Origin: Nitrosomonas sp.
GTDB taxonomy: Bacteria; Pseudomonadota; Gammaproteobacteria; Burkholderiales; Nitrosomonadaceae
Direction of reading: 5' to 3'
Assembly (NCBI GenBank): GCA_019635215.1
Contig: JAHBZZ010000008.1
Location: 62,001-126,000, forward strand
Length of the DNA: 64,000 bases
Part shown: piece by piece, positions 1 to 64,000 of the stretch
Layout of the letters: each line of letters opens with the position of its first letter
Position numbering within the stretch: position 1 is the first letter of the stretch
Program-made: the position numbers and the translations under genes
Notes under the pieces: generated by a model
What the model saw: only the letters and a program-made list of their open reading frames with translations
Told to the model about the DNA's origin: nothing
Database searches by the model: none

Positions 1-122
1 GTCAACGGGCCTCAGGGAAAGTATCGGGAAATCAGAGGCATGCAAGTTTTCAACAAAGCACATTATAATTATTATAATGAGAATAGTAATCATTTACAAA
101 TATAATAATACGATATATACTG

Positions 123-251
123 TTATCGCATTCGTCGATCATTGAGCCCGTATTTGACGAGTGTTACCGCGCCAATCAGCGTGTAGGCTATATACGTAGT
201 CGGATGATTGGGATAGTTTAGTTTTAAATCATTTAACGCACTACCCGGCAC
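123..251 (-). CDS. possible 42-aa single-span membrane protein
   Basis: A short open frame with a GTG start and TAA stop. The C-terminal half reads like a membrane segment followed by a basic tail (IAYTLIGAVTLVKYGLNDRR). It overlaps the terminator stem at 245-306, and a stop codon closes the frame just upstream, so it could equally be the 3' remnant of a decayed gene. No family recognised. Composition is the only support. Confidence 0.2.
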   Translation of the reverse strand: MPGSALNDLKLNYPNHPTTYIAYTLIGAVTLVKYGLNDRRMR

Positions 252-306
252 ATCGCTACTTTCATCCTTCTCTCCGTATGGTTATTCTTGATGTGCCGGT
301 TTTTTT
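245..306 (+). terminator. rho-independent terminator
   Basis: The arms CCGGCACATC (245-254) and GATGTGCCGG (290-299) form a perfect 10-bp stem with a 35-nt loop, followed by seven T residues (300-306). It faces the plus strand. No plus-strand gene is visible in the 244 bases before it, so it should end a transcript that begins in or before the left edge, possibly a small RNA. Confidence 0.55.
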
Positions 307-332
307 ATGACTTCTTGTTCGCTGAGATAGCT

Positions 333-740
333 TTAGGTGAGATATGAAAGTGGTAGTCTGATTATTATTAAGCCTACCGCTAAGCAACAAAAAATATCCT
401 TTTGTTTTGTAGCTAATGCGTGGTGATAAGCAGCTCTATCTGAATATTCCGTTACTGTTTTTTCGAAACTCTGAATTTTATTCAAAACATAATTTTTGAT
501 ATTTTGCTCGTTTTTTTCGAAGAAACTAAAATGCAGTTTATGATTTAGGACTTCTAAAACTTTTATCTGCTCATGTATTTTGTCTTGCATTTCTTTGGCT
601 AAATTTTCATATTGACGGGCCAATATCTCATGGCTAAGTCCATTCTCATTATGGCGCAAGAATATTGAAGAATTCATGACAAGGTATGAGATCAAGAGAG
701 CAGAAATAGATGAAATTGCAATAAAATCCCCTGTTTTCAT
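333..740 (-). CDS. hypothetical membrane-anchored coiled-coil protein
   Basis: 135 aa, no family recognised. Residues about 7-27 form an N-terminal hydrophobic anchor. The middle (about 35-95) is rich in Glu, Lys, Gln and Leu in heptad-like spacing (ARQYENLAKEMQDKIHEQIK), suggesting a coiled coil. A second hydrophobic stretch lies near the C-terminus (about 116-132). Two ends in the membrane with a coiled coil between would suit a small scaffold or sensor, but that is inference. The region is AT-rich and the gene stands alone, 362 bp from the next gene. Confidence 0.5.
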   Translation of the reverse strand: MKTGDFIAISSISALLISYLVMNSSIFLRHNENGLSHEILARQYENLAKEMQDKIHEQIKVLEVLNHKLHFSFFEKNEQNIKNYVLNKIQSFEKTVTEYSDRAAYHHALATKQKDIFCCLAVGLIIIRLPLSYLT

Positions 741-1102
741 GACATGTTGTTCCTGACAGATTAATCAGCATTTATCTTAGTTAGTCATTCCTGAAAAATA
801 TATGAGGGAAACCATTGTATTTTTCTGAGGAAAACCATTATTGGCCAGATCAACTCAATATCGCATGAAGTGATAACGGATGGACAAGGTTAAAGCTGTT
901 CATGATATATGACCGTACCGAACACCATGCTGATGGTGCAAATTCTAAGCGATATCATATATAAAACGCTGGTTTGTGGAAAAAACATAGCTCGGTGGTG
1001 ACGACAGGCGGACGATTAGATGTTGGGGGTGGTTCATGAATTCACCCCCAATGTGTTGTGTTATCAGGCCAGTATCATTTATGCGATATGATCCGCTGTG
1101 TA
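741..1102. other. intergenic region with one hairpin
   Basis: No credible gene. The only structure is a perfect 9-bp stem TTGGGGGTG (1023-1031) / CACCCCCAA (1043-1051). It lies about 50 bp past the stop codon of the minus-strand gene that ends at 1103 and may protect or end that transcript, although it has no T-run on either side. Confidence 0.4.
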
Positions 1103-1984
1103 TCAGAAGCCGGAACCTGCTGCGTTCGGAATGGGTACAAAGTTGCCATTGACGTTCGTCCACGATTCGCCAGTGTATATATCGGTGATAAACGCCGCGT
1201 TGGTGGCAAAGCAATCAGCAACACGTTGATTAACGCTCGACGTGACGGTTGTAACGGTGACCGGCGGGTTAATCGTTATACCCGGGAGGCCGGACAGCGA
1301 TGAGTATTGATCAGTCATGTCGAAACAGATGTTGCTGTTTACGACTAGATTGGTTAATTCCTCCTGAGCGTTAATAATACAACTCGAGCTGTTTTGTGCA
1401 AAAACGCTCAATGGATCCGGGACACCTGGGGGAAGACTGAGTGTAATGCCAGTGGTCTGGAATGAATTGACATTGTTGGTGCTCAGAATGGAAATGCCGG
1501 TAGCTTGCAAGGAGGCGGGCGGTTCGCAGAAATTGGTGTTTTCGGGATCGGGAATCTTGATGCATCCGTTTGTCGTGATATTGACCACATCACCGCTCTG
1601 GGTGACGACCATGCCCTGAGGAATTGTTGACGTGTCGTTGCATGCCGGAACGCTGCCGTTGCCGCCGGTTCCTTCTATCTGGGTAAGCAGATTGGGCAAT
1701 GCATCGATAAATGTGGGATTATCCGTTCCCCATGGGCCACCCAGCACGAAGACCTCATCATTCTTTACACCTGCATAAATACCTGTGGCGGGATAGTACC
1801 GGAATGCCCAGGGATCGATCATCTGGGTGATCTGATGATCTGGAAACAGCTCTGGAAAAGTATTTTCCGCCCAGTTGAATAGCGTTTCAATTTGACTGGT
1901 TGTCGCTGAGATTGCAGGATTGGAACTGAGCAACAGGCCCAGAAAACCTGCTGTTGAAATAAAGGATTTCATACATTTATTCAT
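1103..1984 (-). CDS. exported protein with WAE...YYPATG-type domain
   Basis: 293 aa. Residues 1-27 form a signal peptide ending in an AISA-like cleavage site. Directly after it comes a compact module with LFNWAENTFPELFP and then FRYYPATGIYAGVKNDEVFV (about residues 36-83), a motif I know from many uncharacterised exported proteins of Betaproteobacteria, often in several copies; here there is one. The rest (about 110-293) is Ser/Thr/Asn/Val-rich with scattered Cys (about 8) and looks like an extracellular beta-rich region. No enzyme motif is seen. RBS GGGAGG lies just upstream of the ATG. Function unknown; secretion is the only firm inference. Confidence 0.7.
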   Translation of the reverse strand: MNKCMKSFISTAGFLGLLLSSNPAISATTSQIETLFNWAENTFPELFPDHQITQMIDPWAFRYYPATGIYAGVKNDEVFVLGGPWGTDNPTFIDALPNLLTQIEGTGGNGSVPACNDTSTIPQGMVVTQSGDVVNITTNGCIKIPDPENTNFCEPPASLQATGISILSTNNVNSFQTTGITLSLPPGVPDPLSVFAQNSSSCIINAQEELTNLVVNSNICFDMTDQYSSLSGLPGITINPPVTVTTVTSSVNQRVADCFATNAAFITDIYTGESWTNVNGNFVPIPNAAGSGF

Positions 1985-2341
1985 AATACCTCCCTTGAAT
2001 TAAAGAACCATTATCGTATTTACACTGATCAGTTACCCGATGGAACTGGCGTGAAACTTTCATTTTTTGACGCAAAGAATCTGATAATGTCTGCCACGAT
2101 ATTCTTATTGGAACATTCCGCTTGAGCAGGTGTCAAGTTGATACCGGATCGGCCATTTTTTCACCAGGTCGATATGAAAATCGAGATTACAGTGATGGTT
2201 CTTAAGATCGGCAACTTGCCGAGATCATAAAGTTTAATCAATACACATTTGCGATGTTTTCGATACAGAAGAAACTACGAGATATCTGACAAGAAACGGC
2301 AATATGTGGATTATCAATGATTAAGCAACCAAATATTAAAT

Positions 2342-2380
2342 CTTAACAAAATCTTAACATATGCTTAGCATTACTTTAAC
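2342..2380 (+). promoter_or_regulatory. four-unit OmpR/PmrA-type operator upstream of the SulP gene
   Basis: CTTAAC (2342), CTTAAC (2353), CTTAGC (2364) and TTTAAC (2375) are direct repeats starting exactly 11 bp apart, one helical turn. Tandem YTTAAK-N5-YTTAAK sites are the known binding pattern of PmrA/QseB-class OmpR-family regulators. The array lies 91 bp before the SulP start. The same four-unit array, in the opposite orientation, precedes the two-component operon at 6558-6596. That the regulator at 5647-6330 binds both is inference. Confidence 0.6.
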
Positions 2381-2470
2381 ATTGATTATGATATTTGTTT
2401 TGCAAGTATTCATTGCTTAGTTCAAGTACAAGCACTTTAAATGTTAATCAGACTGGAGAGATCATAAATT

Positions 2471-3814
2471 ATGCAACCCCAAACGGAAAATAAGTCACGT
2501 TCCAATAACCAACAAACACACGATGCCAATCAGGCTGCACGGGTAGGATCAGCGGCCTTTCAATCACAATATTTTTTACGTGACACCGCTGCCGGGTTAA
2601 TAACCGGCGCTATGGCCATTCCGTTATCAATTGGTATTGCGATTATGTCCGATTATCCGATTAAGGTTGGTTTGGCGACTGTGGCTTTCGCGTGTCTTGT
2701 CGGTTGGATTAATGCCTGGTTCCGGCCCGGCAATTTTATCGGCGCGCCGGGTATCGCAGCTGGATTGGCGCCTGTATTGGCTTTGGGTGTGGCCACTTTT
2801 GGCATTCAAAACATGGCGTTCTGTATATTCCTGACTGCCGCCATGCAGGCAATCATCTGGTACTTTAACTGGCAGAAATACTTGCTGATTGCCGTTCCGG
2901 CTTATCTGGTCGAAGGCCTGCTGGCGGGTGTGGGACTGAAAATTTTTCTGAAATTTTCTGAATTTACCTACGAAATAACGGACGATGTGGTGACAGAAGA
3001 ATTCTGGAATGCGGCGCGTTATCAGATTATTGTTATTTCAGCGGTTGGTTTCGGTTGTTTTATCTATCTGTTTTCAAAATTTAAAGACACTCAACCGGCT
3101 GTTCCTTATTTTGCATTGATCGCTGGCGGCGCATTGTTGGCTCAGGCGATTGCAGTGCCGATGATTCATGTCGAGGATGTACCGCTTTATCTGAGATTGC
3201 CGTTGCCTGAGTCCGATGTCAGTATAACGATTCTGATTTATATGGTGCTTTTTTGCGCAATGCTGGCAGTTATTGACGTGATTGAGCAGGTGATGAGTAA
3301 TGCAGCGATTGAAAAGATTGATCCCTTAAAACGTAAAACAAACAGTAACAATAGCTTGCTGGCGATTTGGATCGCGAATATGGGATCAAGCTTTTTCGGT
3401 GGTATGACCAATCTGGACGGGCTGGCTAAAAGTACGACGAATAAACTGGCTGGTGCATATACTAAGTTTTCGGTGCTTGTGATCGGTTTTGTCATTACTT
3501 TCTTCATATTCAATACGGAATATCTGGATTATCTACCGAAATTCGCGCTGGCGGCGATTATGATGTTTACCGGTTATAAGATGATTGCCGGGCTTGTGCA
3601 TGTCACGCATTACGGTCCTTATGCGCTGATGCTAGCCTTTGTGTGCGGCGGCCTGGTCTTTATGGTCGGCATTTTTGAAGGTCTGCTGATTGCGATGGCC
3701 ATACATGGCTTTATTCATTATATGGTGTATACCAATCATGACAAAACACCTGGAAGAGCGGTCGTCAAGCGGTATTTTGAGAATCTCAAGAAAGACAGTT
3801 CCAATTTGCAGTAA
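2471..3814 (+). CDS. SulP-family anion permease without STAS domain
   Basis: 447 aa inner-membrane transporter. After a hydrophilic 34-residue N-terminus, at least ten hydrophobic spans follow, beginning with the SulP/SLC26-like segment DTAAGLITGAMAIPLSIGIA, and it has the Thr/Asn-rich loop GGMTNLDGLAKSTTNKLAGA (about 317-336). It ends soon after the last span, so the usual C-terminal STAS domain (about 100 residues) is absent. SulP proteins carry sulfate, bicarbonate or other anions; the substrate cannot be read here, but bicarbonate would suit an autotroph. It is followed 102 bp downstream by a universal stress protein, a partner often fused to or next to SulP permeases. RBS GGAGAG precedes the ATG. 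Confidence 0.8.
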   Translation: MQPQTENKSRSNNQQTHDANQAARVGSAAFQSQYFLRDTAAGLITGAMAIPLSIGIAIMSDYPIKVGLATVAFACLVGWINAWFRPGNFIGAPGIAAGLAPVLALGVATFGIQNMAFCIFLTAAMQAIIWYFNWQKYLLIAVPAYLVEGLLAGVGLKIFLKFSEFTYEITDDVVTEEFWNAARYQIIVISAVGFGCFIYLFSKFKDTQPAVPYFALIAGGALLAQAIAVPMIHVEDVPLYLRLPLPESDVSITILIYMVLFCAMLAVIDVIEQVMSNAAIEKIDPLKRKTNSNNSLLAIWIANMGSSFFGGMTNLDGLAKSTTNKLAGAYTKFSVLVIGFVITFFIFNTEYLDYLPKFALAAIMMFTGYKMIAGLVHVTHYGPYALMLAFVCGGLVFMVGIFEGLLIAMAIHGFIHYMVYTNHDKTPGRAVVKRYFENLKKDSSNLQ

Positions 3815-3916
3815 ATCATTATTGGTCTTGGGCTGTAGACCGAAGATCGGACAGGGCGGAAAAATATCCGCTCCTCCAGAATCAATGAACAATTTTTTAA
3901 GGGTAGGTAGTGAAAG

Positions 3917-4327
3917 ATGTATAAAAAAATAATGGTCGCTGTTGACAGCAGCGAAACTGCCAAGTACGCATTAACGGAAGCAGAAAATATCGCCAATATT
4001 TATAACGCGGCAATCTGTATTGTTCATGCTTTGCAGGGGGATACCGCAACCGACACAAGCGCTGGCAATGAAATACTGGCACAAGCCGAGTCATCCGTTA
4101 GAGCACTCAGTATTGAAAGCCGTCTTGTGAAGGCGGATATCGAATATGGATTAAATGGTATCGTCGAAGCTATTGCCACGGCAGCCGCAGACTGGGAGGC
4201 TGATTTGCTGGTGGTGGGGACGGCCAACCGCCGGGGGCTGGAACGTTTTTTCATAGGCTCAGTGGCCGAGCAACTGGTTTCCCGTGTCAGCGCTTCGATA
4301 TTGTTGGTTCGTCCGCAAACCACATGA
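3917..4327 (+). CDS. universal stress protein (UspA family)
   Basis: 136 aa cytoplasmic single-Usp-domain protein. It opens with the typical first strand (KKIMVAVDSSETAKYA), has the nucleotide-loop region VVGTANRRGLERFFIGSVAE (about 102-121) and ends ASILLVRP. The G-x2-G-x9-G-S loop is altered (Gly missing at its second position, NRRG instead), so ATP binding is uncertain. It lies in the same direction as the SulP permease, probably co-transcribed, and may report stress or energy state to it. It meets the 3' end of the histidine kinase gene on the other strand. Confidence 0.85.
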   Translation: MYKKIMVAVDSSETAKYALTEAENIANIYNAAICIVHALQGDTATDTSAGNEILAQAESSVRALSIESRLVKADIEYGLNGIVEAIATAAADWEADLLVVGTANRRGLERFFIGSVAEQLVSRVSASILLVRPQTT

Positions 4328-4382
4328 AACAGTGAGTTTCGGTATGAGCATTTTGTACGGAGGACAGCGCGGTTATCGATCG

Positions 4383-5660
4383 TTATGGTTTGAAGCGTAC
4401 TGTGAATCGAGAGCCTTGATCTTTCTCGCTCTCAAGAAATATCTGCCAGCCGTAACGTTCGCAGATTCGCTGAACAATCATCAGACCCAGGCCAATTCTG
4501 CTGCTATCGCCCGATTTATGCGTAATATGGTCTTTAAATAATTGCGTCCGAATGACCGGATCTATACCGGTGCCGGTGTCGCTCACGGACAGTTGGTCAG
4601 GTGACAAAGAGACTGTGACGACACCTTTTTCCGTATGGCGGAATGCATTCCGGATCAGATTGGCTACCAGAACGCTGAGTATGCCGCCGTGCGCGGCAAC
4701 TTCCAACTGGCCATTTACTTCAACGTTGACTTTGACCGGTTTGTCGCCTAACCATACGCGTTGCTGCTCAATCACTTTGCTTACGAGTGGCTCCATCGCG
4801 CAGACCATATGATTGTACGCTGATTCATTGGTAATCTGTGCCAGGATCAGAAAGGTCTCGATCAATTCGGACATTTCGCCTGCCGCACGCTGGATACGCT
4901 GAATCCGGGCATATTCCGGAGCCGATAAGTCGGCTTTGGATGCTAATACTTCAGCGGCCATGCTGATACTGGTTACAGGTGTTCGCAGCTCATGGCTCAC
5001 GTTGCTTGCGAACTCTTTCTCGCGAATTAGCAAATATTGCAATTGTTCATGATAGTGTTTCAGTTTGCGTGCCAGAACACCTATTTCGTCATCGCCGAAT
5101 TCAGATAAGTCGAGTGTCTCGCCTGGTTGATTCTTGAAAGCCATGACCTGATAGGCGAGGCGTTTTATCGGGCGGATGACATGGTCAGCCACTGCCCAGC
5201 CGATGATCAGCGCGATGAATAAGGTTACAATGGCGCATAACCCGACAAGGCGGATGAAATCGTCTTCACGCTTGTGAATACTGGTATCATCAAATTGCAC
5301 GACATAGCTAGTATCGTTAATATGCTCGACCAGAACACGGTAGTCGTGATCATCAAGTACAATATCATGCGTTCCCTGAGGGAGATTGCGTATATGTTCG
5401 GGCAAATTGCTCTGCTCGGAAAGAGGAGCTGTGTAAATAGTGATTGTTGAACGCGAGTGCGAAGTGCCGGGCGTGTGTGCAGCAGCTTCCGCCTGTCTTT
5501 GAAATTCACCAAGCTCGGTGTTGAGTATGTCGTCGAGTATTTCCGTCTCGATGGACTTCAATGCTGCGACAAGACTTATGCCCAGTATGAGCGTCAAAAA
5601 AACGCCAAATAACAGAAACGCCAGTGTGATGCGTCTTCGGAGGCGTTTAGTCTTCTGCAT
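4383..5660 (-). CDS. sensor histidine kinase (HAMP, HisKA, HATPase)
   Basis: 425 aa inner-membrane kinase. Membrane span about 11-33, periplasmic sensor about 34-135 without a recognisable domain, second span about 136-158, HAMP linker, then the H-box FASNVSHELRTP with phospho-acceptor His223. The ATPase part has the N-box NLIRNAFRHTEKG, G1 DTGTGID and G2 GLGLMIV. Layout and length match the QseC/PmrB/BasS class. Its start overlaps the 3' end of the regulator gene by 14 bp, indicating translational coupling. The signal is unknown; the linked SulP permease suggests an anion or pH cue, which is speculation. Confidence 0.9.
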   Translation of the reverse strand: MQKTKRLRRRITLAFLLFGVFLTLILGISLVAALKSIETEILDDILNTELGEFQRQAEAAAHTPGTSHSRSTITIYTAPLSEQSNLPEHIRNLPQGTHDIVLDDHDYRVLVEHINDTSYVVQFDDTSIHKREDDFIRLVGLCAIVTLFIALIIGWAVADHVIRPIKRLAYQVMAFKNQPGETLDLSEFGDDEIGVLARKLKHYHEQLQYLLIREKEFASNVSHELRTPVTSISMAAEVLASKADLSAPEYARIQRIQRAAGEMSELIETFLILAQITNESAYNHMVCAMEPLVSKVIEQQRVWLGDKPVKVNVEVNGQLEVAAHGGILSVLVANLIRNAFRHTEKGVVTVSLSPDQLSVSDTGTGIDPVIRTQLFKDHITHKSGDSSRIGLGLMIVQRICERYGWQIFLESEKDQGSRFTVRFKP

Positions 5661-6330
5661 TGTTATCTGTCAATTTGTAACCAAAGCCGCGTACCGTGTG
5701 TATCAGTGGTTGATCGAAGGGCTTGTCGACAGCCTGGCGCAAATTTGAAAGGTGTGTGCGCAGCGCATCGCTGTCGGGTGGATTATCCTGCCACACAGCA
5801 TATTCAAGTTCTTCCCGTTTGATTACGCGATGCGGATTTTGCATCAGGAAAGCCAGCAGACGAAATAATGTTGGATTGAGGTTGATAGGTTTTCCCGCCC
5901 GGTGCACTATATGGGTTTCCATGTTGAGCGAGAGGTTGCCAATTTGTAATTGAGATGCGGGTATGCGCCTGATGCGTTCGGATAATACTTTAACGCGCGC
6001 TGCCAGTTCTTTTAATGCGAATGGTTTGATTAAGTAATCATCAGCGCCGGATTTAAAACCCTCTAGCTTGTTCTCAAGCGAATCTCTGGCGGTCAGCATG
6101 ATCACCGGAATTGTCCGTCGTGCGTCTTGCCGAAGCCTGCGGCAGAGCTCCGTGCCGTCTATGCCCGGTAATCCCAGATCGAGGATAATGACGTCATAGT
6201 CCCTGGTAAGCGCCAGATGTAGTCCTGTTACACCATCGCTTGCGGCATCAATCGTATAACCCAGGGTCTCAAGATAATCATAAATACTGGCCGCAATATC
6301 CTGATTATCTTCTACGATCAGAATATTCAT
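5647..6330 (-). CDS. OmpR/PhoB-family response regulator
   Basis: 227 aa DNA-binding regulator, partner of the kinase at 4383-5660. The receiver domain (1-120) has acidic pocket E7/D8, phosphorylation site D51 in VIILDLGLPG, the conserved Thr and Lys (MLTARDS, IKPFALKE). A winged-helix effector domain (about 128-222) ends with HTVRGFGYKL, typical of OmpR-family proteins. Of the well-known classes it resembles QseB/PmrA. The four-unit operator at 6558-6596 upstream suggests autoregulation. Confidence 0.92.
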   Translation of the reverse strand: MNILIVEDNQDIAASIYDYLETLGYTIDAASDGVTGLHLALTRDYDVIILDLGLPGIDGTELCRRLRQDARRTIPVIMLTARDSLENKLEGFKSGADDYLIKPFALKELAARVKVLSERIRRIPASQLQIGNLSLNMETHIVHRAGKPINLNPTLFRLLAFLMQNPHRVIKREELEYAVWQDNPPDSDALRTHLSNLRQAVDKPFDQPLIHTVRGFGYKLTDNNAED

Positions 6331-6557
6331 AAATGCGCGCTCGATAATAACTCCAGCACCGATAGGTGCCGCCAGAGACTGTTGAAAGATTGATTGGATG
6401 TAATAATCCTCATATGATCGCTTTTCACCATTAAACTAATTATCAAGAAATGCATCCAGTTGAATATGCTTTGCAGCGCAATGGATTGAATATCATTCTT
6501 GCCGTAATGCCATTTATAACCATTATTAGATTAGGGCCTGCAGCCCAAAATATTATA

Positions 6558-6596
6558 GCCAAGTCAATGTCAAGTTAATGTTAAAAGAAGATTAAA
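6558..6596 (-). promoter_or_regulatory. four-unit OmpR/PmrA-type operator upstream of the two-component operon
   Basis: Read on the minus strand: TTTAAT (6596-6591), TTTAAC (6585-6580), CTTGAC (6574-6569), CTTGGC (6563-6558). Each unit starts exactly 11 bp from the next. It lies about 230 bp upstream of the regulator start and mirrors the array at 2342-2380. The outer units diverge from YTTAAC, so this may be the weaker site. The rest of the 532-bp gap (6331-6862) holds no gene. Confidence 0.5.
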
Positions 6597-6761
6597 TTTT
6601 TGCAAAGTAAGTGATTGTATGGTGAATCATTTTTTGATTTATCCAATATCGATTGATAGCTCTAATCGGTGGATGGTTTTCTATTCAGCGATGTTGTTCA
6701 GCATATTTTTTTCAGTCTTATGCTGTGGGTAATAAACATTTCGTGATGCATGCAATAGACA

Positions 6762-6780
6762 GCCTTCTTTATAAGAAGGC
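6762..6780 (+). other. palindrome upstream of uspA-like gene
   Basis: GCCTTCT-TTATA-AGAAGGC is a perfect 7-bp dyad 82 bp before the universal stress gene at 6863. There is no T-run after it, so an operator or a leader hairpin is more likely than a terminator. No known regulator consensus recognised. Confidence 0.35.
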
Positions 6781-6862
6781 GCTTACTTGAGAAGCGTCGA
6801 TATGATAGAGTGTGTTCAGTTGCTGATATTGTTTAAAGAGACCGCATTGAGCGAACGCAGTT

Positions 6863-7309
6863 ATGAATGATTATAAAAAAATCCTCGTCGCAATCGATTT
6901 TTCAGATTATGGCAATATTGTCATAAATCAGGCCAAACATTTGGCCGGCAAATTGAATGCAGAACTCAGTGTGATTCATGTTCTGGATAATATTCCTATG
7001 CCCGATACGCCTTACGGAACCATTATCACTTTAAGCGTTCAATCCGGTGATCCACTTCTGGAAGCTGAAAAAAACAAGTTTAATCAGGTATGCGATGATC
7101 TGGGTGTTATATCGACTGGCCGCTGGCTGATTTGGGGTAAGCCACAAGAGGAAATTACCGGGCTTGCGGCCAAAGAGAAAATTGATTTGATCATTGTCGG
7201 TTCACACGGGCACCATGGATTAGCTGCGCTGATGGGATCAACTGCAAAGGGTGTCATTTTTAACGCTGAATGTGACGTTCTTACAGTGCATTTAAAAGAT
7301 AATCAATAA
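6863..7309 (+). CDS. universal stress protein (UspA family), ATP-binding type
   Basis: 148 aa. N-terminal KKILVAIDFSDYG, and near the C-terminus the complete ATP loop VGSHGHHGLAALMGSTAKG (about 113-131), fitting G-x2-G-x9-G-S/T, so unlike the paralogue at 3917 this one should bind ATP. It is monocistronic: the divergent two-component operon lies upstream and bamD converges, 7 bp past its stop. The preceding palindrome at 6762-6780 is a candidate control site. Confidence 0.88.
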   Translation: MNDYKKILVAIDFSDYGNIVINQAKHLAGKLNAELSVIHVLDNIPMPDTPYGTIITLSVQSGDPLLEAEKNKFNQVCDDLGVISTGRWLIWGKPQEEITGLAAKEKIDLIIVGSHGHHGLAALMGSTAKGVIFNAECDVLTVHLKDNQ

Positions 7310-7316
7310 ATCTTCA

Positions 7317-8129
7317 TTACCAGAGTTTCCACCATGATGGATGTTCGGATTCCTGAATATCGCCCAGGAATTCGCTGTCGGGAAAATTCCTTTTTAGAAC
7401 ACGTTCGGCATCATCGCTCAAGTCATGCATTCCTAATGCATTGTAAGCTTGGGCCATAATATAGAGTGCTTCCTCGGCTGCGGGGGTGAGTGGGTACTCC
7501 CGGACTGCGTATTGCGCGCGATTGGCTGCTGCAATATAGGCGTGCCGTTTCATATAATAACGTGCCACATGTACTTCATTCATGGCGATCATATTCAACA
7601 AATGTGCCATTCGTTGTCTGGAGTCAGGTGCGTATTTGCTATTCGGAAAGCGTGTCACCAACTCCTTGAAATCTTCAAAGGATTCGCGCGATGCTTTTGA
7701 ATCACGTTCGCTCATGTCCTGTTTTAAAAAACCGCGCATCAGAAAATTCATGATGCCCCAGTTGTCGTGATAATTAGCCAGGCCCTTGATATAATAGGCA
7801 TAATCAACGTTGGAGTGATTGGGGTGCAGTTTGATAAAACGATCGGCTGCAGCGATAGCGGATGCTTGTTCCTGGTTCTTATAATGTGCGTAAGCCGTTT
7901 CAAGTTGTGCTTGTTGTGCGTAGCGGCCGTAAGGGTATCGTGCTTCCAGTCCTTCGAATAATTTAATTGCGGCAGCATAATTTCCACTGCCTAATTTTTC
8001 TTTTGCTTCTTCGTAAAACTGGTTTGCCGACCAATTATGGGTGTCTTCTTTCTGATCGGGCAGTAAACCGCATGCGGATAGTATCGACACCAGAATTAAA
8101 ATTAACGTAATGTTTTTGAACATCATCAT
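7317..8129 (-). CDS. bamD: outer membrane assembly lipoprotein BamD
   Basis: 270 aa with this start. BamD is the essential lipoprotein of the Bam complex that inserts beta-barrel proteins into the outer membrane. The sequence begins MMMFKNITLILILVSILSAC, a signal peptide with lipobox LSAC. TPR-like repeats follow (NQFYEEAKEKLGSGNYAAAI, RYPYGRYAQQAQLETAYAHY, HPNHSNVDYAYYIKGLANY), as in the ComL/YfiO family. A longer reading frame begins at 8147, but the cluster of Met codons at 8121-8129 gives a normal lipoprotein signal and does not run into rluD. Divergent from rluD, the usual proteobacterial arrangement. Confidence 0.92.
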   Translation of the reverse strand: MMMFKNITLILILVSILSACGLLPDQKEDTHNWSANQFYEEAKEKLGSGNYAAAIKLFEGLEARYPYGRYAQQAQLETAYAHYKNQEQASAIAAADRFIKLHPNHSNVDYAYYIKGLANYHDNWGIMNFLMRGFLKQDMSERDSKASRESFEDFKELVTRFPNSKYAPDSRQRMAHLLNMIAMNEVHVARYYMKRHAYIAAANRAQYAVREYPLTPAAEEALYIMAQAYNALGMHDLSDDAERVLKRNFPDSEFLGDIQESEHPSWWKLW

Positions 8130-8145
8130 ATAAAGCCAAGAAAGC

Positions 8146-9171
8146 ATGGAATTAAAAAAGGATTATATCGTAAAGGCTTCGTTACTCGCAGAGTTTGAGA
8201 CGGGTGAGTCTGTTATACATTTAGTGATTCCTGCGGATTATGCCGGTCAGCGGCTTGATCACACGCTGGCAAAATTATTGCCCGATTGGTCGCGCAGCCG
8301 TATTCAATGCTGGATCGTCAATGGGCGTGTTAAACGGGACGACCAAGATTGCGTGGCGAAACAGAAGGTTTGGGGTGGAGAGTATATTTCTATTCATCCT
8401 GATATGCCTGTTGCTGAGAATCGGCATGGGGCTGAGGCTATTTCGCTGAGTATTGTTTTCGAGGATGATGCGCTGATAGTTATCAATAAACCGGTCGGTC
8501 TAGTGGTGCATCCGGGCAATGGCAACTGGCAGGGTACGTTATTGAATGCGCTGTTGCATCATTCGCCTCAGCTTGGACAAGTGCCGCGCGCCGGTATCGT
8601 TCATCGGCTGGATAAGGATACCAGCGGGTTGATGGTAGTTGCAAAAACGATTGAAGCGCAAACAAATCTGGTGCGCCAGTTGCAGCAACGTACTACAGTC
8701 AAACGTGAATATCTGGCTTTAGTGCTGGGGAGAGTTGCAGGCAGTGGTAGTGTTGACGCGCCTGTCGGCCGCCATCCGGTGCATCGTACAAAAATGGCGG
8801 TTCATTTACGAGGCAAGCCGGCGCGCACACACTATCGGATTCTTGAGCATTTTGCAGGTTGTTCTTTATTGCATTGCAGTCTGGAAACAGGGCGCACGCA
8901 TCAGATCCGTGTTCACATGCATTCGATTGGTCATGCCCTGGTGGGGGATCCCGTCTATGGCGGCAAACCGGGGAAGACGGCGCCAGAAATTGGTATGCTC
9001 CTGAATGCATTTCCCCGGCAGGCGCTTCATGCGTGGAAGCTGTCGCTTTGCCATCCAACAAATGCAGAAATGATGGAATGGCGCGCTGATACACCCGGTG
9101 ATTTGGCAAATCTGCTTGAGCAGCTTCGGTTGCATGGTGAACAAAATACTCATGGCGATATTGAATCCTGA
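8146..9171 (+). CDS. rluD: 23S rRNA pseudouridine synthase RluD
   Basis: 341 aa. The enzyme makes pseudouridines in helix 69 of 23S rRNA. An N-terminal S4 RNA-binding domain (about 25-95; QRLDHTLAKLLPDWSRSRIQ) is followed by the RluA-type catalytic domain with GIVHRLDKDTSGLMVVAKT (catalytic Asp in HRLDKDTSGL) and the late motif LETGRTHQIRVHM. Length matches the family. The gene is divergent from bamD. Its last 22 bp overlap the convergent LysR gene. The first 25 residues are longer than usual, so a downstream start is possible. Confidence 0.93.
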   Translation: MELKKDYIVKASLLAEFETGESVIHLVIPADYAGQRLDHTLAKLLPDWSRSRIQCWIVNGRVKRDDQDCVAKQKVWGGEYISIHPDMPVAENRHGAEAISLSIVFEDDALIVINKPVGLVVHPGNGNWQGTLLNALLHHSPQLGQVPRAGIVHRLDKDTSGLMVVAKTIEAQTNLVRQLQQRTTVKREYLALVLGRVAGSGSVDAPVGRHPVHRTKMAVHLRGKPARTHYRILEHFAGCSLLHCSLETGRTHQIRVHMHSIGHALVGDPVYGGKPGKTAPEIGMLLNAFPRQALHAWKLSLCHPTNAEMMEWRADTPGDLANLLEQLRLHGEQNTHGDIES

Positions 9172-10067
9172 TCCCAGTACGGTATTGTACCGATCCGCAT
9201 TGTAAGAAAATCAATAAAGGAGCGTACCTTGGTCGGTACATGGCGACTGGGCAGATAGCAGGCATAGACATAACGTTCCACTGCGATGTATTCGGACAGT
9301 ACGGCCTGCAGTTTTCCACTTTGCAGTTCTTTTCCGACAGTGAATGTTGGCAGTAGCGCGATGCCCAGACCGCCCAGCACAGCTTGAGAAAGCGCATCAT
9401 CATCATTGATGCGCAGATTGCCTGAAACAGGTACGGCAATGATACCCTCAGGGCCGGTAAAGTTCCAATGTCCTTGCTCTCCTGAGAGTGTGTAATCCAG
9501 GCAGTTATGCTTGATCAAATCTTCCGGTGTTCGCGGAATGCCGTTTTTTTCAAAATACCGGGGCGTGGCGCATAATTTACGGCGTACAGGTGCCAGCTTG
9601 CGGGCAATGAGATTCAGATCCGGCTCGTTGGTAACTCGAATCATCACGTCATAACCTTCCTCAACCAAATCAACCGGGCGGTCGGTGATGGTTAAATCAA
9701 TCCGGATTTCGGGATAGCGTGCCAGAAAATCAGCTAGTGCAGGCGCTACATGCAGTGTGCCAAAGGCGACGGACGTGCTGACTTTTAACATGCCACGCGG
9801 TTCTGCTTGCAGGCTGCTTACAAAGCGTTCGGCCTGTTCCGCTTCGTCAAGAATGTGCGTCGAGTGTTCTGCGAGTACGGTGCCTGCCTCAGTCAGGCTG
9901 AGATGCCGAGTACTGCGGTTTAATAACTGTGCGCCAAGATTCTTTTCCAGTTTTGAAATTGCCTTGCTGATCGCGGAACGTGAAATACCCATGCGTCTCG
10001 CGGCTTCAGCAAAGCTTCCGGCTTCTACGACGCGCGCATAAATACCGAATAAATTAAGGTCTTGCAT
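9150..10067 (-). CDS. LysR-family transcriptional regulator
   Basis: 305 aa. N-terminal winged helix-turn-helix (about 4-62; SFAEAARRMGISRSAISKAI) and a LysR substrate-binding domain (about 90-290) with the sub-family hallmarks GMLKVSTSVAFG, DLVEEGYDVMIRV and GLGIALLP, as in the DsdC/CrgA-like LysR group common in Proteobacteria. It lies alone, convergent with rluD and upstream of a 451-bp gap, so it may act at a distance or on the porin beyond. Inducer unknown. Confidence 0.9.
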   Translation of the reverse strand: MQDLNLFGIYARVVEAGSFAEAARRMGISRSAISKAISKLEKNLGAQLLNRSTRHLSLTEAGTVLAEHSTHILDEAEQAERFVSSLQAEPRGMLKVSTSVAFGTLHVAPALADFLARYPEIRIDLTITDRPVDLVEEGYDVMIRVTNEPDLNLIARKLAPVRRKLCATPRYFEKNGIPRTPEDLIKHNCLDYTLSGEQGHWNFTGPEGIIAVPVSGNLRINDDDALSQAVLGGLGIALLPTFTVGKELQSGKLQAVLSEYIAVERYVYACYLPSRHVPTKVRSFIDFLTMRIGTIPYWDQDSISP

Positions 10068-10518
10068 AATTTGTTATTGTCAACTCATGGGAACCAATGT
10101 AATTCAGTATACAGTACTTATCGGAAAGTATTTACATCTGTATGATACATTCAGGTTTGAAAATAAAAAGAGTGTGAAATATTTCTAAGTCAGAAATTAA
10201 TTTTAAAATTAAGTAGATTTAGGGGAAAGAGTTTTTTGCTCTGTTAAAAAGTATAAAGTATCAAAGGGTATTATTCTGATATAAACAGGGATTGGTCGGT
10301 TTTTTATTGTCAACCACAGAGAACAAAACCCTTATCAGGAAAGAATGGAAATTCGATTATGTTTTGCTTTAACTAACTAAAACGGTAAAGAAAAAACAGC
10401 TCTTCAATCGTAATAGTAATGGCCTTAAATGGCTGGTTAGATGGCAAAAAGGAAGAGAGAGGAAAATTCCTCCATCTTCCTGTCTTTTTGATGAGTCAAT
10501 GAAATAAAGAATTAAAAC
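10068..10518. other. intergenic gap with porin terminator
   Basis: AT-rich, no credible open frame. The only clear element is the imperfect dyad at 10446-10489 (AGGAAGAGAGAGGA / TCCTCCATCTTCCT), with five T residues on each side depending on strand. It lies 30 bp past the porin stop and serves as its terminator, probably in both directions. Confidence 0.5.
10446..10489 (-). terminator. terminator of the porin gene
   Basis: On the minus strand a stem of about 14 bp with one mismatch is followed by CTTTTTG. The symmetrical T-run on the plus strand (CTTTTTG at 10484-10490) makes it possibly bidirectional. Confidence 0.5.
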
Positions 10519-11826
10519 TTAGAAACGGAAAATACCGCTTACCGATAGCAGAATCTGATCATTGTCTTTTCCGTTATCGAATGCCTTATCTGTTTTTCTA
10601 CTTGAGGTTGAGCGATCATACCGGACCTCCGGGCGAATGGTAAAACCTGCGATCGGTGTGTAATTCAAGCCACCGGTCACGCCGATATAGTTGTCAGTGA
10701 ATCCGTTGACCCGTACGCCATCGTCATCGCGGAACCATTCCATACGCAAGCCGGCTGTAAGGTTGTGGAGAATGTCATAGAAAACATATTGATTGACACC
10801 ATACCATTGAGCGGCGCGACCAAATGATGTTTTTTCCTGATTACCATGGTCATGCTGTAATACGTAATGCAATCTGTCAGTGAAGCTATGTTCCAGTACC
10901 AGACTGTACATCGTACGATTATGATCGACCTTTGCAGTACCGGTATCTGTTGCAAAGGCTGATTCCGTACTGCCACTGATCACTGCGCCGGTTACGGTCG
11001 TGCGTTCATCATCCGTGGTATAGCTGATACTGCCAAGAAAGTTTGCCGGTTGGTTAAAATGCGCATCCCATCCGGTAACAACGCCGCCTTTGACTGTGAT
11101 GTTATTGTTTACAGGATATATTGCCAGTGCACCGGTATGTGTGAACGGCTCACCATATTGCATGGTGTAGGCATGTGAGAAGAAGAAATTGCCCGCAGAA
11201 GGGACGACTTCATATCCAATCAGCGTGTAAAAATGACCGACTTGGAATGTCAAGCCGTTGCCAATAGGAACATAGATATTTGCATACGCCTGCGGGAATG
11301 CTAATTGATGCTGATTATTGGGGTCCAGGATCCGGCCGACGAAGTTTTCATCAGCATCAAAATTCGATGCATAAGTGTAACGTGCATCTGAGCCATACAA
11401 CAAATCTGCGCGGAAGCCTACGCTGAAAGTATCCGTATTTGTATTGACTTCACGTTCAATATAACCATAGACCTGATGCAATCTGAATTCATTAGGCCCT
11501 CTGTTGAAAGTAACCGGGCCATTTGAGCCACTTGGATTGTCGGGATTGCCGGTAAAGCCGATATCAACCCAGCCACCGAGTTTTACACCGAGTGACTGTA
11601 GAAAGGGTGTTTCATTGTATTTAAATCCGGTCAGGCTTTCTATCAAACCTTTATCATCGGATTCAGTTAATTCTGCATAGGTGTCGTGACCATAAGGCGC
11701 AATAGTTGCATCAGATGAAGCCGCGGCAGTTTTGATAGATGAGGCATATGTCGTTGAGTTGAAAATAAATATGCTGCAAAGAGCAAGCATTGTTCCGGTG
11801 ATTTTTAGTTTATTATGAGCAATCAA
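10519..11826 (-). CDS. outer-membrane beta-barrel porin (bbp2/OmpL-like)
   Basis: 435 aa with the TTG start chosen here. After a signal peptide (LALCSIFIFNSTTYAS) the protein matches the putative beta-barrel porin-2 family: FNRGPNEFRLHQVYGYIER, YGSDARYTYASNFDA, a series of alternating amphipathic strands and a terminal Phe (SVSGIFRF), the usual outer-membrane sorting signal. The frame has an ATG at 11841, but the Shine-Dalgarno GGAGGG lies inside its codons 2-3, seven bases before TTG at 11826, so TTG is more likely used. Substrate unknown. It stands alone with its own terminator. Confidence 0.8.
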   Translation of the reverse strand: MIAHNKLKITGTMLALCSIFIFNSTTYASSIKTAAASSDATIAPYGHDTYAELTESDDKGLIESLTGFKYNETPFLQSLGVKLGGWVDIGFTGNPDNPSGSNGPVTFNRGPNEFRLHQVYGYIEREVNTNTDTFSVGFRADLLYGSDARYTYASNFDADENFVGRILDPNNQHQLAFPQAYANIYVPIGNGLTFQVGHFYTLIGYEVVPSAGNFFFSHAYTMQYGEPFTHTGALAIYPVNNNITVKGGVVTGWDAHFNQPANFLGSISYTTDDERTTVTGAVISGSTESAFATDTGTAKVDHNRTMYSLVLEHSFTDRLHYVLQHDHGNQEKTSFGRAAQWYGVNQYVFYDILHNLTAGLRMEWFRDDDGVRVNGFTDNYIGVTGGLNYTPIAGFTIRPEVRYDRSTSSRKTDKAFDNGKDNDQILLSVSGIFRF

Positions 11827-12155
11827 AGCGCAACCCTCCATATTTGATAATTATAATTCATTAAAACTTTAGGGCGATATGATGACGCCATTCGTGTAAT
11901 AAATCTGAGGCGCGAGGAAGAAACCATACCTAGCGCGAGGTCAAGCATACTGAACGTATAATGAACACGCAAACTTTTTCTTTATTTTTCAGCAAAATTA
12001 CAACTATTTGTTGCGTAATATTCCCACTCTCGATTTATCAATTATTAATGATTTTTTAACGATCATACGGTTCGCTGGAATGGGGCATTGTGCTGATAAG
12101 TCGGAAAAAATATACGGTCCTGGTCGAAGTCGCTGCAGATAGTTATTAATCGCTA
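11827..12155. other. intergenic region upstream of the porin
   Basis: About 330 bp, AT-rich in its first half. It should carry the porin promoter, but I see no convincing -35/-10 pair. A 78-codon minus-strand frame runs across it into the adjoining repeat and has no protein-like features. Confidence 0.35.
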
Positions 12156-12156
12156 A

Positions 12157-12295
12157 GAACCTGCTCAAGACCTCGGTCAAGAGATGCAGTGCAAGGCAAA
12201 ACTGAATGAAAACGGAGCATGCTTGAAAGTATGCGAGCATTTTAGTTCGATTTTAATGCGGTAATGCGCCCTTCAGTGAGATATTGAACAGGTTC
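12157..12295. repeat. MITE-like repeat, about 140 bp, copy 1
   Basis: Imperfect terminal inverted repeats: GAACCTGCTCAAGACCTC on the left; the right end reads GAACCTGTTCAATATCTCA on the complement. TA dinucleotides flank both ends (12154-12155, 12296-12297). The interior has GCAAGGCAAAA, a small dyad around GGAGCAT and a TTTTAA-type right half, sharing length and internal words with copy 2 at 45456-45595. Non-coding and non-autonomous. The IS701 element is inserted exactly at its right edge. Confidence 0.6.
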
Positions 12296-12298
12296 TAG

Positions 12299-13685
12299 TA
12301 CTACAGCCGTAGATATTTTCACTCAGGAGGAGAGAATCCTCTGCGCCGGTAGTGAGCTTGTCGGGCTCTATGTTGATGTCTTCTACGCCACACGGACCAG
12401 TGCAGCACATGCTCGATGGCTTGGCTGGTGTGCACAGCAGATGCGATAGCAGTTTACGTAACTCAGGCACGCTCAGGGCAATCAGGCCGGGTGTGTGTTT
12501 TTTTCTCCCGCACCCGCAGGGCCACCAGCACCGCATGGGCCAGTAGTACCAGTGTGATGTGGCGATACCAGCCCTGCCAGCGGCGCACCTCGTACTGATC
12601 CAGGCCGCACTCGCCTTTGGTGGCCTCAAAGCCGATCTCAATCTCCCAACGTCTGCCAGCAATCTGTACCAAACGCTTGAGCTGGGCCTGCGAGCGCTTG
12701 GCATGCACCACATAATAGGCCAACTCCTGATGCTCATCCAGGCTGCGCCGCACCAACAGGTAATGTCCGAAGCGACGCTCCTTCTGTGTCAATTGTAGCC
12801 GCCACAGCGGCACCAGAGCCCAGTCGTACAGGCGCTCGCCTTTGGTTCCGGCGCCTGCCGACAGACAACGCCATGCACGTGCTGGTAACGCTTGCGCAAT
12901 CTCTTCGGCCTTTACGTGCTGCGACCCCTGCCACCACAGCGGCTCATTCCTGGCTACAGCCAGCACGAAGGCCTGCTCGCGTGACTCCAGCCATACCCGC
13001 AGGTGCCGATCTTCACCGTAAACTTCATCGCCTGTGATCCACCCACAGGGCACGCCCGCATCCAGCGCTCGCTCGATCATCTTGCGTGCCAACTGGGGTT
13101 TGGTCGCAAATTCCACCTCCTGTGCAATGCCTGCAGCCTCGCAGCGTAAATGATCATCCGTCCACTGGCGCGGAATATAAAGTTCACGGTCAATGAAGGC
13201 ACTGCCACCGGCACCGGCATAGCACAGAAACACGCCGATCTGGCTGTTCTCGATGCGCCCGGCCGTACCGCTGTACTGGCGCTGTACACCAACCGAGTGG
13301 GTTCCTTTCTTGACAAAACCTGTCTCATCAACAATCAGCACGCCGTCTGAATCACCCACATGCTCGACAACGTAATCGCGCAGCACATCGCGCGCCGCAT
13401 CAGCATCCCACTGCGCGCGTTCCAGTAGATGTTGCACTCCATCGGGCGTTGTCTCGCCCATCCATTCGGCCAGTTGCCAGCCGTTCTTGCGCTCTACCGT
13501 GCTCAACAGGCCCTTCAGGTACGCAAGGCTACGCTGGCGTGGCTCGCTGCGCCTGAATAAACTTCCAAGCCGCTTGTGCACTACCTCCAGCTCCCTGGCC
13601 CAATCATTTAGTTGTGACATCATACCCAAACCCACCTTATTGTTGATACAGGCTATATTCTCGCACTTTATCTACGACTGTAGTA
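12299..13685 (-). mobile_element. IS701-family insertion sequence, complete ends
   Basis: 1387 bp. Terminal inverted repeats of 17 bp with one mismatch: TACTACAGCCGTAGATA at 12299 and, on the complement, TACTACAGTCGTAGATA ending at 13685. The target duplication CTAG is present on both sides (12295-12298 and 13686-13689), the 4-bp YTAR-type target of IS701. Removing it joins the 140-bp repeat to the sequence behind the lipoprotein gene. Perfect duplication and near-perfect ends indicate a recent insertion. Its G+C is clearly above that of the flanks. Confidence 0.9.
12463..13635 (-). pseudogene. IS701-family transposase with frameshifted C-terminus
   Basis: 390 aa as read, DDE transposase. 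Catalytic residues visible: D103 (LIVDETGFVKKG), D203 (WITGDEVYGED) and E337 (IGFEATKGE). The frame ends early at REKKTHTRPDCPERA. Removing one base from the seven-T run at 12498-12504 restores the expected KKHTPGLIALSVPELRKLL. A second one-base shift near 12432 then returns to HTSQAIEHVLHWSVWRRRHQ, the usual IS701 end, running to about 12330. So two compensating indels, or sequence errors, hit the C-terminal tail. The catalytic core is intact. Confidence 0.8.
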
Positions 13686-13715
13686 CTAGGTGGATTGTTT
13701 ATCATGAGGTTGTTT

Positions 13716-14993
13716 TTAGTTATGCTTTCTGAGCCGGATCTGAATATCAGGTGCTGTGCGTTCTACAGCAGGAGGAGTCGTGGAACGGTTTAACCCTAGG
13801 ACGCTGACACGATGGACCGTGTTGAAACCCGGAGCACCGTTTCGATTACGGAGAATGGACGATACTTTGTATTCCAGCCCATTGGATCCTGGGTCAAAAC
13901 GGATGTCATGTATCCAGATACCGGCGCGCTGTACATGCTGATCATCGCATTCATAGTTCAGATCCCAGCCGGTCAACATGGGTATTGCATAATCATAGGG
14001 TAAATCATGGATACGAAATGTCTGTGTACGCACGATACCCTCAGCACCATTGCGGCAGACGTTTGTTTTCCCTGAACGTGGATTCAGTGCGAGAAAATCG
14101 GCGCGGAGCTTAACGCTATTGCCGCCAATCAATGCGGCGCGCGTTTTAACCCAGTGTGAACGGATGTTGTTGTCTTTGAAGAGGGTTTGTGTTGCCCAAT
14201 GCGGTTTGCCATCAGGGTTGGGTGATGCGCCGATCTGATAAAGGCTGTAAGCGACCTGACGCAAATGATGATCGGATGGATCCGCCCAGCGGCATGGTGG
14301 GAAGCGCCATTCGCATTCGAATGCATTGTCGAACTGAAAATCAAAGCCGCGTGGAATGATAACGACTGAGTCACTGCTTTTTAACAGGCCGTCACGCCAT
14401 GTGCTTTCCAAGGTGGTAACGGGGCCTTTCGCTGCGGTTTGCAGAGCCCAGGCGTCAATGCCGTTATAATCACCTTCAATCCGTGCATCGATCCGTGCCG
14501 TGTTAAAACCGAAACCAGTGTAATGTACGCAAAATTCATAGGCATCATCCCAATTCTGATCACTGATTTCGCCCGCCACTTCAAAAACAAGCGTAGTCGA
14601 ACCGGTACTGGCCACCAGCTTGCTGTGTGTGATATCTGCGCGCAATGTGCGCACTTTATGGTTCCTGTTTAAATACCGCAAATCCCAGCCATTCAGGATC
14701 GCTGTTCCTTGATTGACATAAGATGGCATATCAACGGTAATCAGCATAGTCGCCGGTTCTGGCCCTCTATCGCGCTCCGTGCATTGACTGCCTTCCACCA
14801 TGATGAACGTACCATGATCCTCGTAACCGGTTTTACGATTGGCTTTAAAAAAAGGAAGATTCGGTGAGACGGTATCCTGTGAATCGGAGAGCTGCATCAT
14901 GTTTCGATCTTTCCGGCTTGTCATGCAACTGGTCAGAATAGTTGTCAAAGCCAGTAGAACAAAAATTAACGCGATGCGGTGATTACAATTCAT
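13716..14993 (-). CDS. hypothetical lipoprotein
   Basis: 425 aa, family not recognised. Signal peptide ends in a lipobox (LTTILTSC, Cys23), so it should be lipid-anchored. The body is beta-rich and built of two similar halves, each with a short NGWDLRYL / TGWDLNYEC motif and a paired FNTARID / FNTVHRVS motif, suggesting an internal duplication. About 9 Cys occur outside the anchor. No catalytic motif seen. The IS701 element ends 30 bp behind its stop codon and has probably displaced its terminator. Confidence 0.7.
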   Translation of the reverse strand: MNCNHRIALIFVLLALTTILTSCMTSRKDRNMMQLSDSQDTVSPNLPFFKANRKTGYEDHGTFIMVEGSQCTERDRGPEPATMLITVDMPSYVNQGTAILNGWDLRYLNRNHKVRTLRADITHSKLVASTGSTTLVFEVAGEISDQNWDDAYEFCVHYTGFGFNTARIDARIEGDYNGIDAWALQTAAKGPVTTLESTWRDGLLKSSDSVVIIPRGFDFQFDNAFECEWRFPPCRWADPSDHHLRQVAYSLYQIGASPNPDGKPHWATQTLFKDNNIRSHWVKTRAALIGGNSVKLRADFLALNPRSGKTNVCRNGAEGIVRTQTFRIHDLPYDYAIPMLTGWDLNYECDDQHVQRAGIWIHDIRFDPGSNGLEYKVSSILRNRNGAPGFNTVHRVSVLGLNRSTTPPAVERTAPDIQIRLRKHN

Positions 14994-15399
14994 TTAAGCG
15001 CTCTCATGGCAAAAAATGGTATGGTCAGTCAAAAAAACAATCACTTGTTATAGATAGAGTGATTTGTATATCAGTCTAACGTGTTATTGAATTGAAGAGA
15101 AGTCATGCAAGGGCGTGAATAATGATTTGTACCAATAAATCGTGGCGGTGTAGGTGTAATAACAAGGTGATTCCGGATATCGTGTAACAGGGTGTAATCC
15201 GGTCTTTCATTGCATTTGTGTAACGATAATGTAAAAATCAATCCAAAAATAATGACAAAGTACTGTAAAGTGATGCGGCTATCAGACACTGAATCACAAT
15301 TAAACCCTTTAATCGTGTCTAATCGAGTAACACTGTTCCAGTAAGGCGGTTGTTTATTTTTGAAATTTGTTTTTGATGATCAGGGTTGAAACTTTAACG

Positions 15400-15795
15400 A
15401 TGAAAAAATTTATATTTGCTTTAATATCGTTTTTTATGATTCCAAATGCAATGGCTGAGTGGATCCCGGTGGGTGAAAGTGACGAAGACGGTGGATATAC
15501 GGTTTATGTGGATTTGATTTCTGCGCGTAAAGCGGCTAATAGAGTCAAAATGTGGACTTTGATCGATTATAAAATTGAACAGAAGGCATCCGGGACAAAC
15601 TTTTTATCTAAAAAAATCCGCCGTGATTATGATTGCAAGGAAGAACAAATGCGGGATCTAGCATTTTCATTATTCAGCTGGAATATGGAGAAAGGTGAAC
15701 TATTGCGCTCGTATAATCAGCCGCAACAGTGGCAAAGAGTGTCGCCTGGAAGTTTGAATGAGGCGGAATGGAAGGCAGCCTGTGAGCAGAAATAG
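15400..15795 (+). CDS. exported protein, surface-adhesin E-like
   Basis: 131 aa from the ATG at 15400, chosen because it begins a clean signal peptide (KKFIFALISFFMIPNAMAEW). The mature part has the surface-adhesin protein E pattern: WIPVGESDEDGGYTVYVDL, VKMWTLIDYK, a central YDCKEEQMR and a closing Cys. These small proteins are common in Betaproteobacteria; adhesion is shown only for a Haemophilus relative, so the role here is open. A longer frame begins at 15367 but would put nine extra residues before the signal peptide. Confidence 0.75.
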   Translation: MKKFIFALISFFMIPNAMAEWIPVGESDEDGGYTVYVDLISARKAANRVKMWTLIDYKIEQKASGTNFLSKKIRRDYDCKEEQMRDLAFSLFSWNMEKGELLRSYNQPQQWQRVSPGSLNEAEWKAACEQK

Positions 15796-15896
15796 TGTGG
15801 CAGCGAGTTGAAGCAGTAATCATTGGGGCATGAGGAGATAAATCATTGAGATATGTTCCAGCGATTCAGCAGGAATAAACAGGCAGGTTTTGTTAC

Positions 15897-16571
15897 TTGA
15901 GATTTAGCGAAAAATTCATCAAAGCAATCGATGCCCTATTGCCGCAGATGCAATGCGGCCAGTGTGGTTACTCGGGTTGCGAACCGTATGCGGCGGCCAT
16001 TGTGGAAGGGCGTGCGGATATTAATCAATGTCCGCCTGGCGATGACGATGGCATTCGCAGCATTGCAACATTGCTGGGCATTGAGCCCAAGCCGCTGAAT
16101 ACCCGGCATGGATTGCCTAAGCCGCGTGTCGTAGCTGTTATTGATGAGAACTTATGTATCGGCTGTACCTTTTGTATTCGCGCCTGTCCGGTGGATGCAA
16201 TCGTGGGTGCAGCCAAACAAATGCATACTGTTTTGACCGGTGAATGTACCGGATGCGAATTGTGTATGGCGCCTTGTCCGATGGATTGCATTGCAATGGT
16301 TCCGGTGGTCGAACTGCAAGGCACTGCCGAGAACAGTGCTGATGCATTGAAAAGAAAAGCCGATCATGCCCGTTCACGCTATCAATTCAGGCAGCAACGC
16401 CTGTCGCTCGACAAAACAAAGAACAAAGAAACAACCGTTTCGCCATTAACCGATGAGATTTATCCGCAGGATCATTTTGCCGGGCGGAATTGTGCAGACA
16501 GCCGAAAACATGACATTGTGCAGGCGGCGCTCAGGCGGGCTGCGGCAATGCGTGCACAGATCAATAAGTAA
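15897..16571 (+). CDS. rnfB: RnfB/RsxB-like ferredoxin subunit, without membrane anchor
   Basis: 224 aa. First a four-Cys Fe-S domain ([16 protein letters not shown]...CPPG, about residues 20-49), then two [4Fe-4S] ferredoxin motifs [15 protein letters not shown] and [15 protein letters not shown]. Typical RnfB has an N-terminal membrane helix; this protein starts directly at the first Fe-S domain. TTG at 15897 is the only possible start: the frame is closed by TAA 21 bases upstream; AGGCAGG precedes it. No other rnf genes are near. A solitary RsxB next to nth is a known betaproteobacterial arrangement; the electron partner is unknown. Confidence 0.85.
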
Positions 16572-16583
16572 GCGATTTGCAGT

Positions 16584-17216
16584 ATGAATGCAGCGAAACG
16601 CCGTGAAATGTTTATCTGTCTGCAGGCATCCAATCCGCACCCGACAACTGAACTCGAGTATCAATCTTCTTTTGAGTTGCTGATCGCGGTAATTTTGTCA
16701 GCACAGGCGACGGACAAGAGTGTCAATCTGGCGACTCGGAAACTGTTCCCACGGACAAACACACCGCAAGGAATAGTCACTCTGGGTGAGATCGGTTTAC
16801 TTGAATATATTAAAAGTATAGGCTTGTATAAATCCAAAGCCAGGAATATTCTGGCGACCTGTAAGCTACTGATTGATAAGTATGCAGGTGAGGTTCCGCG
16901 TACACGCGAGGCGTTGGAGGAATTGCCCGGCGTGGGGCGTAAAACAGCTAATGTCATATTGAATACCGCTTTTGGCGAGCCGACAATTGCTGTTGATACG
17001 CATATCTTTCGAGTGGCCAACCGGACCGGTTTGGCGCGCGGTAAAAATGTGCTGGAGGTTGAATTAAAGTTGCTTAAAGCGGTTCCAAAGGAATTCAGAC
17101 ATGATGCGCATCACTGGTTGATTTTGCATGGGCGTTATGTGTGCAAAGCCAGAAAACCTGAATGCGGTAAATGTATGATTTACCATTTATGCGAATTTAA
17201 GGACAAAACGATCTAA
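16584..17216 (+). CDS. nth: endonuclease III
   Basis: 210 aa base-excision repair glycosylase/AP lyase acting on oxidised pyrimidines. The helix-hairpin-helix LPGVGRKTANVIL holds the catalytic Lys, VDTHIFRVANR the catalytic Asp, and the C-terminus carries the iron-sulfur loop C-x6-C-x2-C-x5-C (CKARKPECGKCMIYHLC). Length is that of E. coli Nth. Thirteen bases downstream of rnfB, so probably co-transcribed; RnfB could supply electrons to the cluster, which is speculation. Confidence 0.95.
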   Translation: MNAAKRREMFICLQASNPHPTTELEYQSSFELLIAVILSAQATDKSVNLATRKLFPRTNTPQGIVTLGEIGLLEYIKSIGLYKSKARNILATCKLLIDKYAGEVPRTREALEELPGVGRKTANVILNTAFGEPTIAVDTHIFRVANRTGLARGKNVLEVELKLLKAVPKEFRHDAHHWLILHGRYVCKARKPECGKCMIYHLCEFKDKTI

Positions 17217-17247
17217 AATTTGATGGCTTATCTAAGTCGGCAGTGAT

Positions 17248-17688
17248 ATGTTCAAACCTACGAGAGACCAGGCGCGTCATTTATTTTTTGATAGTTGGGC
17301 TAAATACCGTCGGCAGGAGACACTGACAGGTATTGAGCAGATTGCACTGGAAGTCATTCTGCAGCATCCGGAGTACCATGAAATTCTGAATAATATCGAG
17401 ACCTATCGCGACAGGGATTACCTGGCGGAAATGGGAGCCACGAATCCATTCTTGCATATGAGTATGCACGTTGCCATCAAAGAGCAACTGTCGATCAACC
17501 AACCTGCCGGTATTTATGACCGTTTTATCCATTTGCGACAGCAAATGGGCAATGAACATGAAGCCGCGCATCGCATAATGGAATGTCTGGCCGAAATGCT
17601 GTGGCAATCTCAACGTAATCAGACCGCGCCCGATGCGGCGATCTATCTCGACTGTCTGGATAAGCAAAGTGCGTCTAAGGGGGGGTAG
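17248..17688 (+). CDS. DUF1841 family protein
   Basis: 146 aa. Matches the DUF1841 pattern: opening MFKPTRDQARHLFFDSWAKY, then HPEYHEILNN and NPFLHMSMHVAIKEQLSINQ, with RHxxGNEHEAAHRIMECLAE-like end. A helical cytoplasmic protein of unknown function, frequent in Beta- and Gammaproteobacteria next to nth, as here (31 bp gap). Likely last gene of the rnfB-nth unit. Confidence 0.85.
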   Translation: MFKPTRDQARHLFFDSWAKYRRQETLTGIEQIALEVILQHPEYHEILNNIETYRDRDYLAEMGATNPFLHMSMHVAIKEQLSINQPAGIYDRFIHLRQQMGNEHEAAHRIMECLAEMLWQSQRNQTAPDAAIYLDCLDKQSASKGG

Positions 17689-17775
17689 TATGCAAAGAAC
17701 TGTATGCACATATGTGGAAATTCCCAGGTTGCTTGCGGATTAAAGAAGAAACTATTTAATTTTTCATAGGATGCC

Positions 17776-20700
17776 ATGTTATCCATCGTTACGCAGAAAG
17801 TACGCTGTTATGCCGGTCAAATAATATGTCGTGTGCTGATTATGCTGTTTTGCCTGGTGCAACCGGCTATAGGGTCAGCCAGCGGTGAAACTGTTTTTCA
17901 TGATATGGCTGTTGTGTTGTTACCCGATCATAATGAGATCCGGGTGACAGACCGTATCCGCCTGCCGCAGTCAAAGCAACTGAAATTCAGTCTGCATGCG
18001 CATTTAACCATTGACAGCGTCGAAGGCGGCCACGTGGTGTCATCGCCATCGGGTGCAATGAAAGGCGCACCTGTTCCCTTAAAACATTATACGTTGACTG
18101 CTGCGCCGTCAACGGAGTCCGTAACGCTGCATTACCGTGGTCATATCAATCACGCGGTGCAGGCGCCGGGGCAAGAGTATGCGCGCAGTTTCAGTTATAC
18201 GCCGGGCGTGATTTCCGAAGAAGGTATTTTTTTGGCCAATTCTACCGCTTGGTATCCACAGTTTGAAAATCCGATGGTGTCTTTCCGGTTAAATATCAGC
18301 CTGCCTGCAGATTGGGATGCGGTCAGTCAGGGACGCCTAATTAACGTGCAACAGGAAGGGCAGCAGCGAGCCATTGTTTGGGAAGAATTACATCCACAGG
18401 ACGATATTTATCTTGTTGCGGGACGCTATCAGCGTTATACCCAGTCAACCGGCGCTGTTGAAGCCTTGGTTTATTTACGTGAAGCGGACGAGGCGCTGGC
18501 AAAAAGATATCTGGATGTCACCGCACAGTATATCGGCATGTACAACAAACTGCTCGGACCATATCCCTATGCTAAATTTGCGCTGGTCGAGAATTTCTGG
18601 GAAACCGGTTACGGTATGCCATCGTTTACTTTGTTGGGCCCCAAAGTGATTCGCTTCCCTTTCATTCTGCATTCATCCTACCCGCATGAGATTCTGCACA
18701 ATTATTGGGGCAATGGTGTGTTTGTCGATTACGCTGGAGGGAACTGGGCGGAAGGATTGACGGCATATCTCGCCGACCATCTGGTCAACGAACAGCGCGG
18801 TAAGGGAGAAGAATACCGGCGGGATGTTCTGCAAAAATATGTGGATTTTGTCGGTAAAGAACGTGATTTCCCGATCGCACGTTTTATTTCACGGCATAGT
18901 TCAAGTTCCGAAGCGGTAGGTTATGGTAAGACGATGCTATTTTTCCATATGCTGCGGCAGGAAGTGGGGGACGCGGATTTTATCCGTGTGTTACAGCGGT
19001 TTTACAGTCAGTTTAAATTCAAACAGGCGACGTTTGCAGATTTGCAGCGTATGTTCAGTGAAGTTGTGAACCGGGATTTTTCCACATTTTTTGAACAATG
19101 GGTCTATCGAAGCGGTGCACCCGATCTGGTCGTGGAATCGGCGTCTGCAACCAAGACAGAACAGGGCTATAAGCTTAAAGCTTTGCTGAAACAAACCCAG
19201 AAGGGCGAGTTATATCAGTTGCAAGTGCCTATTGTCGTGCATCTGGAAGGCGAAGAACAGGCGCATCATGCGCAAATCGTTTCGCAGCAGCGTGCCCATG
19301 AGATTGAGCTGGATTTTGCAACCCGGCCTTTGCGTATCGACGTTGATCCGCAATTTGATATTTTCCGGCGCCTGGACAACCGTGAAATACCTTCCGCGCT
19401 GTCGCAGGGATTCGGTGCGGAAGATTCGCTGCTGATTTTGCCGGCGGATACCAATGTCCGGATTCTTCAGGCATATGAGGATTTGGCGAATAACTGGCAA
19501 AGAACACAACCGGGACAATTTGAAGTGAGGCTGGATAATGAATTGAATGTGCTGCCGCCGGATCGTACTGTCTGGATTATGGGATGGCAGAACCGGTTTG
19601 CGGATGATGTGATTGAAGCTTTATCCGGACAATCGGTACATTATACTGACAAGATATTCACGCTGGATGGCCAGAATTTTGTACCGGATGAACATTCAAT
19701 CGTACTGACTGCCAGGCAACCTATCAATCCGGATAGAACATTGTTATGGGTGGCCGGGAATACATCACGGGCGATAGCCGAATTGGCGCGAAAACTGCCG
19801 CATTACCGTAAATACAGCTATCTTGCTTTTCAAGGCGATGAGCTGACCAATATCCTCAAAGGCCAATGGCCGATAATCAGTTCACCGTTATCACTGGCGG
19901 TGCGGCAAGCTGATGGTGAAATCGTTGACCATTTGCGAACCGGTAAGCTGGCATCGCGTCAGGCACTGGCGCAATTACCGCCGGTTTTTTCTGAAGATCG
20001 AATGATGGCTGACATTGCTTTCCTGGCGGGTGAGCCGCTGAAAGGGCGTGAGCTGGGGAGCATTGAGCTCGATCAAGCTGCCGACTATATCGCGCAGCAG
20101 TTTCGACTTGCCGGTTTGCAACCCGGGGGGGATGGCGATAATTTTATGCAATCCTGGCGGCAGGATGTGGGAATGCCCAAAGGGAAAGTTGTATTACGCA
20201 ACGTGATTGGCGTTTTGCCGGGGAAAAACTCCGAGTTGACAACAGAAAGTCTGGTTATCGGCGCGCATTACGATCACCTCGGTACAGGTTGGCCGGATGT
20301 GAAAGCCGGAAACGAGGGGAAAATCCATTACGGCGCAGATGATAATGCCAGCGGCGTAGCCGTTATGCTGGAACTGGCCAGACAGGCAGCGGAACAATGG
20401 CGCCCCGAGCGTAGTATCATTTTTGTTGCGTTTACCGGTGAGGAGTCGGGCTTGCTGGGGGGCAGATATTATTTGAACAATACAAAGCAGTATCCCGCGG
20501 AAAAAATTACGGCTATGCTGAATCTTGATACTGTAGGGCGGCTTGGTGAAAATCCGGTAACGTTATTCGGAACCGACAGTGCGCGCGAGTGGGTGCATAT
20601 TTTTCGTGGTGCAGGATGGGTCACTGGAATTCCAGTGAATGCGGTGGCCAATGATTTCGGTTCCAGTGATCAGACTGCTTTTATCGAAGTCGGTATCCCG

Positions 20701-21183
20701 GCAGTACAGTTTTTCGCCAGTGCACATGAAGATTATCATGCGCCCGGTGATACCACCGACAAAATCGATGCAGCTGGGCTTGTCAAGGTGGCTGCCGTGC
20801 TTAAGGAAGCTGCCGAGTATTTATCGAATCGTATTGAACCGCTGACCATCACACTGCCATCCGGAAATGCTTCTGTTGAAGCGAACGCCCTGGTATCGAA
20901 TCATGTTCCGCGTGCCAGACGCAGTACAAGCCTTGGCACAATGCCTGATTTTTCTTATCAGGGTGAGGGTGTGCGTGTCGATAGCGTAATGCCGGATTCT
21001 CCGGCGGAGCAGGTACAATTAAGAGCCGGCGATATTCTGGTCCAACTTGCCGGTAAACCGATTGCTGATCTGAAAGCATATGCCGATATTTTGAAATCGC
21101 TCAAGACCGGACAGAAGGTGGAATTGGGATATCGTAGAGAAGGGAAAATGCGTACCGTTGAAGTGGTGCTCGGAGCGCGCTAG
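17776..21183 (+). CDS. exported M1-like / M28 / PDZ metallopeptidase fusion
   Basis: 1135 aa. Signal peptide about 1-36. The N-terminal half is an M1-like gluzincin: zinc motif HEILH (His304, Glu305, His308) with the third ligand Glu326 in NWAEGL. The middle (about 450-780) resembles no family I can name. An M28 aminopeptidase domain follows: His831 (GAHYDHLG), Asp855 (GADDNASGV), the pair Glu889-Glu890 (TGEESGLLG), Asp in [10 protein letters not shown] and a late His in [14 protein letters not shown] domain closes the chain (about 1055-1135; [18 protein letters not shown]). Two active sites and a peptide-binding domain in one periplasmic protein suggest stepwise peptide degradation. Confidence 0.85.
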
Positions 21184-21687
21184 AGCAGTTTTTGTGCGGA
21201 TATAAACTTATCCTGCCTCTATCAGAGAAATAGGAGGTTCTGCTGAGGAAGTAGGTTGTAAACACTTGATATAGCCTACGTCATATAACTGCTCAACCCT
21301 GCCTGAAAATCAAAAGTATAAAAACCTCGTTCCCACAAAAGACAAGCAATTTCATTTATGGGGATATAGTTATCACAGGTTTCATTTTTTTTCGTAAATA
21401 CTGGTGACAAAGCATCATGTCTCCGAAGGGAGACAAATAATTTCTGTTATAAACATAAGATTATTCTGATTTGTGATTTTTCTCACTGATTTGACGACAA
21501 TTTTACTTTCTCCATTAAAAGAAAATAATGCAAGACATTAATTAATAATAAATATAATAAATGGCATAGATTATGCTTAGTATAAGATTGATACTCCAGT
21601 TCTGGCTGATGCTATCTATATTAAATTATAACTTACAAATATTTATCTATCTGATCCTAATAAATAGTTTATGAGGAATTACCGCCC
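21184..21687. other. AT-rich leader region of the acyl-amino-acid island
   Basis: No gene. It holds a 6-bp dyad GTCTCCGAAGGGAGAC (21418-21433) and, downstream, the sigma-54-like promoter at 21562-21577. The dyad lies about 145 bp before that promoter, the usual distance for an activator of sigma-54 polymerase, so it is a possible enhancer site. The sharp fall in G+C from here on marks the left edge of the island. Confidence 0.4.
21562..21577 (+). promoter_or_regulatory. sigma-54-like promoter before the FeeM-type gene
   Basis: TGGCAT-AGATT-ATGC-T: GG at -24 and GC at -12 with the right spacing; one clear mismatch (ATGC for TTGC). The expected start of transcription is near 21588, about 100 bases before the coding start. 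A second, near-perfect site stands before the PEP-CTERM gene at 24505. Confidence 0.5.
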
Positions 21688-22578
21688 ATGCAGATCATGA
21701 GCCAATCCCTGCCGAAAATTACGGCAAAAAATGTCCGATCAACAACCTCAATACCTAATCTTTATTACCTCATCTCCCCAGAATCTGACAGCAGCAGTCC
21801 ACAACTTCCCCTCATCCAAGAACATTGGATGCCAGAAAATCTGAATAGCAATCCTGATCACATAGCCGAACCGCATTGTCTCCTGCAATACGATGGTTTT
21901 AATATTCACCTGGTTAATTCACCTAAGCAACGTATCAAAACCAGCACCCTGATCAAGCGCATGTATGCATCTCGGGGTTATGATATTGAAAGTGCTTCGG
22001 TTTTTTCATACAATCCCAACCAATTTACATTTCTGGCGTCAGTCGGTGAAATTGCTGCTGGAACGCTTACACTAGGAATTGATTCAGATGAAGGCTTACT
22101 TGCTGATGAGCTCTATCATCAGGAAATTAATAACTTCAGAAAAGAGGGAAGAAAAGTTTGCGAATTGTCGAAACTGGTCATAGATCCACAGTACAGTTCG
22201 AAATGCAGATCAAAAGAAATGATTGCCTTACTCTTCCAAATCGCTTACATCTACGCACATAGCATCTGTAAAGCAACAGACTTTTTTTGTGAAGTCAATC
22301 CCCGTCATGCTGAACCTCAGAAACGCATGTTTGGATTTCGCAAGATAGGGGAGGTGCGAACCTGCCCACGCGTCAATGCACCTGCAGTATTACTGCACTT
22401 AGATCTTGGATTTGTAAAAAAACAGATTGATTCTTTGGCTGGATCGCACAACAAAAATACAAAAGATCAATCTCTATATCCATATTGCATTTCCCATTGG
22501 CCAGACCAACGAATAGAAAATCCTGGCCAACATCCTCCAAATCAACATCTCATATCCGCTTTTCAAGCACGAAATTAG
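21688..22578 (+). CDS. FeeM-type N-acyl amino acid synthase (GNAT-like)
   Basis: 296 aa. The central part (about 75-245) has the pattern of FeeM-like acyltransferases, which join a long acyl chain from acyl carrier protein to an amino acid such as tyrosine: IKRMYASRGYDIES, AGTLTLGIDSDEGLLADELY, VCELSKLVIDP, FCEVNPRHAEPQKRMFGFRK and a closing RVNAPAVLLHLDL. These enzymes are relatives of acyl-homoserine-lactone synthases and of the acyltransferase at 27720. Preceded by a sigma-54-like promoter; followed by the relic of a second copy and an FAD oxidoreductase. Acyl and amino acid substrates cannot be read. Confidence 0.7.
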   Translation: MQIMSQSLPKITAKNVRSTTSIPNLYYLISPESDSSSPQLPLIQEHWMPENLNSNPDHIAEPHCLLQYDGFNIHLVNSPKQRIKTSTLIKRMYASRGYDIESASVFSYNPNQFTFLASVGEIAAGTLTLGIDSDEGLLADELYHQEINNFRKEGRKVCELSKLVIDPQYSSKCRSKEMIALLFQIAYIYAHSICKATDFFCEVNPRHAEPQKRMFGFRKIGEVRTCPRVNAPAVLLHLDLGFVKKQIDSLAGSHNKNTKDQSLYPYCISHWPDQRIENPGQHPPNQHLISAFQARN

Positions 22579-22614
22579 TTTGCCGCGTATACGATTCATA
22601 ATAACTAAAACCGA

Positions 22615-22848
22615 CAAATTGGAGAAGAGAAAATCTGCTTGTGAGTCAATGCTTCGGCAGTACTGTTGCGCCTGGAACACGCGTTCATAAAAAAACAGAT
22701 AGAATACAATAAGCCGGTCCCTATACCCGCATTGCATTCCACACTGGAATACTTCAATAAATCAAATGTCACTACAAAACATACAACAAGACATCGCGCC
22801 AGCCGGGTATCATTTTTTAAAACAATCACCTACGTATGCCAATGTTGA
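22615..22848 (+). pseudogene. relic of a second FeeM-type gene (C-terminal part)
   Basis: In one frame the sequence reads QIGEEKICL, a stop, then VNASAVLLRLEHAFIKKQIE. This aligns with the end of the intact gene (KIGEVRTCPRVNAPAVLLHLDLGFVKKQID). It is therefore a broken tandem paralogue with only its last about 40 conserved codons left plus an unrelated tail. It overlaps the start of the FAD oxidoreductase gene by 13 bp. Confidence 0.65.
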
Positions 22849-24413
22849 CAGCATCAGATATTACAGACAACGTAACAGGCAAATTTAGCGATATATCAGG
22901 TATTTGCAGACCCAAAAATATCCGGGAAGTTATACAGATAATCCGTGACGCACGCCTTTCTGGTACCCCCATCTATCCTTACTCCACAGGTTTCAACTGG
23001 GGTTACGGGTCACGCTCCCCGGTTGTTAAAGGATCCCTGCTCGTAGATTTAGGCGGTATGAATAAAATTCTTAATGCCGACCAAATCTCGATTGACAACC
23101 CTGTTGCCGTCATTGAGCCTGGCGTAACACAAATACAACTGCACGAATTTCTCAAAACACACGCGCCAGGCTTGAAGTTCAATGTAACAGGCTCAGGTAA
23201 AGATACCAGCATTATTGGTAATGCGCTTGATAAAGGTATTGGATATATGGGGCCAAGAAAAGATGATTTATTCGGCCTTGAAATTGTCACGGGAGCTGAG
23301 AAAATTATTCGTACTGGTTTTCGCAGACTGGGTGAATCATCTCAAATTTCCTATAATCATCCATCTGGGTTAGGACCAATCCTGGACGGCTTGTTTTTCC
23401 AGAGTAATTTCGGGATCGTAACTAGCGCTTGTTTCAAGCTATACCCTAAGCGACCCAAAGAAATTGCCATTTCAATCGCACTCAGGGAAGAAAATGACCT
23501 GCCTCAATTTATTAATGAATTACTGCGACTTAAACGCGAAGGCTTGATCACTGGCGTAACTCACATTGCAAATCGCACAAGATCCCGTTCCACTCTTGAA
23601 TACGGGATATCCAGATACTTACAGGTACATTGCAAGCTCTCAGGAACCCAATTAGTCGATGAAACAAACCGCGCACTCAATATGATTTCCCATGGAGAAT
23701 GGGTAATTCTGTCCTCTGTAACAGGCAATAGTGGTCAGGTAAAATCAGCAGTTAACGAAATAAGAAGAAGAACCAGAAAATTCGGCTTTCTGAAAATAAT
23801 GACGGACAGATTTCTGGGTTCAGCATTCGCTATTACTCATAACTTGCGCTTATTTCCCAAGATACGTATTTACGCAGCAGCCATTTCTGCCATGCAACCT
23901 CTCCACAATCTCGCCTTGGGTGAGCCCACAAACATTCCATTGGAGAATTTGATCTGGAAATTTGGAAATACCAATATACAAGCGAATGATCTTGACAAAT
24001 CATGCTGCGGATTACTGTATATCAGCCCTGTTTTGCCTACAGAAGGAAATTCTGCATTTAGAATACTGAAAGAGATGAAAGCTATCGCTGAATCCTTCAA
24101 CCATGTTTTATATATAACCCTCAATATCGAATCAGGCACATCATTGGTAGCCATTACCAACCTGTTGTTTGATCGATCATCTTCTAACGAAACCAATCGT
24201 GCCCATCAGTGCGCCGAAGCATTGCTAAATTTCATTCACAAAAACAATCTTGAAGTGTATCGTGCGCGTATTGACCACATGCACGATATAGTAGCGAACG
24301 ACACACACTACTGGAATACAGTCTACTCATTCAAACAAATATTGGATCCCGACAATATCATTGCACCCGGGCGATATAACCTGATACAGCCAAATTCTAC
24401 AGCCAGACCATGA
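22836..24413 (+). CDS. FAD-linked oxidoreductase (FAD_binding_4 family)
   Basis: 525 aa, no signal peptide. The N-terminal half is a PCMH-type FAD domain: YPYSTGFNWGYGSRSP, VAVIEPGVTQIQLHEFL, GSGKDTSIIGNALDKGIGY and LFFQSNFGIVTSACFKLYP, closest in style to 4-cresol dehydrogenase / vanillyl-alcohol oxidase relatives. The end (DPDNIIAPGRYN) is typical for that group. Such enzymes oxidise phenolic or aliphatic alcohols, which would suit modification of an N-acyl-tyrosine made by the upstream FeeM-type enzyme; that link is inference from position. Coding starts inside the relic of the second FeeM copy. Confidence 0.75.
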   Translation: MPMLTASDITDNVTGKFSDISGICRPKNIREVIQIIRDARLSGTPIYPYSTGFNWGYGSRSPVVKGSLLVDLGGMNKILNADQISIDNPVAVIEPGVTQIQLHEFLKTHAPGLKFNVTGSGKDTSIIGNALDKGIGYMGPRKDDLFGLEIVTGAEKIIRTGFRRLGESSQISYNHPSGLGPILDGLFFQSNFGIVTSACFKLYPKRPKEIAISIALREENDLPQFINELLRLKREGLITGVTHIANRTRSRSTLEYGISRYLQVHCKLSGTQLVDETNRALNMISHGEWVILSSVTGNSGQVKSAVNEIRRRTRKFGFLKIMTDRFLGSAFAITHNLRLFPKIRIYAAAISAMQPLHNLALGEPTNIPLENLIWKFGNTNIQANDLDKSCCGLLYISPVLPTEGNSAFRILKEMKAIAESFNHVLYITLNIESGTSLVAITNLLFDRSSSNETNRAHQCAEALLNFIHKNNLEVYRARIDHMHDIVANDTHYWNTVYSFKQILDPDNIIAPGRYNLIQPNSTARP

Positions 24414-24504
24414 TTGTCGGTTTTTTTTACACTTTCAAAGAAAAAACATATCATCAGCATCGATAATTATTGTAATATATTGATTTTGAATGATTGTTCA
24501 TCAT

Positions 24505-24520
24505 TGGCACAGATGTTGCT
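24505..24520 (+). promoter_or_regulatory. sigma-54 promoter of the PEP-CTERM gene
   Basis: TTGGCAC-AGATG-TTGCT contains TGGCAC-N5-TTGC, matching the -24/-12 consensus at every strong position. Expected start of transcription is near 24531, about 60 bases before the coding start. PEP-CTERM genes are known to be controlled by sigma-54 together with the PrsK/PrsR two-component system in exosortase-bearing Proteobacteria. Confidence 0.75.
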
Positions 24521-24591
24521 TATATATCAGTACCTGCAAAGAATTTATCAAACAGGAATTATTTGAATAGTTAATGCCAAGGAGTAAGAAC

Positions 24592-25443
24592 ATGAAAGCT
24601 TTACACGGAAAACTGAAATATGCAGCTGTCGCCGCCCTATTATGTGGGCTTGGTTCTCAAGTACAAGCTGTACCATTACCATTTACAGTTAACCCTGCTA
24701 ATGCAGGATACAACGCCCCACTCAACATTAATCCATTTGAAGCCACCTTCATTCAGGGGACTGCATCAACATTGGTTGATTTAAACTACCTTGGTGTAGC
24801 AGGACAATCACATGGCGTAGGTTATATCAATTTCAGTGGGTTTGACCACATTACTAATGGACCCATTGGCGCTGCTAGTTCAGGTTTAGGTGTTAATTAC
24901 GACTTGTTTATGACATACGAATATACACTGCAGTATGTCCCCGGAACGGGCAGTGGTTATGCGACTCTAGGTAGCGAAAACACGCTTACCAGTTTGATGT
25001 TCAAGCTGTGGATTGATGGGCAAGGAGCTACGACGCTCACTCCTGCGAGTGCTACAGCAGGCAATGCTTCAGGTGTAGCAGCTATCGTTAATTTTAGCGG
25101 AACCGAACAACTTCTCGGGCAGAGTACCGAGCTTTATGCAGGCGTAGCTAACATTAACCTCCTCGGAGGAACAGGGTTCAACAGCACGATCGGATTTGAA
25201 CTAGTCTCTCCGACAGGTCCGTTGTATTTTACAGCCCCTTCTCCTTTTTATAATGTTTCTTTCGAAAATTTTAATAATACTAGCCAAGGCGTTGTTTTCA
25301 CTACGGACGGAAACTCTCTGGTACTCAACTCAGCCAATGGTGGCATAGACTTCAATCGTATACCTGAACCAGGAACATTGGCTTTACTTGCAATTGGTTT
25401 ATTGGGTTTTAGTTACCGGTTCAATTCCAGATTGAGCGCATAA
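24592..25443 (+). CDS. PEP-CTERM sorting-domain protein
   Basis: 283 aa, exported and probably processed by an exosortase. Signal peptide about 1-24 (KYAAVAALLCGLGSQVQA). The C-terminus has the full sorting signal: Pro258-Glu259-Pro260 (RIPEPGTLALLAIGLLGF), a hydrophobic span and a basic tail (SYRFNSR). The body is Gly/Ser/Thr/Asn-rich with beta character and no Cys in the mature part, like many surface or matrix proteins of this class. Start at 24592 because AAGGAG stands nine bases before it; the frame's earlier ATG overlaps that RBS. A sigma-54 promoter precedes, a strong terminator follows. No exosortase gene lies in the window. Confidence 0.85.
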   Translation: MKALHGKLKYAAVAALLCGLGSQVQAVPLPFTVNPANAGYNAPLNINPFEATFIQGTASTLVDLNYLGVAGQSHGVGYINFSGFDHITNGPIGAASSGLGVNYDLFMTYEYTLQYVPGTGSGYATLGSENTLTSLMFKLWIDGQGATTLTPASATAGNASGVAAIVNFSGTEQLLGQSTELYAGVANINLLGGTGFNSTIGFELVSPTGPLYFTAPSPFYNVSFENFNNTSQGVVFTTDGNSLVLNSANGGIDFNRIPEPGTLALLAIGLLGFSYRFNSRLSA

Positions 25444-25470
25444 GCAAAAAACAGGTAATTAGTTTCACAC

Positions 25471-25497
25471 AAAACCCGGTTATTACCGGGTTTTGTT
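25471..25497 (+). terminator. terminator of the PEP-CTERM gene
   Basis: AAAACCCGGT-TATT-ACCGGGTTTT forms a perfect 10-bp stem 27 bases behind the stop codon; the 3' arm ends in T4, followed by GTT. The A-run on the other side makes it able to work in both directions. It shows the PEP-CTERM gene is transcribed alone. Confidence 0.75.
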
Positions 25498-25756
25498 ATA
25501 TGCTCAACAAATAAACAAAATTGGGGCTCACTGCTCTTAGAGATCTCCTGTAAAAAAGAGCTTGTGCTGAGGTTTAATATGACTTAGTCTAATGAATCTG
25601 GACAATCCAGTTAAGAGAAAATAGCATTAACTGAAGGAAGAAATGGTAACGAGAAAGCAGTGCACAAAAGAATCCAAGTAAGATGGATCAGGGAATACCA
25701 GAGGAATGATGCGGATTAGTAAGAATTTCTACCTATGTTTATAAAAAGGAATAGCC

Positions 25757-26659
25757 ATGCCAAGTATGCAAGCTATGCTTTTACTGGCAGCTCAAAATTA
25801 CCTGAGTAAGCAAACATTGGAGAGAATCCCGGAATCTGATTTGATAATGACCCGGCAAGCCAATGTAGATCAGTTCGATATGATCGTTAACTCTAACATA
25901 GCCGTCAGCTTCTCCGGGGCAATTGAATTACTGTTTCAAATTGGAGCAATCCCCTATGCAAAGAATATTCTTGACTTAGCCTGCGGACCTGGGCATTTTA
26001 GTTTATTCTTGGCAAAATATAGCAAAGGAAACGTAACAGGAGTTGATTTATCCGATCAAATGCTCGCAAAAGCACACGATAACGCCAAAAAAGAAGGGTT
26101 ATCTGATCGTGTACAGTTTCTTTCAGGAGACATTACAAACCTGAACCAATTCAGTGACAAACAGTTTGATTTGATTACCTGCACAAATTCTGCTCACCAC
26201 TTACCATCTCCCGCATTATTAACCTCAATGATGGATGAAATAGACCGAGTGTTGACCGACCAGGGAACCGGGTTTATCATGGATTTAACTCGCCTAAGGA
26301 CGGCTGGATGTTTAAACAAATATATTAACCTAATGGGAAAGGAATATTTAGAGCACGGATTAGAAGCACTTTATGAGGACTTCCACAATTCAATGTTTGC
26401 GGCGTGGACACCTGGTGAACTACGCTCAGCTATTTCTATGAACTCTAGTCGTAGCTGGTTTCATTTTTCTATATTTCCGCTTCCAATAAACCAATTTCTA
26501 TTCGCTAAGCCAAAAGGATGGAAACCTAAAAAACCTAAAAGCTTTTTTAATTGGCCAGATTCAAAGATACCGATACGTACAGACTTACAAAAAGATTACA
26601 CAGCTTATCGACAATCGCTTTTTTTATCTTATCGATGGTTTCTAAAACAACTGAACTAA
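25757..26659 (+). CDS. class I SAM-dependent methyltransferase
   Basis: 300 aa. Motif I ILDLACGPGHFSLFLAKY (about 72-89), the acidic end of strand 2 (GNVTGVDLSDQML), motif II region DLITCTNSAHHLPSP and a post-motif MDLTRLRT. A C-terminal extension of about 90 residues, rich in aromatic and Lys residues, is unusual. Substrate unknown. It lies between the PEP-CTERM gene and the IS relics; a 259-bp leader with no clear promoter separates it from the terminator. Whether it acts with the FeeM/FAD pair is open. Confidence 0.75.
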   Translation: MPSMQAMLLLAAQNYLSKQTLERIPESDLIMTRQANVDQFDMIVNSNIAVSFSGAIELLFQIGAIPYAKNILDLACGPGHFSLFLAKYSKGNVTGVDLSDQMLAKAHDNAKKEGLSDRVQFLSGDITNLNQFSDKQFDLITCTNSAHHLPSPALLTSMMDEIDRVLTDQGTGFIMDLTRLRTAGCLNKYINLMGKEYLEHGLEALYEDFHNSMFAAWTPGELRSAISMNSSRSWFHFSIFPLPINQFLFAKPKGWKPKKPKSFFNWPDSKIPIRTDLQKDYTAYRQSLFLSYRWFLKQLN

Positions 26660-26728
26660 ACAACCACCAGCTAAAGCCGGTGGAGTAGTGACAATGACTA
26701 AAGTCAGGATACGGGTCTTAAAATCCGT

Positions 26729-26930
26729 TTAGCTTTCGGTTCTAAAATTATCATCACCTCTTGGTTCAAAACGATGCTCCAAATAGTTTTGGATCATTTC
26801 TTCTGTTAGTTCTTCTGATGTTACACAAAAATATCCTCGTGCCCAAAAATAGTGCACCTAGTAGCATTTTTTTAAGTCAGGAAAACTTTAAACGACTTCG
26901 CAGAAGTTCTCCCTTTGATACGCCTCACTA
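26729..26930 (-). pseudogene. IS200/IS605 TnpA relic
   Basis: On the minus strand the pieces IKGRTSAKSFKVF, (frameshift) FPDLKKCY, (stop) VHYFWARGYFCVTSEELTEE and MIQNYLEHRFEP read as the C-terminal half of the HUH/Y1 transposase of IS200/IS605. The N-terminal half with the catalytic His pair is gone. The hairpin CCACCAGCTAAAGCCGGTGG at 26662-26681 is the kind of subterminal structure these elements use. Dead copy. Confidence 0.75.
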
Positions 26931-26999
26931 ATAATACTCCATGCATGATATTCCTCTATTTTTTATAGCAGAACTCAAATAAATTGATCATAATTTAAG

Positions 27000-27157
27000 A
27001 TGGCTTATCCATCATCATTTCGCTGTAAAGTTTTGTCTGTTCGTAAGAGAAGGAAGGGCTGACAATTGCGCAGGCGGTGGCGCGTATTTGTGTGGGAATT
27101 GCCAGCGTGACGCGCTGGGTGAAGAATCCCAATTTAAAATTGAATCATTTTATGTGA
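27000..27157 (+). pseudogene. IS630-family transposase relic (N-terminus)
   Basis: ATG at 27000 begins MAYPSSFRCKVLSVR; after a one-base shift the reading continues EGLTIAQAVARICVGIASVT and RWVKNPNLK to a stop at 27155. This is the N-terminal helix-turn-helix part of an IS630-type transposase. The DDE domain is absent. Confidence 0.65.
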
Positions 27158-27719
27158 CGTAGGCTATAGCGAGCAGCATACTTGAGGAAGATGAAGGCAT
27201 AGTAACAACTAACCCGACAAGCTGGTCTTGAGATTGGCGAGAATAGTGTTGATTCACCGGAACTCTATATATAAGCCAGCATATCGCGGAACTAAACACA
27301 GTGGTAATACATTCGCTAACGCTGATCACCGCTCAGCTGATTGGACCGACGGTATGCGAAACTGGATAAATCGATGATGTCGAGAAATTTTACAGTTAAG
27401 GTGCTCCGCTACATTCAATTCCTTGAATTGCAACTGAGGGTGCTCGACATTTTCATTTGCTAACAACACGAGAAAAATTAAATATTTGAAGAATAAAGCC
27501 GATAGCTCTAATTCTGATAGCTGATCTGATGTTTGTTCACTTGTATCCTGACCATTAATATGAATTTTTTCGAAAGAAAGTATATTGATGCAACTGATCA
27601 GATTAAGCAATGCAGATTCCCTACTGTAATTGCATGAAGGTACGTAATACAATGGCAGGGAGCTCGTTATCAATGTCGATTTGCCATGATTTTTCAACTA
27701 ATTCCAGAGAGATGTAGTC
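27158..27719. other. gap between IS relics and the acyltransferase gene
   Basis: 560 bp, AT-rich. A 123-codon minus-strand frame (27326-27697) fills part of it but looks like chance: no signal, no domain and no RBS of note. No promoter consensus could be fixed before the acyltransferase, unlike the two sigma-54 sites elsewhere in the island. Confidence 0.35.
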
Positions 27720-28466
27720 ATGTTTTCACAAGGAACAACCCATCTAGGTACGTCCTTCAAACAGTATTTCGAAATCGTGCCCGCACTTACTGAAGATTTA
27801 AAGCGTGAAGCTTACCGCATTCGTCACTCAGTTTATTGTGAGGATCTGAAATATGAACCGCTGCGACCAGATCAACTTGAGTCGGATGAGTATGACGCAT
27901 ATGCGCTACATCTACTGATTCACAGTGTTAAATATGACATATTTATTGGGTGTGTCCGTGTCATTATCCCTCCTACAGACGATCCTGACTGGCTTTTACC
28001 ATTCGAAAAAATTTGTGCACATGCGCTCAACCGTTCGATCATTGATCCGACAAAATTACCAAGAAAACAAATCGCCGAGATCTCGCGCCTTGCAGTCATT
28101 TCATCATTCCGTCGACGTAAAGGAGAGGCTACCAACCCTATTAATCTTTCTGAAGAAGATTTCAACCACAATCCAGTACCACGCTTTCCCTATATTCCAC
28201 TGGGTCTTTACTATGGAGCAATCGAATTAGCGCGTTTACACGATATCGAGGTATTTTTCATACTCACCGAAGAGCGCTTGGCTAATCACTTTAATAAATT
28301 AGGTATGCAAATTGAATTTATTGGTGCTCCTCTCAAGCACCGCGGTCTACGTTTTCCATCAATGGTCAATATTAATAAAACTATTCATAATATACGGCCA
28401 GTTATTTATCCACTTTACCAGACAATAGCGCAGGATGTCAGAACAGGACTGATCAACAAAAACTAA
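27720..28466 (+). CDS. PEP-CTERM/exosortase system-associated acyltransferase
   Basis: 248 aa. Fits the acyltransferase family found beside PEP-CTERM/exosortase loci: LKREAYRIRHSVYCEDLKYEP, SDEYDAYALHLLIHS, CVRVIIPPTDDPDWLLPFE, RKQIAEISRLAVISSFRRRKGE, PYIPLGLYYGAIELAR and NHFNKLGMQIEFIGAPLKHRG. These are GNAT-like relatives of autoinducer synthases and of FeeM; the true product is unknown, but an acyl-amino acid is the best guess. An RBS AGAGAGATG precedes the ATG. Flanked by IS relics on both sides. Confidence 0.85.
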   Translation: MFSQGTTHLGTSFKQYFEIVPALTEDLKREAYRIRHSVYCEDLKYEPLRPDQLESDEYDAYALHLLIHSVKYDIFIGCVRVIIPPTDDPDWLLPFEKICAHALNRSIIDPTKLPRKQIAEISRLAVISSFRRRKGEATNPINLSEEDFNHNPVPRFPYIPLGLYYGAIELARLHDIEVFFILTEERLANHFNKLGMQIEFIGAPLKHRGLRFPSMVNINKTIHNIRPVIYPLYQTIAQDVRTGLINKN

Positions 28467-28493
28467 TGAGTAATCAATTTTATTGAAGTCGTA

Positions 28494-29306
28494 AGAGGTT
28501 GTCACAATCTTTTAAATGTCGTAGACTGGGGCATGAGAAAGAGTGCCCCTAGTGACATCAGCAAGGAAGTGTTCGAAGAGATCAGGTTGTTGCTGGAGAG
28601 CATGTGCAGGCAGACCAAGCTGAGAACGGTGGATTTGTACGAGGTGTTCTGCGACGTGCTATACCTGTTCAAGATTGGCTGTCAGCGGCGAAGGCTCCCG
28701 AGTGATTTTCCTAAGTGGCGAACGGTGCATGCCTACTTTGCTAAATGGAGTGAACCCGGTCCGGATGGGTTCAGCGTTCTGCAGCGGGCTTTAAAAAATG
28801 TGGTTGGTGCAGCTCGTACAAAACAGGAGCGGAAATCCTCGCCGCACAGAGCGTCAAGAGCACCGATAGTGTACAGAAGAAAGGTGCAGGTAAGAAGGTC
28901 TCGGGGATCCAAATGCATATCGCAGTGGATATCCAAGGTTTACCCCATGCGATTACCGTCACAACAGCCGATGTCACTGACCGCAAGGGAGCATACAGGC
29001 TTTGGCCACTGTGCTGCCGACTTGCAAGCCGTTCAGAGCATTTTGGTTGACGGTGGATATGTCGGCCAGCCATTTGCTCATGCGGTTGAAGATTTGCTCG
29101 GTACCCAGCTCCAAATCGCAAAACGCAGCGAGCTATATACCTTTGCTGTCATGCCCCAGCGCTGGGTGGTGGAACGATCATTCGCCTAGATCGGAAAGTG
29201 CCGGCGTTTATGGAAAAACTGCGAATGAAAACTCAATTCCAGCTTGCAGTTCATTCACCTCGCCTCTTCTTGGCCCTACTACTCAGAAGATCGTGAACAG
29301 TTTCTC
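28494..29306 (+). mobile_element. decayed IS5-family element
   Basis: Imperfect ends are still visible: AGAGGTTGTCACAATCTT on the left and, on the complement of the right end, GAGAAACTGTTCACGATCTT. No target duplication found. The transposase inside is broken (next entry). It separates the acyl-amino-acid island from the ammonia monooxygenase gene. Confidence 0.65.
28533..29280 (+). pseudogene. IS5-family transposase, multiply broken
   Basis: The N-terminal part FPKWRTVHAYFAKWSEPG and the C-terminal part VDGGYVGQPFAHAVEDLLGT, MPQRWVVERSFA are in one frame. The middle (KKGAGKKVSGIQMHIAVDIQ, TVTTADVTDRKGA) lies in another. After 29189 a stop replaces Trp, then IGKCRRLWKNCE, a stop, and SSLQFIHLA. 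So at least two frameshifts and two stop codons. The DDE residues survive only as pieces. Confidence 0.8.
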
Positions 29307-29424
29307 AGGCTTTCCCGGTGTGATCTGATTGATGGGCCTGGTTAGCTTTCATGGTGTCGGGACGAAAAACGAACAGCAATGATTCGAGGTGACAATGTTT
29401 AAATGCGAGGAAAAATGAATATTG

Positions 29425-29456
29425 AAGCCACCGGTTATTGGTCGGTGGCTTTTGTT
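29425..29456. terminator. terminator, probably bidirectional
   Basis: AAGCCACCG (29425-29433) / CGGTGGCTT (29443-29451) forms a 9-bp stem. T-rich sequence follows on the plus strand (TTTGTTT); on the minus strand the run is weaker (TTCAATATT). It lies 24 bp past the stop of the minus-strand gene behind amoC and so closes that transcript. Confidence 0.6.
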
Positions 29457-29479
29457 TATAATGGACTAAACACACCTGG

Positions 29480-30040
29480 TTAATGCTGAATCTGCCGCCA
29501 TTTCAAATACTTATCGGTGAATAATACGATCAAAAGAAATGCAATGATATAGGGCGTCACTGCAAAAAAGGTATCGGTTAGATTTTTGGACTGGATTTGC
29601 AGAGGATATTCATAATGTAAAGCCGGGATGCCGAGACCGGTGATTGAAAGTGTATATTGCCCTTTATTCAGGTTAAATTGACCCTTGATGACGCCATCTG
29701 CATGGTTGGTGGAATGTAAAGACGTTATTGTTTCTCCCGGGGTGTCGCCATTGTTGCGCACAACTTTTATGTCAATCGGCATGGTGCGCAAGGCGTGGTC
29801 GACGAGGTCCAGAACCCAAAGTGTTTCGCCTTCATGGGGAATTTCAGTGCAGTATTCAGCTTCTGGGTCGTATTGCGGCTGGTAGGTGCTCAGATGCACC
29901 ATGCTGCCTGCCATATTGCGCACGCAAATGTCCGATTCCAGTGTTACTTTTCCATGTGCTGCGGCGAAACCTGAATAAAATAATGTGACGAAGATGATGA
30001 TACTTGATGCCCACCATTTTTTGATATGTTGTTTTAACAT
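29480..30040 (-). CDS. periplasmic membrane-anchored protein, putative metal binding (AmoD-like?)
   Basis: 186 aa. Signal peptide about 1-28, mature start AAHGKVTLESD, large periplasmic domain, then one C-terminal span (about 158-178) with a short basic tail. Potential metal ligands cluster after the signal: His29, Cys39, Met43, Met47, His49, Cys64 (CVRNMAGSMVHLSTYQPQY). The layout (exported, Cys/Met/His cluster, C-terminal anchor, next to a monooxygenase subunit) resembles AmoD/PmoD-type copper proteins, but I cannot confirm homology; the motif spacing is not the PmoD one I know. It is 132 bp behind amoC in the same direction, likely co-transcribed. Confidence 0.6.
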   Translation of the reverse strand: MLKQHIKKWWASSIIIFVTLFYSGFAAAHGKVTLESDICVRNMAGSMVHLSTYQPQYDPEAEYCTEIPHEGETLWVLDLVDHALRTMPIDIKVVRNNGDTPGETITSLHSTNHADGVIKGQFNLNKGQYTLSITGLGIPALHYEYPLQIQSKNLTDTFFAVTPYIIAFLLIVLFTDKYLKWRQIQH

Positions 30041-30172
30041 GTAACAACTCCTGCGGTTGTTGATCAGTAATTTATTTTATTATGGCGTTTTTGCTGTCCT
30101 TTCTTTAAATTCCACGGCCTGTTGATTGTTCAGACAGGCCGTGGAAAGTGAAGTATTAAGAGAAAATAAAAA

Positions 30173-31063
<891 letters not shown>

Positions 31064-31064
31064 C

Positions 31065-31093
31065 TAAAGATGGTTTTAGTCGGGAAAAGTTTC
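31065..31093 (-). promoter_or_regulatory. candidate sigma-E-type promoter of amoC
   Basis: On the minus strand GAAACTT (31093-31087), 16 bases, TCTTTA (31070-31065). The -35 is close to the sigma-E element GGAACTT; the -10 keeps only the TC of GTC. It would give a leader of about 80 bases. It is proposed because stand-alone amoC in N. europaea is under sigma-E; on sequence alone it is weak. Confidence 0.35.
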
Positions 31094-31212
31094 ATTGCAT
31101 CTCTCATTTATTGCGCAATCTTGCGCGCCACGATAGATTTGATCGTTATCGTGCAACTACACCATGGCCGATTCTGTCTTGTAAGAATATGGTTAATACA
31201 TAAGGAAAATCA

Positions 31213-32568
31213 ATGCCGCAACATTTTGACTATATCTGCCTGGGTGCAGGCAGTGGTGGTATCGCTTCAGCGAATAGAGCCGCGATGTATGGCGCGAAAG
31301 TGCTTTTGATTGAAGCCAGGCATATTGGTGGTACTTGCGTGAATGTGGGTTGTGTTCCCAAGAAGGTGATGTGGTATAGCGCACAGCTCGCTGAAGCAAT
31401 TCATTTATTCGCCGGGGATTATGGCTGGGATGTGGCCGTCAAAAAATTTGACTGGAATTATCTGGTAAACAACCGCGAAGCTTATATAGAACGTATTCAC
31501 GGTTCTTATAAAAATACGCTGACGAATAACGGCGTCACATTGATTAACGGTTTGGGCCGTTTTGTGAATAACACCACTATCGAAGTAAATGGCGGGCAAT
31601 ACCGTGCAGACCATATTTTGATTGCAACCGGCAGTGTACCGGTTATTCCGGATATTCCGGGTGCATCATACGGTATTGATTCCGATGGATTTTTTGCGTT
31701 ACGGAACCAGCCGGAGAGCGTGGCTGTGGTGGGTGGCGGTTACATTGCGGCAGAGTTGGCGGGCGTGTTGCATGCCCTGGGCAGCAAGACGCGTCTGTTT
31801 ATTCGTAAACACGCACTGTTGCGTAATTTTGACCCGCTGATATATGAGACATTGATGGAAAACATGGCGGCGAATGGCCTGATCGTGCATCCACACAGCG
31901 TTCCGGCAGCAGTGGAGCAGAATACGGATGGCAGGTTGATGCTGCATCTGGAAAGTAGCGAGAAATATACCGTCGATGCGTTAATATGGGCTGTCGGACG
32001 TGCACCGTCGACGGGGAACATTGGTCTGGAAAATACCGATGTAACATTGGATGAAAAAGGCTATGTCCAGGTCGACGCGCAACAGAATACCAGCGCGGAA
32101 AGGATTTATTGTGTCGGTGACTGCATGGCGGGCGGTAAGGCGCTTACGCCTGTTGCCATTAAAGCGGGGCGTCTGTTGTCTGAACGTCTGTTCAACGGCC
32201 GGTCAGACGCGACAATGGATTACAGTCTGATTCCAACGGTCGTTTTCAGTCATCCGGCTATCGGCACGATGGGTATGACTGAATCAGAAGCAGTTGCCCA
32301 TTACGGTAAGGGTAACATCAGGATTTACACTTCAAGTTTTGCGGCCATGTATACAGCGATTACCGCTCATCGCCAGCCTTGTAAAATGAAACTGGTATGC
32401 GCAGGCGTGGAAGAAAAGGTTGTCGGTATCCATGGTATCGGCCACGGGATGGATGAAATTCTCCAGGGTTTTGCGGTTGCTATCAGAATGGGCGCGACTA
32501 AAGCCGATTTTGATGCCGTTGTCGCCATTCACCCAACCAGCGCTGAAGAGTTTGTGACCATGCGCTGA
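31213..32568 (+). CDS. gor: glutathione-disulfide reductase
   Basis: 451 aa cytoplasmic flavoenzyme reducing GSSG with NADPH. FAD motif [14 protein letters not shown], redox disulfide [17 protein letters not shown] (Cys-x4-Cys), NAD(P) motif [22 protein letters not shown] motif [20 protein letters not shown], and C-terminal active-site loop [12 protein letters not shown] with the catalytic His-x4-Glu. Length and motifs fit Gor rather than lipoamide or mercuric reductase. Divergent from amoC across 233 bp; the ovothiol genes follow, making a thiol-redox group. Confidence 0.93.
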
Positions 32569-32860
32569 TGCTCTAACGGGTTGTTAATCCAGGAAGAACC
32601 CAATTGAGAATACGATTTAAAATCAGACGCTCGTTCTGTTTTTGTTAGGTAATAACGTAAATAGACAACAGATATAATCCAGATCTGTGATGACGCATAA
32701 AAAACCAAAAATGTAACATGTTTACTTTTTATTCTGTCTTACCAGATTTGAAATCCCTAATATCATTAGGGACTTAATTTGCGTGATGCCAGTATCAACA
32801 ATTCTCTGAAGCGTTATAATACCCGTCGAACCTAAATAATGAATTGACAATATCATACTT
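32569..32860. other. gor-ovoA intergenic region
   Basis: 292 bp without a gene. A dyad TCCCTAAT-AT-CATTAGGGA near 32754-32771, with no T-run, is the only structure and may end the gor transcript. The following AT-rich stretch should hold the ovoA promoter. Confidence 0.35.
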
Positions 32861-34975
32861 ATGTTTAGACAACAGATTCAGAGAACACCACTGCTTTATG
32901 GCGATGACGTCAATGCGAAACGCGAGGAGATTCGCGCCTATTTTCATAATACACTGGATTGTTACGAACAGCTTTTCAGAACGCTGCGCAATGATGACGC
33001 ATATTACAAAAAGTCGATCGCACTGCGCCATCCGTTGATTTTCTACTATGGCCATACGGCGACTTTCTTTGTCAATAAATTGATACTGGCTGGTCTGATT
33101 ACCGAGCGTATCAATCCCAGGTTTGAATCCATGTTTGCTGTCGGCGTGGATGAAATGAGCTGGGATGATCTGGATAATACGCATTACGACTGGCCTGCTG
33201 TTGCGGAAGTCACCGAATACCGCAGGAAAATGCGCAGCATGGTGGACAAACTGATCTGCGATTTGCCGCTGGTTCTGCCTATAACCTGGGAAAGTCCTTT
33301 CTGGCCGATTCTGATGGGTATCGAACACGAACAGATTCATCTGGAGACTTCATCCGTATTGATCCGCCAGCATGCCATGGCCTATGTTCAGCCGCATGAA
33401 GCCTGGCGTCCCTGTGGAAAAACCGGTGCTGCGCCGGAAAACGAGCTTGTCCATGTACCTGCAGGCGCAGTAGTGATCGGCAAAAACAAGACCACGCATC
33501 AGCATTACGGCTGGGACAATGAGTACGGCCTGCATTGTGCGGATGTCGCTGCGTTTCAGGCCAGCAAGTATCTGGTCAGCAATCAGGAATACCTGTCCTT
33601 TATTGATGACCAGGGTTACCAAACCGATGCGTACTGGGGGGAAGAAGGGCTTTCATGGCGCAACTTCAGCAAAGCGGAATATCCGGCGTTCTGGATCAAG
33701 AAAGGCGATAACTGGTTCATGCGTACGATGACGGATGAGATCCCTATGCCGTGGGATTGGCCGGTTGACGTCAATTATCATGAAGCCAAGGCATTCTGTA
33801 ATTGGAAAGCGAAAAACACAGGCCAGCCCGTCAGATTGCCCACTGAAGACGAATGGTATCGCTTATACGATCTGGCAGGATTGTCTGAAGTACCGCACGC
33901 TCAGCCGGCGGTTGGCAATTTGCATCTCGATCATTATGCATCGAGCTGCCCGGTGAATGCATTTCCGCAAGGTGATTTTTACGATATCGTCGGCAATGTC
34001 TGGCAGTGGATGGAAACACCCACTTACCCTTTTGAAGGTTTTGACGTGCATCCATTGTACGATGATTTCACCACGCCGACTTTTGATAATCAGCATAACC
34101 TGATCAAAGGCGGGTCATGGGTTTCCTGCGGCAATGAAACACTGCGCAGTGCACGCTATGCCTTCCGCAGGCATTTTTTTCAGCATGCGGGGTTCCGCTA
34201 TGTCGTTTCCACGGCACCGGCTACGCTACAAACTTCAAATTACGAAACGGACCAACTGCTCTCCGAATACGCGGAGTTTCATTATGGCGACACCTATTTT
34301 GACGTGCCTAATTTCCCCCAAGCGCTTGCTGAAATCGCGATCAAAGCCATGGGCGACCGGCCAGCCGGAAAAGCGCTGGATCTAGGCTGCGCATCCGGGC
34401 GCGCTACGTTTGAACTCGCACGCCATTTCGATCATGTAACCGGTATCGATTTTTCCGCACGTTTTATCGGCCAGGGCGTGCAGTTGGCGCAACAGGGCAT
34501 ATTGCGCTATACGCTGATCGATGAAGGCGATCTGGTATTTTACAGGGAGCGTACCCTGAACGGTTTGGGGTTGGAAAGCGTCAAAAATAAAGTCGAATTT
34601 TATCAGGGTGATGCATGTAATCTTAAGCCGCTGTTTTCGGGTTATGATCTGATTCTGGCGGCCAATCTGATCGATCGCCTCTATGAGCCGGCTAAATTGC
34701 TTAATTCGATTCATACACGCATCAACCCCGGTGGATTGCTGATGATCGCTTCGCCTTATACCTGGTTGACCGAACATACCAAGCGGGAATTCTGGATCGG
34801 TGGCTTCAAGCGCGATGGCGAAAACTTTACCACACTAGATGGTCTGAAAGAATTACTTGGCAAGCATTTCAGGCTGATACAGGGTCCGCAATCGGTACCG
34901 TTCATCATTCGTGAAACAAGCCATAAACACCAGCATACATTGTCTGAAGTGACTCTCTGGGAGAAGGTTTCTTGA
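32861..34975 (+). CDS. ovoA: 5-histidylcysteine sulfoxide synthase / mercaptohistidine methyltransferase OvoA
   Basis: 704 aa bifunctional enzyme of ovothiol A synthesis. N-terminal DinB-like domain with the iron ligands His65 (YYGHTATFF) and HEQIHLE (His156, His160). Then a formylglycine-generating-enzyme-type sulfatase-modifying domain (about 195-450; VHVPAGAVVIG, WEMFD-like GNVWQWMETPTYPFEGF, IKGGSWVSCGNE, FRRHFFQHAGFRYV). The C-terminal third is a SAM methyltransferase (GKALDLGCASGRATFELARH, VTGIDFSARFI). The first part couples Cys to His C5 with O2; the last methylates the imidazole. Full-length and intact. The next gene, ovoB, overlaps by 4 bp. Confidence 0.93.
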   Translation: MFRQQIQRTPLLYGDDVNAKREEIRAYFHNTLDCYEQLFRTLRNDDAYYKKSIALRHPLIFYYGHTATFFVNKLILAGLITERINPRFESMFAVGVDEMSWDDLDNTHYDWPAVAEVTEYRRKMRSMVDKLICDLPLVLPITWESPFWPILMGIEHEQIHLETSSVLIRQHAMAYVQPHEAWRPCGKTGAAPENELVHVPAGAVVIGKNKTTHQHYGWDNEYGLHCADVAAFQASKYLVSNQEYLSFIDDQGYQTDAYWGEEGLSWRNFSKAEYPAFWIKKGDNWFMRTMTDEIPMPWDWPVDVNYHEAKAFCNWKAKNTGQPVRLPTEDEWYRLYDLAGLSEVPHAQPAVGNLHLDHYASSCPVNAFPQGDFYDIVGNVWQWMETPTYPFEGFDVHPLYDDFTTPTFDNQHNLIKGGSWVSCGNETLRSARYAFRRHFFQHAGFRYVVSTAPATLQTSNYETDQLLSEYAEFHYGDTYFDVPNFPQALAEIAIKAMGDRPAGKALDLGCASGRATFELARHFDHVTGIDFSARFIGQGVQLAQQGILRYTLIDEGDLVFYRERTLNGLGLESVKNKVEFYQGDACNLKPLFSGYDLILAANLIDRLYEPAKLLNSIHTRINPGGLLMIASPYTWLTEHTKREFWIGGFKRDGENFTTLDGLKELLGKHFRLIQGPQSVPFIIRETSHKHQHTLSEVTLWEKVS

Positions 34976-36180
34976 CTGATGGATTCGGTTCGGATTACTT
35001 CGATCAGATAATTCGGCGGGAAGGAACAGGCAGTACTAAATACGACGGGCGGCAGGCCATGTTCGGTAAAACGGATGTGATACCGGCATGGGTAGCAGAC
35101 ATGGATTTTCCTGCGCCGCCCGCGGTTATCGAAGCATTGATGGAACGGGCTAGACACCCGATATATGGATACACACTGTACCCCGACAGTCTGTTTGAGG
35201 CCATCATCGAGTGGATGCAGCGGCGGCATGCCTGGACGGTCGAACGCGAATGGATTGTCATGTGTCCGGGCGTTGTACCTGCACTCAATGCCGCAGTGAT
35301 AGCGTTTACCAAACCTGGGGAATCGGCTGTCATCCAGCCACCGGTTTATTTTCCGTTTTTTTCGGCAGTGACTCAGACTGGAAGAATTCTGATTCAGAAT
35401 CCGTTAAAGCTGGAGAATGGTCGCTATACCATAGATTTCGATCATCTTGAACAGTGCCTCCGCGGTGCGAATGTGCGCCTGCTATTGTTTTGCTCGCCCC
35501 ATAATCCGGTCGGCCGTGTCTGGTCTCCCGGCGAGCTGGAACAATTGCTGCAAATTGCCGAGAAGTATGAACTCATCATTTTTTCCGATGAGATCCATGC
35601 CGACCTGATTTATCCGGGCCATCAGCACACCGTGCTGGCCACACTCGAAGGCAGCGAAAGCCGGGTTATAACGGCAATGGCGCCGAGCAAAACCTTTAAC
35701 ATTCCGGGCTTGAATCTGTCTGCGCTGATCATTCCTGACAAAGCGCTGCGCAAAACGATTGCCGATGTTTTCAATACCTGGCACGTCAGTGCGTCAAATC
35801 CGTTCAGCGTCACCGCGTTCGAAACCGCATACCGCGAAGGCGAGGCCTGGCTTGAGGCACTGTGTATCTATCTGCGCGCTACGCGTGACGCTGTGGCGGT
35901 TTTTTTGACTGAACATTTACCGCAGATCAGACTGATTTCACCGGAAGGCACTTATTTGCTCTGGTTGGATTGCAGCGCATTAAACATGAGCGATGCCGAT
36001 CTCAGGCATTTCTTTATCCATAAAGCTGCAGTCGGTATGAGTCCGGGTACTCTGTTTGGCATAGCTGGCAATGGTTTTATGCGATTGAATATCGGTGCTC
36101 CCCGGGAAATCATCATGCAGGTATTGAGAAATATCCGGGAAGCATTGTCGCGCATCGATCAAAAACATCCTGGCGGTTAA
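34972..36180 (+). CDS. ovoB: PLP-dependent C-S lyase OvoB (MalY/PatB family)
   Basis: 402 aa aminotransferase-fold enzyme that cleaves the histidyl-cysteine sulfoxide made by OvoA to release 5-thiohistidine. MalY/PatB signatures: VIPAWVADMDFPAPPAV, YGYTLYPDSLFEAIIEWM, FCSPHNPVGRVWSPGEL, SDEIHADLIYPGHQH, and PLP Lys240 in APSKTFNIPGLNLSALI. The start is TTG at 34972, within the ovoA stop (TTGA overlap), so translation is coupled; GAGAAGG lies just before. Alone it would be called a cystathionine beta-lyase; the context makes OvoB the better call. Confidence 0.88.
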   Translation: MTDGFGSDYFDQIIRREGTGSTKYDGRQAMFGKTDVIPAWVADMDFPAPPAVIEALMERARHPIYGYTLYPDSLFEAIIEWMQRRHAWTVEREWIVMCPGVVPALNAAVIAFTKPGESAVIQPPVYFPFFSAVTQTGRILIQNPLKLENGRYTIDFDHLEQCLRGANVRLLLFCSPHNPVGRVWSPGELEQLLQIAEKYELIIFSDEIHADLIYPGHQHTVLATLEGSESRVITAMAPSKTFNIPGLNLSALIIPDKALRKTIADVFNTWHVSASNPFSVTAFETAYREGEAWLEALCIYLRATRDAVAVFLTEHLPQIRLISPEGTYLLWLDCSALNMSDADLRHFFIHKAAVGMSPGTLFGIAGNGFMRLNIGAPREIIMQVLRNIREALSRIDQKHPGG

Positions 36181-36425
36181 GTCGCAGACAGTGGAAATCA
36201 GTTTAACGGAAAATCTATTCTCCTATCTCTTCTAAAATCATGGGGTTGTAGGTCTCCCAGATGGTGCTGCAGGAAATCGGAATCCATCGGATGAAATACC
36301 GGTATCGATCAATGAATACAGTATTCCGGGCTTGGTGGATTAAAACATCGATGTTTTGCCGATGCGGTGGGTTGTGATCATTTTCTTGATAGAAATAGAG
36401 GATTGATTGACGGGTAAAGTGCGTT

Positions 36426-36605
36426 TCAAGCGGCGGTTGCTTGAATGGATGTGGTTTCAAAGCGGCTGACGGCATCCAGGACGGCATCAGAAGTGGATCT
36501 GAAGAGTCCATAATAAAAATGTGTTTCACCGGTACGCGTGGTTACTTTTACTTTGCATTTAATGAGCCGGGTGGTTTGTGCTTTAACGGCGTAGCGGGTT
36601 TTCAT
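36426..36605 (-). CDS. small basic conserved-looking protein, 59 aa
   Basis: Starts MKTRYAVKAQTTRLIKCKVK, continues TTRTGETHFYYGLFRSTSDA and ends FETTSIQATAA. Composition is protein-like: basic N-terminal beta strands, then an acidic helix. An AGGAAAA sequence stands about six bases before the ATG. Family and function unknown. The overlapping longer frame at 36215-36529 in another phase is Pro/His-rich and lacks protein-like order, so I prefer this one. Convergent with ovoB. Confidence 0.5.
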   Translation of the reverse strand: MKTRYAVKAQTTRLIKCKVKVTTRTGETHFYYGLFRSTSDAVLDAVSRFETTSIQATAA

Positions 36606-37166
36606 AGCAGTTTTCCTTGAACGGATTCATCCTGTTGCAAATATGCGCGTCATTCTATAAAAGCATGCGGCAAACGAAAGACGCTACAAGAAGGGTAAAG
36701 TGGCCTTAATTTGTTTTTTTGCGTTTCTTCGTTTCTTCTCGAAGGTTTTGGCCTGCTTTCTATTTCTTAGATATGCTTTTTTAGACGGTTCATTTTTGTT
36801 CATGTTATAGTGAGGGTTTTTAATAATCCTTTAATTAATAACATATTGTTTGTTAGTATTTTTTTGCTGTATAAAATTGCAGGGAGTACTGCTACACCGG
36901 TTTTCCGAATTTCTTTTGCCTTGAAGAATGCGTTGTTGTAGTGACGTGGTGACATGAGGCATACAGTCAAAGTTTAACGGTTGATTAATCGTTGCTGATG
37001 AATTTATCTGGCTGCAGGACAACAGGTTTTTCTTGTACCGCAATCCAGTTGAATGAATTTTTCTGTTTTCTGTCAGGCGCAACAATAAGACGTTTTTTCA
37101 TCATGCCTGACGTCGGCGGCAGTTTCTCCACTTGGCAATTTTTATCATGAGGAGAGAAAGATTGTT
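36606..37166. other. AT-rich intergenic region
   Basis: 560 bp. No credible gene; an 84-codon minus-strand frame at 36831-37085 has no features. It should hold promoters for the small gene on the left and kamA-like gene on the right. Strong RBS GAGGAGAGA lies at 37149-37157, just before the latter. Confidence 0.35.
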
Positions 37167-38543
37167 ATGGCACTTCTGAAACTCAATCAAATTAAAGCAG
37201 TTCGATTTGACACCAAACCCGAGATTTTTCAGGTGTATACCGAGCGTCAGCTGGATAAGATAGACGCATTGATGCTGTTGACCGAGGCACAACGTTTTGA
37301 AATGAAAGTCGTGGCGCATGTTTTGCCTTTCCGGGTCAACCGTTATGTAATCGATAACCTGATTGACTGGTCCAATATTCCGGACGATCCGATTTTTAGA
37401 TTGGTATTTCCCCAAAAAGAGATGCTCTCAAAAGACGATTTTGAGCAAATGGCGGTTGTTTTACGCAGTACAAGCGATCGCAGCCTGATTTTGAGTAAAG
37501 CGAATGAGATCAGAAAAAAACTGAACCCGCATCCTGCCGGACAGCAAACTTTGAATGTGCCTTATGAAGGTGATGAGCCGATTGGTGGTGTTCAACATAA
37601 ATACCGTGAAACCGTTTTGTTTTTTCCAAGCCAGGGGCAGGTCTGTCACAGCTTTTGCAGTTTCTGTTTTCGCTGGGCGCAGTTCATAGGAGACAAAAAT
37701 CTGCGCTTTTCCTGCAAGGAAGCGGATAAATTACGCGATTACCTCGCAAGGCATAAAAACGTTAGCGATCTGTTGATAACCGGAGGTGATCCCATGGTGA
37801 TGAAAACGGATCATCTGGCGGTATATCTTGAGTCGTTGATAAAACCCGAATTAGATCACATCCAGACCATACGCATTGGGACCAAATCATTGAGTTTCTG
37901 GCCGCAGCGTTATGTCAATGACGATGATTCGGATGATCTGCTCGAATTGTTGAAGAAAATAATCAAAGCGGGCAAGCATGTCGCGATTATGGCGCATTTT
38001 AATCACTGGCGCGAGATGGTCACACCGGTAGCCCGGGAGGCGATTCGCCGTTTGCGTGCAACAGGTGTCGTGATTCGTACGCAATCACCGCTGTTGAACC
38101 ATATCAACAATAATCCGGATGTCTGGGCTGATATGTGGCAAGAACAAATTCGCCAGGGATTGGTACCTTATTATATGTTTGTGGAGCGTGATACCGGTGC
38201 GCGCCGTTATTTCGAGGTTCCTCTCGTTCGGGCATGGGAGGTTTACCGGCAGGCGGTACGGCAGGTATCCGGATTGGCAAGAACCGTACGCGGGCCATCA
38301 ATGAGTACCGGGCCGGGTAAAGTCGAAATTCAAGGTGTATCAAAAATACAGGGTGAAAAGGTTTTTGTCTTGCGGTTTATCCAGGGCCGTAATCCTGATT
38401 GGGTGCAGCGACCTTTTTTTGCACAGTTCGATCCGGAAGCAACCTGGTTCGAACATTTAAAACCGGCCTTTGGGGAAAAGAAATTCTTCTATCAGGATGA
38501 GTATGAAGCGATGTGTAAAAAGAAAATTGCCTTGCGCGTTTAG
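37167..38543 (+). CDS. KamA-family radical SAM aminomutase (lysine 2,3-aminomutase-like)
   Basis: 458 aa. Radical SAM cluster Cys160-x3-Cys164-x2-Cys167 (QVCHSFCSFCFRWAQF), SAM-site GGDPMV, and the late PLP-lysine motif region STGPGKVEIQG (about 380). Longer than EpmB (about 340 aa), closer to lysine or glutamate 2,3-aminomutases. If a true aminomutase it could make a beta-amino acid, which some bacteria acetylate as an osmolyte; no acetyltransferase partner is adjacent. Monocistronic. Confidence 0.8.
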   Translation: MALLKLNQIKAVRFDTKPEIFQVYTERQLDKIDALMLLTEAQRFEMKVVAHVLPFRVNRYVIDNLIDWSNIPDDPIFRLVFPQKEMLSKDDFEQMAVVLRSTSDRSLILSKANEIRKKLNPHPAGQQTLNVPYEGDEPIGGVQHKYRETVLFFPSQGQVCHSFCSFCFRWAQFIGDKNLRFSCKEADKLRDYLARHKNVSDLLITGGDPMVMKTDHLAVYLESLIKPELDHIQTIRIGTKSLSFWPQRYVNDDDSDDLLELLKKIIKAGKHVAIMAHFNHWREMVTPVAREAIRRLRATGVVIRTQSPLLNHINNNPDVWADMWQEQIRQGLVPYYMFVERDTGARRYFEVPLVRAWEVYRQAVRQVSGLARTVRGPSMSTGPGKVEIQGVSKIQGEKVFVLRFIQGRNPDWVQRPFFAQFDPEATWFEHLKPAFGEKKFFYQDEYEAMCKKKIALRV

Positions 38544-38789
38544 TTTATAGACAGATCCGATGCGTTCTGTTTCTATCGAAAAACATTGGCGGGTTTTATA
38601 AAAATGCAATGCTGCTGCGCTATAATCGGGCGTATTTTTATTGACTGAAACAGATGCTACATTTTTTGTCTAAAGTCAACTGCGATAATGCAGATTGTGC
38701 AGGGTAAAAATAAACAATTGCTTCTTGTAAATAAGAATCATTTATAATTATCCGTCTGCGTTGCTGGATCATAAGTATGGGACGCATAA

Positions 38790-39473
38790 ATGTTTTATTT
38801 GTTATTGACTGTTTTTGTGGCGGCGCTGATTTACGGACCTGCATATTGGGTCAGATATACGCTTGAAAAATATAGTCATCCCAATGATCGATATCCGGGT
38901 ACGGGGGCCGAGCTGGCGCGTATTCTGCTGGATTGGGCCAAGCTCCCTTCTGTCAGGGTTGAAGTAACCGAGCATGGCGACCATTACGATCCCATCGAAA
39001 AAGCCGTACGATTGACGCCGGATAAGTACAACGGGAAATCGCTGACAGCAATTACCGTGGCTGCACATGAAGTCGGCCATGCGATACAGGATCGCGATGG
39101 TTACGCGCCACTGAGATTACGCACCCGTCTGGTGCAGATTGCAGCGCCTGCAGAAAAACTCGGTGCTGCGGTTCTTATGCTTGCACCGATAGTTGTGGCC
39201 GTTACGCGTGCGCCCGTCGCGGGTGCTTTGTTTTTTATCGGCGGGCTGTTGACATTGGGCGCGGCAACGCTAGTGCATCTGGTGACATTGCCGATGGAAA
39301 TGCATGCCAGCTTTTCACGCGCTTTGCCGATGTTGGAGAAAGGCGGATATCTGCATAAAGGTGATGAGCGGCATGCCCGTCGTATACTGCGGGCCGCTGC
39401 CCTGACTTATGTATCCGCTTCGCTGATGACATTGTTGAATATCGGCCGCTGGTGGGCGATACTGCGCCGATAG
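38790..39473 (+). CDS. membrane zinc metallopeptidase
   Basis: 227 aa. An N-terminal membrane span (FYLLLTVFVAALIYGPAYWV), the zinc motif HEVGH (His93, Glu94, His97) in ITVAAHEVGHAIQDRDGYAP, then two or three further spans. This is the pattern of the zinc-peptidase family 2 (YugP-like). The conserved EMHASFSRALPML near residues 169-181 may give the third ligand. Natural substrates are unknown. It stands 88 bp before the secretion operon, probably separate from it. Confidence 0.85.
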   Translation: MFYLLLTVFVAALIYGPAYWVRYTLEKYSHPNDRYPGTGAELARILLDWAKLPSVRVEVTEHGDHYDPIEKAVRLTPDKYNGKSLTAITVAAHEVGHAIQDRDGYAPLRLRTRLVQIAAPAEKLGAAVLMLAPIVVAVTRAPVAGALFFIGGLLTLGAATLVHLVTLPMEMHASFSRALPMLEKGGYLHKGDERHARRILRAAALTYVSASLMTLLNIGRWWAILRR

Positions 39474-39561
39474 GAGATTGGAGAAATTCAGCATTAACAT
39501 GCGAAGAATGCATTGGAGCACTGATTTTTTATTTTAACGTTAAGCATTGAGAGGTTCAGAA

Positions 39562-39999
39562 ATGATGCATGTGTGGTATCGGCAACGGCCGGTGAGATTC
39601 GAGCGTGGTTTTACGTTACTCGAATTGCTTGTTGTCATGGTGATTATCGGCTTGCTGGCTGCTTATGTCGGCCCTAAATATTTTTCCCAGGTGGGTAAAT
39701 CGGAGATCAAGATGGCGCAAGCCCAGATTGATGCACTTGAAAAAGCATTGCACCAATACCGTTTGGATGTCGGCAGCTATCCCGCGACTGAGAATGGTCT
39801 GACGGCTTTGATTGCGCAGCCCAACAATGAGCCTCGATGGCAAGGCCCTTATTTGTCAAAAGCACCGCCGCAGGACCCCTGGGGACGCCCGTATGTTTAT
39901 AAATATCCGGGGGATAATGCTGAATTCGATTTGTTCTCTATGGGTAGGGACGGACAGATAGGCGGCGAAGGTGAGGCTGCTGATATTACAAACTGGTAA
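39562..39999 (+). CDS. gspG: type II secretion major pseudopilin GspG
   Basis: 145 aa from ATG 39562 (RBS GAGAGG). Prepilin motif RGFTLLELLVVMVIIGLLAA with cleavage Gly and Glu5 after it, then the GspG body: a long helix (KMAQAQIDALEKALHQYRLD), GSYPATENGLTALI, and the calcium-site end LFSMGRDGQIGGEGEAADI. Forms the pseudopilus that pushes substrates through the secretin. First gene of an eleven-gene operon with very short gaps. Confidence 0.92.
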   Translation: MMHVWYRQRPVRFERGFTLLELLVVMVIIGLLAAYVGPKYFSQVGKSEIKMAQAQIDALEKALHQYRLDVGSYPATENGLTALIAQPNNEPRWQGPYLSKAPPQDPWGRPYVYKYPGDNAEFDLFSMGRDGQIGGEGEAADITNW

Positions 40000-40020
40000 A
40001 CGGAACTTTCGATTCGCTCC

Positions 40021-41205
40021 ATGCGTTATGAAGTAAAGGCTGTGATGTCCGGACAAGGTACAGTTCACCTGGAACTGGAAGCAAACAGCGAAGAGGATGC
40101 CCGCCGCCAAGTCATGGCCCGGGGTGGCATGGTACTGAGTGTCAAACGCAGGCTGACCGGCCTGTCGTTCAAGTCCCGGACGCGTTTTCCACTGGTGCAT
40201 TTCAGTCAGGAAATGCTGTCATTGCTGACAGCTGGGCTGAGTCTGGTCGAATGCCTTGAAACATTGGTCGATAAGGAACAGGATGCGGGCAATCGAAAAA
40301 TCATTCATGATTTACTGGCGCGTCTGTATGAAGGTGTTACTTTTTCCCAGGCGCTGGACGCGTATCCCCAGGCGTTTCCAATGTTGTATATCGCAACAGT
40401 GCGCGCCAGCGAACGTACGGGTGATCTTGCCGAGGCATTGACGCGCTTTGTGACGTACCAGACGCAGATGGATTTTGTCCGTAAGAAACTGGTTGGTGCC
40501 TCAATCTATCCGGTTCTGCTGCTGGTGGTCGGTTTGCTGGTATCATTGTTTTTACTGGTCTTTGTCGTGCCCAAATTCAGCGCCATCTATGACGACATGG
40601 GATCCGATCTGCCCTGGTTATCTGTGTTGCTCATTGAATGGGGGCATTTCGTACAGGAACACGGCTGGGAAGTGGCGATTTTTGCGTTGCTGTCTGTTGT
40701 GATGATGGGTTACGCCGTTTCCCGGCAATCCTTTCGCACCTATGTCATGCAATTGCTGTGGCGTATTCCGGCGATTGGGGAACATATGCGTGTTTATCAG
40801 CTGGCGCGTTTTTATAAAACGCTGGGTATGCTGTTACGTGGTGGTATTCCGATCACACAGGCATTGGAAATGGTGAGCGGTTTGCTGCAATCGCATTTTC
40901 GTCCAAGAATAGAAGCTGCGGCAAGGCATATTCGCGAAGGCCAGACAATTTCCAGTGCGATGGAATCCGAAGGATTGACGACTGCTGTAGGAAATCGCAT
41001 GTTGCGTGTGGGCGAGCGTACCGGATTAATGGGCGATATGATGGAGCGCATCGGTAATTTTCATGACGAGGAAATCGCACGCTGGGTGGAATGGACCACT
41101 AAATTGATAGAACCGATTTTGATGGCAGTGATCGGCACCGTCATCGGCGGCATTATTATATTAATGTATATGCCTATTTTTGAACTGGCTGGCAGTATTA
41201 ATTAA
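40021..41205 (+). CDS. gspF: type II secretion inner-membrane platform protein GspF
   Basis: 394 aa. Two GspF/PilC domains, each with ALxxG-type loops: FSQEMLSLLTAGLSLVECLE, ASERTGDLAEALTRFVTYQ, and FYKTLGMLLRGGIPITQALE, VGERTGLMGDMMERIGNFHD. Three spans (about 165-190, 220-240, 365-390). The platform links the GspE ATPase with pseudopilus growth. 21 bp behind gspG and 11 bp before gspE. Confidence 0.93.
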   Translation: MRYEVKAVMSGQGTVHLELEANSEEDARRQVMARGGMVLSVKRRLTGLSFKSRTRFPLVHFSQEMLSLLTAGLSLVECLETLVDKEQDAGNRKIIHDLLARLYEGVTFSQALDAYPQAFPMLYIATVRASERTGDLAEALTRFVTYQTQMDFVRKKLVGASIYPVLLLVVGLLVSLFLLVFVVPKFSAIYDDMGSDLPWLSVLLIEWGHFVQEHGWEVAIFALLSVVMMGYAVSRQSFRTYVMQLLWRIPAIGEHMRVYQLARFYKTLGMLLRGGIPITQALEMVSGLLQSHFRPRIEAAARHIREGQTISSAMESEGLTTAVGNRMLRVGERTGLMGDMMERIGNFHDEEIARWVEWTTKLIEPILMAVIGTVIGGIIILMYMPIFELAGSIN

Positions 41206-41216
41206 TCAGAGTACAG

Positions 41217-42905
41217 ATGCGCGCAGAAGAGCAGCAAGAGGTCAGATCGCCACTGGATATCAATTATCTGAGCCGTGTGCGTGCGGAAGCATTAAGGCGC
41301 GGGGTTCCCGTCTTTGAAATGCTGGAAGAGGCCAGTGGCTATTCACCGCATGCACTGATACAAGAGCTGGGGCGTCTGCTGCATATTCCTCCGGTGGAAA
41401 TGAAAACGATACATACCCTGGAGCCTGCTTTTGATATTCTGCCTTTCTCCGAAGCAACGCGGAATGCCTGCGTGTTGTTCAGGGATCAAGGTGTTTATCT
41501 GCTGGTCATCAGCGATCCGTTTTCTTCCCGGTTGCGGTTATGGGCGGAAGAATGTTTTGCAATGCATGTCGAATGGCGCCTGATTCATCCGGCAGATCTG
41601 GCGGCATTTTTCGCCCAGCAGGAAAAAAACATGCGAGCAATGGATCATGTGTTGCCTGATCAGGGACTGGTTGAAATTCAGAGCAGCGTCGAGGATTTGT
41701 CATTAAAAACGATCAGCGAAGGCACCAGTCAGGTCGTGCGTCTTGTCCATTCCACACTCTATGACGCGCACAAATCGCAGGCCAGTGATATTCATCTGGA
41801 AATGGTTACCGGTGCGTTATCGATCAAATACCGGATCGATGGTGTTCTGATGTCAATCGGTGTTATCAAGGGACCGGATCTGGCCGAACAGGTGATTTCA
41901 AGAATCAAAGTCATGTCCGAACTCGATATTGCCGAGCGGCGTGTGCCTCAGGATGGCCGTTTCAAAGTCTCGATTCAGGGGCGTGAAATTGATTTCCGGG
42001 TTTCCATCATGCCGAGCATTTTCGGCGAAGATGCTGTATTGCGTATTCTCGACCGCCAGGCGCTGTCGGATCATGTTGAAGGATTAACGCTCAATCAACT
42101 GGGGTTCAATTCCACGGATATTCAGCTATTGCGCCGTTTGAGCTCAGAACCTTATGGCATGCTGCTGGTCACCGGACCGACGGGAAGCGGCAAAACAACC
42201 TCGCTTTATGCGGCCATATCTGAAGTGAACAAAGGGCATGACAAGATCATTACCATTGAAGATCCGATCGAGTATCAACTGCCCGGTGTATTGCAGATTC
42301 CAGTCAATGAGAAGAAAGGATTGACGTTTGCACGCGGACTGCGTTCCATTCTAAGGCACGATCCCGATAAAATCATGGTCGGCGAGATTCGTGATGCCGA
42401 AACCGCGCAAATTGCGATTCAGGCGGCACTGACGGGTCACCTCGTTTTTACCACCGTGCATGCGAATAATGTCTTTGATGTGATCGGGCGGTTTTCACAT
42501 ATGGGTGTCGATCCTTACAGTTTTGTTTCCGCCTTGAATGGTATTGCGGCGCAGCGGCTGGTGCGCCTGCTATGCCCGCATTGCACTGTGGACGAACGCC
42601 CGAGCGATGAAATGATCGCGGAATCGGGTATAAGCAGCGAACACGCCCAATCCTTCAGATTCCGTGTCGGCAAAGGTTGCGGGCAATGCCGCGGTAGTGG
42701 TTACCGGGGGCGTAATGCCATTGCGGAAATACTCCTGCTTAATGATGAAATCCGGGAATTGATTATTGCGCAGGAGCCGATACGCAAAATCAAGGAAGCC
42801 GCACGCAAAAACGGCACGCGTTTTTTGCGGGAAGCAGCTCTGGATATGGTTAAAAACGGTACAACCAGTTTAGAGGAGGCCAATCGTGTCACTATTGTGG
42901 CGTGA
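41217..42905 (+). CDS. gspE: type II secretion ATPase GspE
   Basis: 562 aa hexameric ATPase. N1-type domain about 1-150, then Walker A GPTGSGKTTSLYAA (Lys326), Asp box ITIEDPIEYQLPG, Walker B-type KIMVGEIRDAETAQIAIQAA, His box LTGHLVFTTVHANN, and the zinc-binding C-x2-C...C-x2-C (CPHCTVDERPSDE, CGQCRGSGYRGRNAIAEIL). Complete. Its last 20 bp overlap the next gene. Confidence 0.94.
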   Translation: MRAEEQQEVRSPLDINYLSRVRAEALRRGVPVFEMLEEASGYSPHALIQELGRLLHIPPVEMKTIHTLEPAFDILPFSEATRNACVLFRDQGVYLLVISDPFSSRLRLWAEECFAMHVEWRLIHPADLAAFFAQQEKNMRAMDHVLPDQGLVEIQSSVEDLSLKTISEGTSQVVRLVHSTLYDAHKSQASDIHLEMVTGALSIKYRIDGVLMSIGVIKGPDLAEQVISRIKVMSELDIAERRVPQDGRFKVSIQGREIDFRVSIMPSIFGEDAVLRILDRQALSDHVEGLTLNQLGFNSTDIQLLRRLSSEPYGMLLVTGPTGSGKTTSLYAAISEVNKGHDKIITIEDPIEYQLPGVLQIPVNEKKGLTFARGLRSILRHDPDKIMVGEIRDAETAQIAIQAALTGHLVFTTVHANNVFDVIGRFSHMGVDPYSFVSALNGIAAQRLVRLLCPHCTVDERPSDEMIAESGISSEHAQSFRFRVGKGCGQCRGSGYRGRNAIAEILLLNDEIRELIIAQEPIRKIKEAARKNGTRFLREAALDMVKNGTTSLEEANRVTIVA

Positions 42906-43722
42906 TCAGATTGATGTTTTCCTGGCGCCGGGGCGTATCGACCTGGCGCACACAGCGCGTGGACTGAAGCCTGTGAAACGTCCTGTAGTGACCGAGCAGG
43001 TTTCTCTGCCGGCTGAAGGGCAGGTCGCCTGGGAGAAGCCTTTACAGCAGCTTGACGAAATGCTGTCGGGAAGTGCAGGCGCAGGCATGACGGTAACCTT
43101 GTCCAATCATTTTGCACGTTACGCTGTTTTGCTGCCGCAGGCTGAAATTACCACACCTGAAGAAGTATTCGCTTATGCGGATTTTCGTATGCATGAAATT
43201 TACGGAGCTCGCGCCGATCACTGGGTGATCAGTATCAGTCATTGGAATCCCCTTTATGGCGCCATCAGTGCTGCAATCCCGCAGGAATTCATGGCAAAAG
43301 TGGAAGAAATCTGCGAACGCCATATGATCCGGTTGAACGGTATCGAACCTTATTTTACAGCTGTGCTGAACCGCTGGGGGAAGGGGCTTGACCGTAAAAA
43401 GGCTTATGTTGCTGTCATTGAAACCGGCCGGTTATGTGTGGGCGTGCTGGAAGACAATATCTGGCAGAACATCCGGAATCAGCGCATTTTGAATAACGTC
43501 GAAGCGGAATTATGGGCTGCGCTCGATCAGGAAGCGGTGTTGTCCGGACAAAAGGAGCTCATCGAACAGGTTTTTCTGTTTGCGCCCGAACATGCGTCGT
43601 TTGCATTACCACCGGATTGCGGCTGGCAGGTGGTTCCGTTACCCGCTGGAAACATGCCCGTGCCCGGACATTATCCTAAAACGTTCACCGGGCCCGCAGA
43701 GGAAAATGCATGTCACGCCTGA
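42886..43722 (+). CDS. PilM/GspL-like assembly protein
   Basis: 278 aa, GTG start inside gspE. Weakly actin-fold-like: WRDQIDVFLAPGRIDLAHTA at the start, FARYAVLLPQAE, WVISISHWNPLYGAISAAIP, then KAYVAVIETGRLCVGVLEDN. No membrane span, so PilM-like (cytoplasmic) rather than full GspL. In such hybrids it sits under the inner membrane and binds the next protein's N-terminal tail. The call rests on position more than on motifs. Confidence 0.6.
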   Translation: MSLLWRDQIDVFLAPGRIDLAHTARGLKPVKRPVVTEQVSLPAEGQVAWEKPLQQLDEMLSGSAGAGMTVTLSNHFARYAVLLPQAEITTPEEVFAYADFRMHEIYGARADHWVISISHWNPLYGAISAAIPQEFMAKVEEICERHMIRLNGIEPYFTAVLNRWGKGLDRKKAYVAVIETGRLCVGVLEDNIWQNIRNQRILNNVEAELWAALDQEAVLSGQKELIEQVFLFAPEHASFALPPDCGWQVVPLPAGNMPVPGHYPKTFTGPAEENACHA

Positions 43723-44264
43723 AACTCAGTTTTCCGTATCCGGGACAGAATATACGCGGCGTCGATCTGTCGCTGTTGCTTGCCGGTCTGATCGTTTTAT
43801 TGGTGGTATTTTATCAATTCCAGCGTATTTCAGAAGCATCCGGTGACTGGAGTACGCGTGTCGAGAAGCTGGAAAAAGAACAGCCCAGGCCGGCAGCTGC
43901 GACAACACGTGTGCGTACTTCGCCGCGTGGTCGTGAAGTGGGCCAGGAAATCGGGAAGGAACTGGAAAAGGCCAATGCCATTCTGCGGCAAATCAATTTA
44001 CCGTGGGAAACGTTATTTGATTCCATCGAACATATTGCCACCGAAGATATCGCGCTGCTGTCATTGCAGCCGAATGTGACGAACCGAACGCTGCGCATCC
44101 GGGGAGAGGCAAGGAATATGGCAGTGCTGCTTGATTTTGTCGAAGCGATGGAGCGTGAAGTCATTTTTGAAAAAGTGCATCTTGTCAATTACAAGATCAA
44201 ACAGGACAATCCTTACCGTCCGATCGATTTTTTACTGACTGCGGTATGGATGGCAGGAACGTGA
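43710..44264 (+). CDS. PilN/GspL C-terminal-like membrane protein
   Basis: 184 aa bitopic protein. Short cytoplasmic tail (MSRLKLSFPYPGQNIRG), one span (LSLLLAGLIVLLVVFYQFQ), coiled-coil stretch, then a ferredoxin-fold-like periplasmic domain (VTNRTLRIRGEARNMAVLLD...FEKVHLVNYKI). This is the PilN plan. Overlaps the PilM-like gene by 13 bp and the next gene by 19 bp. Confidence 0.65.
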   Translation: MSRLKLSFPYPGQNIRGVDLSLLLAGLIVLLVVFYQFQRISEASGDWSTRVEKLEKEQPRPAAATTRVRTSPRGREVGQEIGKELEKANAILRQINLPWETLFDSIEHIATEDIALLSLQPNVTNRTLRIRGEARNMAVLLDFVEAMEREVIFEKVHLVNYKIKQDNPYRPIDFLLTAVWMAGT

Positions 44265-44845
44265 AACAGGAATTAATGCGGATCGTACCCGATCGCATCA
44301 TGCTGCAATTACGCTGGCAACTGGCGCGTCTCGGCTCGATGGGTAAAATCGGTGTAGGATTATTCGTCGTAGCCGGTATCTTTTTTCTGGGTGCGGTACT
44401 GCCCGCAATGAAAGAACTCAAAGCGCTGGAAGAACGTGCTGAAGCATTACAGTTGCAGGCCACACAGCGTTTGTTGTCCGGTGATACGCCGATGGTTGGG
44501 AAAAAATTGACCAACGATCAGGCGCTGCAGGCTTTTTATGAATTTTTTCCGCGTTTCGATTCGTCGCCTTACTGGATCCGTGAACTGGTCCGGGTTGCCC
44601 AGAAACAGGGCGTGGAGATCAACAGCAGCGATTTCAAGCTGACTTTTGAGCGTGACTGGCGCTTATCCCGGTATGAAATCATTATGCCGCTGCGCGGGCG
44701 TTATTCACAAATCCGCGGGTTTATGGCCGAAGCACTGGAAGCAGTACCCAGCATGGCAATTACCGGTTTCACCATCAAGCGCGACAATATCCAGTCAACA
44801 CACCTTGAAATGCGCCTTGAAATCAGCCTTTATCTGAATGAATAA
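44246..44845 (+). CDS. PilO/GspM-like membrane protein
   Basis: 199 aa. Span at about 33-51 (IGVGLFVVAGIFFLGAVLPA), coiled coil (MKELKALEERAEALQLQAT), then a periplasmic domain with LTFERDWRLSRYEIIMPLRG and AVPSMAITGFTIKRDN, typical of PilO/GspM ferredoxin folds. Pairs with the PilN-like protein in the alignment subcomplex. Confidence 0.65.
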   Translation: MDGRNVKQELMRIVPDRIMLQLRWQLARLGSMGKIGVGLFVVAGIFFLGAVLPAMKELKALEERAEALQLQATQRLLSGDTPMVGKKLTNDQALQAFYEFFPRFDSSPYWIRELVRVAQKQGVEINSSDFKLTFERDWRLSRYEIIMPLRGRYSQIRGFMAEALEAVPSMAITGFTIKRDNIQSTHLEMRLEISLYLNE

Positions 44846-44854
44846 ACAATAAAC

Positions 44855-45448
44855 ATGGATCCGGCTGAAAAAAAACGCAAGACAATTATCGGTGCGGCGC
44901 TCTTGGCAACACTGGTTGCTGTGATGCTGGTCGAAGACGAAGATGAGACCGTAATAGAAACGGTAGGGCCGGCTGCTTCAACACAGTCGGCAAAGCCGGC
45001 AAGGCCATCATCCGCGCGCGGATCTGTTCCGCAAGCGCGCCGCAGTGACGACCTGGATGTCGATCAACTCGGGCAGCGCAAATTCGAACCCCTAGCGGGT
45101 GAGTTGTTTGCTTCCACTTCATGGGCGCCAAAACCGCCGCCAATTACGCCGCAACAGCAAGCCGCCATGCTGCAACAACAGCGCGCCAAAGTCAAAGCGC
45201 CGCCGCCAGCGCCAACACCGCCGCCTTTACAGTTCAAATATATTGGCAAAGCGATTGAAGGCAACCGGACTTGGGTGTTTCTCACACAGGCCGATGAAAA
45301 CTACATTGCCAAGATCGGCGAGAAAATCGATGACCGGTATCGCCTGGATACGATCAGCGATGAGTCCGTCACATTGACGTATTTGCCGCTGAATGCAAAA
45401 CAAATTCTTCCTATTCATGATAATAAGCAAGCAGGAAATTTTCGATGA
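44855..45448 (+). CDS. PilP/GspC-like periplasmic linker protein
   Basis: 197 aa. Starts with a short membrane span (IIGAALLATLVAVMLVEDED), a Pro/Ala/Gln-rich spacer (about 45-125, with PPPAPTPPPLQ), then a small beta domain (LQFKYIGKAIEGNRTWVFLT...AKIGEKIDDRYRLDTI) of the GspC-HR/PilP type that contacts the secretin. The stop codon overlaps the secretin start as ATGA, so both are coupled. Confidence 0.7.
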   Translation: MDPAEKKRKTIIGAALLATLVAVMLVEDEDETVIETVGPAASTQSAKPARPSSARGSVPQARRSDDLDVDQLGQRKFEPLAGELFASTSWAPKPPPITPQQQAAMLQQQRAKVKAPPPAPTPPPLQFKYIGKAIEGNRTWVFLTQADENYIAKIGEKIDDRYRLDTISDESVTLTYLPLNAKQILPIHDNKQAGNFR

Positions 45449-47898
45449 GAATTAACGGGTTATTGAAAAACGGATTCGAGGCAGCCGATGCAAGGCAAAA
45501 ACAGGTGAGAAAGCGGAGTTTATGTATGATAAATGAGCATTTTGAGCCTGTTTTTAACGCCGCAGCGGCAACGCAGATCGTTTTTCAGCTGACTGTTAAA
45601 CAATGTATTGTTTTTTTATTAATGTTGATTCTGCTGCTCAGCGGTTGCGCAATCAATAACAAAACCTTTCTGCATCGGAACAAGACATTCGAAGAAGGCC
45701 AGAAATTGATCGAAACGGGTGAGCTGGAATTGGGTCTGATGCATCTGGAACAGGCGGCGCGTGAAGAACCCGATAATAAGGAAATACGCACAGTATTGAC
45801 CCGTCAGCGCGACGCCGTACTCAGTCAGATGCTGGCCGACGCGAATAATTCACGGCTATCCGGTGAACTGGATTTTGCCGAGGAAAAGTACCAGCGGATT
45901 CTGGATCTGTTTCCACGCAATGAACGCGTTCTCGCAGGACTGGAGACAATCCATCAGGAACGGCATCATATCGCATCCATCGATTATGCGCAGCAATTGC
46001 TGGCGCTCAACGATGTAGAGGGTGCGGAAAATGCTGTCAGGGCGGTATTACAGGAAAATCCGATGCAGCCGCAGGCGCGGGAATTGATCAAGGAATTGAA
46101 CAAGTACATCGCGCGCGCTGAGCGCATGGATCTTACACTGGATACTGCGTTCAGTAAGCCGCTGTCGATGGAATTCAAGGATACCGAGCTGAAAGCGGTG
46201 TTTGAGATCCTGTCGCGCACCGCAGGAATCAATTTTGTGTTTGACAAGGATCTCCGGCAGGATGCCAAAGTATCGATATTCGTGCGTAATAATACGGTCG
46301 AGGATATTCTCAAGCTGCTGATGATGACTAACCAGCTGGCGTATACCCGGTTAAACGACAATTCCCTGCTGATTTATCAGAATACCCCTGCCAAGCAAAA
46401 AGAATACCAGGAACTGGTGGTGCGCAGTTTCCCGGTGGCCTATACCGACGTGAAACAGATGGTGGCATTAGTGCGCGGATTGGTGAAGGCCAAGGATATC
46501 TACGTCAATGAGCAGTTGAATCTGTTTATCATGCGCGATACGCTGGAGGCGATACGCATCGTTGAGAAATTGGTCGCGCTTAATGATTTACCTGAACCTG
46601 AGGTGATGCTGGAAGTAGTCATACTTTCAGTAAGTCGTGATAACAATTTTCTGTTGGGCCCCAATCTTCCAAATAGTGCTACATTCAGCTTCGTTCCAGG
46701 GGCTACAGAAGCTGGGGTGGCCCTTAATTCAATCCGACAGGATATAAGAGGTATAGGCGATCCTGGACTTAGAAATTTTGTCATCAATAATCAAGTAAAA
46801 CTTGATTTTATGCATAGCGTATCGATTGGTGATGTGTTGGCCAATCCAAGGATACGTGTCAAAAATCGTGAATCGGCAAAAATTCATATTGGGACAAGGC
46901 AACCCATTTTTACTTCTAATGTAGCCGGTGGTGGGCTTTCTAATGTAATTACATCAACGCCGACATTTATTGAAATTGGCACGAAACTGGATGTCGAGCC
47001 GGTAATTAGTTTGAATAATGAAGTGACGATGAAAGTTCAACTTGAAGTCAGTTCTATCATTGGGGATAGCCGATCTCCAGATGGAAACAGTACAGCACCT
47101 ATTATTTCGACGACCAATGCGGACACTGTTTTGGTACTCAAAGACGGTGAAACGCAAGTGTTAGCTGGATTGCTCGAGGATGTAGATACGCGGGGTGTAA
47201 AGGGTTTGGCTGGTTTGATCAATATCCCGGGTCTGGATCGCCTGACTTCCGGACAAGATGTTAAGCGGACAAAGCGTGAAGTTGTATTGTTATTGACGCC
47301 ACACATCATTCGTAACCTTCCGCAACAAACCAATCTGGAAAGCGAATTCCATTACGGCACGTCGAACGAAGCCGGCAAGCTGCCGGTCAGGATCCGCAAG
47401 ACTTCAGCAGGCTCTTTGGCCATCGCACCGGCCGGTCCTGGCGGCAGAGGCGCGGCAAATATATTAAGCCGTGGCGCACAGGCGTTTGGTGGTGACAGAT
47501 CGGAAGTGCCATCCAATCCGTTTGCGCAGCAGATTGCCGCCAATAATGCTTCAGAACCAACGCTGGTCATTCAGGCGCCAAGCAATATCACTTTTGACCG
47601 GGAATTTTCAGTGCGCGTCAGAATGGTCGGTGCTAAGGGTTCGGTTTCCGGTACTGCGCAGGTGAGTTACGAGAAGGATATGCTCGAATTGCTCGATACT
47701 GACAATACGGGGACGCATACGGTCAAGCTGGGTAAGGAGGAGCCATCCGGTATGGGCGCGCAATTGCGCTTTAAAGTAATTACCCCGAATGCAGGAGAAA
47801 CGGAAATCAGCATACAGAGTGCGAGCGGTGAAGATAAGGACAGCGGCGAATCGATCGATATCGCGCTGCCTGCACCGGCGATGGTTAAAATTCAGTAA
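45445..47898 (+). CDS. gspD: secretin GspD with TPR, secretin and cohesin-like domains
   Basis: 817 aa outer-membrane channel. Lipobox LLLSGC (Cys68), tetratricopeptide-like helices (about 80-225), secretin N-domains (ELKAVFEILSRTAGINFVFD; RSFPVAYTDVKQMVALVRGL), the secretin core with ANPRIRVKNRESAKIHIGTR and LVLKDGETQVLAGLLED...GLAGLINIPGLDRL, a spacer and a C-terminal cohesin-like beta domain (about 700-817). The start is fixed by the ATGA overlap, but residues 4-51 come from a 144-bp in-frame repeat insertion; without it the protein begins MRIKQCIVFLLMLILLLSGC, a normal lipoprotein signal. The core (about 390-595) is visibly more AT-rich than the rest. Confidence 0.92.
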   Translation: MRINGLLKNGFEAADARQKQVRKRSLCMINEHFEPVFNAAAATQIVFQLTVKQCIVFLLMLILLLSGCAINNKTFLHRNKTFEEGQKLIETGELELGLMHLEQAAREEPDNKEIRTVLTRQRDAVLSQMLADANNSRLSGELDFAEEKYQRILDLFPRNERVLAGLETIHQERHHIASIDYAQQLLALNDVEGAENAVRAVLQENPMQPQARELIKELNKYIARAERMDLTLDTAFSKPLSMEFKDTELKAVFEILSRTAGINFVFDKDLRQDAKVSIFVRNNTVEDILKLLMMTNQLAYTRLNDNSLLIYQNTPAKQKEYQELVVRSFPVAYTDVKQMVALVRGLVKAKDIYVNEQLNLFIMRDTLEAIRIVEKLVALNDLPEPEVMLEVVILSVSRDNNFLLGPNLPNSATFSFVPGATEAGVALNSIRQDIRGIGDPGLRNFVINNQVKLDFMHSVSIGDVLANPRIRVKNRESAKIHIGTRQPIFTSNVAGGGLSNVITSTPTFIEIGTKLDVEPVISLNNEVTMKVQLEVSSIIGDSRSPDGNSTAPIISTTNADTVLVLKDGETQVLAGLLEDVDTRGVKGLAGLINIPGLDRLTSGQDVKRTKREVVLLLTPHIIRNLPQQTNLESEFHYGTSNEAGKLPVRIRKTSAGSLAIAPAGPGGRGAANILSRGAQAFGGDRSEVPSNPFAQQIAANNASEPTLVIQAPSNITFDREFSVRVRMVGAKGSVSGTAQVSYEKDMLELLDTDNTGTHTVKLGKEEPSGMGAQLRFKVITPNAGETEISIQSASGEDKDSGESIDIALPAPAMVKIQ
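45456..45595. repeat. MITE-like repeat, 140 bp, copy 2, inside gspD
   Basis: Flanked by TTAA on both sides (45452-45455 and 45596-45599). Imperfect terminal repeats: the left reads CGGGTTATTGAAAAACGGAT; the right end, on the complement, CAGTCAGCTGAAAAACGATC. The interior has GCAAGGCAAAAACAGG, GGAGTTTATGTATGA, a GAGCATTTTGAGCCTG and TTTTTAACGC, the same words and order as copy 1 at 12157-12295. Removal of 144 bp (repeat plus one TTAA) restores an uninterrupted signal peptide. Confidence 0.75.
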
Positions 47899-47903
47899 AG
47901 CTT

Positions 47904-48437
47904 TTGCGGATGAAAGTGCACAGGTTATATAGCGGTTATTGCGCGCGTACTTATCTGTACGGTTTTACGCTGATCGAACTCATGATCGTACTGGCCATTA
48001 TGGCAATACTGGCAACCGCTGCGCTGCCCTTGCGCGAACTGGCCATTCAGCGTGAAAAGGAACAGGAATTGCGTATTGCGCTGCGTCAGATTCGTAACGC
48101 TATCGATGCATACAAACAAGCCGTGGATGACGGGCGGATCGAGAAAAAAGAAAATGAATCCGGCTATCCTAAAACACTTGACGATCTGGTTATCGGTATA
48201 CCTGATGCTAAAAGTACCGAAAAAAAAGTCATTTATTTCCTGCGGCGTTTGCCGCGTGATCCGATGCATGCGGATCTGGATGTAGCCGGTGTTGAACAGA
48301 CCCCGGCCGCTGATACCTGGGGAAAACGCAGTTATGAAAGTTCGGCGCAGAATCCGCAGGAAGGTGATGACGTGTTTGATGTCTATTCCCGTTCGGATGC
48401 AATCGGTCTGAACGGTATTGAGTATTACAAGTGGTGA
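47904..48437 (+). CDS. type IV pilin-like pseudopilin
   Basis: 177 aa. Prepilin motif YGFTLIELMIVLAIMAILAT preceded by a 20-residue basic leader, then REKEQELRIALRQIRNAIDAYKQ and a short C-terminal domain with WGKRSYESSAQ and VFDVYSRSDAIGLNGIEYYKW. Related to GspG-type pseudopilins but longer in leader and loop. Six bp behind gspD. Confidence 0.85.
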   Translation: MRMKVHRLYSGYCARTYLYGFTLIELMIVLAIMAILATAALPLRELAIQREKEQELRIALRQIRNAIDAYKQAVDDGRIEKKENESGYPKTLDDLVIGIPDAKSTEKKVIYFLRRLPRDPMHADLDVAGVEQTPAADTWGKRSYESSAQNPQEGDDVFDVYSRSDAIGLNGIEYYKW

Positions 48438-48835
48438 TACGGATGCTCCGACCGAATCATCAAACCGGACAGACCGGATTTACCCTGATTGAGCTGCTGG
48501 TAGTCATGGCGATTATCGCTACGCTGCTGAGTATTGTCGCGCCACGGTATTTCAGTGCCATCGATAAAGCCAAGGAAGCGGTACTGCGACAGGATCTGAA
48601 AATCATGCGTGATGCCATTGATCAGTTTTATTCCGATTTTGGTAAGTATCCGTTGGATCTCGAAGAACTGGTTGACCGGCGGTATTTGCGCAGCATACCA
48701 ATCGATCCGATGACCGAAAGCAATGAAACCTGGATCGTGATGCCGCCACCGAATGACGATGATGACGGTGTTTATGATGTGCATAGCGGTTTTACCGGTC
48801 GGGCGCTGGACGGAACGTTTTACGAAGAATGGTGA
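48431..48835 (+). CDS. type II secretion pseudopilin, GspG-like
   Basis: 134 aa. Motif TGFTLIELLVVMAIIATLLS, helix AVLRQDLKIMRDAIDQFY, then SDFGKYPLDLEELVDRRYLR, IPIDPMTESNETWIVM and a Asp-rich loop (PNDDDDGVYDVHSG) that could bind calcium as in GspG. Overlaps the previous gene by 7 bp. Confidence 0.85.
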   Translation: MVIRMLRPNHQTGQTGFTLIELLVVMAIIATLLSIVAPRYFSAIDKAKEAVLRQDLKIMRDAIDQFYSDFGKYPLDLEELVDRRYLRSIPIDPMTESNETWIVMPPPNDDDDGVYDVHSGFTGRALDGTFYEEW

Positions 48836-48892
48836 CAGTGGTGGCGGTAAATCCACTACTCGGCCGGTACCGCAGATATTGAGGCTGAAAAT

Positions 48893-49636
48893 ATGAAGCA
48901 TGCGCAAAAAGGTGTGGTGTATCTTTGGGCCTTGTTTGCGGTGACTGTCGCTGGTGTTGTGCTGGCTGCTACCGGCCAGGTGTGGCTAGTGGCATCGCAG
49001 CGGGAAAAAGAACAGGAATTGCTGTTTATTGGAGAGCAATTCAGAAAAGCCATCATGGCCTACTATAGCAACCCGGTCACCGGCATCCAGCAATATCCGG
49101 AAAAACTCGAGGACCTGCTGGAAGATAAACGCGGGCCCGTTCCCATCCGTCATCTGCGGAAAATTTATATCGACCCGATGACGTTGACTGACGAATGGGG
49201 AGTGATCATCGAAGAACCGCAGCAACAGGGGGCTTCCGGCTCGCAAGCGAATCCGCGGAGTGCGGCGGGAGGAACTGGATCCAATACCGGTTCGAATGCC
49301 AATCCGGTTGCCATGACAAAAGGCATTGCTGGTGTATACAGCCTGTCCATGCGCGTGCCGCGCAAAAAAGGAAATTTTCCGAATGATTACGCAGCTTTCT
49401 CTGAGGCCGAAACCTATCAGGACTGGAAATTTGTTTTTAGACAACAAGCCAGCACCGCAAATCGGCAAAATCAACAAAACCAGCAAGGCAGGCCTGGTGA
49501 TCCCGGTGCCTCACCCTCAACTTCGCCCTTTGGCGCGCCAGGTGCCGCAAGGAGTGGTCCGGGCGGTTTTGGCGGTCAGGGCGGAGCGTCACCCGGACAA
49601 CCGCCGGTAACCGGACAAAATCCTTTCGCGCGATAA
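48893..49636 (+). CDS. pseudopilin-like protein with Gly/Gln/Pro-rich tail
   Basis: 247 aa. Begins MKHAQKGVVYLWALFAVTVA, a pilin-like hydrophobic helix but without the Glu5 of standard pilins (VVYLWAL), as in minor GspK/X-like members. The body repeats the family pattern REKEQELLFIGEQFRKAIMA, YPEKLEDLLEDKR, HLRKIYIDPMTLTDEWGVI. The last about 70 residues are low-complexity (Gln, Gly, Pro, Ser). Likely the tip or last pseudopilin of the system. Confidence 0.75.
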   Translation: MKHAQKGVVYLWALFAVTVAGVVLAATGQVWLVASQREKEQELLFIGEQFRKAIMAYYSNPVTGIQQYPEKLEDLLEDKRGPVPIRHLRKIYIDPMTLTDEWGVIIEEPQQQGASGSQANPRSAAGGTGSNTGSNANPVAMTKGIAGVYSLSMRVPRKKGNFPNDYAAFSEAETYQDWKFVFRQQASTANRQNQQNQQGRPGDPGASPSTSPFGAPGAARSGPGGFGGQGGASPGQPPVTGQNPFAR

Positions 49637-49653
49637 TTCGGATTGCCCGGTTC

Positions 49654-51042
49654 ATGGATTATCTACCCGTTTTTCTGGATATCAAACATAAAAACTGCCT
49701 GGTTGTCGGCGGTGGTTCGGTTGCATCGCGTAAAGTTGCGCTATTGCTGCAAGCCGGTGCGCGGGTGCATATCGTGTCGCCAGCGCTGGAACCGGCGTTG
49801 AATGAATTAGTTGAGCAACAGAAAATCACGCATGATGCGCAGATATTTACCCCGGATCATCTTGAAGAATGCGTGCTGGTCATTGCCGCAACCGATGACA
49901 TGGCGGTGAACCGGCAGGTATCGGAATTTGCCAGTGCACGGAATATTCCAGTCAATGTCGTCGATCATCCCGAGCTTTGCACATTTATCATGCCTTCCAT
50001 TGTTGACCGTTCGCCGTTGATGATCGCAGTGTCTAGCGGCGGTGCATCGCCGGTGCTGGCGCGCATGATCCGCGCCCGGCTGGAAACATGGATTCCGCAT
50101 GCTTACGCACGGATGGCCGTTTGCGCGGCAAAATTCCGCCAGCAGGTCAAACAGCATTTCACGCAGGTGGCGCGCCGGCGGTTGTTCTGGGAAAAAGCGC
50201 TGCAGGGAAAGTTCGCCGAGCTGATCCTGGCTGGAAAGGATCAGGCCGCGCAAGACCACTTACAGCAGTTATTGGACAATGAAAAAGATGACGCACTCGA
50301 AGGCGAGGTTTATCTGGTCGGTGCCGGGCCGGGTAATCCCGATCTGCTGACTTTCCGCGCCATGCGGCTGATGCAGCAGGCCGATGTCGTGGTGTACGAC
50401 CGACTTGTGTCACCCGCGATACTTGAGATGGTGCGGCGTGACGCAACCCGCATCTACGCCGGCAAAGCGCGCAATCAGCACACGCTGCCGCAGGAATCCA
50501 TCAATCAGCTGCTGGTGCGGCTGGCCAAAGAAGGTAAACGCGTGCTCCGGCTGAAAGGCGGCGATCCGTTTATTTTCGGGCGTGGCGGCGAGGAAATCGA
50601 AACGCTGTCCAGCCATCGGATACCCTTCCAGGTCGTACCCGGCATCACTGCCGCATCCGGCGTGGCCGCCTATGCCGGCATACCGTTGACGCACCGGGAT
50701 TATGCGCAATCCTGCATTTTTGTCACCGGCCATCTGAAAAACAATACCATCGATCTCGACTGGCCCGCACTGGCGCGCCCCAATCAGACGATTGTCATTT
50801 ATATGGGACTGCTCGGATTGCCGGTATTGTGCGAACAACTCACCGCGCATGGTCTGCCGGTATCCACGCCCGCTGCCATCGTACAGCAGGGCACCACGCT
50901 GACGCAGAAAATTGTTACGGGCACACTGCGGACATTGCCCGGATTAGCCGTTGAAGCGCACCTGACGCCGCCGACACTGATTATTGTCGGTGATGTCGTC
51001 AGACTGCACCAGAAGCTGGCGTGGTTTGCACCGGGTGATTGA
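49654..51042 (+). CDS. cysG: siroheme synthase CysG
   Basis: 462 aa trifunctional enzyme: uroporphyrinogen-III methyltransferase plus precorrin-2 dehydrogenase and ferrochelatase. N-terminal Rossmann site VVGGGSVASRKVALLLQAGA, ferrochelatase part with SSGGASPVLARMIRA, then the SUMT domain from about 215 (VYLVGAGPGNPDLLTFRAMR, LKGGDPFIFGRGGEE, VPGITAASGVAAYAGIPLTH). Siroheme serves sulfite and nitrite reductases. 17 bp behind the secretion operon; possibly read through from it. Confidence 0.95.
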   Translation: MDYLPVFLDIKHKNCLVVGGGSVASRKVALLLQAGARVHIVSPALEPALNELVEQQKITHDAQIFTPDHLEECVLVIAATDDMAVNRQVSEFASARNIPVNVVDHPELCTFIMPSIVDRSPLMIAVSSGGASPVLARMIRARLETWIPHAYARMAVCAAKFRQQVKQHFTQVARRRLFWEKALQGKFAELILAGKDQAAQDHLQQLLDNEKDDALEGEVYLVGAGPGNPDLLTFRAMRLMQQADVVVYDRLVSPAILEMVRRDATRIYAGKARNQHTLPQESINQLLVRLAKEGKRVLRLKGGDPFIFGRGGEEIETLSSHRIPFQVVPGITAASGVAAYAGIPLTHRDYAQSCIFVTGHLKNNTIDLDWPALARPNQTIVIYMGLLGLPVLCEQLTAHGLPVSTPAAIVQQGTTLTQKIVTGTLRTLPGLAVEAHLTPPTLIIVGDVVRLHQKLAWFAPGD

Positions 51043-51419
51043 TGTCGGGATTTCCGGATTCACTACTCTGGCGTGTACGGCAATATCCGATTTTCCGATC
51101 GGGAATATTTTGTGTTTCTGAGTATACACATTCAATAAATGTCCCGAACGGGAAATGTATGACAGAGCAGGAATGAAGCCTGTAGCGCAACAAACGAATA
51201 CCGTGTCGGATTGCCAACTGACTGTACTGTTTGGTCGCCCTGCGCATTAGCGCGGAAAAGTGAAGTGCGATGCGGACCAAGGAAAAAACTTTAGATAAAC
51301 CTTGCTTCAATATTGCTTCCGTATTTCCTCTGTGTAGCTTGGTCAGTTGAATTTGAGCAGCCATTGGATTTTGTATGACAATACTTATCAACTGCGTTTA
51401 TCCATTCATTGACAGTGCG
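51043..51419. other. cysG / cbb operon convergence region
   Basis: 377 bp between convergent transcripts. A dyad CCGAT-TTTCCG-ATCGG near 51087 could end cysG. A 130-codon minus-strand frame covers the gap and enters cysG, but shows neither signal nor domain. Confidence 0.3.
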
Positions 51420-51788
51420 TCATACTTCGATGTTATGAATCGTGATTTCATTCAATGATTGATGCAGGTCATCCAGCGCTGATCCCATAATGAGGCCGGA
51501 ACAGCTATGGAAGAGCCATAAATCGGTGGCTATGGGCCGGTGCAGGTTATTGCGCGCATGTACTTTAAAATCGCACCATGCCAGCACCGGTTGATCCTCG
51601 GCAAAACTGTCAACGCACAGCCAATTAACGTTACTCAGAATGACATCCAGACCACGGTGCTTCTGCAGTGTCACGCGTAAAGGATTTTCCAATCGCAGTA
51701 AGGCCAGACGTGCCCGGTTGTAACAGGCCGCTTCAATTTTTTTGGGAAAAATACGTAACGGCTTGGGTAGCGTATTTATATCAATCAT
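51420..51788 (-). CDS. hypothetical protein behind cbbX
   Basis: 122 aa, not recognised. Mixed alpha/beta composition with 5 Cys, a conserved-looking start (MIDINTLPKPLRIFPKKIEA) and a VLAWCDFKVHARNNLHRPIA segment. It begins 19 bp after cbbX in the same direction, so it is probably the last gene of the RuBisCO operon. A role in carboxysome-free CO2 fixation or enzyme assembly would be guesswork. Confidence 0.6.
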   Translation of the reverse strand: MIDINTLPKPLRIFPKKIEAACYNRARLALLRLENPLRVTLQKHRGLDVILSNVNWLCVDSFAEDQPVLAWCDFKVHARNNLHRPIATDLWLFHSCSGLIMGSALDDLHQSLNEITIHNIEV

Positions 51789-51807
51789 GACAGGATGCTG
51801 TTTTCAG

Positions 51808-52752
51808 TTATTTTGCTTCTGGTGTGGAGGCTGAACCACTATCGGGCTTGCCTTCAAGAAATACACGGCTCGCAAGAATGTCTTCCGGTACGAGTGTCAT
51901 GAGATCAGTTTTAGTCAATGCCTTCTTCGTACCCATGAATAATCGATTAGCTTGACGAAGCCGCGCACGATCAAGTGCGTTGCGGACCGAACGCGCATTT
52001 GCAAAATGTTCCATTTGCATGCGTAAGCGGATGTATTTGCCAAATGCTTCCTCTCCAGCCGGGCTGAAACAATAATTCTGATCCGCCAGCATCAATTTGG
52101 CAATTGCAACTAATTCATCAGCATCGTAATCCGGAAAGTCAATGTGGTGCGCTATGCGCGAACGCATGCCCGGATTACTGTGGAAGAATTTATCCATCCG
52201 GTCTTTATAACCTGCCAGGATTACGACTAAATCCTCTCGGTTATTTTCCATCGTCTGCAACAGAATTTCGATAGACTCTGCGCCATAATCACGTTCGTTC
52301 TCTGGCTTATATAAATAATAAGCTTCGTCGATAAATAAAACACCTCCCATTGCTTTTTTGATCACTTCTTTGGTTTTGGGCGCAGTGTGACCGATATATT
52401 GACCGACCAGGTCGTCGCGTGTGACGGAAACAAGATGGCCCTCACGTACGTAGCCCAAGCGGTGGAGAATTTCGGACATGCGTAACGCTACGGTCGTTTT
52501 TCCGGTTCCTGGATTTCCAGTAAAACACATGTGCAAACTGGGGGCGCCGGCGGATAATCCCATCTGCTTGCGGACGCGATCAACGAGCAACAGTGCGGCA
52601 GTTTCGCGAATACGCGTTTTTACGGGTTTTAAACCAATCAGTTCGCGATCCAGTTTATCCAGTACTTCTTTGATATTGGATTTACGGAATTCCGCATCCA
52701 GATCAATGCGTGTATCGTCGGATGGTGTTAGGTTTTCAGATTGTTTGGACAT
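51808..52752 (-). CDS. cbbX: red-type RuBisCO activase CbbX
   Basis: 314 aa AAA+ protein that remodels inhibited red-type RuBisCO by pulling the large-subunit C-terminus. Walker [13 protein letters not shown] (Lys85), Walker [12 protein letters not shown] (Asp142, Glu143), pore-loop region [15 protein letters not shown], sensor/arginine-finger part [20 protein letters not shown]. Full length. It lies 179 bp behind cbbS beyond a strong hairpin. Its presence agrees with the form IC type of the large subunit. Confidence 0.94.
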
Positions 52753-52897
52753 GCTTGATCCCCTGTTTGTGACTGTATAAATTAGACACAGGAAGCACGC
52801 ATCAATTTAAATTGATTCAGTTTATTGTGTCAGGCAGATTTTTTCAAAAATGCATAAAATATTTATTATCCTGAAATGACCGCACTGCTCCGGAATT

Positions 52898-52923
52898 CTC
52901 TCTCTTCTGCTTCGAAGAGAGAG
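52898..52923 (-). promoter_or_regulatory. intercistronic hairpin between cbbS and cbbX
   Basis: CTCTCTCTTC-TGCTTC-GAAGAGAGAG: a perfect 10-bp stem with a six-base loop, 9 bp behind the cbbS stop, with no T-run on the minus strand. It is better explained as an RNA-stabilising or partial-termination element that keeps cbbLS message above cbbX than as a full terminator. Confidence 0.55.
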
Positions 52924-52931
52924 ATCCTGAG

Positions 52932-53366
52932 TTAGTAGCGTTCGCCCTCGGGCTTATCAGTTGCATAAGAATGAATACTGTAACTGATATGCCTACCTGC
53001 ACCTTCTTGCCGCACCAGACCGAAGCCCGGCTCTTTTTTCGGCCGGTTAACAATGTATGACATTGTCGGACTTTCTACGCCGCGTGTAGAATTAAATGCC
53101 GTGACACGAATATAATGATTCGGAAAAGTTTTACGGCAACTGTTAATTTCCATCAAAATTCCGGCAGGGTCTTTTAGATCAAACATAGGGTTGCCGAACA
53201 TTTCCCAATATGTATTACGTGGATGGGGATCGTCAGTGTACTCAATGCCGATTGCCCAACCATTTTTTAGTGCATACTTTAACTGTGCCGAGATCTGTTT
53301 ATCGGTCAGTGGAGGTAGAAAGGAAAACTGTCCTTGCGTAAGCAGATTACCTGTATTGGTCATCAT
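52932..53366 (-). CDS. cbbS: RuBisCO small subunit, red type
   Basis: 144 aa. Opening TQGQFSFLPPLTDKQISAQL, then GWAIGIEYTDDPHPRNTYWE, DLKDPAGILMEINSCRKTFP and the C-terminal extension with GAGRHISYSIHSYA that forms the beta-hairpin seen in red-type small subunits. 21 bp behind cbbL, same transcript. Confidence 0.95.
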   Translation of the reverse strand: MMTNTGNLLTQGQFSFLPPLTDKQISAQLKYALKNGWAIGIEYTDDPHPRNTYWEMFGNPMFDLKDPAGILMEINSCRKTFPNHYIRVTAFNSTRGVESPTMSYIVNRPKKEPGFGLVRQEGAGRHISYSIHSYATDKPEGERY

Positions 53367-53387
53367 AATAGTATCTCCTGAATAGGA

Positions 53388-54881
<1,494 letters not shown>

Positions 54882-55021
54882 TTATAAAACCCACTGTGCA
54901 TACATTCTTAACAACATGATCAGCTTGTAATTCCGGATCGCTAAAAAGTATCCTTGAGCAGGCTAGGGGTATCATGCACTACTCTATACATTTATAATAA
55001 TGATAGTTTTATATATATACC

Positions 55022-55037
55022 ATAGACTGTAATCTAT
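55022..55037. promoter_or_regulatory. candidate CbbR binding site in the cbbL-cbbR gap
   Basis: ATAGA-CTGTAA-TCTAT is a perfect dyad 16 bp before the cbbR start. It is close to the LysR T-N11-A form. The 190-bp gap also has an AT-rich run at 54989-55020 that could hold further half sites and the divergent promoters. Which strand it controls is open; autoregulation of cbbR is most likely from position. Confidence 0.35.
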
Positions 55038-55053
55038 AAAGTGGAGGATAACA

Positions 55054-56043
55054 ATGCGCCACGGTACCTTGCGTCAGCTTGAGGTTTTTGAAGCAATTGT
55101 TCGTTATGGGAGTTACACGCGCGCTGCGGAAGAATTATTCTTGACCCAGCCAACAGTATCCATGCAGATCAAGAAATTAACCGATGCCGTCGGTTTGCCA
55201 TTATTCGAGCAAATTGGTAAGAAAATTTACCTCACTGATGCGGGAAAGGAACTGCATGAAATGAATCAGGATATTTTTAAACGTTTCGAGCGTTTTGAAA
55301 TGATTGCTGCGGATATGAAAGGGATGAAGACCGGCAAGCTGCGACTTGCAGTGGTAACAACGGCTAAATATTTTGTACCGCGGTTACTTGGCATGTTCTG
55401 CCGCCAATATCCGGGAATTGAAATTTCGCTGAAAGTCAGCAACCGCGCACATATTCTGGAGCGTTTGGCCAATAATCAGGATGATCTTTATGTTTTAGGA
55501 CAACCTCCAAAAGAAATAGATGTAATTGCTGAAACATTCCTGGAAAATCAGCTGGTGGCACTTGCATCGGTTGGGCATCCGCTCGCCAATGAAAGGGGGA
55601 TTACGCCAAAGCGCATAGTCAAAGAGCCATTTTTATCCCGCGAGTCTGGTTCTGGTACACGTATAGCCACTGAGCGTTTTTTTTCTGAGCGGGGTTTGAA
55701 GCTAAAAATAAGAATGGAATTAGGCAGCAATGAGGCAATCAAGCAGGCCGTTATTGGCGGACTGGGCTTATCAATCTTGTCACATCATACTTTAGCGCTG
55801 GATGCTCCTACAGGGCAACTGGTTGTGCTGGATGTGGAAGGTTTGCCCATTAATCGTTATTGGCATTATGCCTATCCGGCGGGAAAGCAGTTATCAATCG
55901 TGGCGCAGGTGTTTTTAGAGTACTTACAGCGGGCATCGCAATTATTAGTTGATGTTTCTTGTCACTACGCAGATGTCGGTCATTGTCCACTGCTGCCCTG
56001 CAGCAATAAAAAAGCTCGTATTAAAGCTGGCTGTCGCACCTAG
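55054..56043 (+). CDS. cbbR: LysR-type Calvin-cycle regulator CbbR with altered C-terminus
   Basis: 329 aa. HTH about 1-62 (RQLEVFEAIVRYGSYTRAAE, LTQPTVSMQIKKLTDAVGLP), then the CbbR effector domain: TGKLRLAVVTTAKYFVPRLL, VSNRAHILERLANNQDDLYV, SGTRIATERFFSERGLKLKI, GGLGLSILSHHTLAL, NRYWHYAYPAGKQLSIVAQV. Divergent from cbbL, as usual. After about residue 292 the chain leaves the family and turns into Cys-rich sequence (HYADVGHCPLLPCSNKK) that leads into IS-derived DNA. The last about 35 residues are thus probably foreign; the effector fold itself looks complete. Confidence 0.9.
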   Translation: MRHGTLRQLEVFEAIVRYGSYTRAAEELFLTQPTVSMQIKKLTDAVGLPLFEQIGKKIYLTDAGKELHEMNQDIFKRFERFEMIAADMKGMKTGKLRLAVVTTAKYFVPRLLGMFCRQYPGIEISLKVSNRAHILERLANNQDDLYVLGQPPKEIDVIAETFLENQLVALASVGHPLANERGITPKRIVKEPFLSRESGSGTRIATERFFSERGLKLKIRMELGSNEAIKQAVIGGLGLSILSHHTLALDAPTGQLVVLDVEGLPINRYWHYAYPAGKQLSIVAQVFLEYLQRASQLLVDVSCHYADVGHCPLLPCSNKKARIKAGCRT

Positions 56044-56447
56044 ACGAAGCGTATCGGCAGGTTGCTGAGGTGATAAAGCTACGAACGCCTCACAAGCACC
56101 GATAAAACTTGGATTTACATTGCTATGACTCGTGTTGTGTTGAAAAAACTGGCTTAAACCAGCAATTTCCAAACAGTTTCTTATACATTCGCTGTCATAG
56201 CCTTTGTCCGCAACAATCGCATTCGCATCAGGCAAACCTGGCAATCAAATGTCATGCGCAGATTGCGCTTGTTATAAATTGCTTCTTGAAGCAGAATCTT
56301 CTCCAGCTTCGACCAGAACTTTATCACTGAGCATCATTCAGGGCATCGCAATCTCGGTGAGGATCTGATTTGGCATGATTTTATCCTTATAATAATAGCC
56401 AACATTAAGACCTGATTATGGGTCGTATAAATGGTCTCATAAGGACT
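56044..56447 (-). mobile_element. IS5-family relic behind cbbR
   Basis: On the minus strand the transposase pieces are: start near 56376 (MPNQILTEIAMP), FWSKLEKILLQEAIYNKRNL in shifted frames, then a jump to GLPDANAIVADKGYDSECIR (56158-56244). The DKGYD piece is the second-Asp region of IS5-type DDE enzymes; everything between, and the Glu part, is deleted. The left boundary in or near the cbbR end could not be fixed. No intact ends or target duplication seen. Confidence 0.65.
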
Positions 56448-58535
56448 ATGATAAGTTATTCAAGGCGACTGCGCTACGCGCGGTATTTTAATTCAAATCC
56501 TATGTATAACCGGGCACTCATTTTTTTATTCGCTGTTATAAGTTGTTACATACTGGTATTTTCAGCTTCAGCAGCCCGTCCGCAGCTGAGGTTTTCAGTT
56601 GAGGATATAAAAAGCCCTGTTTTTCAAACCAAGTCGATAATAGCCCGGATTGATAGCGGTCATTCAGGCGCACAGGAGCTGACTATTGGCATTGAAGAAA
56701 TCACTGTGCAGAATTATGCGCTGAAAGATATCCGCGTTTTATGCCGGTCGTTTCAATGGCATCAAAAAGAAATCGAATGTACCAACGGCCAACTGATCGC
56801 GAGAGACCTTTTTGTCTCTCCGGTGCCGATGCAGTTTGTGGCTACCCGTTCTCATCTGACCATCGATTTAAGACCGTCGGGCAGTGAGCGCTGGCAGTTC
56901 AGTGTGCAGTGGGATGATGCATTCTGGCATGTCGTGCTCGCGATTGAGACTGGCAAAATGACGCATGTTACCCGTTGGCTGCCGGATATTTCGGATCATG
57001 AAAACTTTCCTAAGCTGACCGAAGGCACATTTAGTGGCAGGATTCAGTTTAATGGTGACTTGACGGGACTGACATCAGCGCATATCGATTTGTCGGTTGA
57101 TGTGTTGGCATTTTCAGATCCGACCGGGATGCATGCCGGTGAGAATATAGCACTCTCAGTGAAATCGAATGTCATGCGTAACCCGCAGCATCAGCATTGG
57201 GAGTGGCGCGGCGATGTGCTCTGGCAGCAGGGCGCGGTTTTTTGGCAGCCGCTGTTTTTTTCCGGGGCTGATCATTATTTGAATGTACAGGGTGTTTTTG
57301 ATGGAAAAACCCTGACACTGCAGGACAGCCATCTCGCGTTATCCGATATCGGAACCGTTAAATTTTCAGGCGTGGTTGATTGGCCGGATGGCATGGTACA
57401 CAGGTTCCGATTGGATGCTGATAACATTGCGTTATCCGCTTTATCTGAGCAGGTACTGAAACCTTTTCTGGCGGATACGATGTTTGCCGAACTAGAAGTC
57501 AGCGGGCAGAGCGATTTTACATTGCAGGTGCGGGATGGCACATTGCGGCGGGTAAAATTGAGCCTGGATGATGTCAATATCGTCGACCAGCGTAATCGTT
57601 TTGCCTTTCATCGCATCAATGCGCATATTCCGTGGAGGGCGGATAATACTACCGTCGCCGATATCAGTTTTCTGAACGGGCATGTGTTGCGGATACCGCT
57701 GGGTACGGTGCGCGTTCCGCTGGAAATTAAGGATTCTCGTTTGTTGTTGCCGCAACTGGCGTTGCCGGTGCTGGACGGGATTTTAAAGCTGGAAGATTTC
57801 AGTGCTGCGTATACTGACGATGGCTGGCGTTGGGAATTTGGTGGAGAACTCACGCCGGTTTCGATGGAAGCACTGACAGAAGCTTTACAGATTCAACCAA
57901 TGCACGGTATTTTATCCGGTTATATTCCGAAGGTGCGTTATGATGGCGAGAGTGTTTCTGTCAATGGGGTATTGCAGATTAATGTCTTCGATGGCAGTGT
58001 CGTCATCCATCAATTGAAGTTGATCGAGCCGATGGGATTGACGCCGCATTTGACTGCGGATATCGCTATGCGTAATCTGGATTTGGGACTGCTGACCAGC
58101 GCTTTCTCATTTGGCAAAGTGGAAGGGCGTGTTGATATTGATGTCAATCAACTTGAGCTGGCAAATTGGAAACCTATTCATTTCAATGCCCGTTTGTTCA
58201 GCAGTCCGGGAAGTTATACTCGCCGGATCAGCCAGGCGGCAATCAGAAATATCTCGGCGCTGGGTGGAGAGGGTGCAGTCGTTGCGATACAGCGGAGTTT
58301 TTTACGTTTCTTTGAGGAATTCAGTTATGCGGAAATCGGTTGGCGGTGTGCTTTGCGTTTCAATGTGTGTTATATGGGCGGAATAGAGCCTGAGCCAAAG
58401 TCGAGCTACACCCTGATCAGAGGTGGCGGAATACCGTCGATCAATGTGATGGGCTATAATCGGGATGTCAACTGGCAGGAGTTGATTACTCGCCTGCAAC
58501 GAATTACGCAGGAAAATGAGCCTGTCATTCAGTAG
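56448..58535 (+). CDS. ydbH: YdbH-like AsmA-type envelope protein
   Basis: 695 aa from ATG 56448 (AAGG three bases before; the later ATG at 56502 would give a cleaner signal, MYNRALIFLFAVISCYILVF). One N-terminal membrane segment, then a long beta-rich periplasmic body of repeated strands, as in YdbH/TamB/YhdP bridge proteins thought to carry phospholipids between the membranes. The C-terminal part (about GVEGRVDIDVNQLELANWKP to the end, with GIPSINVMGYNRDVNWQELI) is the YdbH-type closing domain. It leads the ydbH-ynbE-ydbL trio known from E. coli. Confidence 0.8.
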   Translation: MISYSRRLRYARYFNSNPMYNRALIFLFAVISCYILVFSASAARPQLRFSVEDIKSPVFQTKSIIARIDSGHSGAQELTIGIEEITVQNYALKDIRVLCRSFQWHQKEIECTNGQLIARDLFVSPVPMQFVATRSHLTIDLRPSGSERWQFSVQWDDAFWHVVLAIETGKMTHVTRWLPDISDHENFPKLTEGTFSGRIQFNGDLTGLTSAHIDLSVDVLAFSDPTGMHAGENIALSVKSNVMRNPQHQHWEWRGDVLWQQGAVFWQPLFFSGADHYLNVQGVFDGKTLTLQDSHLALSDIGTVKFSGVVDWPDGMVHRFRLDADNIALSALSEQVLKPFLADTMFAELEVSGQSDFTLQVRDGTLRRVKLSLDDVNIVDQRNRFAFHRINAHIPWRADNTTVADISFLNGHVLRIPLGTVRVPLEIKDSRLLLPQLALPVLDGILKLEDFSAAYTDDGWRWEFGGELTPVSMEALTEALQIQPMHGILSGYIPKVRYDGESVSVNGVLQINVFDGSVVIHQLKLIEPMGLTPHLTADIAMRNLDLGLLTSAFSFGKVEGRVDIDVNQLELANWKPIHFNARLFSSPGSYTRRISQAAIRNISALGGEGAVVAIQRSFLRFFEEFSYAEIGWRCALRFNVCYMGGIEPEPKSSYTLIRGGGIPSINVMGYNRDVNWQELITRLQRITQENEPVIQ

Positions 58536-58563
58536 CCAAGTAGGATTGGAGGGCGATAAGATA

Positions 58564-58731
58564 ATGATGAACAACAATTTACCTTCTAACATGTTGCCGG
58601 TGATGATGGGCTTGTTTTTATCGGCATGCGTTACGATTAATATTTATTTTCCGGCTGCAGCGGCTGAAAAGGCTGCAGACAAAATTATCGAAGAAGTCTG
58701 GCAATTGGATCGTGAAAAAAAAGATGAATAG
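58564..58731 (+). CDS. ynbE: YnbE-like small outer-membrane lipoprotein
   Basis: 55 aa. Signal and lipobox FLSAC, then VTINIYFPAAAAEKAADKII and a Lys/Glu tail. The TINIYFP segment is the beta strand by which YnbE-type lipoproteins are thought to cap YdbH and extend its groove at the outer membrane. The betaproteobacterial form differs from E. coli by its PAAAAEKAADKIIEEVW helix. Start at 58564 after GGAGGG. Confidence 0.75.
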   Translation: MMNNNLPSNMLPVMMGLFLSACVTINIYFPAAAAEKAADKIIEEVWQLDREKKDE

Positions 58732-58804
58732 GCCGCGGTTCTCACTGTCCACTGGTAGCTGTTCATCGGTCAGTAGTCTGTTTAATTTTCCATTCGAGGT
58801 GACA

Positions 58805-59227
58805 ATGGTGAGTCGATTCTATAGCGTATTGCTTTTTATGGCATTGATGTTAGCGCCGCTAACGGGGCAGGCGCAGGAAGCCAATCTTGAAATCAATACC
58901 CCTGCGATTGCCAATATCAAGCAAAGCATGCAAAACCGGCATACCCAGCTTGTCCAGTACTATACCAGTGGTGCTGTGGGGCTGACACAGGATGGGATGG
59001 TTACCATGCGCGACGCGAATGCTGTGCCACTGGCGCAACGGCAGGCGGTCAATACGCTGGTTGCCGCGGAAAACCAGGATCGGGCTGCACTGTATCGTGA
59101 AATTGCGCGTGCAAACAATCATCCGGAATGGGAATCGAAAATTCGTGCGACATTCGGTCAGCGCTGGACCAATCTGGCAAGGCCCGGTTGGTGGTATCAA
59201 GCGGGCGGTGCCTGGAAGCAAAAATAA
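58805..59227 (+). CDS. ydbL: YdbL-like periplasmic protein (DUF1318)
   Basis: 140 aa. Signal peptide (VLLFMALMLAPLTGQAQA-like, cut before QEANLEI), then the DUF1318 pattern: IANIKQSMQNRHTQLVQYYT, GAVGLTQDGMVTMRD, VNTLVAAENQDRAALYREIA and a closing WWYQAGGAWKQK. YdbL is the third member of the ydbH operon and seems to limit YdbH-YnbE assembly. Start at ATG 58805 with GAGGTG before it; the frame's earlier ATG at 58712 would overlap ynbE and hide the signal peptide. Confidence 0.82.
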   Translation: MVSRFYSVLLFMALMLAPLTGQAQEANLEINTPAIANIKQSMQNRHTQLVQYYTSGAVGLTQDGMVTMRDANAVPLAQRQAVNTLVAAENQDRAALYREIARANNHPEWESKIRATFGQRWTNLARPGWWYQAGGAWKQK

Positions 59228-59434
59228 TTCAGGTCGTGCATGAATTTAACTGAATAGATCTTCAGTTTGACATTTATTGATTCGTTATGTAACTTCTGCT
59301 GCCAAGGCTTAGCAGAATAAGCATACTACTATAAAGGTTTTTCGTGGTATCCTTTGAACTAAAAGCATGGTTTCAAGTCACAACAATTTGTAGAATAATT
59401 CAGTTTCTAAATGAGAAATAGGAGGTTGTTTCAT

Positions 59435-60202
59435 ATGGAAGACTATTCAAAAACAAACCAGAAATCGCGTGCGCAATCGCAATCTGATGCAGATGTAGCA
59501 AACGCTCAGGTCATCGGAATCAATAACGCACAATCTGCAACGATCAACCCTGCGCGTTCACGCGCGGGAGTGGGTATCGAAATCAACAAGGTATTACGCA
59601 ATACGTACATGCTGTTGTCGATGACACTGCTGTTCAGCGGATTGACTGCAGCCATTTCCATGGCATTGAATATGCCACCGATGACTTATCTGATTTCTGT
59701 GATCGGCGGCATGGTGATTGCCATGTTTGTGTTGCCGCGTTTCGCGAATTCACCGGCCGGTATAGGTATCGTATTCCTTGTGACTGGTCTGCTGGGCTTT
59801 GGTCTGGGGCCAATGCTGAGTATGTATGCCTCGCTGCCGAACGGCGGTAATATCATTATGCTGGCACTCGGTGGCACAGGCGTTATCTTTATGGGGCTTT
59901 CCGCGTATGTACTGGCGACGCGTAAGGATTTCAGCTTCCTCGGCGGTTTCCTGATGGTCGGTTTTCTGCTGGTGCTGGTTGCTGCGGTTGCCAATATCTT
60001 CCTGCAAATGCCGGTCATGTCGCTGATGATTTCATCGGTAGTGATTTTGATCATGAGCGGTTTCATTCTGTACGATACCAGCCGTATCATTCACGGCGGT
60101 GAAACCAACTATATTCTGGCCACCATCGGGCTGTATATGACAATATTCAATATCTTCATTAGTTTATTGCAGCTTCTGGGTATCATGGGCGGCGACGATT
60201 AA
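59435..60202 (+). CDS. Bax inhibitor-1 / YccA family membrane protein
   Basis: 255 aa, start chosen by the strong RBS AGGAGG. A hydrophilic N-terminus (about 55 residues) precedes seven membrane spans with the family signature: LRNTYMLLSMTLLFSGLTAA, FVLPRFANSPAGIGIVF, ILYDTSRIIHGGETNYILAT and end LYMTIFNIFISLLQLLGIMG. YccA modulates the FtsH protease; the acidic/Asp pair at the end (GGDD) fits the proton-sensing site region. Monocistronic with its own terminator. Confidence 0.9.
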   Translation: MEDYSKTNQKSRAQSQSDADVANAQVIGINNAQSATINPARSRAGVGIEINKVLRNTYMLLSMTLLFSGLTAAISMALNMPPMTYLISVIGGMVIAMFVLPRFANSPAGIGIVFLVTGLLGFGLGPMLSMYASLPNGGNIIMLALGGTGVIFMGLSAYVLATRKDFSFLGGFLMVGFLLVLVAAVANIFLQMPVMSLMISSVVILIMSGFILYDTSRIIHGGETNYILATIGLYMTIFNIFISLLQLLGIMGGDD

Positions 60203-60224
60203 TCGCATGGCTTTTAAGTAAAAC

Positions 60225-60257
60225 AAAACCCCGGTTTATCCGGGGTTTTGTTTTTTT
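60225..60257 (+). terminator. strong rho-independent terminator
   Basis: AAAACCCCGG-TTTAT-CCGGGGTTTT, a perfect 10-bp stem, then GTTTTTTT, 22 bp behind the YccA-like gene. Confidence 0.9.
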
Positions 60258-60285
60258 AGTGAATGATTAATAAAGGTAAAGTATT

Positions 60286-60465
60286 ATGGACTGGATGCAA
60301 ATTGTTTCTGCCATGGCGCTAATCATGTTTATCATCTTTCTGTTTCCGAGAGCGCGCTATATGCTGCAAAACAGTCCCAAAGGCTCGTCATCCGACTGGA
60401 TGAGTTTTCTGATTCCGGTCATCATGATTGTGCTGTTTATTATGCTGCTGATACAATTGGTGTAA
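60286..60465 (+). CDS. small membrane protein, 59 aa
   Basis: MDWMQIVSAMALIMFIIFLF, then PRARYMLQNSPKGSSSDWMS, then a second span FLIPVIMIVLFIMLLIQLV. Two spans with a short basic/Ser loop. RBS AAAGG before the ATG. It lies behind the terminator of the YccA-like gene, convergent with glnS (12 bp gap). No family known to me; conservation in relatives would prove it real. Confidence 0.65.
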   Translation: MDWMQIVSAMALIMFIIFLFPRARYMLQNSPKGSSSDWMSFLIPVIMIVLFIMLLIQLV

Positions 60466-60477
60466 TACATTCCAGGT

Positions 60478-62211
60478 TCAATCTTTGCCTGTTGTTTTTC
60501 TCCATGAATCCCGTAAGGTCACTGCGCGGTTGAAAACCGGTTTTTCCGGCGCGCTATCAACGCGGTCTGCGACAAAGTAACCATTGCGTTCGAACTGAAA
60601 ACACTGTTCCGGTTCAGCGTTGTACAAGGCTGGTTCGACAAACGCATGGATGATTGTTTTTGAATCCGGATTCAGCGCATTCTTGTAATCCTTGCCACCG
60701 CTATCGGGGTGTGGATCGATAAACAGACGATCGTAAAGACGAATTTCAACCTGCTGTGCATGACTGGCTGAAAGCCAGTGTATATTACCTTTGACTTTCC
60801 GCTGTGTCGCGCCTTCAGTGCCGCTTTTCGTATTCGGGTCATAGATACAATGGATGGCCTCGATTTCACCCTGCGCATTCTTCTCTACTGAAACGCATTT
60901 AACAATGTAGGCATAGCGCAGCCGCACCTCTGCGCCCGGCGCGAGGCGGAAATAACCCTTAACCGGTTCTTCCATAAAATCATCCCGCTCGATATAAAGC
61001 GTTTTTGAGAAAGGTACATTGCGTTTTCCCCATTCCGGCTGCTGAGGGTGGTTGGGTGCAAAGCAGTCTTCAACTTGGTCTTCCGGATAATTATCGATAA
61101 TCAGTTTTAGCGGTTTCAGTACCGCGATACGACGTGGCGCGGATTCGTTGAGGTCTTCCCGCAGACAGTCTTCCAGGATGCTCATGTCAATCCAGGAGTC
61201 CGCCTTGCTGACGCCGATACGTTCGGCAAACAGATGAATCGCACGCGGTGTATAACCGCGCCGGCGTACACCGGCCAGTGTGCTTAGACGCGGATCGTCC
61301 CAGCCGTCGACAAGTTTGTTTTCAACCAGTTCGATCAGTTTGCGTTTGCTCATCACCGTGTAGGTCAGATTTAGGCGGGCAAATTCAATTTGCTGTGGAT
61401 GGCAGGGTACTTTGTCCTGAAGCTGATCCAGTACCCAATCGTACAACGGGCGATGGTCTTCAAACTCGAGCGTGCACAGCGAATGGGTAATATTCTCCAG
61501 CGCATCTGAAATGCAATGGGTGTAATCATACATCGGGTAGATGCACCAGCGATTACTGGTGCGCTGATGGTGCACATGCCGTATGCGGTAAATGACTGGA
61601 TCGCGCATATTGATATTGGGCGAAGCCATATCGATCCGGGCGCGTAAAACATGCGCGCCATCGGGAAATTCACCGGCCTTCATGCGGCGGAACAGATCGA
61701 GACTCTCAGCGGCGGGGCGGTCGCGATAGGGGCTGTTTTGACCGGGGCTGGTCAGTGTGCCGCGCTGCTCGCGGATCGTATCTGCAGGCTGGCTGTCAAT
61801 GTAAGCTTTTCCCAGGCTGATCAGGTGTTCGGCAAAACCGTACAGCTGATCGAAATAATCGGAGGAATAATACAGATGCTCACCCCAGTCAAACCCCAAC
61901 CATTTTACGTTATCGCATATCGCATCGACGTATTCCTGCGCTTCTTTTTCCGGATTGGTATCGTCAAAACGCAGGTGACACACGCCCTGGTATTCTTTCG
62001 CAATGCCAAAGTTCAGGCAGATACTTTTTGCATGGCCGATATGCAGATAACCGTTGGGTTCCGGTGGAAAACGCGTTTCAACGCGGCTCTGCCACTTGCC
62101 GGTGCGATTGTCTTCATTGATGATGTTGCGGATAAAGTTGGAAACAGCAGGCTCTGCCGGCGTGTTCTGTGCGGATTGGTCTTTCAAGTTCGTCTCTCGA
62201 ATCGGATGCAT
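60478..62211 (-). CDS. glnS: glutamine-tRNA ligase
   Basis: 577 aa class I synthetase charging tRNA-Gln. HIGH motif at 57-60 ([17 protein letters not shown]), the KMSKS equivalent [15 protein letters not shown] and the anticodon-binding beta barrels at the C-terminus ([20 protein letters not shown]-type). Full length. A 30-residue N-terminal extension with [13 protein letters not shown] may be a mis-set start. Confidence 0.96.
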
Positions 62212-62641
62212 TTAAATATATTTCGTGGTTGTTTGTGCAGCGCAGTGCCGTCTCAAAATGGAACATTCATGTGCATCTGGCGCTTTACTGTGCCGATTGT
62301 TGCCTGTCATTCTGTTGAACAAACGGCCTCACTGTATTTCACCTATGTTATCAGATGCGTGTTTTGAATGGGATGCGTTCATAGGGTCATCCCCGCCCAG
62401 TCTGTCGGGAGAATCGGTATATTTTATCATGCCTGAATAAATTATCTTTATAAAACATTAGCATGTCAGATTTCGGAGATCGGATTTCGCTAATCTGTCC
62501 GGAAGCTATACGTGCGCAATAACGGGCTCGCCGAGGGCGCTGAAAAAAATTATTTTTTTGTGTAAACCGATTATCGCGTACAGCGTTTTATTCCTTGTTT
62601 GCCGGCTTCCGGGCCGCTTTCTCAAAATGATCACAGGCGCC
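62212..62641. other. divergent promoter region glnS / ATP-grasp gene
   Basis: 430 bp with no gene of its own. Short frames run in from both sides. No clear repeat, terminator or regulator site seen. Confidence 0.3.
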
Positions 62642-63727
62642 ATGAAAAAACTGAATGTTGTCTACACGTGTAACGTAAGAAAACCGGATATGGAAGACGA
62701 GCGTTACGGTGAATTTGAAAGCCCGGCCACGATCGCGGCTGTGACGAAGGCACTGGAACGTATCGGGGCGCATGTCGAACTGATCGATGTGGGACCTGAT
62801 ATTTACCATCAGCTCGAAAGACGCAAGGACCACATTGACCTGGTCTTCAATAATACGGAGGGGCTGGAAGAAAAGGAATTGCGTGAAGCCATTGTTCCGT
62901 TTTTCTGTGAATATCTGCATATCCCTTGCACAGGCAGCAGTCCGAAAACGTTCATCAATAAAATGGACAAAGCAACGGCCAAAAGAATTGTCGCCTATGA
63001 CGGTGTGCCGACTGCGCAGTATCAACTCCTGAGTCGGGGCGAGCGTCTTGAGAAGCTGCATTTCCCATTGATGGTAAAACCCTATAGCGAGGGCACCAGT
63101 ATCGGTATCAGTCAGAAAAGCAAAGTGCATAATTGGTCAGAACTTGACGATACGGTGTCGTCGATTCATGCGCAGTTCAATCAGCCGGCACTGGTCGAGG
63201 AATTTCTACCGGGAAAGGAATATACCGTTGGATTAATTGGCCGTTATGTACTGCCCATACTCGAAATCGATTTTGCCCGTATTCCCGGCCAACCGCATGT
63301 GCGTGATCCTCATGTCAAGGATATCGAAAATCCGTATATCGCCCATCTTGACTGGGCAGACATGGCAAAAAGCTTTGCGGAGATCGCGATTAAGGCGCAT
63401 GAAGCCTTGGAAGTTCGCGATTATAACCGTATGGATTTCCGCCTGCGTGGTGATCAACTGTATTTCCTTGAGGCCAATGTCATTCCCGGCATACATCCCA
63501 CAGAAGCTGATCTGACCAACATGTGCCGTCATGCCGGTCTTGCGCATGACGACATGATTGCGCTCATCGTGTATACCGCCGTGCAGCGGCTTTCCCGGAC
63601 TTATCCTGAAAGATTCAACGGCAATACCGGAATCCTTGAGCAATTGGCGTTAGCCGCAATCGGCAGAATCCCGCGTGCAGGATCAATACAGTACCAGGAT
63701 AAAACATACCTACTGTTAGGCAAATAG
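62642..63727 (+). CDS. D-alanine-D-alanine ligase-like ATP-grasp protein
   Basis: 361 aa from ATG 62642, the start of a clean first strand (MKKLNVVYTCNVRKPD); a longer frame from 62558 lacks sense. ATP-grasp pattern: HIPCTGSSPKTFINKMDKAT, FPLMVKPYSEGTSIGI, LVEEFLPGKEYTVGLIG, RMDFRLRGDQLYFLEANVIP with the metal ligands and GIHPTEADL. Similar to Ddl but with a different N-terminus and no murein cluster nearby, so a peptide or amino acid ligase of other specificity is likelier. The following GNAT gene (19 bp) may act on its product. Confidence 0.75.
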   Translation: MKKLNVVYTCNVRKPDMEDERYGEFESPATIAAVTKALERIGAHVELIDVGPDIYHQLERRKDHIDLVFNNTEGLEEKELREAIVPFFCEYLHIPCTGSSPKTFINKMDKATAKRIVAYDGVPTAQYQLLSRGERLEKLHFPLMVKPYSEGTSIGISQKSKVHNWSELDDTVSSIHAQFNQPALVEEFLPGKEYTVGLIGRYVLPILEIDFARIPGQPHVRDPHVKDIENPYIAHLDWADMAKSFAEIAIKAHEALEVRDYNRMDFRLRGDQLYFLEANVIPGIHPTEADLTNMCRHAGLAHDDMIALIVYTAVQRLSRTYPERFNGNTGILEQLALAAIGRIPRAGSIQYQDKTYLLLGK

Positions 63728-63745
63728 CAGGAGAACGCAGGAATC

Positions 63746-64000
63746 ATGATAAATCCCATATCGACAGCGCTGTATCCGCAACTCGCAAAGATCGCAATGC
63801 AGGATATCGGCGCCATGTATCAATCCGCAGTGCTCGATGAACTGGAAGATATTGCGCGCGGCAAATGTTTTGGTGTCTGCGCAGTGGAAAATGGACAACC
63901 GATCGGCTATGTCACTGTAAAGAAGACGGTGGATACCTATCATCTGCTCACGATTGCGGTGGACAAACGGTATCGTGGCAAAGGCTATGGCTCAAAAATG
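63746..64000 (+). CDS. GNAT acetyltransferase, cut by window edge
   Basis: 85 codons present. Reads ARGKCFGVCAVENGQPIGYV, then YHLLTIAVDKRYRGKGYGSK, the start of GNAT motif A with the acetyl-CoA loop R-G-K-G-Y-G. RBS GCAGG before ATG 63746. Probably co-transcribed with the ATP-grasp gene. The rest lies beyond the window. Confidence 0.75.
   Translation, partial: MINPISTALYPQLAKIAMQDIGAMYQSAVLDELEDIARGKCFGVCAVENGQPIGYVTVKKTVDTYHLLTIAVDKRYRGKGYGSKM

Follow-up and report, generated by a model that had tools for sequence, protein, structure and literature searches.

The window, a 64,000-nucleotide stretch of a Nitrosomonas genome, contains genes for a FeeM-type N-acyl amino acid synthase, an FAD enzyme, a PEP-CTERM protein, a methyltransferase, and a TIGR03694 acyltransferase, all on the forward strand and in the place and order given by an earlier, sequence-only reading (Table 1). 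The description of this island as AT-rich also holds: its mean GC content is 0.405, versus 0.479 in 56 other 1-kb windows (28–29 kb omitted), of which 4 are equally low. The earlier reading did not include the enhancer elements, the feeM, IS630-like, and LolD relics, or the IS5 remnant listed in Table 1. An ORF at 27326–27697 was rejected as a gene because it overlaps the broken LolD copy.

Table 1. Genes, relics, and candidate regulatory sites of the locus (window coordinates)
Feature	Position	Strand	Details
UAS1 palindrome TGTCTCCGAAGGGAGACA, candidate GlrR/QseF-type enhancer box of feeM	21418..21435	+	fits TGTCN10GACA
UAS2 half-site variant ACGACA	21494..21499	+	58 nt after UAS1
Sigma-54 -24/-12 site of feeM TGGCATAGATTATGC	21562..21576	+	8/10 consensus letters
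FeeM-type N-acyl amino acid synthase, predicted	21688..22578	+	296 aa; PF21926 159 bits, cut-off 27
Relic: 3' end of second, tandem feeM copy	22612..22770	+	tblastn E 2e-7
VAO/4-cresol-dehydrogenase-family flavoprotein	22836..24413	+	525 aa; FAD_binding_4 67 bits
PrsR-type box TGTCGGTTTTTTTTACA	24415..24431	+	73 nt upstream of pepA -24
Sigma-54 -24/-12 site of pepA TGGCACAGATGTTGC	24505..24519	+	10/10 consensus letters
PepA-like PEP-CTERM surface protein	24592..25443	+	PF07589 above cut-off; flocculation-associated PepA NF033554 126 bits, cut-off 80
Class I SAM methyltransferase	25757..26659	+	
IS630-like transposase relic, two pieces	26997..27166	+	
LolD-like ATPase relic, two pieces, trace of lost exporter module	27310..27643	-	
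PEP-CTERM/exosortase-associated acyltransferase TIGR03694 (exosort_acyl)	27720..28466	+	257 bits, cut-off 112
IS5-family transposase remnant adjoining cluster	28533..29189	+	

The FeeM protein matches PDB 2g0b with an E value of 2.6e-14. Its putative catalytic glutamate is E159, which is invariant (30/30) and pairs with position 96 of the 2g0b chain, a difference of one from the Glu95 given for FeeM in the available text of PMC4897644. The PEP-CTERM protein has an N-terminal hydrophobic stretch, a PEP motif, a C-terminal hydrophobic segment, and a basic tail, its ends having been judged by eye; ATG 24592, which has AAGGAG shortly upstream, makes a better start codon for it than 24574. The exosortase gene of this genome is found on another contig.

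A link between FeeM and PEP-CTERM is already in print (Craig, Cherry and Brady 2011, as cited in the accessible parts of PMC11072679, PMC7293339, and PMC4897644), and those systems, so far as these excerpts describe them, likewise place a FeeM-type synthase next to a PEP-CTERM gene in Gram-negative bacteria. What the present cluster adds to that description is a promoter of the sigma-54 type bearing a GlrR-type box, an enzyme of the VAO family, and genetic linkage with an exporter resembling Lol. The genes are not scattered in Nitrosomonadaceae: among 33 FeeM loci, drawn like all our comparisons from related genomes that are not independent of one another, PEP-CTERM genes occur in 24, LolCE-like permeases in 22, and TIGR03694 in 21. 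The last count is a lower bound: among the 12 loci lacking TIGR03694 inside the stretch is G096, whose copy falls immediately past the stretch end, and several stretches stop at contig ends.

Both sigma-54-type promoters proposed from the sequence alone are conserved in relatives and appear to be real. A -24/-12 site precedes feeM in 31 of the 33 related loci (0.9 expected from shuffles) and the cluster PEP-CTERM gene in 28 of 28 (1.4 expected). At control genes, matches numbered 3/19 for the FAD gene (1.1 expected), 5/47 for LolCE (3.8), 0/20 for DUF1302 (1.7), 2/20 for LolA (1.3), 5/26 for TIGR03694 (1.1), and 6/26 for LolD (1.8), and six neighboring or housekeeping clusters together gave 2/56 (4.3 expected). 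Sites at the FAD, TIGR03694, and methyltransferase genes (0/3 for the last) are few and weak, none having nine or more consensus letters; the FAD gene of the window has a single 8/10 match at -181. The feeM promoter is present in 26 of 27 ammonia oxidizers versus 7 of 50 other Beta/Gammaproteobacteria, the latter figure being not clearly above chance. RpoN is encoded in this genome.

The regulatory sequences farther upstream divide into two types, and on this point the proposal of one sigma-54 circuit is not supported. According to the portions of Haft 2006 (PMC1569441) available, PrsR-type promoters combine a 17-nt box ending in TTTACA (motif 1) with a sigma-54 site (motif 2) 32–92 nt downstream, and dependence of the pepA promoter on RpoN1 is described in the part of PMC9850573 consulted. 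The two motifs precede pepA of the window at a distance that agrees with the PrsK/PrsR/PrsT system of these two sources, whereas feeM lacks motif 1 and has another enhancer box instead. De novo motif discovery recovered the PrsR-type box at 23 of 28 cluster PEP-CTERM promoters (at least 15 bits), and no such box was found before feeM, where the best score over 31 promoters is 5.4 bits (-1.2 for the window feeM). The genome encodes both PrsK and PrsR, and sigma-54 plus PrsR-type sites were found at two of six PEP-CTERM genes scanned, out of eight in the genome (L096 and L097 were missed by the simple scan).

At feeM, de novo discovery instead returned a palindrome resembling TGTC[TG]C-N6-G[AC]GACA at 31 of 31 promoters (20.9–32.1 bits, on the training set), with a log-likelihood of 411 versus 73–82 for six shuffled sets, for which fewer restarts were used; at the 28 cluster PEP-CTERM promoters its best score is 4.3 bits, so the two promoter sets show no crossover of boxes. 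The palindrome, TGTCKC-N6-GMGACA or a close variant, occurs about 124 nt (108–136) upstream of the -24 element in 32 of 33 loci, and a half-site G[AC]GACA follows it by 58–61 nt in 25 of 33; UAS2 of the window is a variant outside the exact half-site pattern, and UAS1 is the only match to a loosened palindrome pattern in the window. A TyrR-type site was set aside as the identity of the palindrome, since the TyrR letters do not fit. The same module is also present upstream of EpsA, cyanophycin synthetase, and other genes (L143–L162), which are examples picked by hand among the matches listed rather than a census; the EpsA and cyanophycin synthetase families were tested on one representative each and the rest assigned by similar sequence. 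In one relative, a PEP-CTERM gene situated elsewhere (L146) likewise carries boxes of the feeM type, so the two branches may overlap.

The feeM palindrome fits published QseF sites, given as TGTCN10GACA and TGTN12ACA in the available parts of PMC8745638 and PMC6075780, respectively, and UAS1, the half-site at 21494, and the -24 element at 21562 fit the layout of a GlrR/QseF-type promoter. As in the QseE-QseG-QseF/GlrK-GlrR systems of those sources, where the box likewise precedes a sigma-54 promoter, this genome encodes a kinase, a lipoprotein, and a response regulator in one operon, with identical layout in two relatives (L251, L253, and L254 for the three genomes together); the targets named in the text available are glmY and rpoE, versus the proposed target feeM here. 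The small protein of the operon has a lipobox-like start (by eye) and no family matches. NF011695 is the best family for the regulator, at 594 bits versus 398 for the next one, but this score is below the equivalog cut-off of 763, and the protein is thus named only GlrR-like. Among the matches listed, GlrR-like genes are present in all 37 FeeM genomes (partial in G062) and in at least 20 of 83 others. Strict palindromes number 85 versus 27 for the control in FeeM genomes and 11 versus 20 in genomes without FeeM and GlrR. FeeM-negative genomes with GlrR without PrsK show a slight excess (10 versus 8), and those with both have 15 versus 5. GlrR autoregulation was set aside, as the three GlrR operon regions contain no upstream box and no sigma-54 site with nine or more letters, the sole TGTCN10GACA (L253) lying within the glrR frame.

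Three other explanations bear on these observations. The genes could be ordinary unrelated neighbors, with FeeM, surface protein, and acyltransferase assembled by insertion elements and sharing no pathway, as the IS630-like and IS5 relics within and beside the island, the exporter genes gone from this locus, and the variation in gene set among strains might indicate. This is already disfavored by the conserved linkage, which spans two genera, and among 52 FeeM stretches from other Beta/Gammaproteobacteria, 32 contain ThiF/nitroreductase, 16 DUF1302, and 11 LolA-like genes; we consider it very improbable. The palindrome might also be a transcription terminator or the site of another factor, with a different activator at the feeM sigma-54 promoter: it forms an inverted repeat ahead of feeM, and in 11 of 32 cases A-rich letters precede it, as for the terminator of a leftward gene. 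However, its distance from the promoter is nearly constant (SD 6 nt), whereas that from the upstream gene varies widely (SD 353 nt); of 30 upstream genes found, 18 run in one direction and 12 in the other; only 3 of 32 palindromes are followed by T-rich sequence; and the module recurs before EpsA, cyanophycin synthetase, and others. We regard this explanation as unlikely.

Finally, feeM and the PEP-CTERM gene could be under joint PrsK/PrsR control, in which case the palindrome at feeM would be a diverged PrsR site. Both promoters are of the sigma-54 type, both boxes start with TGTC, the PEP-CTERM gene of L146 has a feeM-type box, and PrsK, among the matches listed, accompanies FeeM as perfectly as GlrR does (37/37 genomes). 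Motif learning in both directions nevertheless argues against a single PrsR regulon, the boxes lie at different distances from their promoters (61–87 nt for PEP-CTERM genes versus 108–136 nt for feeM), and six genomes with PrsK that lack GlrR and FeeM have 2 palindromes versus 4 in the control, leaving one circuit a distinctly unlikely arrangement. We instead favor two sigma-54 branches, in which PrsR would bind upstream of the PEP-CTERM gene and a QseEGF-like GlrK-lipoprotein-GlrR system would act on feeM via UAS1 and UAS2. In this scheme, the cell would make acyl-amino acids in response to an envelope signal, under a control separate from that of this surface protein. The explanation as a whole, these two branches included, is that the cluster is probably the Nitrosomonadaceae version of a surface cluster for N-acyl-(aromatic)-amino acids that has partly decayed in this strain.

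FeeM would acylate an amino acid, most likely tyrosine, with a fatty acyl group. The adjacent flavoprotein resembles 4-cresol dehydrogenase in both its N- and C-terminal parts (E 6e-116 for a profile of 18 homologs, 2e-35 for the window protein alone). Tyr95, Tyr473, and Arg474 of 4-cresol dehydrogenase, which we take to be phenol-binding, align to Tyr57 and Tyr475-Arg476 of the window protein, conserved in 17, 15 (Phe in the other 3), and 18 of the 18 homologs, respectively; these relatives are about 30% identical, except for one pair at 61–62%. The enzyme thus shares fold family and phenol-binding Tyr/Tyr-Arg with 4-cresol dehydrogenase, vanillyl-alcohol oxidase, and eugenol oxidase (PDB 1wve, 1dii, 1vao, 5fxd) but is tied to lipid-amino-acid synthesis genes. 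In the 33 FeeM loci, VAO genes occur in 15 and ThiF/nitroreductase genes in 11, never together. Conservation of the phenol-binding residues and this mutual exclusion suggest that the VAO-type enzyme oxidizes N-acyl-tyrosine.

Several Nitrosomonadaceae FeeM loci contain ThiF and nitroreductase genes, as in the tyz/oxz clusters. The tyz, oxz, and N-acyl-dehydrotyrosine clusters, as far as the available text of PMC10404671 and PMC12479983 goes, likewise combine an N-acyl amino acid synthase with a desaturating flavoenzyme, and a Stieleria cluster of this kind also has a methyltransferase. In the window, which lacks ThiF and nitroreductase genes, the VAO-family flavoprotein takes this slot; it may stand in for the ThiF/nitroreductase enzymes of the sister clusters by oxidizing the p-hydroxyphenyl side chain, with dehydrotyrosine as one example of a product. 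Of the earlier suggestion that the acyl-amino acid is then oxidized or methylated, oxidation is plausible; the methyltransferase may act on the oxidized product, and homologs of it occur in 2 further FeeM loci of the 33 and in 10 of the 52 FeeM stretches outside ammonia oxidizers.

Genes resembling LolCDE, LolA, and porins are also found in many relatives, the DUF1302 model being a porin-like barrel. Based on their linkage and folds, a LolCDE-like ABC transporter probably lifts the product from the inner membrane in these relatives, after which a LolA-like carrier and then the outer-membrane barrel would receive it. The window locus has only the LolD relic of this module (LolCE permeases, LolD, LolA-like, DUF1302 barrel), and LolA-like proteins gave no match in this genome. 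This strain thus appears to have lost the exporter, and the pathway here may be decaying. In the open-licence literature searched, so far as its text was available, we found neither a Lol-like exporter for N-acyl amino acids nor a regulated surface-lipid system of this make-up.

A broader and more tentative reading, which we hold as possible rather than probable, is that ammonia oxidizers have placed N-acyl-amino-acid synthesis under a QseEGF-like envelope sensor via a fixed two-site sigma-54 enhancer, within a wider GlrR regulon of EpsA, cyanophycin synthetase, and surface proteins, and use a dedicated Lol-like route to deliver oxidized acyl-tyrosine to the outer membrane, strains like this one having kept synthesis without export. 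The analysis as a whole offers a testable explanation for the association of N-acyl amino acid synthases with the PEP-CTERM system: in ammonia oxidizers, both look like sigma-54 outputs, but each seems to have its own sensor. It points to a likely activator, a two-site DNA signature, further candidate targets, and a likely tyrosine-type substrate, as well as a candidate route of export for a molecular class that has otherwise been studied for its antibiotics and surfactants. Aggregation and surface chemistry are important in soils and sewage plants, the settings in which ammonia oxidizers drive nitrification. Among the exporter genes, those for LolD-like proteins have sigma-54 matches above expectation, three of the four stronger ones representing one site in related loci L042, L088, and L089.

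The five genes that the sequence-only reading had placed in the island (FeeM, FAD_binding_4, PEP-CTERM/PepA, methyltransferase, and TIGR03694 acyltransferase) are confirmed at their coordinates, each with a curated-cut-off match. In NCBIfam, the PEP-CTERM protein best matches PepA, which is flocculation-associated. The window (C45:62001-126000) belongs to a 3.39 Mb genome that encodes RpoN and both PrsK and PrsR. Its single exosortase match, a long EpsH-type one, lies on a separate contig (C42), and a second TIGR03694 gene is found near PrsK on C45. An inverted repeat encloses most of the island; it possibly represents the ends of a mobile element, and it was not seen in three other stretches of this genome.

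Features of the island and its surroundings (window coordinates)
Feature	Position	Strand	Remark
Peptidase gene	17776-21183		Directly upstream of island; 1135 aa, M1-like and M28 peptidase domains and PDZ domain
Inverted repeat	21265-21288 and 27150-27173		24 nt, 88% complementary
Palindrome before feeM	21418-21435
Half-site before feeM	21494		Variant ACGACA, 58 nt after palindrome
pepA, better-set start	24592	+	Ribosome site AAGGAG
Gene for 186-aa protein	29483-30040		No Pfam match; adjoins AmoC gene
Stand-alone AmoC gene	30176-31060	-	PF04896, 431 bits; ~1.7 kb past island

The curated FeeM cut-off is passed by 42 of the 120 Nitrosomonadaceae genomes searched, five of them only via TIGR03694-type genes, and a true FeeM match (>110 bits) is present in 37. 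Proteins were clustered from 40 stretches of at most 20 kb each; FeeM occurs in 32 of these, giving 33 loci with the window, and several stretches stop at contig ends. Within the stretch, these loci contain a clustered PEP-CTERM gene (24/33), LolCE-like permeases (22/33), and TIGR03694 (21/33). In one frequent arrangement, FeeM and the tailoring genes are followed by two LolCE-like permeases; DUF1302 and LolD-like genes come next, on the opposite strand, and then a LolA-like gene and TIGR03694. The tailoring genes vary by strain, and include a VAO-type flavoprotein, ThiF with a nitroreductase, an O-methyltransferase, a member of the fatty-acid desaturase/hydroxylase family, a glycosyltransferase, and an AMP-ligase with a reductase. 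Earlier publications already describe FeeM adjoining PEP-CTERM genes, PrsR-type promoters of PEP-CTERM genes, and ThiF/nitroreductase tailoring of N-acyl-tyrosine. Two loci (L072 and L073) are of a different type, in which FeeM is accompanied by VAO and methyltransferase genes, LolD, a TonB-dependent receptor, and a single LolC-like permease. A second FeeM-like group, of shorter proteins (174-245 aa) scoring about 114-130 bits, is found in another genus of Nitrosomonadaceae, at places other than the main FeeM gene; members include G018:C33:23652, G034:C1:2064231, G036:C1:1917942, and G046:C2:50485.

Sigma-54 sites (TGGCAC-N5-TTGC) were counted from -300 to +60 against shuffled sequence, requiring an invariant GG and GC and a match to 8/10 letters or more. 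They precede feeM in 31/33 loci (0.9 expected), or 32/33 once the upstream region is lengthened; the exception, L052, has two palindromes farther upstream of the called start. All members of three PEP-CTERM clusters (18/18, 6/6, and 4/4) are likewise preceded by a site, with 1.4 expected in total. Counts for the other clusters are tabulated; three of the four nine-letter LolD sites are one site in related loci.

Sigma-54 sites before other gene clusters
Cluster	Sites	Expected	Remark
FAD	3/19	1.1	One is the window's own, at -181
LolCE	5/47	3.8
DUF1302	0/20	1.7
LolA	2/20	1.3
TIGR03694	5/26	1.1	0 at 9 letters
LolD	6/26	1.8	Four at 9 letters vs 0.2
O-methyltransferase	0/5
Desaturase	0/13
ThiF/nitroreductase	1/17
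Glycosyltransferase	2/9
GDSL	0/8
Window-type methyltransferase	0/3
Six neighbouring or housekeeping clusters	2/56	4.3

The two sets of promoters carry different enhancer boxes. An unguided search of 27 PEP-CTERM promoters, the window excluded, returned TGTCGAtAtTTTTTACA, with the 3' end TTTACA, whose spacing is that given for motif 1 in Haft 2006 (PMC1569441). This PrsR-type box scores at least 15 bits at 23/28 PEP-CTERM promoters (those below are in L041, L047, L050, L080, and one of two in L076) and 20.3 bits at the window's pepA (73 nt); its top score at 31 feeM promoters is 5.4 bits. The motif learned from feeM, TGTC[TG]C-N6-G[AC]GACA, scores 20.9-32.1 bits at 31/31 feeM promoters, with one or two letters off in some, and at most 4.3 bits at PEP-CTERM promoters. 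Because the feeM scores are training-set scores, six shuffled sets, run with fewer restarts, served as a control, and gave log-likelihoods of 73-82 vs 411 for the real set. Across 32 loci the palindrome lies a mean of 123.5 nt from the -24 element (SD 6 nt), vs an SD of 353 nt to the upstream gene, and in 25/33 feeM loci a half-site, G[AC]GACA, follows it by 58-61 nt.

The feeM palindrome resembles QseF/GlrR sites, given in two reports as TGTCN10GACA (PMC8745638) and TGTN12ACA (PMC6075780). Among 13 sigma-54 activator matches in the window's genome, six of them strong, one is GlrR-like, scoring 594 bits against NF011695 (cut-off 763) and 398 against the next family. Its gene lies in a kinase-lipoprotein-regulator operon, as in QseE-QseG-QseF, and the operon is also present in the two relatives inspected. 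We consider this protein the likely candidate activator of feeM. GlrR-like genes (>600 bits) occur in 37/37 FeeM genomes (one, G062, partial at 347 bits) vs 20/83 others. Strict palindromes, compared with a reversed-pattern control, number 85 vs 27 in FeeM genomes, 25 vs 13 in FeeM-negative genomes with GlrR, and 11 vs 20 in genomes with neither. Among FeeM-negative genomes the counts are 10 vs 8 with GlrR but no PrsK, 15 vs 5 with both, and 2 vs 4 with PrsK but no GlrR; the separation of GlrR from PrsK therefore depends mostly on the letters of the box. In a partly hand-picked set of loci, palindrome/sigma-54 pairs occur in 20/41 loci of GlrR genomes (two of the 20 being feeM) and 1/9 loci of genomes lacking GlrR. 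Such promoters in relatives also precede the regulator EpsA (TIGR03020; L143, L148, L149, and L152), cyanophycin synthetase (L151 and L153-L156), subtilases, and a CAP/RTX protein. One PEP-CTERM gene (L146, genome G022) has a sigma-54 site together with a pair of feeM-type palindromes, so the PrsR and GlrR branches may overlap.

We also compared 79 loci with named records, from the best 80 of 452. In this set, feeM has an upstream sigma-54 site in 26/27 ammonia oxidisers (1.0 expected) and in 7/50 other Beta/Gammaproteobacteria with at least 250 nt of upstream sequence (5.5 expected); two more of the latter had less. Only the latter group adds new evidence, as the named ammonia oxidisers largely overlap the earlier genomes. 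With strict letters and a shorter region, box and sigma-54 site occur together in 14 ammonia-oxidiser loci and in none of the others. FeeM closely follows another gene in 20/41 other Beta/Gammaproteobacteria vs 0/25 ammonia oxidisers, so a promoter farther up is possible in the former.

The window's FAD protein is a member of the VAO/4-cresol-dehydrogenase family. The residues that we take to bind phenol in 4-cresol dehydrogenase (positions 95 and 473-474) align with its Tyr57 and Tyr475-Arg476; among 18 homologues these are conserved in 17, 15 (Phe in three), and 18, respectively. Its nearest relatives (61-62%), in two genomes of another genus, likewise adjoin FeeM. The 33 FeeM loci include 15 with the VAO family, 11 with whole or partial ThiF/nitroreductase genes, none with both, and seven with neither; 52 FeeM stretches outside ammonia oxidisers include two, 32, and none with both. 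In the tyz pathway, N-acyl-tyrosine is cyclised and desaturated by enzymes of the ThiF and nitroreductase types (PMC10404671), and a further report has such enzymes accompanying N-acyl-dehydrotyrosine producers (PMC12479983). As a phenol-type flavoenzyme occupies the ThiF/nitroreductase slot, this suggests N-acyl-tyrosine as the putative substrate of the VAO-type enzyme. The methyltransferase shares only ~29% identity with the two other members of its cluster, so its predicted role is the least certain.

A transport role for the exporter module would follow from folds and gene linkage. A model of a relative's DUF1302 protein, with a mean pLDDT of 62 and low values towards the N-terminus, forms a barrel of ~18 long strands, and matches porins and the alginate exporter AlgE. 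LolA-like PF17131 exceeds 100 bits somewhere in 32/37 FeeM genomes, not always adjoining FeeM, and has no match anywhere in the window's genome. In this strain the exporter has been lost at the FeeM locus: a two-piece LolD relic lies at the relatives' LolD position, adjoined by an IS630-like relic, and an IS5 remnant lies beyond TIGR03694. Loss has occurred elsewhere too. Exporter genes are missing in G014 and G054 (L036 and L039), G036 (L075), and G046 (L074); the first two genomes, which look near-identical, retain a LolA pseudogene with stops, and the others have weak LolA-like matches only. All four genomes keep open frames for FeeM and VAO.
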